The notes below the pieces were generated by a model, which was not told the origin of the DNA, searched no databases, and saw nothing but the letters and a program-made list of their open reading frames with translations. Of a stretch of 33,755 bases of DNA, positions 1 to 33,755 are shown piece after piece (within the stretch, counting starts at the first letter, position 1; each line of letters begins with the position of its first letter). This DNA is from a virus. A program made the translations under genes and the position numbers. The stretch spans positions 1 to 33,755 of the IMG/VR virus record IMGVR_UViG_3300048930_000278, one strand, 5' to 3'.

Positions 1-1
1 C

Positions 2-436
2 TGGGGTACAGTCATAACCATCTGTAATTACGATAAATATCAGATAAATGAAAACACTGGTAACCCACCAACTAACCCACGGGTAACCCACGGCCAACCC
101 ACGGGTAACCCAAATAAGAATGAAAGTAATACACTAAATAAAAATAAACCCCCCTTACCCCCCAAGGGGGGGACGGCTTCGCCGGGGGTTTTTAAAAAAA
201 ACGGGGGGAAGGGCGGCGCATCCGCGCCGGGGGGGGTGTTTGACATCGAGCACCATTTGTCGGACGATGACAGAGCGTCGGTAAAGCAGGCCGCACCGGG
301 GGCTGATATTCACTGGCTCATCACGGAGTACAACGCATCCGTGAACAGCAGCAAGCGAGATCGGCCCGCACGCCCCGCCGCGGCCTTCATCGGATGGTGC
401 AGGGTTTTTTATAAAAACAATAAACACAGGCTATGA
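2..436 (+). CDS. Phage replication initiator, C-terminal part (continues from 33476)
   Basis: This is the C-terminal part of a phage replication initiator (lambda O / replisome-organizer type role). The frame is open from the first bases, so the gene enters from the other end of the circular map. Joined to 33476-33755 through the shared 8 bases it gives 235 residues. Just after the joint is the segment ITICNYDKYQ, typical of phage replication proteins after their winged-helix domain. A low-complexity linker rich in N, P, T and then G, K, P follows. The last ~65 residues (from FDIEHHL) end in an AFIGWCRVFYK segment also typical of this family. The linker DNA carries an iteron-like array and homopolymer tracts, described separately. 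The stop overlaps the resolvase start (ATGA). A helicase loader is not evident, so loading of host helicase by this protein is inference. Confidence 0.8.
   Translation, partial: WGTVITICNYDKYQINENTGNPPTNPRVTHGQPTGNPNKNESNTLNKNKPPLPPKGGTASPGVFKKNGGKGGASAPGGVFDIEHHLSDDDRASVKQAAPGADIHWLITEYNASVNSSKRDRPARPAAAFIGWCRVFYKNNKHRL
57..149. repeat. Candidate replication origin: 11-bp iteron array plus AT-rich stretch
   Basis: TAACCCAC or a one-base variant starts at 61, 73, 84, 95 and 106, spaced 12, 11, 11 and 11 bp; the fuller unit is TAACCCACGGG. A further TAACCCAC lies at 33741-33748 and TAACCCGC at 33687-33694. Directly after the array, about 113-147 is almost pure A/T with scattered G/C, as expected of a DNA-unwinding element. 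The 11-bp period is not a multiple of three, so successive copies encode different peptides. The repeat is therefore probably kept for its DNA sequence, not for the protein. Iterons inside the initiator gene followed by an AT-rich segment is the known arrangement of lambda ori within O. That this is the origin is inference. Confidence 0.6.
145..238 (+). other. Homopolymer and G-tract cluster, possible G-quadruplex or attenuator
   Basis: C6, then C6, then G7, G5, A8, G6, G3 and G8 runs occur within about 90 bases of the replication gene linker. Five G-runs of three or more on the plus strand, separated by 2 to 18 bases, could fold as a G-quadruplex. The C-runs can instead pair with the first G-runs, and one G-run is followed by TTTTT, which looks like an intrinsic attenuator inside the coding region. 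The runs are also slippery for polymerases and ribosomes. Function is not established; the runs are directly visible. Confidence 0.4.
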
Positions 437-918
437 CCATGCAAGAAACCATCCGCCTTTTTCTGCCCGTCCCCGTCACCATCAACCAAGCATACAAAAA
501 CGCGGGCAAGAAAAGGACACTGACAGCCAATACCCGGCGATGGAAACAGGAGGCCATGTGGGCGCTGCACAATCGCGGCTTTGCCAAGCAGTACGCCGCC
601 GAGATAAACCGCAACAAAAAGCTGCGGGACAGCTGCATCACGCGTATCGGTGCCGCGATGAAAGTGTCGATATACGAACTCCGCAAGCAATTCGCGCAGG
701 AGTACGTGATAAATTACCGCTTCTGGTTTGGTGACGACCAGTTGCGGGATGTGGCGAACTTTGAAAAGGTGCTGACAGACTTCCTGTGCGAGAACGGCCT
801 GCTGGTCGATGACCAGTTTATTTGCGAGATGCACATGTACCGCATGGGAATAGACAGAATAAACCCGCGTGTTGAGATTGAAATTATTTCGCTTGACGGG
901 AAGGCAGCGGCGGGGTAA
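433..918 (+). CDS. rusA: RusA-family Holliday junction resolvase
   Basis: This is a RusA-type endonuclease that resolves Holliday junctions and branched replication DNA by paired cuts in the cytoplasm. It has the family's N-terminal PVPVTINQAYK segment with a following R..T pattern. It also has the acidic metal-binding region RDVANFEKVLTDFL...LLVDDQFI, whose Asp residues match the catalytic D..N.K..D...DD arrangement, and a C-terminal NPRVEIEI strand. At 161 residues it is longer than E. coli RusA (120), with extra sequence between the first strand and the catalytic segment. Its ATG overlaps the upstream stop (ATGA), so it is translated with the initiator. An alternative ATG lies at 439. It probably prepares branched DNA for packaging together with the RecT/exonuclease operon. 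Confidence 0.85.
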   Translation: MTMQETIRLFLPVPVTINQAYKNAGKKRTLTANTRRWKQEAMWALHNRGFAKQYAAEINRNKKLRDSCITRIGAAMKVSIYELRKQFAQEYVINYRFWFGDDQLRDVANFEKVLTDFLCENGLLVDDQFICEMHMYRMGIDRINPRVEIEIISLDGKAAAG

Positions 919-961
919 AACAAAATCACAAGGCACTAAACACTCATGCAAGGAGAGCGAT

Positions 962-1123
962 ATGGACGACAAATACACCCTCAACGAGCTGTCAATCTAC
1001 GAAACTTCATCTGGCCGCATGGTCTGCACGGCTATTGCCGTAGCTGGACAGTACGCGCAGCAGGCCGATGAGATGGCCCGGATCTGTCTTTTTCTGAACG
1101 AAGACGCGCGGAGTAACCAATGA
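962..1123 (+). CDS. Small hypothetical protein (53 aa)
   Basis: This is a 53-residue protein that I do not recognise. The start was chosen at the ATG 8 bases after a good ribosome-binding site (AAGGAGAG at about 950-957), not at upstream non-ATG codons in the same frame. There is no membrane segment or cysteine cluster. The C-terminal half (GQYAQQADEMARICLFLNEDAR) looks helical. Its stop overlaps the next gene's start (ATGA), so the two are probably co-translated. It sits in the early region between the resolvase and the repeat protein. Confidence 0.6.
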   Translation: MDDKYTLNELSIYETSSGRMVCTAIAVAGQYAQQADEMARICLFLNEDARSNQ

Positions 1124-1317
1124 AACATTGGAAACTGTTCTTGAACATGGCGGTGCTTATCGTGCTACCTCTGGCGATGTGCCATGCCGCTGTGATTGGC
1201 ATGGAGCGTGAAGGCAAACGCCAGGAAATCCAGACGCAGCACGATTGCCAGCACTATGGGGCAGCCATGAACAACTGGGCGCGCCAAAACAAACTCACTC
1301 CGCCCTGTGCGGAATAA
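1120..1317 (+). CDS. Small membrane-anchored or exported protein (65 aa)
   Basis: MKHWK is followed by a hydrophobic stretch (LFLNMAVLIVLPLAMCHAAVIG, about residues 6-27), either a signal peptide or an N-terminal anchor. The remaining ~38 residues are polar and contain two cysteines (HDCQHY and PPCAE), which could form a disulfide in the periplasm. A small periplasmic or inner-membrane protein is likely. The start overlaps the previous stop by four bases. Family unknown. Phage early proteins of this shape sometimes act in exclusion, but nothing here proves that. Confidence 0.6.
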   Translation: MKHWKLFLNMAVLIVLPLAMCHAAVIGMEREGKRQEIQTQHDCQHYGAAMNNWARQNKLTPPCAE

Positions 1318-1332
1318 CACAAGGAGATAATC

Positions 1333-2076
1333 ATGAAGCTCGACACAAAATTCCTCGATCAGAAAAAAATTCAATACACCGTTACCGAAGAAGGCGCGAT
1401 AAAGGTGGGCGGCTACCTCGACCTGCGAGGCACAGGGATCACGGCGCTGCCGGAGAACCTGACGGTGGGCGGCTACCTCGACCTGCAAGGCACAGGGATC
1501 ACGGCGCTGCCGGAGAACCTGACGGTGGGCGGCTACCTCGACCTGCAAGGCACAGGGATCACGGCGCTGCCGGAGAACCTGACGGTGGGCGGCTACCTCT
1601 ACCTGCAAGGCACAGGGATCACGGAAAAGAAATATTCAATGGATGTTTCCCTTTCTCTTAGTGTCAAAAAGATCACCAATGCCGACGGCATCTGGGGCCG
1701 TGTTCTCTCGAAAAAGGGCAATCTGTCAAAGATAAAGATTTTCGGGCGCAAGGAAGTTTCATTCCTTGCATCATCTGATGATGGCGAAGTCCATGCCCAC
1801 GGCAAGACCGCTGCCGAAGCTGTGGCGGAATTGGCTTTTAAGATGGCGGATAAAGGCGACCTGTCTGATTTGGCCGACATGCCTATGGATACGGTCAAGA
1901 CTGCCCATGAATGGGGTTTTGTCTATCGCCGGGCCACGGGTGCCTGCAAGTTGGGCACGGAGAATTTTATGTCCGCTCGGGTCAAAAAGGATACCTATAC
2001 GCTGGCCGAGATTATCGAGGAAACCAAGGGCGCGTTTGGCCATGACCAGTTTAAATCCGTGGTAGGTGCAGCATGA
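1333..2076 (+). CDS. Leucine-rich-repeat-like protein with near-identical 20-aa repeats
   Basis: This is a 247-residue protein with a strong RBS (AAGGAGA, about 1321-1327) before its ATG. Residues ~24-97 hold four copies, the last partial, of a 20-residue unit GGYLDLQGTGITALPENLTV. It is an L.L...I..LP..L pattern typical of leucine-rich repeats in phage and bacterial proteins. The C-terminal ~150 residues form a different, non-repetitive domain (beginning MDVSLSLSVKKITNADGIWG). Repeats of this kind make curved solenoids that bind other proteins, so a protein-interaction role (host factor or antidefence) is inference. The near identity of the units at DNA level suggests recent amplification. 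Its stop overlaps the next start (ATGA). Confidence 0.75.
   Translation: MKLDTKFLDQKKIQYTVTEEGAIKVGGYLDLRGTGITALPENLTVGGYLDLQGTGITALPENLTVGGYLDLQGTGITALPENLTVGGYLYLQGTGITEKKYSMDVSLSLSVKKITNADGIWGRVLSKKGNLSKIKIFGRKEVSFLASSDDGEVHAHGKTAAEAVAELAFKMADKGDLSDLADMPMDTVKTAHEWGFVYRRATGACKLGTENFMSARVKKDTYTLAEIIEETKGAFGHDQFKSVVGAA
1404..1624 (+). repeat. 60-bp tandem repeat, about 3.7 copies
   Basis: The units start at 1404, 1464, 1524 and 1584 (the last one partial, 41 bp). The period is exactly 60 bp and the copies differ at only a few positions, for example CGAGG/CAAGG and CTCGAC/CTCTAC. It is in frame with the LRR-like gene and encodes its 20-residue unit. Copy number could vary between related phages by slippage or recombination. 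Confidence 0.95.
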
Positions 2077-2360
2077 ACACCACCACGCAATTCGACGGTG
2101 CCGATTATAACCATGTCCGCGACCACGCGCGTCTGTCCGGCCAGATCGCGGAAATCTTCGCGCTTATGCGGGACGGCGCCTGGCGGACCCTGTCAGACAT
2201 ATCCGCCCTTACAGGCCATCCAGAGGCCAGCGTATCGGCCCAGCTTCGCAATCTGCGTAAACCACGGTTTGGCGGGCATTGTGTGGAGAAGGTCTACATA
2301 GACGCTGGGCTGTACAGATACAGGATTGCTGCGAAAAATAAGGAGGCGTGCCGTGGATGA
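2073..2360 (+). CDS. Winged-helix DNA-binding protein (95 aa)
   Basis: The sequence has a clear helix-turn-helix/winged-helix pattern: AEIFALMRDGAWRTLSDISALTGHPEASVSAQLRNLRKPRFGGHCVEKVY. The section SDISALTGHPEASVSAQLRNLRK fits the recognition helix of a MarR/ArsR-like small winged helix, and the end GLYRYRI fits the wing strand. Similar small phage proteins sit in early regions near recombination genes. It is probably a phage transcription regulator or a DNA-binding accessory to replication. It overlaps the LRR-like gene by four bases (ATGA). Confidence 0.7.
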   Translation: MNTTTQFDGADYNHVRDHARLSGQIAEIFALMRDGAWRTLSDISALTGHPEASVSAQLRNLRKPRFGGHCVEKVYIDAGLYRYRIAAKNKEACRG

Positions 2361-2607
2361 TGAAAAAAGACAGGACGTGGCCCGTAAGATCAGCATTGAA
2401 ACATTCCGTTTCGTTGGTGATTACTATGAAAAGAAGATCAGCAGGCTGAAAGACAAGGCCCCGGCGCAGTTTGTTTACATGGCTATGCTGGGCGGTACGA
2501 TTGCGGCGGTGGTGTCGATCATCGAAGCCATCGAGAAAAGCAACCCGCAGCTATCCGGTGCCCTTCGCGCCGACATAGCGGCCAAGGTGATGGGGACTGT
2601 ACAATGA
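2353..2607 (+). CDS. Hypothetical protein with one membrane segment (84 aa)
   Basis: The GTG start at 2353 was chosen because AGGAGG (2341-2346) lies seven bases before it. The longer in-frame extension from 2326 lies before that site. The N-terminal half is charged and helical (DDEKRQDVARKISIETFRF, then KKISRLKDK). A hydrophobic stretch (FVYMAMLGGTIAAVVSIIEAI) follows, probably a single membrane segment. It overlaps the upstream winged-helix gene by 8 bases and the next gene by 4. Function unknown. Confidence 0.6.
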   Translation: MDDEKRQDVARKISIETFRFVGDYYEKKISRLKDKAPAQFVYMAMLGGTIAAVVSIIEAIEKSNPQLSGALRADIAAKVMGTVQ

Positions 2608-3023
2608 TCCCCGACATCAACACCCTTATGGCCCAGGCAGTCAACCGCCACCGCGCCCGTGAACACCGTCTGTCCTTTTACGCTGGCTGTGTTGTGGGCG
2701 GGCTTCTTATGCTTTTTGCCACGAAGGCAATGGCAGCCGATCACGACGCCAGCGCAACCATGAATATCGGCGCCCGTATAATACAGTGCGGCACCCGTTA
2801 CGAAGCCCTTGGACAGTGCAAGACTGGTGTTGACGCTTGCTGTGTCTTTGCAGACAGCAGCCTAAACGAGATCGAGCCAGCGGTAGGCGTTCTATCCCCT
2901 GAAATGGTGCTTCGCACGTTGGAGCAGGCAGAACAAAACCGTCTGTATCCCGATATCGACATGCACGGGACTGAAGCGACAGTCGAAGAAACGGATGAGG
3001 GGTTTACGGTTAATTTTGAATAA
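2604..3023 (+). CDS. Type II-like membrane or exported protein with cysteines (139 aa)
   Basis: After ~22 polar residues comes a hydrophobic segment (FYAGCVVGGLLMLFATKAMA, about residues 25-44) ending in AMA-AD, which resembles a signal-peptidase cleavage site. The rest is acidic and contains a Cys-rich patch (IIQCGTRYEALGQCKTGVDACCVFAD) that could be disulfide-bonded in the periplasm. Export to the periplasm or inner-membrane anchoring is likely. The ATG overlaps the previous stop. I do not recognise the family. Confidence 0.6.
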   Translation: MIPDINTLMAQAVNRHRAREHRLSFYAGCVVGGLLMLFATKAMAADHDASATMNIGARIIQCGTRYEALGQCKTGVDACCVFADSSLNEIEPAVGVLSPEMVLRTLEQAEQNRLYPDIDMHGTEATVEETDEGFTVNFE

Positions 3024-3050
3024 TACTTACGGCCCCCAGCGTGGAAAGAC

Positions 3051-3179
3051 ATGCTAGGGAGGGATACCGGGCCTTTCGACCGTCCTACTTGGCTTAAATG
3101 CCCGGTGTTTGTCGAAGGCAGTAACGGGGAAGAACCGTACGGGGCCACCAGTTTACAACAACTACGAAGGAGCAAATAG
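3051..3179 (+). CDS. Possible small ORF (42 aa)
   Basis: A 42-residue frame (MLGRDTGPFDRPTWLKCPVF...) fills the 159-base gap between two genes and ends just before the next start. It is in the same frame as the upstream gene, directly after that gene's TAA; without the stop the frame would read on. No convincing RBS precedes the ATG. It may be a small gene, a remnant of a longer upstream protein, or chance. Confidence 0.3.
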   Translation: MLGRDTGPFDRPTWLKCPVFVEGSNGEEPYGATSLQQLRRSK

Positions 3180-3182
3180 AAG

Positions 3183-3401
3183 ATGATGAGTGGTTTTGGG
3201 TTTTACGTTCTTGGCTGGTTTTTAGTTGCCGGTCTTATTTTAACGCCGGTAGTAGTTGTCACATACTACGCCGATAAACATTCCTGCCATGTGAAAACGC
3301 AGGATATTGGTGATTACGACTATTCACTGTTCGCTGGGTGCCTAGTGCGCCCCAAAGGTACGGATGCTTTTATCCCCCTGGCAAACTACCGTGTTTTGTA
3401 A
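3183..3401 (+). CDS. Small membrane protein (72 aa)
   Basis: The first ~30 residues are hydrophobic and aromatic (FGFYVLGWFLVAGLILTPVVVVTYYA), one membrane segment. About 40 residues follow with cysteines in KHSCHV and FAGCLV. GAAGGAG at 3167-3173 lies upstream of paired ATGs (3183 and 3186); the spacing to the first fits. Function unknown; it begins the run of small early genes. Confidence 0.6.
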   Translation: MMSGFGFYVLGWFLVAGLILTPVVVVTYYADKHSCHVKTQDIGDYDYSLFAGCLVRPKGTDAFIPLANYRVL

Positions 3402-3432
3402 CCCGCCCCCGTGGCAGAGATAGGAGATTGAG

Positions 3433-3600
3433 ATGAACTTGTTCGTAGAAACAGAAAAAGGAGAAATAGAAATCGGTGGCAAAACGTTTATCCGCGTTGA
3501 GAACGGCTGTTTGCTTATCTTTGGCTCGACCGGGCAGATGGATACAGCCTTCGCACCGGGATCGTGGAAAAAGGCTGAGTATAAGGATGAAGCACAATGA
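3433..3600 (+). CDS. Small hypothetical protein (55 aa)
   Basis: A 55-residue frame beginning MNLFVETEKGEIEIGGKTF, preceded by TAGGAGA (3421-3427) six bases before the ATG. It has alternating hydrophobic/polar residues suggesting a small beta-rich fold, ending in a polar tail. The stop overlaps the next start (ATGA), which supports real translation. Not recognised. Confidence 0.55.
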   Translation: MNLFVETEKGEIEIGGKTFIRVENGCLLIFGSTGQMDTAFAPGSWKKAEYKDEAQ

Positions 3601-3737
3601 CCCGCACCGAACAATTAAAGCAGCTATGCGAGAAGGCGACGCTATCGTACAGCGATTTACAGGCCCTTGATTGCTTGCCTGAACTTATCGCGCTGTGTGA
3701 GCAGATGGCGGGGAGGTGGGGTGATGGAACTACATAA
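3597..3737 (+). CDS. Small hypothetical protein (46 aa)
   Basis: MTRTEQLKQLCEKATLSYSD begins a 46-residue helical protein with two cysteines in its second half (LDCLPELIALCEQ). It starts inside the previous stop (ATGA) and its end overlaps the next gene by 14 bases, so it depends on coupled translation. Function unknown. Confidence 0.5.
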   Translation: MTRTEQLKQLCEKATLSYSDLQALDCLPELIALCEQMAGRWGDGTT

Positions 3738-3924
3738 ACCGCAGATTTTTACAGATGGCGGCCCGTGGGCAAAACATGACCACGCTTGTTCTATCTGCCA
3801 CGAAAAGAAGTCGGTGCTGGTTCTTAACACCGGACACTTTCAGCCGTGTTGGGACTGCCAGAAAACAGGTTTTCGCACCGTCAAAATTCCGAAACTAATC
3901 AGGAGATTTTTCAAATGTCACTGA
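3724..3924 (+). CDS. Small zinc-ribbon protein (66 aa)
   Basis: Two CxxC pairs, CSIC and CWDC (about residues 22-25 and 42-45), separated by ~16 residues make a zinc ribbon, flanked by basic residues at the C-terminus (KIPKLIRRFFKCH). Such small phage proteins often bind nucleic acid or a host polymerase, but the target is not visible. An in-frame GTG at 3721 is an alternative start. It overlaps the genes on both sides. Confidence 0.6.
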   Translation: MELHKPQIFTDGGPWAKHDHACSICHEKKSVLVLNTGHFQPCWDCQKTGFRTVKIPKLIRRFFKCH

Positions 3925-4502
3925 CCACCCCCAACGGCGACGAGTTGTTGCTGGACCTTACGCGCCGAGCGATCTTTAGACTGGAGCGGTGGCTGGAACC
4001 GTGCCCTGACGGTTTACCCGCGCCTGAATTTCTGACGCCAGACGAAGCGCAGAAGGTTCTGGATATTTTGCGCCGCCATGACGACACCCGCGCCCTCGCC
4101 CTATCCGCCACCGTGGGCGGCGAGCGGGAGGTAATGGTTGCCGCAGCGGCAGCACTTAAAAAGGCCGCTGAAACCTTCGATTACTATGCATATCTTCACC
4201 AGAAGAAGGGTACAGAGGACGGACAAGAGAAGATGCGCAAGAACATGGTGCACGCTGCCGATGCATGGAACGCATATCACGCTATCGAACGCACCCTCGC
4301 CACCCCGCCAGCCGCGCCTGATAGCGCATGGAAGGGCATAGCCGAGGGACACGCTTTAGTCATAGCGCAACTTGAAAGGCGTATTGCCGAACTGGAAGCC
4401 GCGCCGAGTGATGGTATTACGGAGCATGACATTTACGCGCCGGGTGAGTTTGAAAAAGAATGGAGCAAGCCAGCCGTGCCAGCGAAGAAAGAGGGGGGTT
4501 AG
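3915..4502 (+). CDS. Hypothetical alpha-helical early protein (195 aa)
   Basis: The ATG at 3915 follows AGGAGA (3901-3906) at good spacing, so I chose it over upstream in-frame codons. The N-terminal ~55 residues have a LTPDEAQKVLDILRR segment; the middle is Ala-rich and helical (MVAAAAALKKAAETFDYYAYLHQKK). A C-terminal short coiled coil (ALVIAQLERRIAELEAAP) suggests oligomerisation. No catalytic motif seen. It is the largest of the small-gene run, and its stop is followed at once by a tiny membrane ORF. Confidence 0.6.
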   Translation: MSLTTPNGDELLLDLTRRAIFRLERWLEPCPDGLPAPEFLTPDEAQKVLDILRRHDDTRALALSATVGGEREVMVAAAAALKKAAETFDYYAYLHQKKGTEDGQEKMRKNMVHAADAWNAYHAIERTLATPPAAPDSAWKGIAEGHALVIAQLERRIAELEAAPSDGITEHDIYAPGEFEKEWSKPAVPAKKEGG

Positions 4503-4574
4503 ATGTGGACAGATGTAATAATCAAGGGTGCAATTCTGGCAATGACAATCTGGTATATAGGACAAATATTATGA
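4503..4574 (+). CDS. Tiny membrane peptide (23 aa)
   Basis: The frame encodes MWTDVIIKGAILAMTIWYIG plus QIL, nearly all hydrophobic. It starts directly after the previous stop and ends overlapping the next ATG by four bases (ATGA). Purine-rich AAAGAGGGGG upstream (about 4488-4498) can serve as RBS. The overlap and membrane-like composition support a real micro-protein inserted in the inner membrane. The function cannot be read. Confidence 0.45.
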   Translation: MWTDVIIKGAILAMTIWYIGQIL

Positions 4575-4948
4575 CCCCCGCAAAACGCGCAAAGGCTGCG
4601 CTGGATGGTATTGATGTATCGCATGAGCCAACGACAAGCCTTACAGGACAGGCATATAGAGACTTACGCGATGACCTTTTACTCGATTGGATAGAACGTA
4701 ACCATGAACTGGTCCGCGAAGCCCTCGAACAGATGGCGGATTCACAAGAGTATGAGAAGCGAGTAAAAGAAGCCCGGCAGTTTGCTTTCCGGTATGGCTG
4801 TATAGATGGAGCGCACCACAAAATGTGGACCATTGACCAGATCGTCAGGATTTTATCAGGAAGTGAGTATGAGGAGTTAGTTTTAGAAAACTGCGCTGGC
4901 GCAGATGGCCCGAATACTTACTCATGGGACGAAGGGATCGCGCCATGA
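4571..4948 (+). CDS. Hypothetical protein (125 aa)
   Basis: This is a charged, helical 125-residue protein. The ATG at 4571 was chosen because it overlaps the preceding micro-ORF stop; the frame extends upstream without a better start. The acidic C-terminus (EEL..ENCAGADGPNTYSWDEG) has a single cysteine. I do not recognise a family. It ends in another ATGA overlap. Confidence 0.55.
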   Translation: MTPAKRAKAALDGIDVSHEPTTSLTGQAYRDLRDDLLLDWIERNHELVREALEQMADSQEYEKRVKEARQFAFRYGCIDGAHHKMWTIDQIVRILSGSEYEELVLENCAGADGPNTYSWDEGIAP

Positions 4949-4989
4949 TAGCCGCGCAAGAAAGCAGCAGCGAAGGGGGTGGGGAGTGA
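4945..4989 (+). CDS. Possible 14-aa leader peptide
   Basis: MIAAQESSSEGGGE begins in the previous stop (ATGA) and its own stop overlaps the next gene's GTG (GTGA). The two couplings suggest it may be translated mainly to deliver ribosomes to 4986. The peptide itself has no recognisable feature, and it could be chance. Confidence 0.25.
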   Translation: MIAAQESSSEGGGE

Positions 4990-5171
4990 GAACAGGACTA
5001 TACAGAGTTAGACGCGGGCTGTTTGGAAAGTGCGTTCTGCAAGCGCAATTTGATGGCCCTGCGCTTATAGGCGGGCAAGTAGATTCTTCTATCCGTGTTC
5101 TGTACTGGACCGATGTTAAGTATGATACTGCGCCGATATGCTTGAAGGAGTGGAAAAACAATGACCAATAA
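4986..5171 (+). CDS. Small basic hypothetical protein (61 aa)
   Basis: The GTG start at 4986 (MRTGLYRVRRGLFGKCVLQ) follows the purine-rich AAGGGGGTGGGG, so I took it over the upstream TTG/CTG codons. The protein reads like a small beta-rich protein (KCVLQAQF, IRVLYWTDVKYD). Similar R-x-R-x2-L-LQ proteins occur in early regions of many phages, function unknown. It overlaps the next gene by 11 bases. Confidence 0.5.
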   Translation: MRTGLYRVRRGLFGKCVLQAQFDGPALIGGQVDSSIRVLYWTDVKYDTAPICLKEWKNNDQ

Positions 5172-5460
5172 CAACCCGCCGATGCCGGAACGGATAAACG
5201 TGTGCCGCGTTGATGACCCTAAATATTTACTAGGGACTGAATACCGTCATGTTTTCGGCGACACCGAGTATGTCAGATCAGACCTCTCACGCCCACGCCT
5301 GACGGATGATGAGGTGGAGGCCCTGAATAAAGAAGTAATAGAAACGATGGGAGATACAGAAGGTCCGCACTTTGAAATGCGCGGTGGGGTGGTGACCGTA
5401 TATCCTGAGCGTATTGTTCTGGCTACAATCAAATATTTGCGCCAACGGGGGATTATATGA
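5161..5460 (+). CDS. Hypothetical protein (99 aa)
   Basis: This is an acidic 99-residue protein with an ATG after AAGGAG (5145-5150). A helical segment (LTDDEVEALNKEVIETM) is followed by a beta-like stretch (GGVVTVYPERIVLATIKYL). No motif is recognised. It is the last gene before terminase; the 27-base gap that follows has no obvious terminator, so early and packaging genes may share a transcript. Confidence 0.55.
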   Translation: MTNNNPPMPERINVCRVDDPKYLLGTEYRHVFGDTEYVRSDLSRPRLTDDEVEALNKEVIETMGDTEGPHFEMRGGVVTVYPERIVLATIKYLRQRGII

Positions 5461-5487
5461 AACGCCATATTGTGATATCATAGCGCC

Positions 5488-6093
5488 ATGACAAAAAAGA
5501 AGGACACCACCAGGAACAGCAAGCCCGCACCGGCTAAGGAGATCCACGCCCCGGCCTTCCCACAGTTCGAGGGTATGGGCATGACCGTCCTGCAACAGAA
5601 GTTTGTTATGGCATACTGCCGCCCGGATGTGGGCTTCAATGGCACAAGGGCCTATATCGAAGCCGCCGAAATGGACGAGATCGAGGACTACATGACCGCC
5701 GCGCAAAGCGCGTCCCGTCTGTTGAAGAATGTCAAAATTCAGCAAGCAATTTCCATAGAGATCGGGCGGTTCGCAAAAAACCATGACGCGCTGGCCGAGG
5801 CGGTGCTGAAATCATGGGCAGTCACAGCCTTTGCCGACGTGTTCGATGTCATAGCCGTCGAGGGTCCGTTTGTAGTCCTGCGGTCGGTCGACGATATACC
5901 GCCCCACCTGCGGACGATGGTGCAGAGCGTCGAGAACACGGCCATGGGCATCAAGGTCAAGTTTTGTGACCGGGACAAGGCCAAGGAGAATATTGCGCGC
6001 GCGCTGGGTATGTTCACAGAAACGACCCGCACCGTGGGCGAGAGTTATGAAACGCTGGTTGAGCGGCTGGCAAAGCAGGAGGAAAAGGCATGA
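5488..6093 (+). CDS. terS: Terminase small subunit
   Basis: The small terminase recognises viral DNA and recruits the large subunit for packaging. The section MTVLQQKFVMAYCR...NGTRAYIEAA...AAQSASRLLKNVKIQQAISIEI (about residues 30-92) follows the terminase_2-type helix-turn-helix pattern, in which such proteins bind the pac or cos site and assemble as rings. A C-terminal half of mixed helices follows, ending in charged residues. The length of 201 is in the usual range. It overlaps the next small gene by four bases (ATGA) and lies two genes upstream of the large subunit, the usual order. Confidence 0.8.
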   Translation: MTKKKDTTRNSKPAPAKEIHAPAFPQFEGMGMTVLQQKFVMAYCRPDVGFNGTRAYIEAAEMDEIEDYMTAAQSASRLLKNVKIQQAISIEIGRFAKNHDALAEAVLKSWAVTAFADVFDVIAVEGPFVVLRSVDDIPPHLRTMVQSVENTAMGIKVKFCDRDKAKENIARALGMFTETTRTVGESYETLVERLAKQEEKA

Positions 6094-6302
6094 GATTGAA
6101 AAACGTGAAGCTCCGACGGTTTCTGGATAAGTGGAAATGGCCGCTGGTGACGCGGGGCCGCTACCAGACCCTCAAGGACAACATGCAGGCCGAGCTGGAT
6201 CATGCCAGCCGCACCATCGCCGCGCTGAATGCAGCCCTGCTGGAAGCCCGCAAGAACGACCACCGCGACCCGGAAACCGGACGGTTTGAGAAAGCCCCGT
6301 GA
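6090..6302 (+). CDS. Small basic coiled-coil-like protein (70 aa)
   Basis: It starts in the small-terminase stop (ATGA) and ends inside the large-terminase start (GTGA). The N-terminus is strongly basic (MRLKNVKLRRFLDKWKW), then a helical stretch (LKDNMQAELDHASRTIAALNAALLEARK) and a polar end (DPETGRFEKAP). Its position between the terminase subunits suggests a packaging accessory, but I cannot name a family. Confidence 0.6.
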   Translation: MRLKNVKLRRFLDKWKWPLVTRGRYQTLKDNMQAELDHASRTIAALNAALLEARKNDHRDPETGRFEKAP

Positions 6303-7867
6303 GTGATGATATACGCCGCAGGCTGCTGACCGACCTCACATTCTACGCTCCGGCGCAGTTAAAGATCATGCCGAAGTCGGGCGGCAGGGCCATACCGTTT
6401 GACCTGAACCGGGCACAGGCCTATCTCCATGACCGCCTGGAGGACCAGCGCAAGCGCACCGGCAAGGTCCGGGCCATCATTCTCAAGGGCCGCCAGCAGG
6501 GATGCAGTACCTACGTCGGCGCCCGCTATTACCACAAAACCGTCTGCAACCACGGCCTGCTGACCTTCATTTTCGCCCACGACACCGCGGCGAGTGAGAG
6601 CCTGTATGGCATGGTGCAGAATTATTATGACCTGTCAGACCCGTCATTCCGGCCTGAACTGGGCGCGCGCAACCACAAGGAGCTGCTGTTTCCGGTCCTG
6701 AAATCCGGCTACAAGGTAGGCACGGCGGGCACAAAGGGTCTGGGCCGGTCCAAAACTTTCCAGATGGTGCACTGGTCAGAGGTGGCCTATAGCCCTAACG
6801 CTGCCGATCACGCGGCGGGCATCCTGCAAACCGTGGCCGACTTGCCAGATACCGAGATTATTCTGGAAAGCACAGCGAACGGGGAGGGCGATTATTTCCA
6901 CCTTGCCGCCATGCAGGCCATCGCGGGCGTGGGTGATTTTGAACTGATATTTATCCCGTGGTACTGGCAGCAGGAATATACCCGCCGGACGCCGCCCGAC
7001 TTCGCCCTTGAGCAGCCCAAGGACGACGAGGACTTTACGAGCGAGCAGGAATACATGGACCTGTTCCACAAGGACGGGCTGACATTCGAGCACCTCGCAT
7101 GGCGCCGGGCCAAGATCGCGGAGTTCAACGGGGAAGTGTCGCGCTTCATGCACGAGTACCCGTTCACGCCGGAGGAAGCCTTTGCGGCATCGAGCGCGGA
7201 GAGCTATATCAAGGCCCTGACCATCAAGAAGGCCCGCCAGACCGCGCCCATTCAATCCAACGCGCCGATGGTGTTCGGCGTTGACCCGGCAGCCCTCGGC
7301 GGCGACAAGTTCAAGGTATGCCACCGCAAGGGCCGCACGGTGACAAAGGTGGACACATACCCCGCCATGTATCCGCATGAGAGCGCGCGCAGGCTGGCGC
7401 AGGACATCCAGAAGTACAGGCCTATGCGGGTGAACATCGACGTCGGCGGGTTGGGTATCGGGGTTTATGGCTGCCTGATCGATATGGGTTATGGGAACAT
7501 TGTCCACAAGGTGAACTTTGGCGGCGCATCGTCGGACCCGGATAATAATTATCGCTACGTCGACGAGATGTTTCGGGGCGCGTGGAACTGGTTTGCAGAC
7601 GGGCCGGTGTCGATCGCCTGCGATGAGAAGAACGCCGCAGCCATCCAGTCGGAAATCAGCGGGCGCAAGCACAAATGGCACAATAACAGCCAGCTGCGGA
7701 TGGAGCCTAAAGCCGAGTTCAAGAAGCGTATGCAGTACAGCCCGGACACGGGCGACAGCTTCCTTTTGACCTTTGCCGAGCTGCTGCCGGAGAACCCGCA
7801 ATTGCGCCCGGGCATGAATGGCCAGACGATGCAGGCGGGTATTGAAGGCTGGGACCCGTTCAAGTAA
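6299..7867 (+). CDS. terL: Terminase large subunit
   Basis: This is the ATP-driven packaging motor and headful/cos nuclease. The Walker A-like motif KGRQQGCST is at residues 63-71, the Walker B region MVHWSEVAY at 156-164, and the coupling motif ILESTANGEGDYF at 188-200. RNase H-like nuclease Asp residues appear in FGVDPAALGGDKF (D329) and NIDVGGLGIG (D381). The length of 522 is normal. The GTG start overlaps the upstream stop. The protein is full-length with no frameshift. It belongs near P22/T4-type terminases rather than T7 gp19 by motif form, which with the recombination genes hints at headful packaging (inference). Confidence 0.9.
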   Translation: MSDDIRRRLLTDLTFYAPAQLKIMPKSGGRAIPFDLNRAQAYLHDRLEDQRKRTGKVRAIILKGRQQGCSTYVGARYYHKTVCNHGLLTFIFAHDTAASESLYGMVQNYYDLSDPSFRPELGARNHKELLFPVLKSGYKVGTAGTKGLGRSKTFQMVHWSEVAYSPNAADHAAGILQTVADLPDTEIILESTANGEGDYFHLAAMQAIAGVGDFELIFIPWYWQQEYTRRTPPDFALEQPKDDEDFTSEQEYMDLFHKDGLTFEHLAWRRAKIAEFNGEVSRFMHEYPFTPEEAFAASSAESYIKALTIKKARQTAPIQSNAPMVFGVDPAALGGDKFKVCHRKGRTVTKVDTYPAMYPHESARRLAQDIQKYRPMRVNIDVGGLGIGVYGCLIDMGYGNIVHKVNFGGASSDPDNNYRYVDEMFRGAWNWFADGPVSIACDEKNAAAIQSEISGRKHKWHNNSQLRMEPKAEFKKRMQYSPDTGDSFLLTFAELLPENPQLRPGMNGQTMQAGIEGWDPFK

Positions 7868-7874
7868 GATGGTC

Positions 7875-7889
7875 GGGTTGCAACAACCC
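7875..7889 (+). other. Small perfect hairpin after large terminase
   Basis: GGGTTG CAA CAACCC is a 6-bp stem with a 3-base loop, eight bases after the terminase stop and before the RBS of the secreted protein. There is no T-run, so it is not a classic terminator; it may be an mRNA-processing or stability element. Confidence 0.4.
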
Positions 7890-7905
7890 TGTACTGGAGA
7901 TCCCC

Positions 7906-8388
7906 ATGAAACGCTTTTTTATCGCACTTGCCGCTGTGCTGCTTGTCGCGGCCCCCGCCTATGCTGACAACTACGTCCACGCCTACAAATCGGAAGCCGA
8001 GATCCGGAACTACTTTTCGGAAACTGCGACGGCTGCCAATGTCCTGAACCAGACCGAGTGTGGCAAGACGTTGTTCCTGTCCACGACCGGCCACGCGACA
8101 ACGCTGCCGACGCCGACCATTGGCTGCACGTTCAAGTTCATCGTGGCCACGGCATCGCAGGGCTTCACGATCATCACGTCCGGCGCCGAGCTTATCAAGG
8201 GGCTGGGCTTTGAAACTGATGACGCCAGCGCAGATTATCCGACCACCGCCGGCGCTGACACGATCACGTTCGTTTCCGGCACTGCCAAGGTTGGCGACCG
8301 AGCCGAGGTTGTCAGTGATGGCACCTACTGGTACGTCGTGACCTTCACCTCGTCCGATGGCGGTGTGACATTCACGTCCGCAATTTAA
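7906..8388 (+). CDS. Secreted protein with signal peptide (160 aa)
   Basis: MKRFF, a hydrophobic core IALAAVLLVAAP, and an AYA cleavage site after residue 20 make a textbook Sec signal peptide. The mature ~140 residues are Thr/Ser/Ala/Gly-rich and probably beta-structured (NVLNQTECGKTLFLSTTGHATTLPTPTIGC), with cysteines in TECG and IGCT that could form a disulfide. RBS CTGGAGA is at 7893-7899. A phage protein exported by the host between terminase and portal is not a normal morphogenesis gene. Together with the next gene it may alter the host envelope (inference). It could also be a structural beta protein with an unusual leader. Confidence 0.7.
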   Translation: MKRFFIALAAVLLVAAPAYADNYVHAYKSEAEIRNYFSETATAANVLNQTECGKTLFLSTTGHATTLPTPTIGCTFKFIVATASQGFTIITSGAELIKGLGFETDDASADYPTTAGADTITFVSGTAKVGDRAEVVSDGTYWYVVTFTSSDGGVTFTSAI

Positions 8389-8398
8389 ATAATATACT

Positions 8399-8440
8399 AG
8401 GGGGAACGCTGCTGGCCTTGGCGCTGGCAGCGTTCCTTTA
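8399..8440 (+). promoter_or_regulatory. Hairpin over the start of the O-antigen enzyme-like gene
   Basis: GGAACGCTGC (8403-8412) and GCAGCGTTCC (8427-8436) form a perfect 10-bp stem with a 14-base loop, followed by TTT. The likely RBS AGGGGG (8399-8404) enters the stem, and the candidate TTG/CTG starts lie within stem or loop. The hairpin could end part of the transcription or mask translation start. Confidence 0.55.
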
Positions 8441-9398
8441 TGTCCATGATACCGGCAGCCCGCTGCTGCTTGTGGGATTGGCCCTTGCCGCCGCCGGGGT
8501 GGCTGTATCCGACAGGGCGCCCAGCTTTACCGTGGTCTGGCTGCTGTGCCTGCTGGGGCTTTCCGCGGCGACCAACCCCACCGAGCTGTCATTCCTCGCC
8601 ATATTCATGCTGCTGCCGTGTGTGGCGCATACGCGGGCCAGTATTGTTCCTGCGGCCATTGTGGTCGCCATATTTGCGGCCGGGCTGATCGTCCAGACAT
8701 TCCTGACACCGGAGCTTATGTATTACGGCGCGCGCGCGTCCCGGCCCATGCTCAACCCGAACAACGCCGCGGAGGTTCTCAACTTCCTGATGGTGCCGGT
8801 GCTGTGTCTGCTGGTCGACAGGCCGACGCGCTGGCGGGCGCTGGCCGGGTTGCTGTTGCTGGCGGCCATGCTGTGCACAGGGAGCAAGAGCGGGATTGTC
8901 GCGGCCCTGATCGCGGTGGCGTTCTTTGCGTTCTTCAGGAAGCCCGCGCTGCGCCTGCCGCTGGCCGCGCTGGCCGGGGCTGCGGTGGCGGTTATTGCGA
9001 TATGGGAGCCGGCGAGGCAATCGCTTGCCAGCCGGTTTGTGATATGGGACAAGGTGGCGGGGCTGATCGGCCAGGGCGATGGGATCGGCAGTTTCTACAC
9101 GCTGTACCGCCCGCTGATGACGGATGCGGACCGCGAGGTGTCGGCAGGGTTCTTTGCCCATAATGACGTCCTGCAGATTGCGATTGAAATGGGCTGGCCT
9201 GCCGCGCTGGTGTTTCTTGGCACGTTGATTTATGGGATATGCACGGTTCGCAGGGCGCCGCTGGCCGCGAGTACGATGCTGGCCATATTCCTGCACGCGA
9301 TGGTGTCCTTTCCGTTCTATATGGCGCCTGCCAGCCTTCTGGCCGGGCTTGCTTTTTCGAGGATGAGCAATGGTCATAAACCCGATATACTTCGATGA
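8418..9398 (+). CDS. O-antigen polymerase/ligase-like (Wzy_C/WaaL-type) membrane protein
   Basis: This ~326-residue integral membrane protein has about 10-11 hydrophobic segments. Between the late segments it has the family's periplasmic loop: GDGIGSFYTLYRPLM (about 219) leading to AHNDVLQIAIEMG (about 245), the G.G.F...HN..LQ...E.G signature of O-antigen ligases and polymerases. A GSKSGIVAAL segment near 155 also fits. Such enzymes join O-antigen or other sugar chains in the inner membrane. It is shorter than typical family members (about 400), with an open frame upstream of the start. The listed TTG at 8418 and CTGs at 8409/8412 are alternatives. It overlaps the next gene by 29 bases. Role in seroconversion or exclusion is inference. 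Confidence 0.75.
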   Translation: MALAAFLYVHDTGSPLLLVGLALAAAGVAVSDRAPSFTVVWLLCLLGLSAATNPTELSFLAIFMLLPCVAHTRASIVPAAIVVAIFAAGLIVQTFLTPELMYYGARASRPMLNPNNAAEVLNFLMVPVLCLLVDRPTRWRALAGLLLLAAMLCTGSKSGIVAALIAVAFFAFFRKPALRLPLAALAGAAVAVIAIWEPARQSLASRFVIWDKVAGLIGQGDGIGSFYTLYRPLMTDADREVSAGFFAHNDVLQIAIEMGWPAALVFLGTLIYGICTVRRAPLAASTMLAIFLHAMVSFPFYMAPASLLAGLAFSRMSNGHKPDILR

Positions 9399-9819
9399 AA
9401 TCCAGCAGTGGTATGTGATTTTCCTCCCCCGGAGCGCGCCGCGTTCCTGCTGGTGGCATTGGCTGGTGCGGGATGAGTTCGCGCATTGCTGGCTTGCCCG
9501 GGAGATCGGGCCGCGCCAGATGATGGTGGTGGAGCAGAATGACTGGGGCATAGCGGTGCAGATCATCGACCGCCCGCTGGACGAATACCTGCTGGAGCAG
9601 GGCCGCATTGCCACCGCTATCCTTGGCTATACCGCTGATTACCGCCGCCAGACACAGCCCCGCCGCCGGGTGATTTACACCTGCGTGAACACGGTCAAGG
9701 CCGTGCTGGGGCTTTATCACTGTGCGGAGGTGCAAACTCCTTACGGATTGTATAAACTGATGCTGAGATACGCGGCCACCACAGTGGTCAAACCGTTCGT
9801 TCCATTCGTTCACGCATAG
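9370..9819 (+). CDS. Conserved podovirus-type protein, possible Cys/His hydrolase (149 aa)
   Basis: The protein has an N-terminal WWHWLVRDEFAHCWL segment with a conserved-looking His, and a C-terminal helix start YTCVNTVKAVLGL followed by TPYGLYKLM. The order His-then-Cys with CVNTVK at a helix start resembles permuted NlpC/P60-like cysteine hydrolases. I recall similar proteins near podovirus portal genes, but the match is from memory of the pattern only. It could act on peptidoglycan or a protein. It starts inside the membrane gene (29-base overlap) and ends ten bases before the next gene. Confidence 0.45.
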   Translation: MVINPIYFDEIQQWYVIFLPRSAPRSCWWHWLVRDEFAHCWLAREIGPRQMMVVEQNDWGIAVQIIDRPLDEYLLEQGRIATAILGYTADYRRQTQPRRRVIYTCVNTVKAVLGLYHCAEVQTPYGLYKLMLRYAATTVVKPFVPFVHA

Positions 9820-9828
9820 GGGAATGAT

Positions 9829-10083
9829 ATGTCAAAAATGTTAGGTGGTAAGCCAAAGGCGCAGAAAGTCGACACCAGCGCGCAGGACAGGCTGCTGGCA
9901 GAGCAGGAGGCCCGGCTGAAAAAGCAGGAGGCCGATGCTGCCGCGGCTGAGGATGAGCGCAAGAAGAAGGAGCAGGGCGCGGCGGCGGCCAAGCGCGGTC
10001 GCTCTGGTGGCGGTTCCTTGCTGTCCGGCCTTGAAACAGGTGTTACGCCTGTGTCCGAAGGCAAACGCACGACACTGGGGTAA
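9829..10083 (+). CDS. Small charged protein upstream of portal (84 aa)
   Basis: An Ala/Lys/Glu/Gln-rich helix (about residues 18-52) is followed by RGRSGGGSLLSGLETGVTPV. This small protein type, ending in a Gly/Ser-rich SLLSGL.TG segment, occurs just before podovirus portal genes. It is probably a virion or head-assembly accessory protein. The RBS is GGGGAATG, eight bases before the ATG. No enzymatic motif. Confidence 0.6.
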   Translation: MSKMLGGKPKAQKVDTSAQDRLLAEQEARLKKQEADAAAAEDERKKKEQGAAAAKRGRSGGGSLLSGLETGVTPVSEGKRTTLG

Positions 10084-10089
10084 TGTGGC

Positions 10090-11649
10090 ATGGCCCAGCT
10101 TGAACTCGAACGACTGATTGACCGTTGTAAAAAGGGCATCACTGACCGGGACATGAACCGGCAGACGTTCGAGGATTGCTATGAGTTCATGCAGCCCTAC
10201 CGCAATACGTTCTCGCAGCAGGCACAGGGCGAGGGCAACAAGACGTTCAACAAGCCCTCCCGGCAGTATGACAGCACGGCCATGATCTCGGCCAATAACT
10301 TCGTGAACACCATGCAGGCGAATTTCACGCCCGTGTTCACCCGCTGGGCAGAACTCAAGGCAGGCCCCGGCATCCCGGAGAAAGAGCGCCCGAAGCTGAA
10401 CAAGGAATTGTCCAAGCTGACCGAGCTGATTTTTGCCTACATGAACGCGTCCAACTTCGCCACCGCATCGGCGGAAATGTACTTCGACTGGGGCATCGGA
10501 ACCGGCGCCTTGTGGCTGTTTGAGGGGGACGAGCAGCAGCCCCTGAATTTCGTGGCCACGCCCATGAGCCAGATGGGGCTTGTCGAGGGGCGGTTTGGCA
10601 CGGTCGACACCCGCGTCCGCCAGCACCGCATGAAGGCCCGGCTGATCAAACCCAACTGGCCGAACGACAAGATCGTGCTGTCATCCGAGCTGGAGAGCTG
10701 CATCAAGGACAAGCCCGACGAGGAGGTTGAGCTGCTTGAGGTGTGCTATTATGATTATGACATGTTCGTGTGGCACTACGAGGTTATCCACGAGCAGAGC
10801 AAGCACCGCCTGCTGCACCGCGAATATGCCGAGGAAATCTGCTTTACCCCGCGCTGGATGAAGATACCGGGATATGCCTGGGGGGTTGGCCCGTTCGTGC
10901 TGGCCCTGCTGGACGTCAAGACCCTGAGCAAGGTGCGCGAGTACATGCTGCGGTCTGCGGCCCTAAACATCTTCGGGGTGTACACGGTGGCCAATGGCGG
11001 GGCGTTCAACCCGAACACCACCGTTCTGAACCCCGGCACGTTTATCCCGGTGGAGCGCAACGGCGGGCCGAACGGGCCGAGCATTGCCGCCCTGCCGCGC
11101 AACGGTTCGTTCGACCTGCAGGAGTTCATGGTGCGCGACCTGCAGGACCAGATCCGCAAGGTGATGCTGGACAACCGCCTGCCCGCCGACACGCCCCAGC
11201 CCAAGACCGCGTTCGAGATTTCGCAGCGCATCAAGGAGTTTCAGGTCAATATCGGCAGCGCCTATGGCCGTGCCATGTTCGAGTTTGTGCAGCCGTTATT
11301 CAAAAGGATTATCGCCATTCTGGTTAAGAAGGGCTTGATCCAGTTGCCGGAGGGGTTTGAGATCGACAACTTCCTGATACAGGTGCAGGTGGTTAGCCCG
11401 ATTGCCCAGCAGCAGGCGATGGAGGACGTGCAGAAGCTGACCAACGCGATGGCTATTGTGGGCGGTATATCGCCTGAGCTGGTCTTGACGGCGTGGGAAG
11501 TCGAGAAGCTGCCCGCCTACCTTACGGAGCGCACGGGAAGCCCGGCGGCGCTGCTGCGGGATGAGGAAACGGCAGAGGCTATGAGGGAGAAGATTATGCA
11601 GATCGCCGCGCAGATGATGGCCGCACAGCAGCAGGGAGCAGCCGCATGA
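10090..11649 (+). CDS. Portal (head-tail connector) protein
   Basis: This is the dodecameric portal through which DNA is packaged and released, T7 gp8-type head-tail connector family. The length of 519 is normal. Typical features are the N-terminal ELERLIDRCKKGITDRDMNRQTFEDCYEFMQPYRNTF, the middle MYFDWGIGTGALWLFEGD and AWGVGPFVLALLDVKTLSKVREYMLRSAALN. The C-terminal RLPADTPQPKTAFEISQRIKEFQVNIGSAYGRAMFEFVQPLF corresponds to the family's clip/stem region. A Gln/Ala-rich tail ends the protein. It overlaps the next gene by four bases. It is directly followed by structural genes and preceded by the accessory island. Confidence 0.9.
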   Translation: MAQLELERLIDRCKKGITDRDMNRQTFEDCYEFMQPYRNTFSQQAQGEGNKTFNKPSRQYDSTAMISANNFVNTMQANFTPVFTRWAELKAGPGIPEKERPKLNKELSKLTELIFAYMNASNFATASAEMYFDWGIGTGALWLFEGDEQQPLNFVATPMSQMGLVEGRFGTVDTRVRQHRMKARLIKPNWPNDKIVLSSELESCIKDKPDEEVELLEVCYYDYDMFVWHYEVIHEQSKHRLLHREYAEEICFTPRWMKIPGYAWGVGPFVLALLDVKTLSKVREYMLRSAALNIFGVYTVANGGAFNPNTTVLNPGTFIPVERNGGPNGPSIAALPRNGSFDLQEFMVRDLQDQIRKVMLDNRLPADTPQPKTAFEISQRIKEFQVNIGSAYGRAMFEFVQPLFKRIIAILVKKGLIQLPEGFEIDNFLIQVQVVSPIAQQQAMEDVQKLTNAMAIVGGISPELVLTAWEVEKLPAYLTERTGSPAALLRDEETAEAMREKIMQIAAQMMAAQQQGAAA

Positions 11650-11996
11650 ACGATGCATTTACGGACCCGCTGGGCTACAACAAGCAGGATGATGCCGCCG
11701 ACGCGCACTTTGCGGCGCAGGCCAAGGCGCAGTTTGACAGCATTATGACCACGGCGGCGATTTACAACACGCCCGCCGGAAAGCTGGAGCTGGCGCGGCT
11801 GCGGGCGGCGACCATAGAGTCGGCGGCATGGATGCCCAGCATCGCATTGCAGCACGGCATGGAAGCGGCCACGGCCCACGCCTTTGCCCGCGAGGGGCAG
11901 AACGCGCTGGTGCGGGATATTGAGAACCGGATTGAATTGGCCAAGAAAGTCAGCACGCCGGAGGATTTACAGGAACTGCTCAAGGGAGGGCAATAG
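11646..11996 (+). CDS. Bbp19-like phage protein (116 aa)
   Basis: The protein is helical with pattern YNTPAGKLELARLRAATIES...AFAREGQNALVRDIENRIELAK, resembling the small Bbp19-type phage domain found after podovirus portal genes. It starts in the portal stop (ATGA) and ends with TAG immediately before the next ATG. It is likely a virion assembly protein; the role is unknown in that family. Confidence 0.5.
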   Translation: MNDAFTDPLGYNKQDDAADAHFAAQAKAQFDSIMTTAAIYNTPAGKLELARLRAATIESAAWMPSIALQHGMEAATAHAFAREGQNALVRDIENRIELAKKVSTPEDLQELLKGGQ

Positions 11997-12395
11997 ATGG
12001 CTACGGAATATCGGGATGGTAAAACAATCGACTGGTCTTCTGAAAATGGCACCCCGAGGGGCACGAAAATTATTTACTGGGCCGGTCTGGACGGTGACGA
12101 CAAAGGCGAGTGGATGGAGGTCGGGGATTATTCTGATCGCACCGTGCAGGGCGTGGGCACGTTTGACAGTGCATCGCTGGCATGGGAGGGCAGCAATGAC
12201 CCCCGGTGCATCACGGACCCGACCAACGCCTCGGCCTTTCCTCTGGTCAATGCGGCCGGGGGTGCGGCCATTGCCCTGACCGCGGCGACACAGGGCAATC
12301 AGGTGTTGCAAAACCCGCGCTTTGTGCGGCCCAGCAATTCTGGCGGCGGCGGCTCTACCAGTATCACCGCGTACATGTTCTGCAAAAAGGGGTAA
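11997..12395 (+). CDS. Structural protein, beta-rich (132 aa)
   Basis: The pattern ...YWAGLDGDDKGEWMEVGDYSDRTVQGVGTFDSASLAWEGSND matches a small beta-rich structural protein family common in podo- and siphoviruses (head decoration or fibre-like, exact role unsettled). Its C-terminal strand region includes NPRFVRPSNSGGGGSTSITAYM. It begins directly after the previous stop. Surface attachment to the capsid is inference from that family's usual neighbourhood. Confidence 0.55.
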   Translation: MATEYRDGKTIDWSSENGTPRGTKIIYWAGLDGDDKGEWMEVGDYSDRTVQGVGTFDSASLAWEGSNDPRCITDPTNASAFPLVNAAGGAAIALTAATQGNQVLQNPRFVRPSNSGGGGSTSITAYMFCKKG

Positions 12396-12399
12396 TGCC

Positions 12400-12861
12400 A
12401 TGACCGATCAATTCAATATCACCAACGCCCGCAACACCATCGAGCGGCTGGTTACCGAACGGCAGGCCCTTGATGGTGCGGCCAACCTGATCCTGACACT
12501 GGAGAAGGCGGGCGCAGCCTTGGCGCAGAAGAACGCGGAGATAGACGCGGCGGCTGTGCGGCTGAGCGAGCTTAATGCCGCTCTGGCTCTGGCAGAGCAG
12601 TCAATCGAGGACAAAAAGGCGCTGGCAAAGCAGATCGACGCAAGTGCCAAGGCGGACGCCGATGTCATCCGCGCCGAGGCCCGCAAGGAAGCCGCCGAGG
12701 TGCAGGCGCAGGCCAAGGCGCTGGCAGACGCCGCAGAGCAGGCGCGCGAGGCTGTGGCGGTGTATAACAAGCAGGTGGACACGGCCAAGGCTGAGCTTGA
12801 GCAACTGCAGGAAAGCATCCGCGCGGCCAAAGCAAAGGCGGCGGCTGATCTGGGGCTGTAA
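12400..12861 (+). CDS. Alanine-rich coiled-coil structural protein (153 aa)
   Basis: The ATG at 12400 lies four bases after the previous stop. Most of the protein (about residues 20-150) is a continuous Ala/Lys/Glu/Gln helix with heptad-like spacing (ALAEQSIEDKKALAKQIDAS and on), so a long coiled coil is nearly certain. It could be a fibre shaft or assembly factor. Its stop overlaps the next start (TAATG). Confidence 0.6.
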   Translation: MTDQFNITNARNTIERLVTERQALDGAANLILTLEKAGAALAQKNAEIDAAAVRLSELNAALALAEQSIEDKKALAKQIDASAKADADVIRAEARKEAAEVQAQAKALADAAEQAREAVAVYNKQVDTAKAELEQLQESIRAAKAKAAADLGL

Positions 12862-13289
12862 TGACACAGGTTGCCAATTACGTACTGGAGATCACGACCA
12901 GCACCGGGACTGGCAACCTGACGCTTGAAACCGGCGAAAATCTGCATCCGAATTTTACCGCGATCTATGCGGCTGGCTTTTCCGCAACCTTTGGAACAGG
13001 AAGCGGCAACAAATTCTATTACGGTATCAGCCATACTACCGAGCATGAAAGGGAATGGGGTATCGGTTATATGTCCGATGCCACTACTCTTGTGCGCGAA
13101 ACCGTACTCGGAAGTACAAACAGTAATAACGCGGTGGACTTCTCTGCCGGCACAAAGATCGTCACGAACGATATGCCCGCGCAATTTCAGAACTATCTCG
13201 TGGGCGCGACCGGGAATATACAGACGCAGATTAATGCCAGACCGTCTTTAGGAATTGGTAAAATGATTAGCATAGGAGCGACAATCTAA
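12861..13289 (+). CDS. Virion protein, fibre/decoration type (142 aa)
   Basis: VLEITTSTGTGNLTLETGEN, then FGTGSGNKFYYGISHTTEHEREWGIGYM, TLVRETVLGSTNSNNAVDFSAGTKIV is the pattern of a widespread phage structural protein placed with receptor-binding or fibre genes. It is probably beta-structured. Start and stop both overlap neighbours as TAATG, so it is translated in a fixed ratio with the proteins around it. Confidence 0.6.
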   Translation: MTQVANYVLEITTSTGTGNLTLETGENLHPNFTAIYAAGFSATFGTGSGNKFYYGISHTTEHEREWGIGYMSDATTLVRETVLGSTNSNNAVDFSAGTKIVTNDMPAQFQNYLVGATGNIQTQINARPSLGIGKMISIGATI

Positions 13290-13738
13290 TGCCTGCAAAC
13301 ACCTCACCTATTTTTGGCCGTACGCCCGATGTTCAATTGGCTGGCGCCGTTATTGGCTCTAGTGCAAATACCGCCACGGATGGAACGGGGGCGAATACGT
13401 ACCTGATTTTCACCGCAGACGCTACCGAGGGTAGTTTTGTTCAAAAAGCTATCTTCAAGCCGATTTCGTCGGTTGCGGCTACCGTTATCCGTCTTTGGTT
13501 CTGCTCTGACACCGGGGCGTTTTCTGCCGGGACCACAAACACCGCAGCAAATACAACGATGATTGCGGAAATGTCAACGATTGCATGGACGGCAAGCAAC
13601 ACCTTGGCGGCGCTGCCTTATGAGATACCCATTAACATAGCGATGCCGCCCGGCACTAAATTGCTGGTTACTTTTGGAACGTCAACCGGTGCTTCGACAA
13701 CCGGATTTAACCCTCTTGTGATTGGCATGAAGTTCTAA
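13289..13738 (+). CDS. Virion protein, beta-rich (149 aa)
   Basis: TSPIFGRTPDVQLAGAVIGSSANTATDGTGANTYLIFTADATEGSFV and a C-terminal PGTKLLVTFGTSTGASTTGF match a common phage structural family next to fibre genes. The domain is beta-rich without catalytic motifs. TAATG couplings on both sides place it in the same translational cassette as the glycine-rich protein. Confidence 0.55.
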   Translation: MPANTSPIFGRTPDVQLAGAVIGSSANTATDGTGANTYLIFTADATEGSFVQKAIFKPISSVAATVIRLWFCSDTGAFSAGTTNTAANTTMIAEMSTIAWTASNTLAALPYEIPINIAMPPGTKLLVTFGTSTGASTTGFNPLVIGMKF

Positions 13739-14691
13739 TGTTTTATCCTGAGAACACCATACAGCAAGGCGCGACAACGGCTAGGGGCTTCTTCGCCACT
13801 ACCGGTGGGGCCGCTGGTACGCGCTGGCAAGTATGGGATAAGCCGCCGGGGTGTTCGTGGGTTTACATGATGGTGCAGGGTGCCGGTGGCGCTGGTGGCA
13901 ACGGTCACACGGCTGCCGCAGGAAACAACCGTGGCGGTGGCGGTGGTGGCGGTTCGGGCGGCACAACGAGGTTGTGGGTTCCTGCGGGACTTATCCCGGC
14001 GCGGTTATATATATCCCCCGGTTCGGGCGGGATACCGGGCACGAACGCGCAGATTACTTATGTCGCTACGCACCCTAATATTACCGCCGGTTCAGCCGCA
14101 AACTGCCTTGTGTTTCAAAACGCGGGGTCCAACGGAGGGAACGGAACGGGTGCCGCTGCCGGGTCTGGTGGTAACGCTGGGGCGGTAGTCGCGGCAGGAA
14201 CCAACGGATACCTTCTGTCAGCGGCAGTATTTGCGGGCACGGCTGGGCAAGCGGGCGCGGCGGGCGGAGCGCATACTGGGGGCAGCGGGAATTCCATTAC
14301 TCCTGCTGGTTCCGGCCTAATGGTGACGGGTGGCGGTGGTGGTGGTGGCACTCCAACCGGAAACACAAACTTCACGGGCGGCGCTATTGTCGCGGCGCCC
14401 TACACTTATCAGAACAACGCGGGCACAGGCTTTATCCCTGCGGGTGCGTCCGGTGGTGGTAATGGCGGCGATGGATATGGGATAAATTTGCCGCTTTATT
14501 TTATGCTTGACCGCATAGGAAACCTGTTTTTCTCAGGTGGCGCTGGCGGCGGTACTAACGGCGCGGCTGGAACCGGCGGGTCTGGCGGCTGGGGCGGCTG
14601 GGGTAGCGGCGGTGGCGGTGGTGGTGGTGGTGTTACAGGCGGCGCAGGCGGACGCGGCGGCGGCGGCTTTGTAATTATCATGTCTGGATAA
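13738..14691 (+). CDS. Glycine-rich fibre/adhesin-like protein (317 aa)
   Basis: After ~30 residues comes the classic entry RWQVWDKPPGCSWVYMMVQGAGG of glycine-rich phage proteins. The rest is dominated by poly-Gly runs (G6-G8) spaced by short polar or hydrophobic segments. Such sequences form polyglycine-II sandwiches in receptor-binding tips such as T4-like gp38, and also occur in other virion fibres. It sits between portal and scaffold rather than with the tail fibre. A receptor-binding or head-fibre tip is inferred. It ends just before a 240-base gene-poor gap. Confidence 0.6.
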   Translation: MFYPENTIQQGATTARGFFATTGGAAGTRWQVWDKPPGCSWVYMMVQGAGGAGGNGHTAAAGNNRGGGGGGGSGGTTRLWVPAGLIPARLYISPGSGGIPGTNAQITYVATHPNITAGSAANCLVFQNAGSNGGNGTGAAAGSGGNAGAVVAAGTNGYLLSAAVFAGTAGQAGAAGGAHTGGSGNSITPAGSGLMVTGGGGGGGTPTGNTNFTGGAIVAAPYTYQNNAGTGFIPAGASGGGNGGDGYGINLPLYFMLDRIGNLFFSGGAGGGTNGAAGTGGSGGWGGWGSGGGGGGGGVTGGAGGRGGGGFVIIMSG

Positions 14692-14724
14692 ACTTTAAAT
14701 TAACCCTTTTTTCTGGGTAAAATT

Positions 14725-14853
14725 ATGATCTTCGGCTCATCCATAATGCAGGGTTATATTTTCGCCCCAAGCTACTCGTTTTTGTTCGGGATGGCAGCTG
14801 CAGCAAGTGAGGTGTACTATATCCCCACATTCCGGCCACGGCGCGGGCGGTAG
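14725..14853 (+). CDS. Possible small ORF (42 aa) before scaffold gene
   Basis: This 42-residue frame (MIFGSSIMQGYIFAPSYSFL then FGMAAAASEVYYIPTFRPRRGR) sits in the 240-base gap between the glycine-rich and scaffold genes. It has an aromatic/hydrophobic body and basic end. No good RBS is seen. The rest of the gap (14692-14724 and 14854-14931) holds no recognised element except the scaffold RBS. Low certainty. Confidence 0.3.
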   Translation: MIFGSSIMQGYIFAPSYSFLFGMAAAASEVYYIPTFRPRRGR

Positions 14854-14931
14854 TACGCACAGAAACGGGCGTGATTTATCCGCACGGTATGGTAATCTTG
14901 CAGTACATTGAACACACACAAGGAGGACAAC

Positions 14932-15900
14932 GTGAATAAATTCCTTAATGGCGCGGCCTATTTGCTCATGAACGAAGCGGGCGCAGACGGCGGGGATGCG
15001 GGCGCCGGGGCGGGCGGTGATGCCGCCGCAGCAGACAAGGGTGCACAGGGAGGCGGTGACAAGGCCGCAGCTGCAGCCGATGCCGGGGGCGACTCCCTCC
15101 TGGCGGGCATCGAGGACGACGGCGCAGACGGCGCAGACGGCGCTGCGATCGACTTCACCAAGGGCAAGCCGGAATGGATGAGCGATGAGGCTTGGGATGC
15201 CGAGAAGAAGGCCCCGAAGGCTGATATTCTGGCAAAGGAATTGAAGGCCGCGCAGGACCGGGCCAAGGGCTTGCGTGACAAGCTGGCCAAGGGCGAGAAC
15301 AAGGTCCCGAAGGACGTCAAGGAATATGCCTTTACCCCGTCCGAAAAGGGCAAGGCCGCGTTTACCGATGGCGACCCGTCCAAGGACCCGGTGGTGCAGG
15401 CGGTGGCGCCCATCGCCCTCAAGCACGGCCTGTCGAAGGAGCAATATGCGGGCTTCATGGCCGACGTGTCGGAGGTGCTGGCGGACATGGCCGAAAGGCA
15501 TGGCGCACAGGTGACCGAATTGACGCCGGAGCAGAAGGCCGAAATCAGGGCCAACGAGATGAAGAAGATCGGCGCGAACGGCGTGCAGGTGACAAAGGCC
15601 GTGGGCGCGTTTATCAATACCATCCGGTCAAACGGCGGTTTGTCAGAAAACGGATTGAAGGCGGTGCAGACGTGGATACAGACCGCCGAGGACGTCAAGG
15701 CGATGAACGAGCTGCGGGCATACTTTGGCGGCGGGCATGAGATACCGAGCGATGGCACGACCGACGGCCTGCCCAGCGATGAGGAAATCGCGCAGCTTAT
15801 TACCAGCGTCAAGACGGAGGCCGACCAGCAGAAGGTGGACGACTTGCTGAACCGCCGCCGCGCCGCTGGCCGTCCGGACAAGCTGAACATCCGCATGTAG
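14932..15900 (+). CDS. Capsid scaffolding protein
   Basis: The start is GTG at 14932, fixed by AGGAGG at 14921-14926; an upstream in-frame TTG lies before that site. The 322-residue protein is acidic and low-complexity in its first ~80 residues (Gly/Ala/Asp-rich), then helical. One region carries KAFTPSEKG-like and DPVVQAVAPIALKHGLSKEQYAGFMAD stretches. This composition and position directly before the capsid gene are typical of podovirus scaffolds, which shape the prohead and leave. Function is by synteny and composition, not by a motif. Confidence 0.75.
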   Translation: MNKFLNGAAYLLMNEAGADGGDAGAGAGGDAAAADKGAQGGGDKAAAAADAGGDSLLAGIEDDGADGADGAAIDFTKGKPEWMSDEAWDAEKKAPKADILAKELKAAQDRAKGLRDKLAKGENKVPKDVKEYAFTPSEKGKAAFTDGDPSKDPVVQAVAPIALKHGLSKEQYAGFMADVSEVLADMAERHGAQVTELTPEQKAEIRANEMKKIGANGVQVTKAVGAFINTIRSNGGLSENGLKAVQTWIQTAEDVKAMNELRAYFGGGHEIPSDGTTDGLPSDEEIAQLITSVKTEADQQKVDDLLNRRRAAGRPDKLNIRM

Positions 15901-15922
15901 CACTACGCACATACGCACAAGG

Positions 15923-15953
15923 AAACCCGCTTCTTTACAAGGCGGGTTTTTTT
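15923..15953 (+). terminator. Intrinsic terminator between scaffold and capsid genes
   Basis: AAACCCGC (15923-15930) pairs with GCGGGTTT (15942-15949), loop of 11, followed by T7 in total. It is a strong rho-independent terminator 22 bases after the scaffold stop, directly upstream of the capsid gene's leader (15954-16077), in which I see no clear promoter. Confidence 0.8.
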
Positions 15954-16077
15954 GTGGCATCATGGAACCTGCAAACGACCCGCGCACCGGCGGCCCTCCC
16001 TGCACCACGCAGGCCCGCATTGGAAACGGCCTTCTCGTTTTAAACGTGAAAGTTCAACCCCAATGTAGGAGAGTGTC

Positions 16078-16917
16078 ATGACGACCTCAGCATCCGTAAA
16101 CTTTATTACCAGCTTCGACACGATGGTGAAGAAGCAATTCCAGAAGGGCTCTGTCCTTCGTGGTGCCGTCCGTACCAAAACCGGCGTGAACGGCTCCAGC
16201 CACGTTTTCCCGAAAATCCGCAAGGGTCTGGCCACGCCGCGCATCCCGCAGGCAGACGTCACCCCGATGAACGTCGTCCACCAGAAAGCCACCGCGACCC
16301 TGACCGACTGGAACGCGGCGGACTACTCGGACGTGTACGACCTCGCCGCCCTGTCGTTCGACGAACGGCAAGAGCTGGTCGACACCGCCCTGATGGCCAT
16401 AGGCCGCCGTCTGGACCAGATGATCATCGACGCCATGGCTGCCAGTGCGAACGCCACGCAGGTCAGCCAGGACGTCGGTGGCACCAATACCGGCCTGAAC
16501 GTCGCCAAGTTCCTGCGGGCCAAGCGCCTGATGGACGACGCGGGCGTTCCGGCTGCTGACCGTACGCTGGTATGCTCGGCGCGCGCGATTGAACAAGCCC
16601 TTGGCGAAACCGAAATCGCCAGCGGTGACTTCAACATCCTGCGCCCGCTGCTGGAAGGCACCCTCGACCGTTATGCCGGCTTCAAGATCATCATGGTCGA
16701 AGCCCGCGACGAGGGCGGCATTCCGGTGGCTACCAACATCCGCAACAACTTCGCGTTTCACAAGGACGCGGTGGGCCTTGCGATTGGCATCGACGTGAAA
16801 TCGGACGTGAACTGGATCCCTGAAAAGACCAGCACCCTGATTAACGTCATGTTCAAGGCGGGTGCGGTCACTATCGACACCGACGGCGTCTTTGACGTCC
16901 TGACCTACGAAAGCTAA
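16078..16917 (+). CDS. Major capsid protein
   Basis: The 279-residue protein is in the size range of small HK97-fold coat proteins. The beginning TTSASVNFITSFDTMVKKQFQKGSVLRGAVRTKTGVNGSS, the middle YDLAALSFDERQELVDTALMAIGRRLDQMIIDAMAAS and the end AVTIDTDGVFDVLTYES match podovirus coat proteins. It directly follows the scaffold gene and a terminator, and is followed by a strong hairpin. The RBS TAGGAGAG is at 16065-16072. Translation should be high in late infection, as in T7 gp10. Confidence 0.85.
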   Translation: MTTSASVNFITSFDTMVKKQFQKGSVLRGAVRTKTGVNGSSHVFPKIRKGLATPRIPQADVTPMNVVHQKATATLTDWNAADYSDVYDLAALSFDERQELVDTALMAIGRRLDQMIIDAMAASANATQVSQDVGGTNTGLNVAKFLRAKRLMDDAGVPAADRTLVCSARAIEQALGETEIASGDFNILRPLLEGTLDRYAGFKIIMVEARDEGGIPVATNIRNNFAFHKDAVGLAIGIDVKSDVNWIPEKTSTLINVMFKAGAVTIDTDGVFDVLTYES

Positions 16918-16923
16918 CAGGCT

Positions 16924-16950
16924 GGGCGGGGGTTACTCCCCGCCCTCCTT
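16924..16950 (+). terminator. Strong GC hairpin after capsid gene
   Basis: GGGCGGGG (16924-16931) and CCCCGCCC (16938-16945) form an 8-bp stem with a 6-base loop, followed by TCCTT rather than a long T-run. It looks like a leaky terminator or mRNA-stabilising hairpin, comparable with the position of the T7 terminator after gene 10. Confidence 0.55.
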
Positions 16951-16982
16951 GACGTCAAAACAACAACTTACAGGAGGCCATT

Positions 16983-17300
16983 ATGGCTTTTGCACTTGAA
17001 AACTTCTCTCCCATCGGTGGCCAATCCCGTCGTGGCAAGGCCCCGCAGCACTTCAGCTATGCCACGCTTGACGCGGTGACTGATGTTGACACCGCCAACT
17101 ATTTCCGTGGCACGACGGCCTACGGCGGCGCCTACCATCACCTCGAAGTTGGTGACGTGATCCACCGCGTAACGTGGTCCACGGCCATCGGCGAAGGCGG
17201 CACGATTTCGAGCTACGGCACGCACATCGTGTTGAGCAAGGCCAACGGTGACATCGACGTTTCCAACGAAACCGATCTGACTGAAACCGACAGCCGTTAA
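16983..17300 (+). CDS. Small capsid-associated protein (105 aa)
   Basis: This 105-residue protein is predicted to be beta-rich, with Gly/Thr/Ser-rich turns (HHLEVGDVIHRVTWSTAIGEGGTISSYGTHIVLSKANGD). Its position directly after the coat protein suits a decoration or stabilising protein. No known motif was recognised. The RBS is AGGAGG at about 16972-16977. It is framed by two hairpins, so it may have its own expression level. Confidence 0.55.
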   Translation: MAFALENFSPIGGQSRRGKAPQHFSYATLDAVTDVDTANYFRGTTAYGGAYHHLEVGDVIHRVTWSTAIGEGGTISSYGTHIVLSKANGDIDVSNETDLTETDSR

Positions 17301-17325
17301 GCGGCCCTGCCGTAACGAACATGGC

Positions 17326-17355
17326 ACGCCGCCGGGTTTTATCGCTCGGCGGCGT
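17326..17355 (+). other. Hairpin between capsid-associated and tail tube genes
   Basis: ACGCCGCCG (17326-17334) pairs perfectly with CGGCGGCGT (17347-17355), loop of 12. There is no T-run after it. This is the third hairpin around the coat protein region and may be a processing or stability element, or a weak terminator. Confidence 0.5.
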
Positions 17356-17375
17356 CCTTACAAAAGGAGCAGGAT

Positions 17376-17996
17376 ATGGCTGACAGTCGGGAAGATATTG
17401 CATCACAGGCGCTTGGGCTGCTGCGGGCGGATAGTGTATCCAGTTTTGATGAGGGCACCAACGAGGCCGACATATGCAGCCTGTTTTATGACGACTGGGT
17501 GCTGGATATTCTGACCCGCTACCCGTGGTCGTTCTGCACCAAGAAACGCCGCCTCAACCAAGACAGCACGGCCCCGGTCAACGAATATCAGTATTCGTAC
17601 ATCGTCCCCGGCGAGTGCCTGCGGCTGTGGGCGATATATGACACGGACAGTGTGGGCGCAAAGCCGACCACCTATTACGATATTCAGGGGCCAGACGGGC
17701 AAAGGCGCGTATTCACAGATGCCGCGCAGGTCTGGGCTGAATATACCATATACCCGTCCGAGGCCTTCTGGCCGGGCTATTTCATCCATTTTGCCATTCA
17801 CTCCCTGGCGGCCCTGATTGCCATGCCGGTGACGGACCAGCCGGACATTGCCAACCGGTATCAGGTTTTGGCATGGGGCCAGCCCAACGAGAACGAGCAG
17901 GGCGGTAAGTTCGGCGTGGCGTGCAAGATCGACGCGATGCAAAAGCCCGGTGAAACCATCCTGAGCAACCCTTTGGTGGAAGCGAGGTTTAGTTAG
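17376..17996 (+). CDS. Tail tubular protein A (T7 gp11-like)
   Basis: The 206-residue protein has the family's pattern: early DIASQALGLLRADSVSSFDEGTNEADICSLFYDDWVLDILTRYPWSFCTKKRRL, then YIVPGECLRLWAIYD and a later HSLAALIAMPVTDQPDIANRY. Such proteins form the 12-fold adaptor between portal and nozzle. The RBS is AGGAG at 17365-17369. The stop TAG shares its last base with the GTG of the next gene, so adaptor and nozzle are co-translated. Confidence 0.85.
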   Translation: MADSREDIASQALGLLRADSVSSFDEGTNEADICSLFYDDWVLDILTRYPWSFCTKKRRLNQDSTAPVNEYQYSYIVPGECLRLWAIYDTDSVGAKPTTYYDIQGPDGQRRVFTDAAQVWAEYTIYPSEAFWPGYFIHFAIHSLAALIAMPVTDQPDIANRYQVLAWGQPNENEQGGKFGVACKIDAMQKPGETILSNPLVEARFS

Positions 17997-20128
17997 TGTC
18001 CCGTTTTAAAACCCTCCAAACCCGCTTTACGCAAGGAGAGATCGACCCGCTGATGATTGGCCGGGTGGATGTGGACCAGTATTACGGCGCAGCGGAGTTC
18101 CTGCGGAATGTGTTTACCCTGCCGCAGGGTGGTGTGCGGCGCCGCCCGGGGCTGGAGTTCATCGACCGGATTTTAGGGCAGCTGACCTTACGCACGCCGT
18201 CGTCTGCCACCGCCCCGAATGGCGGGACCGCGGCGAACGGTTATGACGACAACGCGTCCAATACGGTCCTGACAACCACGAATATCAGCACTACCAACCC
18301 GTATGTGGTCCTGCGGTATGATCTGGGCGCGGCTTACAATATTGGCCCGATATACCTGTATGACCTGAAACTGAGCGCGTCGGGCAGCAGCAGCGAATTT
18401 TACGTGCAGGTATCGACGGATGACGCCACATGGGTCAATGCCGGCGCCGCCCTGTCGATCTCCGCCACCGGCAAGGATTTCACCCGCAGGCCGCCGCGGG
18501 GGACGTGGCGCTATGTGCGGCTGGTGCGGATTGGCGCCACGGATCTCGGCACGCGCAAGGTCGAGATTGACGACATGCTGGTGTACTCGCAAGGCGACCT
18601 TAGCAATGTTAAATTGGTTAATTTTGAGTTCAACGTAGCGCAAACTTATGTATTTGTTATTACTGACAAAAATATAGCAGTATATCAAAACGGCGTGTAT
18701 CTGATCGACATACGCGTGACCGATTACACGCACGCCCGCATACCGTATATCGACTGGCTGCAATCCGCCGACACGCTGCTGGTGTACCATGAGGATGTGC
18801 AGACCAAGCGCATCACGCGCGGGGCGGATAATGACATCTGGACGGTGGCAGCGGTCACATATTCCAATATTCCGACGTATGATTTTGGCTCCGGCTCCGA
18901 GGCGGTCTGGTCCGTTACGCGCGGCTGGCCCCGGCATGGCGCGGAGTATCAGGGCCGCATTTATCTGGACGGTGGAAAAAGCAGGCCCACCGTGGTCTAC
19001 GGCTCCAAAGTCAACAGCCTGTTTGACTATAATTTTGGCACCGCGCAGGATAACGAGGCCATCGGCCCGCTGTCGTTCGAGGGATACAACGATGTCGAAG
19101 CCATCTACCCGGGCCGCAACCTGATGATTTTCACAAGCGGCGGGGAGTTTATCCTGCCGCAGCCCTTTGGAGATCCGGTTACGCCGGGCAATGTCACCGT
19201 GTCGCGCCAGTCAAAGATCGGTTCCGCCGCCTATCTCCGGCCGCAGGAAACCGAGGGCGGGGTGCTGTATATCCAGCGCGGCGCGCGCAGCGTGCAGGAG
19301 TTCATCTTTACGGACACCCAGCAATCCTACACCAACAACCTTGTGTCCCTGATCAGCTCGCACCTTGTGAACAACCCCGTGGATTATGCCTTGCGCCGGG
19401 CGACGAATACCGAGGACGGATCATATCTGCTGATGGTGCTGGCCGATGGCTCCCTGACCGTGGTGAACATCCTCCGGGCGCAGGGTATTGCCGCATTCAC
19501 CAAGCAGACCACCGAGGGCCTGTTCAAGAACTGCACGGCGGACGTCGGCGACATGTACTTTGCGGTGCAGCGCGAGATTGACAGCGATGACGTCATGTAT
19601 CTCGAACGCTTTAATGACGACCATTACATGGACGCATCCACCCGCTTCACCACGGGCCTGCCGACGGACACCTTTAACGCCCCGCAGCTGGCGGATACAG
19701 AGTGTCGCGTGCTGGCGGATGGCGCAATCATGGAGGACGCCACCCCGGACGCCGATGGAGATTTCACGATCAGCCGGGACGCCGAGGAAAGCGTGGAGAT
19801 CGGCCTGAACTTCAACCCGCGGGTCAAGGACCTGCCTGTGGAAAACCCGCAGGTCGGCACGGTTCTGGGGATGCCGGTCAATGTCAGCGAGGTGATTTTG
19901 CGCCTGTCGGAAACCGCGGGTATCAAGGTCAACGGAAAAACGGTATCATTCAGGGGGTTTGGCCCCTCTGGCGGCGGCAGCCCGCTTGACGCCATTCCGC
20001 CACGCTTTACCGGCGTGAAGGAGCTCAAGGGCTGGCGGGGCTGGAGCGAGGGGGGACAGGTCGAAATCACGCAGGACGATCCCCTGCCGATGACCATACT
20101 GGCAATATCGAAAAGGGTAAACGTGTAA
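17996..20128 (+). CDS. Tail tubular protein B (T7 gp12-like) with inserted discoidin-like domain
   Basis: This is the tail nozzle. The GTG start reads MSRFKTLQTRFTQGEIDPLMIGRVDVDQYYGAAEFLRNVF, and R-P-G-L-EF follows, typical of gp12 (nozzle of six copies). Residues ~62-198 do not fit gp12: SSATAPNGGTAANGYDDNAS, VVLRYDLGAAYNIGPIYLYD, EFYVQVSTDDATWVNAG and WRYVRLVRIGA...KVEIDDMLVYS form an F5/8 C (discoidin)-like beta-barrel, a class that binds glycans. After it the nozzle fold resumes (TYVFVITDKNIAVYQNGV). Total 710. The patch 18600-18690, just past the insert, is AT-rich against its neighbours. Carbohydrate binding on the nozzle is inferred. Confidence 0.8.
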   Translation: MSRFKTLQTRFTQGEIDPLMIGRVDVDQYYGAAEFLRNVFTLPQGGVRRRPGLEFIDRILGQLTLRTPSSATAPNGGTAANGYDDNASNTVLTTTNISTTNPYVVLRYDLGAAYNIGPIYLYDLKLSASGSSSEFYVQVSTDDATWVNAGAALSISATGKDFTRRPPRGTWRYVRLVRIGATDLGTRKVEIDDMLVYSQGDLSNVKLVNFEFNVAQTYVFVITDKNIAVYQNGVYLIDIRVTDYTHARIPYIDWLQSADTLLVYHEDVQTKRITRGADNDIWTVAAVTYSNIPTYDFGSGSEAVWSVTRGWPRHGAEYQGRIYLDGGKSRPTVVYGSKVNSLFDYNFGTAQDNEAIGPLSFEGYNDVEAIYPGRNLMIFTSGGEFILPQPFGDPVTPGNVTVSRQSKIGSAAYLRPQETEGGVLYIQRGARSVQEFIFTDTQQSYTNNLVSLISSHLVNNPVDYALRRATNTEDGSYLLMVLADGSLTVVNILRAQGIAAFTKQTTEGLFKNCTADVGDMYFAVQREIDSDDVMYLERFNDDHYMDASTRFTTGLPTDTFNAPQLADTECRVLADGAIMEDATPDADGDFTISRDAEESVEIGLNFNPRVKDLPVENPQVGTVLGMPVNVSEVILRLSETAGIKVNGKTVSFRGFGPSGGGSPLDAIPPRFTGVKELKGWRGWSEGGQVEITQDDPLPMTILAISKRVNV

Positions 20129-20129
20129 C

Positions 20130-20708
20130 ATGGCAACAGCACTTTTGGGCGCACCGCTTATGTCCGCCACCGCCGGGGCCTCTACTGTGGGGGCCTTGGG
20201 CGCGGGCGGTGTATTCAGCGCAAAGATCGCCGGTGCATCGCTTCTGAAAATCGCGGGCGGCAATCTGCTGTCCGGGCTTCTGACCGGGGCCAGCGCATTT
20301 TCCAGCATTCAGGCCGGAAATATGCAGATGGACATCCTGAACGCGCAGGCCCGGCAGGCCGATCTGAACGCCCGCATGGAAACCCTGAAAGGCAAGCAGC
20401 AAGCCCTGACCATCCGCAAGCAGCTGGACAAGGATCTGGCCAGCATGAACGCGACCTTCGCCGCGCGCGGGGTGCTGGCAGGCGAGGGCACCGCCGCCGC
20501 CGCCGAGGAGGAAAGCCGCAGGAACGCCGAGGAGGACATCAACATCGCCCGCTTTGGCGCGGAGATGGGCGCGGAGAGCGACCGGATGCAGGCGCAGCAA
20601 TACCGCATGGAAGCCGGGGCGGCGCGATCTGCGGGCGTCACCAATGCCCTGAACACCATTACGAACAGCCGTTCTGTCCGCAACCTGTCCACCAGCCTGA
20701 TCGGGTAG
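20130..20708 (+). CDS. Internal virion protein, T7 gp14-like
   Basis: This 192-residue protein has an N-terminal Ala/Gly-rich hydrophobic segment (ASLLKIAGGNLLSGLLTGASAFSSIQAG) then a long helical part with KQLDKDLASMNATFAARGVLAGEGTAAAA and repeated Arg/Glu/Gln. This form and place match gp14-like proteins that leave the head first and form a pore in the outer membrane. Outer-membrane pore formation is by family analogy. Confidence 0.7.
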   Translation: MATALLGAPLMSATAGASTVGALGAGGVFSAKIAGASLLKIAGGNLLSGLLTGASAFSSIQAGNMQMDILNAQARQADLNARMETLKGKQQALTIRKQLDKDLASMNATFAARGVLAGEGTAAAAEEESRRNAEEDINIARFGAEMGAESDRMQAQQYRMEAGAARSAGVTNALNTITNSRSVRNLSTSLIG

Positions 20709-20712
20709 CACT

Positions 20713-22398
20713 ATGGCAACAGACATCACGCGTTATGACCAGAAATTGCAGATCAGCGGGCGCATCCCGACCACGCAATTCAGCACCGGCGCGGTCAAGC
20801 TGAAAGAGCAGCAGGCGGCGGCCATGCTGGAAACCGCGCAGAAGATGGAAATCCGCAGCGCGGAAAACGCCTATTTGCGCGGGCAGACCGCGATCAGCCA
20901 GGAACTGAGCCGCATCGAGCAGGAAAATCAGGCCGATCCTGATACCATGAAAACCAGCATCCAGAATTTTTCGGATGGCTTTCTGGAGGACGTTTATGAC
21001 GTTGAGGTAAAGCAGCGCCTTGAGCTGCAGCTTTCCGAGCATGGACAGGCCGCCATTGCCCGCGCCACGGCCAAGCGTAACCAGATCATCACAGAGCAGG
21101 GGGCCTATGAAACCTACCTCGCGATGGATGGCCTCCAGACGCAGACCGAGCAGGCGGCAATGGATTACTTCACCGGCGATCCGGCCACGCAGGAAAGTGC
21201 TGCCCGCCGGATGCAGGAAATCATGCTGCGCGGGCAGACAATCCTGAGCCAGACCGGGCCGGATGGCACCCCGTATGTCGGCGCCGCCCAGCGGGCCAGC
21301 TTTATGTTTGGGCTGCGGGACGGGACGTATGAAACGATGGCCCGGGCATGGATCAACAGCCAGCCGAACAAGCTGCAGGCCGCCAGTGAGTGGCTGGATG
21401 GTAACGTGACGATCCAGCTGCCTGATGAGAACGGGCAATTGCAGACCGTGAATATGCGGGAGTCGATGCCCTCCACCGCGCGCGCGAAGGCGGACAATGC
21501 TGTCATGGGCCTTCTCCGCGACCGTATCAGCATTGAAAACCACGCGATGGCGATGGAGGAAAAGAGCTATGAGAAAATTGCAGATCAGGCATATGCTGCT
21601 GTCATGACTGAATTGCAGGGCGACCCCTCCATGGTTGGCCCCCCTGACCCCGGACGCTTTGAAAAATCCCTGCAATTTCTTGATATTAACAAAAATGTTT
21701 TTATCCGGGGCGGCAAGGAAAAGGAATATTTTGCGCTGCGAAAATCGCTGATTTCCGGCGATCCGGAGGTAGAAAACGGGGCGATCAAGCAGCAGATTTT
21801 GACCGATGCCCTGCAAGGCCGCGATCCGTCGATCATTGGCGTTAATGCCATGCAGCAGCGGCAGGTCAGCATCGAAACGCTGACGCAGGCGCAGAATATC
21901 TACCGCCAGACGCAAGGCCCTGCCGACAATGCCCTGACCTATTACACCAACAGCTTTAAAACTGCCTTCGGGGGCGTGAACAAGGTCATGGAAGGGCTGG
22001 CCGCGGCAGAGCTGGCCAATGGCCCGATCTTGCTGCAGCGCCAATACAACCAGTTTATTGAAAAAGAGGGCCGCGTCCCCAGCATACAGGAATTTGAGCC
22101 CTACTACCGCAGCACCCTGCAGGGCGTTGCCGCGCGCACGGGTATGGATACCCTGCTGGACAGTGCTGCCCTTGCCCCCAGCTTTATCGCCCCCAGCATG
22201 ATGGCAGGTCCGAAAACACCGGAAACGCTGGGCCGGTTGCAGCAGGGCGTGGTCAACCATTTCACAATTCGTTATGGCACAAACCCCGATGAATGGCCGG
22301 ACGACGACCAAGAATTAATACAGGCAAAAGAATGGCTTATGCTGTACGATCAGGAAGTTAAAGCCGAGCAGCAGCCCAAAACCGGGGGTATCAGGTAA
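20713..22398 (+). CDS. Internal virion protein (T7 gp15 position)
   Basis: This 561-residue, mostly helical protein is Gln/Glu/Ala/Arg-rich at the N-terminus (LKEQQAAAMLETAQKMEIRSA) with further long helical stretches. It lies between the gp14-like gene and a very large protein, the position of T7 gp15. It should form part of the periplasmic ejection tunnel. No lytic motif was seen. The stop overlaps the next start (TAATG). Confidence 0.65.
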   Translation: MATDITRYDQKLQISGRIPTTQFSTGAVKLKEQQAAAMLETAQKMEIRSAENAYLRGQTAISQELSRIEQENQADPDTMKTSIQNFSDGFLEDVYDVEVKQRLELQLSEHGQAAIARATAKRNQIITEQGAYETYLAMDGLQTQTEQAAMDYFTGDPATQESAARRMQEIMLRGQTILSQTGPDGTPYVGAAQRASFMFGLRDGTYETMARAWINSQPNKLQAASEWLDGNVTIQLPDENGQLQTVNMRESMPSTARAKADNAVMGLLRDRISIENHAMAMEEKSYEKIADQAYAAVMTELQGDPSMVGPPDPGRFEKSLQFLDINKNVFIRGGKEKEYFALRKSLISGDPEVENGAIKQQILTDALQGRDPSIIGVNAMQQRQVSIETLTQAQNIYRQTQGPADNALTYYTNSFKTAFGGVNKVMEGLAAAELANGPILLQRQYNQFIEKEGRVPSIQEFEPYYRSTLQGVAARTGMDTLLDSAALAPSFIAPSMMAGPKTPETLGRLQQGVVNHFTIRYGTNPDEWPDDDQELIQAKEWLMLYDQEVKAEQQPKTGGIR

Positions 22399-25300
22399 TG
22401 AGTGACGACCAGAAGATCGACAACGCCGCCGCGCTCAAGTCGTTCCAGCAGGACATGATGAATTATGACAGCGATTACGCCGCGCATTATCAAAAAGCGC
22501 AGGCGGATGATGCGCGGGATTATTTCAAGGGCGTGCAAAACCAGCAGATCGAGCAGGCCCCGATCAGCGCGCAGGGTCAGCAGCAGGACATGACCGCGCA
22601 GGGGGCAATCCAGACCGCGGGCAAGGCGGCGGGCGCGGTGGCGAAGGATGTCGGCCTTGGCGTGGTGCAGGCCCCCAGGAGCGTGGCGCGCGGCGCGATC
22701 AAGGGCGTCAATTCAATGATCGGGTTCCTCGAAGGCGTCACCGACCTGATGCCAGCCATTACCCTGCTGAACGAGCAGGGCGAAATGGGCGCGCCGCGGG
22801 TGACGACCACGGGGGAAAAGCAGGAGCGGCAGGGCACGCGGATTAACAAACAGCGTGCCGAGGAGGGCAAGGAGCCCGTAGAGTTTGGCGCCGCGCCGCA
22901 ACTGCCCGTCCCCGGGAAGCCCGCCGTTGGAACAGTGACCGGCGGCCTTATTGAAGGGATCACGCAATTTGCCGTGGGCCTGAAAGGCGTGGACAAGCTG
23001 GGCAAGGTGGCGGGCGTGGCGAAGCTGGCCAAGGATGCCGGGGCCGCGCAGAAGGCGGCCGCCGCGATTGGCAAGGGTACGCTGGCCGATGTACTGGCGT
23101 TTGACCAGCATGAGCAGCGGCTTTCCAATGTGATCCAGCAGGTCCCGGCCCTGCAAAATCCGGTGACGGAGTACCTGATGGCGCGGGATGATGACGGCTT
23201 TGCCGAGGGCAAGCTGAAACAGGCCATTGAGGGCGCGGGCTTGGGGCTGGCGGGTGAGGTGCTGGGCAAGGCCGTCACCCTGATGAAGCGCGGCAAGTCT
23301 GCTGTGCGTGACATGAAAGCCGGGGGCTTGACGCCTGATGACCTGCAAAATCTGCCCCTGTCGGCGCAAACCGGGGAAACATTCCAGAAAGCTGCCCTGA
23401 ATACGCTGGGCGATGTCGATGATCCCCGCTTGCTGATACCCCGGGAGGCAAAGCCCGCGCAGGCGGTGGATGATGCGGGCACCGCGGCGGTCAAGAAGTT
23501 GAGCAAGGCCTCCAAAGCGACCAAGGATACAACCCCCGGCATGGTGCAGGATGCGGCCAAGTCCGACCTTGAGGGCGATATTATGATTAACTTCGCCCGC
23601 ATCGAGGGGCCGGAGGATATTAAGCGGGCCATGCAGGAACTGGCGAACGATCCGCGCCTGGCGCCCGATGTAATCAAAGCCCGCCGCGGTACGATTACGG
23701 ATGAGCAGCTTTTGAAAAATGCCGATGATGTCGACGGGTTCAGCACCCTGATGGAGCGGCGCGTAGGCGGGACGCTGAACGACCAGCAGACCATCGCTGC
23801 CCGGAAACTCTATTACGATGCCACCGACAAGCTGATCGAGGCGGCCAAGAAGGCGGGCGAGAATACCGCCAGTAACTATGACCAGTATGTTTTCCGCCGG
23901 ATGCTGGCAATCCACCATGCGGTGCAGCAGGATCTGCTGGGGGCGCGCGCAGAAGCGGCCCGGGCCTTGCGGGCGTGGTCCATACCTGTCGGTGGCGGCA
24001 ATCTGGACCGTCTGCGCGGCATCGAGGAAGCCTTGGACAATTTCGGCGGGGTTGAAGCCACGCAAGACCTTGCCAAACGCCTGACGCAGATGAGCCAGGC
24101 GGGCAAGATGACAACCGATCAGATCAATCAGGTGGCGCGCGGCGGGGCATTGGCGCGTACCGGCAAGGCCTTGCAAGAGGCGTGGAGCCTTGGCCTGCTG
24201 ACCAGCCCGCGCACGCATGTGGTCAACGTGAGCAGCAACGTGTTCACCGGTTTGACGCTGGGGGCGGAAAGGTATGGTATGGCGGCGCAGGGGGATATTC
24301 CCTTGCGCGAGGCCAACGAGTTCATGGTCGGGTATCTGGGCAGTTTCCGGCAGGCGATGGGCAATGCCGCGCAGGCTTGGAAAACAGGGCAGACGGGCTT
24401 TGGCATGGGAAAGATCGAGGCCCCGTTTGAGCGTGCCACGGCCCGGGAGGTTCTGGACCCGGAGGGCAAGGCCGGCATATTCAGCAAGGCACTTGACTGG
24501 TATGGCGCGGCGCTGAACCGCTATGTCGGCGGCACGCTGGCGGCTGGCGATGAATTTGGGAAAACGACCCTTTACAACGCACAGCTGCGGGCGATGGCGA
24601 CGCGGCAGGCGCAGCGTTTGGGCTTGAAAGGTGCGGATGCGACGCGCCATATAGCGGATACCGTAAGCAACCCGCCGCCCATGATGCGGTCAGAGGCGAT
24701 TGAATTTGCCAATTATGGCACGTTCACCAATGCACTGGGGGCTGGTGGCGCCGGGGCGCAGAAGGCGATCAACAAGATACCCGGGGCAAAATTCATCGTG
24801 CCATTTGTTCGCACGCCGCTGAACATCTTCAAATTCACCTTCGAGCGCACGCCGCTGGGCTTGGTATCGCAGAGTATCCGCGAGGATATAGCCGCGGGCG
24901 GTGTCCGCAAGGCATCGGCTATGGCTAAGCTAGGCATGGGCACTAGCGTGATGATGCTGGGCACTGATATGGCCATGAACGGCGAGATTACAGGCGCGGG
25001 GCCGGTTGATCCGGAGATCCGCAGCCGCCTGATGGCCGCAGGGTGGAAGCCGTACAGCATAAAGATCGACGATAAATATTACAGCTATGCCCGCTTTGAG
25101 CCCTTTGCCACATGGCTGGGGATGAGCGCGGACATGACGGAAATCCTCGGCAATTATGAAAGTTATGACATCGCCGCGCAGGACGAGATTGACGAACTGG
25201 GCACGGCTATGGTCGCCGCCATAGCCAATCAGGTGGTGGGCAAGACATTCATGCAGGGTATTTCCGACCTGACACAGGTGCTCTCCGACAGCAAGCGATA

Positions 25301-26039
25301 TGGCGCGCAGTATTTGCAGCGATATGCAGGGAGCCTTGTGCCGAACGCGGTGGCCGACATCGAGAAGATGGTCAGCCCGGAGCGCGAGCAGGTGTTCAGC
25401 ATGATGGACGGCATCAAGGCCCGCATCCCCGGCCTGTCTGATACCGTCGGCAAGCGGTATAACGTCTATGGCGAGGTCATCAAAAATTACTACCCCGATC
25501 CTGACAGCCGTGCCATCGCCTTTACGGAGCGGGCAATGCAGGCTTTCAACCCTGTGTTTTTCTCCGACAAGGACGCGCCCAGTCAAAAGCTGGATGAATG
25601 GTTTTTGTCGAGCGGCGTGGATGGTCCGAACATGCCGCAGAAGACACAAAAGTTTGACGTTCCCGGTGATTTTACCGGCGGCAAGGTGGCGGTTGATTTG
25701 CGGGAATACCCGGAGATTTTCCAGAGGTTCATGCAATTGCGCGGTGAAATCACCCTGCCGCAGTATGAAAAAAGCACCATGAAGGAATATCTTATAAAGC
25801 TGGTTAATCAGGAAGTGCCGTACAGCAAGGTGTTTTTCCACGGCATGGCCAAGAACCGCGAGGAGCAGGCCGCCTATATTTCCGGCGTTGTGGCTGATTA
25901 TGACCGGGCCATTCGCAAGCAGCTGGTGGACGAATATCCCGTTTTGAGGCAGACTATTGCTGAGGAGCGCACCAAGCAGATGCCCTTGCAGGAAAACGCT
26001 GGTGGCCAAGGTCTGGTCAGAACTAAACCGTTTCCATAG
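22398..26039 (+). CDS. Large internal/ejection virion protein (1213 aa, T7 gp16 position)
   Basis: This giant helical protein carries a conserved-looking middle region, ALQEAWSLGLLTSPRTHVVNV near residue 595 and FIVPFVRTPLNIFKFTFERT near 800. These are known to me from large phage ejection or polyvalent proteins. It has Ala/Lys/Glu-rich regions before and shorter helices after. I see no lysozyme-like or transglycosylase catalytic motif at the N-terminus, unlike T7 gp16. It should thread with the gp15-like protein across the envelope during DNA entry. It is the longest gene in the window and lies just upstream of the tail fibre. Confidence 0.7.
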   Translation: MSDDQKIDNAAALKSFQQDMMNYDSDYAAHYQKAQADDARDYFKGVQNQQIEQAPISAQGQQQDMTAQGAIQTAGKAAGAVAKDVGLGVVQAPRSVARGAIKGVNSMIGFLEGVTDLMPAITLLNEQGEMGAPRVTTTGEKQERQGTRINKQRAEEGKEPVEFGAAPQLPVPGKPAVGTVTGGLIEGITQFAVGLKGVDKLGKVAGVAKLAKDAGAAQKAAAAIGKGTLADVLAFDQHEQRLSNVIQQVPALQNPVTEYLMARDDDGFAEGKLKQAIEGAGLGLAGEVLGKAVTLMKRGKSAVRDMKAGGLTPDDLQNLPLSAQTGETFQKAALNTLGDVDDPRLLIPREAKPAQAVDDAGTAAVKKLSKASKATKDTTPGMVQDAAKSDLEGDIMINFARIEGPEDIKRAMQELANDPRLAPDVIKARRGTITDEQLLKNADDVDGFSTLMERRVGGTLNDQQTIAARKLYYDATDKLIEAAKKAGENTASNYDQYVFRRMLAIHHAVQQDLLGARAEAARALRAWSIPVGGGNLDRLRGIEEALDNFGGVEATQDLAKRLTQMSQAGKMTTDQINQVARGGALARTGKALQEAWSLGLLTSPRTHVVNVSSNVFTGLTLGAERYGMAAQGDIPLREANEFMVGYLGSFRQAMGNAAQAWKTGQTGFGMGKIEAPFERATAREVLDPEGKAGIFSKALDWYGAALNRYVGGTLAAGDEFGKTTLYNAQLRAMATRQAQRLGLKGADATRHIADTVSNPPPMMRSEAIEFANYGTFTNALGAGGAGAQKAINKIPGAKFIVPFVRTPLNIFKFTFERTPLGLVSQSIREDIAAGGVRKASAMAKLGMGTSVMMLGTDMAMNGEITGAGPVDPEIRSRLMAAGWKPYSIKIDDKYYSYARFEPFATWLGMSADMTEILGNYESYDIAAQDEIDELGTAMVAAIANQVVGKTFMQGISDLTQVLSDSKRYGAQYLQRYAGSLVPNAVADIEKMVSPEREQVFSMMDGIKARIPGLSDTVGKRYNVYGEVIKNYYPDPDSRAIAFTERAMQAFNPVFFSDKDAPSQKLDEWFLSSGVDGPNMPQKTQKFDVPGDFTGGKVAVDLREYPEIFQRFMQLRGEITLPQYEKSTMKEYLIKLVNQEVPYSKVFFHGMAKNREEQAAYISGVVADYDRAIRKQLVDEYPVLRQTIAEERTKQMPLQENAGGQGLVRTKPFP

Positions 26040-26051
26040 GAGTAACGACCG

Positions 26052-27485
26052 ATGACCGTGACGACAAATGATGGCCTGATACAGATGACCGCGACGGGCG
26101 GGGAAACCACCGTCGACTTCGACTTTCTCATCTATGCCAAAACGGACCTTACGCTGTATGAAACCGACCTGACCGGGGCGATTTCCACGCTGGTCCTGAA
26201 CACGGATTACACCATTGCGGACAGCGAACTGAACGACCCCGCGGGCGGCGAAATCGTGCTGGACGCTGGCCAGTATCCTTCTGGCGCCACGGCTGGCCAT
26301 GTGTTCACGGTGGAAAGCAATATCCCGTCGACCCGGTCGGCAGACTTCCAGCAGGGCGGGGATTTTTTTGCTGCCACGTTGAACCGCGACATTGACCGTC
26401 TGACCCGGATTACGCAGCAGCTCAAGCGCGACCTGTCGCGCTCTGCCCGCCTGCGGATCGACTCTCTGCTGACCTCTGTGACCTTCACCGAGGACCCGGT
26501 TGACGGTTTTGCTCTGGTCTGGGATGGGGTAAACGGCAATATTGCCAACGGCCTGTCCTTGGCGGACATCACCACGGCCACCGCCACGGCGACAGGCGCG
26601 GCTGCGACAGCGACCACGCAGGCCGCCACGGCAACAACCCAAGCCGGGATCGCCACCACACAAGCGGGCATTGCCACAACCAAGGCGGCAGAAGCGGTTG
26701 CGGCTGCGGCAAGTATCGACCTTCCCACCTTGGGCGCAGCGCACACTGTATTGCAAGTCAATACGGCTGGTAACGACCTTGAATACGCACTGATAGACGT
26801 CAATAATCTTAAGTCTGATTTTATCAACGATGCCACGACCGGCACGATTGACAGCGCGGATTATGTTTTGTTTTCGGATGTAACCGCAAGCAACGTTACG
26901 CGCAAGGATACTGTGGCGAATTTGCTGGCTTTGGCTTCTGGCGGTGGCTGGGTGCCTATTAAGACGGTGACGGCTGCGAACGACGCCACGATTGACTTTG
27001 TAAACGGCACGGGCGGGGTTGTGCTGGATGGGACGTATAAGGCTTATGCTTTTGTTCTGTCATCTGTTATTCCCGCTACTGATTCTGAGGCTTTTTGGGT
27101 TAGGACGTCAACAAATGGTGGCGTTTCTTACGATAGCGGTGGATCAGATTATAAATCACAGCAATTTCATCAAAACGCAAGCGGCACAATAACAGCGGCT
27201 TACACATCTGGCGCGTCTTCAGTAATATTGACACCGATTGATGCGGGCAACGACACTGGCGAAACATTAAATATATGTATGTTCTTTTACAATCCAGCCA
27301 GTACAACGCTTTATAAAAACATGGATGCAAGCGTTGTGTATGTGCGCGATGATGGTACTTTGGTAACGGCGAAAGTTACGGGATACCGAAACGCCACTAC
27401 TGACATTGACGCCGTACGTTTCTTATTCTCATCCGGCAACATATCAACCGGCACCTTCACCCTTTACGGCTTGGCGAGCGCATAA
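26052..27485 (+). CDS. Tail fibre protein (T7 gp17-like N-terminus)
   Basis: The first ~135 residues match the T7 fibre virion-attachment domain (TTVDFDFLIYAKTDLTLYE, then FQQGGDFFAATLNRDIDRLTRITQQLKRDLSRSARL). Residues ~172-218 are a heptad repeat (ATTQAGI twice, then ATTKAAE), a trimeric coiled-coil shaft. The C-terminal ~240 residues are beta-rich with lower GC codon use than the front half. The fibre binds the host receptor, and the distal part should set host range. The RBS TAGGAGTAACG sits just after the previous stop. Its last base overlaps the next ATG (TAATG). Confidence 0.8.
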   Translation: MTVTTNDGLIQMTATGGETTVDFDFLIYAKTDLTLYETDLTGAISTLVLNTDYTIADSELNDPAGGEIVLDAGQYPSGATAGHVFTVESNIPSTRSADFQQGGDFFAATLNRDIDRLTRITQQLKRDLSRSARLRIDSLLTSVTFTEDPVDGFALVWDGVNGNIANGLSLADITTATATATGAAATATTQAATATTQAGIATTQAGIATTKAAEAVAAAASIDLPTLGAAHTVLQVNTAGNDLEYALIDVNNLKSDFINDATTGTIDSADYVLFSDVTASNVTRKDTVANLLALASGGGWVPIKTVTAANDATIDFVNGTGGVVLDGTYKAYAFVLSSVIPATDSEAFWVRTSTNGGVSYDSGGSDYKSQQFHQNASGTITAAYTSGASSVILTPIDAGNDTGETLNICMFFYNPASTTLYKNMDASVVYVRDDGTLVTAKVTGYRNATTDIDAVRFLFSSGNISTGTFTLYGLASA

Positions 27486-27814
27486 TGAAAACATTGCACG
27501 ATGGCACCGAAGTATCTGACGACACGCCCACGAAAAACGTGTCTGGTTTGAGGTATCTTCTGACCCCCGAAGAAATCGCCGCCCGGCAAGCAGAAGAAGC
27601 CGCATACGAAGCCGCGAAACCTTTGCTTCAATGGCAATCCCGCATGGCTGCGACTGACAGCAAAATCCCGCGTTACGTGGAAGATTTGATTGATGGTGTT
27701 CAGTCTGCTTTGCAGGCTTCGGGCGTCAGTCTGTCAAACCATATTCCTGATGCGCTGATGACAGCGTACGCGGAAAAGAAAACCATCCGCAGCCAGAAAC
27801 CGAAATCAGGATAG
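27485..27814 (+). CDS. Probable tail fibre assembly/chaperone-like protein (109 aa)
   Basis: The sequence begins MKTLHDGTEVSDDTPTKNVSG and has LTPEEIAARQAEEAAYEAAK and later RMAATDSKIPRYVEDLIDGV. The MAATD...PRYVEDLID segment is typical of small phage proteins directly following fibre genes, often tail-fibre assembly or unknown. It is coupled by TAATG. Chaperone activity is inferred from position. Confidence 0.5.
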   Translation: MKTLHDGTEVSDDTPTKNVSGLRYLLTPEEIAARQAEEAAYEAAKPLLQWQSRMAATDSKIPRYVEDLIDGVQSALQASGVSLSNHIPDALMTAYAEKKTIRSQKPKSG

Positions 27815-27820
27815 GGGGAC

Positions 27821-28096
27821 ATGATGGAAAAAATGCCTTGGCACCTTGATCGCAAAGTACCTGTCAGCCTCGCCTTGGCGCTTTTCCTGAATGTCGCCGC
27901 TACCGTCTGGTGGGCGGCAACCCTGTCCGCCATGCTGAGCAACCAGCAAAAGACCATTTCCCTGCATGACACCCAGATAGCCGCCATAGCCGCCGCGCAG
28001 GCAGGCGTCGGCGAGCGGCTGGCAACCCTCGAAGCCGGGCAGGCCTACCAGACCAAGATCCTCGACAAGATCGACGACAAGCTGGAGGCTAAATGA
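27821..28096 (+). CDS. Membrane protein with coiled-coil tail, possible holin/lysis accessory (91 aa)
   Basis: One hydrophobic segment (VPVSLALALFLNVAATVWWAATLSAML, about residues 13-39) is followed by a polar helix (QQKTISLHDTQIAAIAAAQ, ERLATLEAGQ, KILDKIDDKLEAK). This resembles XhlA-like small lysis proteins. It overlaps the endolysin gene by four bases, so a lysis role is likely. The second Met at 27824 is an alternative start. Confidence 0.55.
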   Translation: MMEKMPWHLDRKVPVSLALALFLNVAATVWWAATLSAMLSNQQKTISLHDTQIAAIAAAQAGVGERLATLEAGQAYQTKILDKIDDKLEAK

Positions 28097-28509
28097 CATT
28101 CTACCTGTCCCGCGCATCGCTTTCAAAATTGCAGGGCGTCCACCCCGACCTTGTGAAAGTCGTCAAGCGGGCTATCGAGATCACGCCTGTCGATTTCAAG
28201 ATTACCTGCGGCCTGCGGACCCAGATCGAGCAAGCCGCCCTGTACGCCCAAGGCCGCACGAAGCCGGGCAAGATCGTGACATGGACCATGAACAGCCAGC
28301 ACCTCATACAGGCAAGCGGGTACGGCCACGCCATTGACGTCGCCGCGCTGGATGGCGGCGAGATCACATGGGACTGGCCGCACTATGAAGCCATAGCTGA
28401 CGCCATGCGCCGCGCCGCCGAGGAGCTGGACGTGGCCATTACATGGGGCGGCACCTTCACCCGGCGCGACGGGGCGCACTTTCAACTGGACACAAAGGTG
28501 TACCGATGA
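28093..28509 (+). CDS. M15-family endolysin (L-Ala-D-Glu / D-Ala-D-Ala-type peptidase)
   Basis: This 138-residue zinc peptidase cleaves peptidoglycan cross-links or stems in the periplasm. The zinc ligands are readable: H70 in SQH, D82 in GHAID, H129 in RDGAHF, with D126 of the DxxH pattern as likely catalytic base. WGG at 118-120 fits the family. There is a ~5-residue insertion between H70 and D82 compared with T5/PLY500-type SxHxxGxAxD, so spacing is 12 instead of 7. No signal peptide, so a holin is needed. It lies between two membrane genes. Confidence 0.85.
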   Translation: MTFYLSRASLSKLQGVHPDLVKVVKRAIEITPVDFKITCGLRTQIEQAALYAQGRTKPGKIVTWTMNSQHLIQASGYGHAIDVAALDGGEITWDWPHYEAIADAMRRAAEELDVAITWGGTFTRRDGAHFQLDTKVYR

Positions 28510-28736
28510 AAATACAGGAATTTTTCCAGTCAGATGCCGGGCCGCTGTCGATGTCGCGGCTGCTGATGTTCGGCAGCTTTATCGTTTCCAGTGTCATAAT
28601 GCTGGTGCTGACCCGCGCGGATATGATGAACGAGGGGTATTTTTCCATGTATATTACCGCGTGGTCCGGTTCCTATCTGATCGGCAAGGGCATTGACATG
28701 AAGGCCGCCACCAGCCAGCAGGGGGGCAAGCAATGA
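28506..28736 (+). CDS. Probable holin (76 aa)
   Basis: The ATG at 28506 overlaps the endolysin stop (ATGA); an upstream in-frame start at 28443 would lie inside the endolysin gene, so I reject it. The protein reads MKIQEFFQSDAGPLSMSRLL, a hydrophobic segment (MFGSFIVSSVIMLVLT), then a second (YFSMYITAWSGSYLIGKGI), and a polar basic tail. Two membrane segments and position between endolysin and spanin make it the best holin candidate; membrane pore formation is inferred. Confidence 0.6.
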   Translation: MKIQEFFQSDAGPLSMSRLLMFGSFIVSSVIMLVLTRADMMNEGYFSMYITAWSGSYLIGKGIDMKAATSQQGGKQ

Positions 28737-29092
28737 TATGGGCACAAGTGTTTGGGTTTATTGCGAAATACTGGCGGACGGGATTGATTATTACCGCCAT
28801 CGTAGCCGTTTCTGGTTTGTGGCTACATTCACAGGGCCAAGGGGAAAAGATCGCCAGATTGAAGGCGGATTTGGCCTTAAAATCAAGCGTCATTGAGGAA
28901 ATGGAAAACGCCCGGCGGGCAATGGAGAGGACGGCACAGCATGACAGGCACAACATGGACACAGCCGCGCGGTCGGCGGCAGCGGTGGCGGCGGGCAGGC
29001 AGGGCGGTGATGGCCCTATGGCTCCTGTGTTGCGCGGCGAATATGACCGCGTGCTCGACCTTGCCGCGAAGAACCCCGGTTATTTCAGATAG
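28733..29092 (+). CDS. Rz: Inner-membrane spanin subunit (Rz-like)
   Basis: This 119-residue protein has one membrane segment near the N-terminus (TGLIITAIVAVSGLWLH, about 17-33) and a long periplasmic helix (EKIARLKADLALKSSVIEEMENARRAMERTAQHDRHNM). It is the i-spanin form that pairs with an outer-membrane lipoprotein to fuse membranes at lysis. It overlaps the holin by four bases. An o-spanin gene starts inside it in another frame, which supports the call. Confidence 0.75.
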   Translation: MIWAQVFGFIAKYWRTGLIITAIVAVSGLWLHSQGQGEKIARLKADLALKSSVIEEMENARRAMERTAQHDRHNMDTAARSAAAVAAGRQGGDGPMAPVLRGEYDRVLDLAAKNPGYFR

Positions 29093-29279
29093 CACCCTGA
29101 CATGCCCTTGGCCCCCGCAATATGCCCCGCCCGCCGCGGCGACCCAAGCAGACGCCGCCGACGCACTGACCACAACGTTCCTGGCGGGCGACACTTGCGC
29201 TTACCGGCTGGCCTGTGTGCGCGGCCTGCTGCATGGAAAAACGCCCCCTTGTCCGGAGCCCGCCGTGGCCGTACGATAG
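28941..29279 (+). CDS. Rz1: Outer-membrane spanin lipoprotein (Rz1-like), nested start
   Basis: It lies in the +1 frame relative to the Rz-like gene and extends beyond it. A basic start (RGRRQRWRRAGRA) leads to VMALWLLCCAANMTAC, a lipobox (MTAC) with lipidated Cys. A Pro-rich stretch (CPWPPQYAPP) and a polar tail with TCAYRLACVRG and TPPCPEP follow. ATG 28941 and ATG 29010 (or GTG 29007) are candidates; the shorter gives a standard signal peptide. It is longer than lambda Rz1 (60). Confidence 0.7.
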   Translation: MTGTTWTQPRGRRQRWRRAGRAVMALWLLCCAANMTACSTLPRRTPVISDSTLTCPWPPQYAPPAAATQADAADALTTTFLAGDTCAYRLACVRGLLHGKTPPCPEPAVAVR

Positions 29280-29310
29280 GCGATCACCAACAAACACAAG
29301 GAAACAGGAT

Positions 29311-29643
29311 ATGAAAACCTATTACATCGAGCTGCACAAAGATGGCCAGACGCTGGAAGTATCAGCCGCGCCTGCCAACAATCTGGAGGAAGCTATTTCC
29401 GCCGCCGTGCGCGCCGCCATTGGCCGGGGCCGGGATAATTTCAGCGCGCGGGAAACCACAGAGGATGCCTTTCAAGCGTTCATGAACGGCGGCGCACCGA
29501 CACCTGCCGCCCAACCGGAGGAGCCGCCCGCGGCGCCGGAGAGTGAAACCATGGATGAAGGCGAGAAGCTGCCCGAGGAGCCCGCCCCGGCTGCCGATGA
29601 AGCGCCGCAGGAAACCACCGAGGAACCGCCCGCGGCAGCCTGA
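29311..29643 (+). CDS. Hypothetical protein with acidic Pro/Glu-rich tail (110 aa)
   Basis: The first ~65 residues are a small mixed fold (MKTYYIELHKDGQTLEVSAA, then helix NNLEEAISAAVRAAIGRG). The rest is a low-complexity acidic tail (PAAQPEEPPAAPESE...) that is likely disordered. ATG 29311 follows ACACAAGGAAACAGG. This is the last rightward gene before the terminator cluster. Function unknown. Confidence 0.55.
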   Translation: MKTYYIELHKDGQTLEVSAAPANNLEEAISAAVRAAIGRGRDNFSARETTEDAFQAFMNGGAPTPAAQPEEPPAAPESETMDEGEKLPEEPAPAADEAPQETTEEPPAAA

Positions 29644-29657
29644 CCGGCACAGACAGC

Positions 29658-29687
29658 AAAAAGCCCCCGGCATGGGGGCTTTTTTTG
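29658..29687. terminator. Bidirectional intrinsic terminator
   Basis: AGCCCCC (29662-29668) and GGGGGCT (29674-29680) with a 5-base loop, preceded by a run of A and followed by T7. It ends the rightward transcript and, with the A-run as the T-run on the other strand, can also stop leftward transcripts from the opposing operon. Confidence 0.85.
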
Positions 29688-29705
29688 TTTCACGTGTAAC
29701 GGAAA

Positions 29706-29738
29706 GGCGGGGAGGGTGTTTGACTACCACTCCCCGCC
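29706..29738. terminator. Second hairpin between converging operons
   Basis: GGCGGGGAG (29706-29714) pairs perfectly with CTCCCCGCC (29730-29738), loop of 15. Leftward transcripts would read TTTCC after the stem, so it is a fair weak terminator for the recombination operon. Confidence 0.5.
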
Positions 29739-29779
29739 CCCACAAGGCACCGCGATGCAAGGCGCAGTGCTTTACCACT

Positions 29780-30313
29780 TTACGGCTGAAGGCCCGTTAA
29801 TGCAATAACGCCTTTGGACCCGACCTTTTTCAGATACCCGAGGTCAATGAGGTTTTTGATATGCCGCGCCCCGGTGTTATGGCTACCCCATCCCCCGCGC
29901 TCGGACAGGCTGCGGGAAGTGATAACCACCTTGTCGTTCACCATCATCTCGATCATGCGGAAAGCCTTGGTCTGTTCCGGCGTCAAGGTGGGGCCGCAGG
30001 GGGCCTGTTCGGCCTTCGGGGCCTTCGGGGCCTTCACCGCCTTACCTTTGGCCGCAGCCTTGCCCTTGGGCTTCCTCGGGGCGCTGGCGGCCTCTAAGTT
30101 CGCGGCGTCGACAGCCCCCGCTAAAAGCCGGTCATTCAGGTTGATGATGGTCAGTGCCAGCAGGCGGCAGGTACGCGCCGGGACCGGTATAGCGTCCTCG
30201 CCGTCCTTGTGCGCAAAATTGCGGTCGTAACGCTTGGCCACGGCCAGAGCTTCGTTAATCTGGTCAGCGGTCAGATCGCTGGCCTGTATCGGGGTGTATT
30301 TCTCGCCTGTCAT
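29780..30313 (-). CDS. DNA-binding-like protein with Lys/Ala linker (177 aa)
   Basis: The first ~75 residues (ASDLTADQINEALAVAKRYDRNFAHKDGEDAIPVPAR) are a helical domain of unknown function. A Lys/Ala/Pro linker (KGKAAAKGKAVKAPKAPKAE) follows. A C-terminal winged-helix-like domain closes it: VNDKVVITSRSLSERGGWGSHNTGARHIKNLIDLGYLKKVGSKGVIALTG. It is the last gene of the leftward operon. It may be a regulator or DNA-end partner of the recombinase; no proof here. Confidence 0.55.
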   Translation of the reverse strand: MTGEKYTPIQASDLTADQINEALAVAKRYDRNFAHKDGEDAIPVPARTCRLLALTIINLNDRLLAGAVDAANLEAASAPRKPKGKAAAKGKAVKAPKAPKAEQAPCGPTLTPEQTKAFRMIEMMVNDKVVITSRSLSERGGWGSHNTGARHIKNLIDLGYLKKVGSKGVIALTGLQP

Positions 30314-30315
30314 TT

Positions 30316-30513
30316 CTATCTCCTTGTGGGTTGCAGTCTTATGTAATGTTGGGGCACGCTGTATTCCTTGGATAGTGCCTTTCTGACATCATCGCGCATT
30401 CCCTGTGTCAGATTGGCTGGCAGGTCGACGCGCTCGATGACGAACCCGTCCACCATTACCTTGTACTCCTGCACAGGGTACGCACGCGCCGCGCTTTTGT
30501 CCATAGCGGTCAT
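30316..30513 (-). CDS. Small hypothetical protein (65 aa)
   Basis: Its ATG overlaps the RecT stop (ATGA on the minus strand), so the longer in-frame version inside RecT is rejected. MTAMDKSAARAYPVQEYKVMVDGF reads as a beta-like start, then PANLTQGMRDDVRKALSKEY helix and a short basic end (LQPTRR). It is of unknown function and co-translated with the annealing protein. Confidence 0.55.
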   Translation of the reverse strand: MTAMDKSAARAYPVQEYKVMVDGFVIERVDLPANLTQGMRDDVRKALSKEYSVPQHYIRLQPTRR

Positions 30514-31412
30514 TTCACACATCCCGGGCACGGTCCCTTGCCCTGCGCGTCCTCGACCATGCCCGCGCCTCCGCACTGGCCGCATATATCGTCCATAGGC
30601 TTTTCCTCAAGTCCCAGACCCGCAACCAGATCGGGCTGCCCGTCATCGTCCTTGCCCCCGGCGTTCTGCTCGCTGCTGTCCCGGATCACATTGCCGTTGT
30701 CGGTAAGGTGGGCGACGTGGCCGCGCTCGAACTCGCCCTCGATGGCTGCCGCCCGCTGGACGTTCAAAGGCAGCTCAGGGGCCAGCGCGCGGATGGCGGT
30801 CTTGATGGCCATGGCCTCATAATGGCTGTCCCACGGGCTATCCTTGCGCTTGCCTGACAAAAATGCCTTGTACCCCTCCGACTTGTCCCGGATGGCGTTG
30901 ACCTGCTCGATGTGCAGCACGCGGAAATCGCTGGGCAGGTTGTGGCTGCGGGCGGTGGCATAGGCGTACAGGATGGGGCCGCGTTCGGACGGGCCGCCGG
31001 GCGCCGGGGTGTGCTCAAGATACGGTGACAGGCCCCGGCCATAACGGAAATGATCGGCCTTGCGGACCACATCGCCAGATACCAGATACCCGGAATTAGC
31101 GGCGAGTGTGATATATCCCTTGTATCCCGGGATAAACTGCGCCTTGCCCTTAAACGGGACAATGTGGCCCTGGCCGGTGACGTTATCGACATCAAGGCCC
31201 AGAACCGCCGCTGTCATGGCCGCCTGCACCACGCTTTGCGGCGTTGCGCTGGTGCACAGATATTCATTGGCGGACAGGGCATTGACCACACTGCGCACAA
31301 TCCGGTCTGGCGTGACGTGCGCGGGCAGCACCTTCTGGAACTCCGGCTTGAATTTCTCAAGAGCGTTCTTGTGCTTGGTTAAGGATTCATTAAAAACCGT
31401 TAGATTACCCAT
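30510..31412 (-). CDS. recT: RecT-type single-strand annealing protein with zinc-ribbon tail
   Basis: The start is ATG at 31412 after AAGGAAA, 300 residues. The RecT core is readable: VVNALSANEYLCTSATPQSVVQAAMTAAVLGLDVDNVTGQGHIVPFKGKAQFIPGYKGYITLAANSGYLV and later DSPWDSHYEAMAIKTAIRALAPELPLN. It anneals complementary single strands after exonuclease resection. The C-terminal tail has CGQC...CPGC (C277, C280, C295, C298), a zinc ribbon that standard RecT lacks. It forms an operon with the exonuclease upstream and two or more small genes. Confidence 0.88.
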   Translation of the reverse strand: MGNLTVFNESLTKHKNALEKFKPEFQKVLPAHVTPDRIVRSVVNALSANEYLCTSATPQSVVQAAMTAAVLGLDVDNVTGQGHIVPFKGKAQFIPGYKGYITLAANSGYLVSGDVVRKADHFRYGRGLSPYLEHTPAPGGPSERGPILYAYATARSHNLPSDFRVLHIEQVNAIRDKSEGYKAFLSGKRKDSPWDSHYEAMAIKTAIRALAPELPLNVQRAAAIEGEFERGHVAHLTDNGNVIRDSSEQNAGGKDDDGQPDLVAGLGLEEKPMDDICGQCGGAGMVEDAQGKGPCPGCVK

Positions 31413-31447
31413 AGTTATTTCCTTGCATTGTTGCCTTGTGTATCGCG

Positions 31448-31476
31448 TTTGTATCATGCTTGTGCGTAGCAATCAA
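31448..31476 (-). promoter_or_regulatory. Candidate promoter upstream of recT
   Basis: Read on the minus strand: TTGATT (31471-31476), a 17-base spacer, and TACAAA (31448-31453) with a TGA immediately before it (extended -10 form). It would start just after the end of the preceding small gene and before the recT leader, so recT may also have its own promoter. Sequence match only. Confidence 0.35.
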
Positions 31477-31679
31477 CCATTATCATCCCACCGCCGCCAG
31501 AATTGGCTTTTATTTTTTTGTCTGTCCGATCTTTTAACGTTAACAGTTGCGGGGTTTTTTGATTGCAAAAGACGCACCACTTCCTTGTGACGATCACCCC
31601 GCAGGTCGACTGGATTGCATACCGTCACCCCATTCCGGGCCAGCCACTCTGCTTTCAATTCTTCATCCGTCTTGTTCAT
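31473..31679 (-). CDS. Small basic hypothetical protein (68 aa)
   Basis: The start at 31679 overlaps the exonuclease stop (ATGA). The longer in-frame version into the exonuclease gene is rejected. MNKTDEELKAEWLARNGVTV begins it, and the C-terminal half is basic (KRSDRQKNKSQFWRRWDDNG). It may bind nucleic acid. It lies between exonuclease and RecT, so a recombination accessory role is possible. Confidence 0.55.
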   Translation of the reverse strand: MNKTDEELKAEWLARNGVTVCNPVDLRGDRHKEVVRLLQSKNPATVNVKRSDRQKNKSQFWRRWDDNG

Positions 31680-32626
31680 GCTTCGCCTACCGGGCGCACC
31701 TTGATCGCGCCGTTTTTCTGCACCTGTATGGCATAGTTGTCCGTGCGCGCGGCCCACCGTTTCCAGATTTTCCCGCCCTGCGGCGCCTCGGCCAGCATGC
31801 GGTGCAGGATGCGGGTTTTCATTTCCGTTACCCTCTGCTCCACGCCTTTTTTCTCCCCGCTGGCCTTGATCCATTCCGCCACGTAATCGTCAAGGATGGC
31901 ATCGCCGCGCAGGTCGCGGGGATCGGGATCCGCTTCCTCCTCCGCGAACTTAAACATATCGTTGATATGCCCGTATTCCTCCGCGCCGATAAGGGGCGGT
32001 TCGCGCCCGGCCGCCACATCATCCATGAACCGGCGTGTCCGCTCGATGATATGCTTGTGCACCTTCGGCTCGGGCTTTCTCAGCATCACCCGCACATCCT
32101 CCGGGTTGCCAGAGTGCAGGGATGCAATGCACCCCCACGTAAACGGGCGCAGTCCCTCGGCCACGCGGGCGGCATTGCATACCAGATATTCATGCTGCAC
32201 CTGCAATTCCACATGATCCGGGGCGCGGCTTTGCGTCCAGCCTGGCGCCCATTGCTGGACGTTCTTGATCTGCATGACGCCCGGGCCGTGTTCGCTTTCC
32301 ACCACGAAGTAATCAAGCGAGCAGCCCAGCCACGGGTATTCCGGATGCTCGTGGTAAAAGGCGCAGGGCTCCAGCCGCCAGCCGTGAATGTCAGAAACTA
32401 CAAAGGCGATGAACGGCTCCATAGCCTTTCCCAGCTCGGCCAGCAGGTTCAGCTTGGTTTCCGGTGGCAGGTTGCCGCGCTTTTCGTGGTACAGCGCATT
32501 AAGGGTGGGCGTGTATGAGTTGCCGCAATTGAACAATGCCGCCACATCAGACGCGCCGATATGCTTGCGGCGCAGGGCGTGCCAGCCTGCCGGGTCGTTT
32601 TTAATATAGATCGGTATAATTTCCAT
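31676..32626 (-). CDS. YqaJ-type viral exonuclease
   Basis: This is a lambda-exonuclease-like (YqaJ/PD-D/ExK superfamily) 5'-3' nuclease that makes single strands for RecT. Motifs: RRKHIGASDVAALF at 20-32, ELGKAMEPFIAF with E70, LGCSLDYFV with D105, and GVMQIKNVQQW with Q119 and K121. The normal motif is E/Q-x-K; here the first position is Gln, which may lower or alter metal binding. The length of 316 is usual. It is preceded by a small gene with TAATG overlap and followed by ATGA overlap. Confidence 0.8.
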   Translation of the reverse strand: MEIIPIYIKNDPAGWHALRRKHIGASDVAALFNCGNSYTPTLNALYHEKRGNLPPETKLNLLAELGKAMEPFIAFVVSDIHGWRLEPCAFYHEHPEYPWLGCSLDYFVVESEHGPGVMQIKNVQQWAPGWTQSRAPDHVELQVQHEYLVCNAARVAEGLRPFTWGCIASLHSGNPEDVRVMLRKPEPKVHKHIIERTRRFMDDVAAGREPPLIGAEEYGHINDMFKFAEEEADPDPRDLRGDAILDDYVAEWIKASGEKKGVEQRVTEMKTRILHRMLAEAPQGGKIWKRWAARTDNYAIQVQKNGAIKVRPVGEA

Positions 32627-32832
32627 TATATCAGCCCCTTATCCTTTGCCATCCATTCAGGCATGGTAAATGTTCCGTCCTTGTTGTCCTCAACCTGTGA
32701 CTTGGGCAGCCATGTCAAAACAGGCTCGCCGCGCAGGTCGCACATGCCGGCGTCGACGCCATACGCCTTTTCCGTTTCGCGCTGCAGCGTGGCGGCGACG
32801 TCGATCAGTTTAATATCGCGCTCCATGCTCAT
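32626..32832 (-). CDS. Small hypothetical protein (68 aa)
   Basis: It reads MSMERDIKLIDVAATLQRET and has TETEKAY-like and DLRGEPVLTWLPKSQVEDNKDGTF parts. It starts in the upstream stop and ends in the exonuclease start (TAATG). No motif was seen. The tight coupling suggests it is a real member of the recombination operon. Confidence 0.55.
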   Translation of the reverse strand: MSMERDIKLIDVAATLQRETEKAYGVDAGMCDLRGEPVLTWLPKSQVEDNKDGTFTMPEWMAKDKGLI

Positions 32833-33083
32833 GCGTTCCTGAATTCGTGGGCGGCCTCGATGCCGGCGTCCCGGCGTTCTTGCATACGGTCATAATAGCT
32901 TTCAAGGAATTTTTTCTCGGCGCAGATGGCGTCCTCAATGGCGTGCATCGCTACATGGATATTATCGTAAACCTCCTCACATTCCGACCGTTCGTACCAT
33001 GCGTTTAATTCCGCATAGATTTGCTCCAGACTAAGGAATTGCGGCTTTATTTCCGGCATGACAATCAGTTTTTTCTCTTGCAT
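32829..33083 (-). CDS. Hypothetical helical protein (84 aa), first gene of leftward operon
   Basis: The start at 33083 follows AAGGAGA; a longer in-frame start at 33113 would lie inside the promoter, so it is rejected. The protein is helical and charged (SLEQIYAELNAWYERSECEEVYDNIHVAMHAIEDAICAEKKFLESYYDRMQERRD). It is the first gene transcribed from the leftward promoter, a place often used for early host-directed proteins. Function unknown. Confidence 0.55.
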   Translation of the reverse strand: MQEKKLIVMPEIKPQFLSLEQIYAELNAWYERSECEEVYDNIHVAMHAIEDAICAEKKFLESYYDRMQERRDAGIEAAHEFRNA

Positions 33084-33102
33084 TTTAATCTCCTTGCGGG
33101 TG

Positions 33103-33132
33103 TTGACTTTCACGAATATAACGGGCTATCTT
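33103..33132 (+). promoter_or_regulatory. Rightward promoter of the Cro-like gene
   Basis: TTGACT (33103-33108) and TATCTT (33127-33132) with an 18-base spacer fit a sigma70-type promoter, about 36 bases before the Cro-like ATG. It overlaps the leftward promoter. TTTCAC (33108-33113) and GTGAAA (33144-33149) flank the pair as an inverted repeat, a candidate operator. Confidence 0.55.
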
Positions 33133-33143
33133 CAAAAGTACAA
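33115..33143 (-). promoter_or_regulatory. Leftward promoter of the recombination operon
   Basis: Read on the minus strand: TTGTAC (33138-33143), a 17-base spacer, TATATT (33115-33120). It is a good sigma70-type promoter, about 30 bases before the first leftward ATG. It lies face to face with the rightward promoter, so the Cro-like protein could control both. Confidence 0.6.
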
Positions 33144-33167
33144 GTGAAATTATTTCGGAGTAAAACG

Positions 33168-33365
33168 ATGACGAAAGCACAAATTCAAAAGAAGGTCGCA
33201 AGCTGGAAGTGGCGCATGATAAAGGCGTGCGGCACCGTTGCCATGTTCTGCGAGGCCACCAACCGGTCGCATCCGCAGATGTCGGAATGGCTGACCGGCA
33301 GGAAACCGCCCAAGCCGGAGAGTGTTGCCGCCGTGGAAGCCGACCTTGAAAAGCTGGGCGTTTAA
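33168..33365 (+). CDS. Cro-like helix-turn-helix regulator (65 aa)
   Basis: The ATG at 33168 follows TCGGAGTAAAACG. Residues ~25-60 read VAMFCEATNRSHPQMSEWLTGRKPPKPESVAAVEADLEKLG, a Cro/C1-type helix-turn-helix (helix, turn, recognition helix QMSEWLTG). No partner CI-like repressor is present. It lies divergent to the recombination operon and upstream of the replication gene, so it probably sets the early switch of both transcripts. Confidence 0.7.
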   Translation: MTKAQIQKKVASWKWRMIKACGTVAMFCEATNRSHPQMSEWLTGRKPPKPESVAAVEADLEKLGV

Positions 33366-33420
33366 GGCATAATGAGACGTGTGGCGGGCTTAATTCGGAG
33401 TTGCTCCCGGATGACAGCCT

Positions 33421-33471
33421 AACCAGTCAGGTTGCCCCCACACTCTTGAACGACTGGTGAACAGACTGGTT
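33421..33471. promoter_or_regulatory. Three copies of GACTGGT(T) upstream of replication gene
   Basis: AACCAGTC (33421-33428) is the inverted form; GACTGGT (33452-33458) and GACTGGTT (33464-33471) are direct. They sit in the 110-base gap before the replication start, in which no other gene was found. They may bind a regulator such as the Cro-like protein. No RBS consensus precedes the ATG. Confidence 0.4.
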
Positions 33472-33475
33472 TACA

Positions 33476-33755
33476 ATGTCCGGATATACCCTCTCCTACC
33501 GCGATAAGTGGCAGCATCCCGTATTCAGAAACCTTCTTGAAGCGGGCATATGGTCGTGGATGTGTGACACCGCCGTATGGAAAAAAACCAAAATCAGATT
33601 TAACGGAATAATGGTCGAGCTTGAACGCGGTCAACTCGCTACAAGCCGCCGTTTTGTATCCGAGGGGTTTGGCATTGGGGAGCAGGTAACCCGCACTTTT
33701 TTTGAAAATCTTGAAAAAGAGGGAATGATCAACCAGCGGGTAACCCACTGGGGTA
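33476..33755 (+). CDS. Phage replication initiator, N-terminal part (continues at 2-436)
   Basis: The ATG at 33476 begins MSGYTLSYRDKWQHPVFRNL, followed by a winged-helix pattern: WSWMCDTAVWKKTKIRFNGIMVELERGQLATSRRFVSEGFGIGEQVTRTFFENLEKEGMINQRVTH. It is typical of phage replisome-organizer or O-like N-terminal domains, where the winged helix binds the iterons. The frame is open at the window end and continues in frame at the window start through the shared 8 bases. TAACCCAC occurs at its end (33741-33748), the same word as the origin repeats. RBS is poor. Confidence 0.8.
   Translation, partial: MSGYTLSYRDKWQHPVFRNLLEAGIWSWMCDTAVWKKTKIRFNGIMVELERGQLATSRRFVSEGFGIGEQVTRTFFENLEKEGMINQRVTHWG

Follow-up and report, generated by a model that had tools for sequence, protein, structure and literature searches.

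Gene arrangement between the terminase and portal genes

The analysed stretch of DNA (hereafter the window) is the complete IMG/VR record IMGVR_UViG_3300048930_000278, a linear sequence of 33,755 bases with completeness not given. Its genes follow the plan of a small podovirus, with a terminase, a portal of the Head-tail_con family, capsid, tail tubular proteins, internal virion proteins, a fibre and an M15-like lysis gene. Judged by the portal, the marine phage MEP301, at 35% identity, and pelagiphages come closest among cultured phages.

An earlier note on this DNA had placed a multi-span membrane protein of the Wzy_C/WaaL type between the genes for the large terminase subunit (TerL) and the portal. 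This location is correct (Table 1), but the gap holds three further genes, and the one directly upstream of the enzyme gene, from which it is separated by 29 nt, had been missed. The start of the enzyme gene is uncertain; we use a TTG codon at 8418, which lies behind a possible ribosome binding site, AGGGGGAA.

Table 1 Features of the terminase-portal region of the window
Feature	Position	Strand	Basis or remark
Terminase large subunit (TerL), left flank of the insertion	6299..7867	+	PHROG phrog_2, E 1.2e-16
Exported partner, 160 aa, signal peptide and C-terminal beta domain	7906..8388	+	Sequence, AlphaFold model
Possible ribosome binding site AGGGGGAA of the ligase gene	8399..8406	+	Read from the sequence; putative
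Wzy_C/WaaL-type GT-C membrane enzyme, O-oligosaccharyltransferase-like, 326 aa	8418..9398	+	Pfam PF04932, profile, AlphaFold
Residues K157 / R206 / H248 of the enzyme	8886-8888 / 9033-9035 / 9159-9161	+	Counterparts of WaaL R191 / R265 / H313
Gene X, backbone gene of the virus group, right flank of the insertion	9370..9819	+	Homologues beside TerL in relatives
Small conserved protein ending GLETG...LG, just before the portal gene	9829..10083	+	blastp matches in 14 related loci
Portal / head-tail connector	10090..11649	+	Pfam PF12236 Head-tail_con, E 2.9e-68

Comparison with related records delineates an insertion site between TerL and gene X. In record L012, TerL (7556-9118) and the gene X homologue (9103-9576) overlap with no insert between them, in records L003 and L004 a 66-aa signal-peptide ORF lies alone at this position, and in the window the site is occupied by the two-gene cassette. 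The homologues of gene X that adjoin TerL in these ligase-free records share 41% (L003/L004) and 28% (L012) identity with the window protein. Wzy_C was found in none of the 13 other records of the window's virus group, several of which are fragments, a result that we count against reading the two genes as a functional cassette. The small genes in the TerL-portal gap differ among relatives, with others present in L003, L008 and MEP301; the MEP301 gap gene is annotated as a (putative) acetyltransferase. Small acetyltransferase- or methyltransferase-like enzymes also occur in the gap of relatives (L003:5341-5817, L008:9267-9755, L005:305-883 and L024:5177-5677). Gene X itself encodes 149 aa with the motif TCVNTVKAVLGL..TPYGLYKLM, a conserved backbone protein without a Pfam match.

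Other parts of the window carry further features. The gene at 1333-2076 contains three 60-nt tandem repeats that encode GGYLDLQGTGITALPENLTV units, a leucine-rich-repeat-like stretch. ORFs 28733-29092 and 28893-29279 overlap and resemble a spanin pair of the Rz/Rz1 type, one frame being embedded. A block on the minus strand (29780-33365) includes RecT (30510-31472) and a YqaJ exonuclease (31676-32626); the small divergent gene that follows at 33021-33365 resembles a Cro-type regulator, and a lysogeny switch past the end of the record is possible.

Family, predicted fold and residues of the enzyme

The enzyme ORF matches the Pfam family PF04932 (Wzy_C) with an E-value of 6.6e-13 and 49.1 bits, against a curated cut-off of 31.7. 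PF04932 is the only family of the Wzy_C, PglL_A or Wzy_C_2 type above its cut-off in the window. We also built a profile from 23 phage Wzy_C proteins, leaving the window out, and compared it with all window ORFs; it recovered the same ORF at E 7e-32, the next-best ORF scoring E 0.1. Single-protein searches found no close relatives in IMG/VR, GTDB genomes or phage records, and the PDB gave no match by sequence with this ligase as the sole query. Matches on plasmids were distant bacterial O-antigen ligases only; these served for the residue alignment.

The AlphaFold model (pLDDT 72.9, middling) consists of many membrane-length helices and a long loop at about residues 197-259. The structure-based comparison with Wzy/WaaL proposed in the earlier note gave WaaL as the best PDB match (7tpg; Z 11.2, 259 residues, 4.9 A), that is, a GT-C fold, followed by the SEDS enzymes RodA and FtsW at Z about 8. 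Foldseek alone was weak on this model (RodA, E 0.17), and WaaL emerged only in the VIA realignment.

The motif read by eye in the earlier note is real, the sequence containing S-R206-FVIW, G220-D-G222-IGSF and A-H248-N249-D-V-L-Q253...E257-M-G259. In a profile alignment to 7tpg, R206 falls on Arg-265 and H248 on His-313, the residues that in WaaL bind Und-PP and activate the acceptor, respectively (PMC10920833). Alignment to bacterial ligases places K157 (context TGSKSG) at WaaL Arg-191, a conservative replacement. Given these alignments, the window protein has ligase-type residues, and by family, predicted fold and key residues together the ORF is assigned as a Wzy/WaaL-type GT-C membrane enzyme. 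WaaL (CAZy GT121) is the closest solved fold, with the counterparts of R265 and H313 kept and Lys in place of R191. The window enzyme differs from it in being shorter (326 aa) and about 14% identical in the structural alignment, and in lying outside an LPS locus with an exported partner gene beside it.

A probably exported partner with a predicted spike-like fold

The N-terminus of the upstream protein, MKRFFIALAAVLLVAAPAYA (7906-7965), is a textbook signal peptide, and a beta domain follows at about residues 31-156. By a simple in-house rule, this is the sole signal-peptide protein of at least 100 aa in the window; the rule, used throughout this analysis instead of SignalP, is crude. The closest match to the AlphaFold model of the partner (pLDDT 66.6, middling) is 9ny6, the capsid spike of the Pseudomonas phage Pa223, with Z 10.7; the tailspike TSP4 and domains of T4 gp9 and gp10 reach Z 8-10, whereas entries from outside phages begin at 7.5. 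Against viral protein structures it gave 188 matches at E<=1e-3, the named ones including tail fibre proteins. The similarity to the other partner families described below lies in the fold alone, sequence similarity to them being undetectable (leave-one-out E 0.33).

Recurrence of the pair in other viral contigs

Neither the exported partner nor the recurrence of the pair across viruses featured in the earlier note. We scanned IMG/VR for two DNA-encoded motifs, HNxxLQxxxExGW and HNxYLQxxxExG, ignoring gene context, and obtained 87 Wzy-like ORFs including that of the window, in 35 clusters at 40% identity and on about 80 more viral contigs. Because the scans demand the His motif, the conservation of H, N, Q, E and G among these ORFs is given by construction, which is not so for R206, W210 and G220/G222. 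All 50 records checked matched PF04932, 40 of them above the cut-off.

A signal-peptide protein of at least 100 aa is encoded directly upstream of the enzyme in 23 of the 31 resolvable clusters, compared with 48 of 485 other same-strand ORFs of these contigs (odds ratio 26, p 1.6e-15); four loci were scored positive by eye, having plain signal peptides on which the rule failed. A stricter automatic count with a matched control gave 22/29 upstream versus 2/30 downstream (p 3.5e-8). With 10% of ORFs and two of 30 downstream genes qualifying, adjacency to a signal peptide as common background was ruled out. The eight of 31 clusters that lack a qualifying partner count against the cassette reading, and many of the surveyed loci are fragments. 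The pair is also present in MAGs of Syntrophobacterales and Desulfomicrobium.

By sequence, the partners divide into 14 families. The pairing thus arose more than once, and descent of the partners as one inherited family was rejected. The median distance between partner and enzyme genes is -1 nt, and many pairs lie directly behind a presumed capsid gene. Pfam and PHROGs put names on few of the exported partners. The largest family matches the neck fibre gp82N in the PDB (8keg, E 2.5e-5), one of its members matches the head decoration family phrog_122, and another partner matches the major tail protein phrog_9522. In fold or profile, partner domains thus resemble the Pa223 capsid spike, gp82N and head decoration proteins, from which they differ by carrying signal peptides. 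The Ser+Thr content of the partners is elevated (21% versus 12%), although high Ser+Thr is frequent in virion beta proteins.

Cement-domain forms without a signal peptide adjoin the presumed capsid gene in L177 and L181. A reverse search with the cement-like partner family found a signal peptide together with an enzyme gene downstream in 22 of 55 relatives, and a signal peptide without the enzyme in 18 of 55 loci, mostly in longer proteins. Cement-like relatives in L184, L185, L186, L188 and L153-L171, mostly of 300-800 aa and with a signal peptide, have no ligase gene behind them. Signal-peptide-like starts were also seen on further virion-operon proteins, some of them tail- or fibre-like (L076:12489-13994, L097:10961-12820, L095:2738-3307, L057:2512-3153 and 4988-6250, and L031:1338-3542). 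These phages may thus export virion-like proteins more widely.

Relationship to polymerases, ligases and protein oligosaccharyltransferases

Polymerase families of the same clan (BP-Pol, GT-C1) have Asp or Glu where ligases have His (PMC10920833). Since H248 is present and Asp or Glu is absent, we avoided filing the window enzyme as a Wzy polymerase. The earlier label, polymerase/ligase-like, holds insofar as the virion operon encodes a GT-C enzyme of the Wzy_C/WaaL type; the polymerase as first guess gives way to the ligase-type histidine. By itself, this histidine cannot tell a protein from a lipid acceptor.

The profile of the phage enzymes matches PDB 9rmk, an oligosaccharyltransferase by its depositors' chain name only, at E 6e-16 versus E 4e-6 for WaaL 7tpg. 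Two relatives match NCBIfam TfpM (best E 3.7e-10) and three match PEP_O_lig_1; the window enzyme matches neither. Wzy_C alone recurs in 24 members, while PglL_A and Wzy_C_2 are absent, as they are from TfpO and TfpM (PMC12645811). Genes for the dedicated O-oligosaccharyltransferases TfpO, TfpM and PglS often lie close to those of their acceptors (PMC12645811), and the phage pair shares with TfpO/PilO, TfpM and PglS the Wzy_C-type enzyme adjoining a gene for an exported protein. It differs from them in being phage-carried, within virion operons, and in its partners, which are spike- or cement-like beta proteins, whereas the known acceptors are pilin-like. The phage partners also depart from the C-terminal Ser/Thr rule of TfpO/TfpM acceptors, which counts against the cassette reading: three of 51 end in Ser or Thr, and the last residue of the window partner is Ile. 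Membership in TfpO/TfpM was not adopted, given this departure and no sign of pilin partners.

Lysogeny and known phage genes

Phage genes of the Wzy/WaaL type are usually interpreted as a means by which temperate phages alter the host O-antigen. In the earlier note no integrase was seen here; likewise, no tyrosine integrase (PF00589) was found in the window record, which is linear and may be incomplete, so lysogenic seroconversion is no obvious explanation. An integrase occurs in one of nine records of the window's group (L019) and in two of the 26 records that the searches for ligases and partners had supplied. With so few integrases, most records are without a sign of lysogeny, a reading limited by the fragments among them.

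The Wzy-beta of phage D3 and the products of other seroconversion genes are phage-borne Wzy_C proteins, as here. In the temperate Variovorax phage VarioGold, the O-antigen-ligase-like gene VG_p25, likewise encoding a Wzy_C protein, adjoins VG_p26, which codes for a signal-peptide protein, as the partner gene does here; lysogenic cargo was the interpretation proposed by the authors (PMC9658991). The D3 and VarioGold genes are temperate cargo outside the late operon, whereas the window gene lies within the packaging/head operon of a record in which no integrase was found.

None of the 24 enzymes is matched by a PHROG family, and five of them had no relative among about 50,000 phage records; annotation pipelines therefore miss these enzymes. 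A tblastn search of phage records with two plasmid and four cassette ligases yielded one weak match. No cultured phage near the cassette came from these sequence searches, VarioGold being known to us via the literature only. In the open-access literature we found no description of the exported protein and enzyme as a system. We also know of no description of phage-directed periplasmic protein glycosylation for tailed phages of Gram-negative bacteria.

Proposed function and alternatives

On balance, we consider it somewhat probable that the two genes form a cassette, in which a spike-like exported protein is paired with an O-oligosaccharyltransferase-like enzyme of its own that would draw on lipid-linked glycans of the host. 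We infer export, donor, acceptor and any effect of the cassette with decreasing firmness along the following steps. The Sec-type signal peptide and the spike- or tailspike-like beta domain strongly indicate that the 160-aa partner is sent to the periplasm. Fold and residues indicate an inner-membrane location for the enzyme, its catalytic loop facing the periplasm, where the donor would be an undecaprenyl-diphosphate-linked host glycan, engaged by R206 and K157, and H248 would activate the acceptor. Judging from the gene pairing, the partner protein would be the acceptor, which would make the enzyme a functional counterpart of the dedicated protein O-oligosaccharyltransferases. Transfer of a lipid-linked host glycan to the partner by the ligase is suggested by the stronger match to 9rmk than to WaaL, the relatives matching TfpM and PEP_O_lig_1, the occurrence of Wzy_C alone and the acceptor-adjacent location of known O-oligosaccharyltransferases. 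Least certain is the last step, in which the glycosylated spike-like protein might decorate virions at lysis or, alternatively, work on the envelope of the infected cell, for example in superinfection exclusion. Docking onto virions at lysis could suit the spike- and cement-like folds and the position behind the capsid gene.

A WaaL-like ligase or Wzy polymerase might instead alter the LPS or capsule of the host, excluding rivals, freeing progeny from debris or masking the receptor, with the upstream gene as separate surface-active cargo. The enzyme belongs to the same superfamily, its closest fold is WaaL, and the Wzy_C genes of D3 and VarioGold are thought to act on LPS (PMC9658991). We nevertheless regard this as unlikely, if worth keeping in view, since it does not account for the recurrent association with exported proteins of 14 families, several of which are virion-like, neighbouring glycan genes are absent, the phage profile is nearer an oligosaccharyltransferase, and the histidine is of the ligase and not the polymerase type (PMC10920833). 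Polymerase-driven seroconversion is the less likely form of it. Exclusion, release and masking were also the uses considered in the earlier note, and the gene order agrees better with a paired protein acceptor than with any of them.

The occurrence of the cement-like exported protein without an enzyme in 18 of 55 loci, and of the lone 66-aa signal-peptide ORF at the same site in L003/L004, implies that the exported protein is able to act alone. It might therefore be a helper or anchor, such as a receptor blocker or a cofactor in the periplasm by which the ligase is redirected, and both proteins would act jointly on the envelope without glycosylation of the partner. Against this idea, which we consider improbable, the combination of 14 unrelated partner families with one enzyme family fits substrates better than specific cofactors. 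Very improbable, in our view, is inactive or accidental cargo, a host gene acquired at random at a permissive site of the terminase-portal gap: the gap does vary in relatives, with no insert in L012 and other small genes in L003, L008 and MEP301, and the relatives in the virus group lack the enzyme, but the catalytic R and H are retained, the frame is open, the operon order is kept, and the same pair recurs in many viral lineages.

Returning to the glycosylation cassette, the recurrent pairing in many unrelated uncultured phages suggests that they build glycoproteins of their own rather than merely repaint the sugar coat of the host. A broader form, which we put forward tentatively and hold to be rather doubtful, is that many uncultured tailed-phage lineages cover their virions in glycans that stem from the lipid-linked pool of the host, by exporting a capsid- or neck-decorating protein to the periplasm, glycosylating it with their own oligosaccharyltransferase and docking it at lysis. 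The recurrence of a virion-like exported protein with a ligase, mostly in integrase-free records, points to phage-directed periplasmic protein glycosylation. If the glycoprotein ends on the virion, this would account for the signal peptides on virion-like proteins of tailed phages and would alter how phage surfaces, adsorption and immune recognition are viewed.
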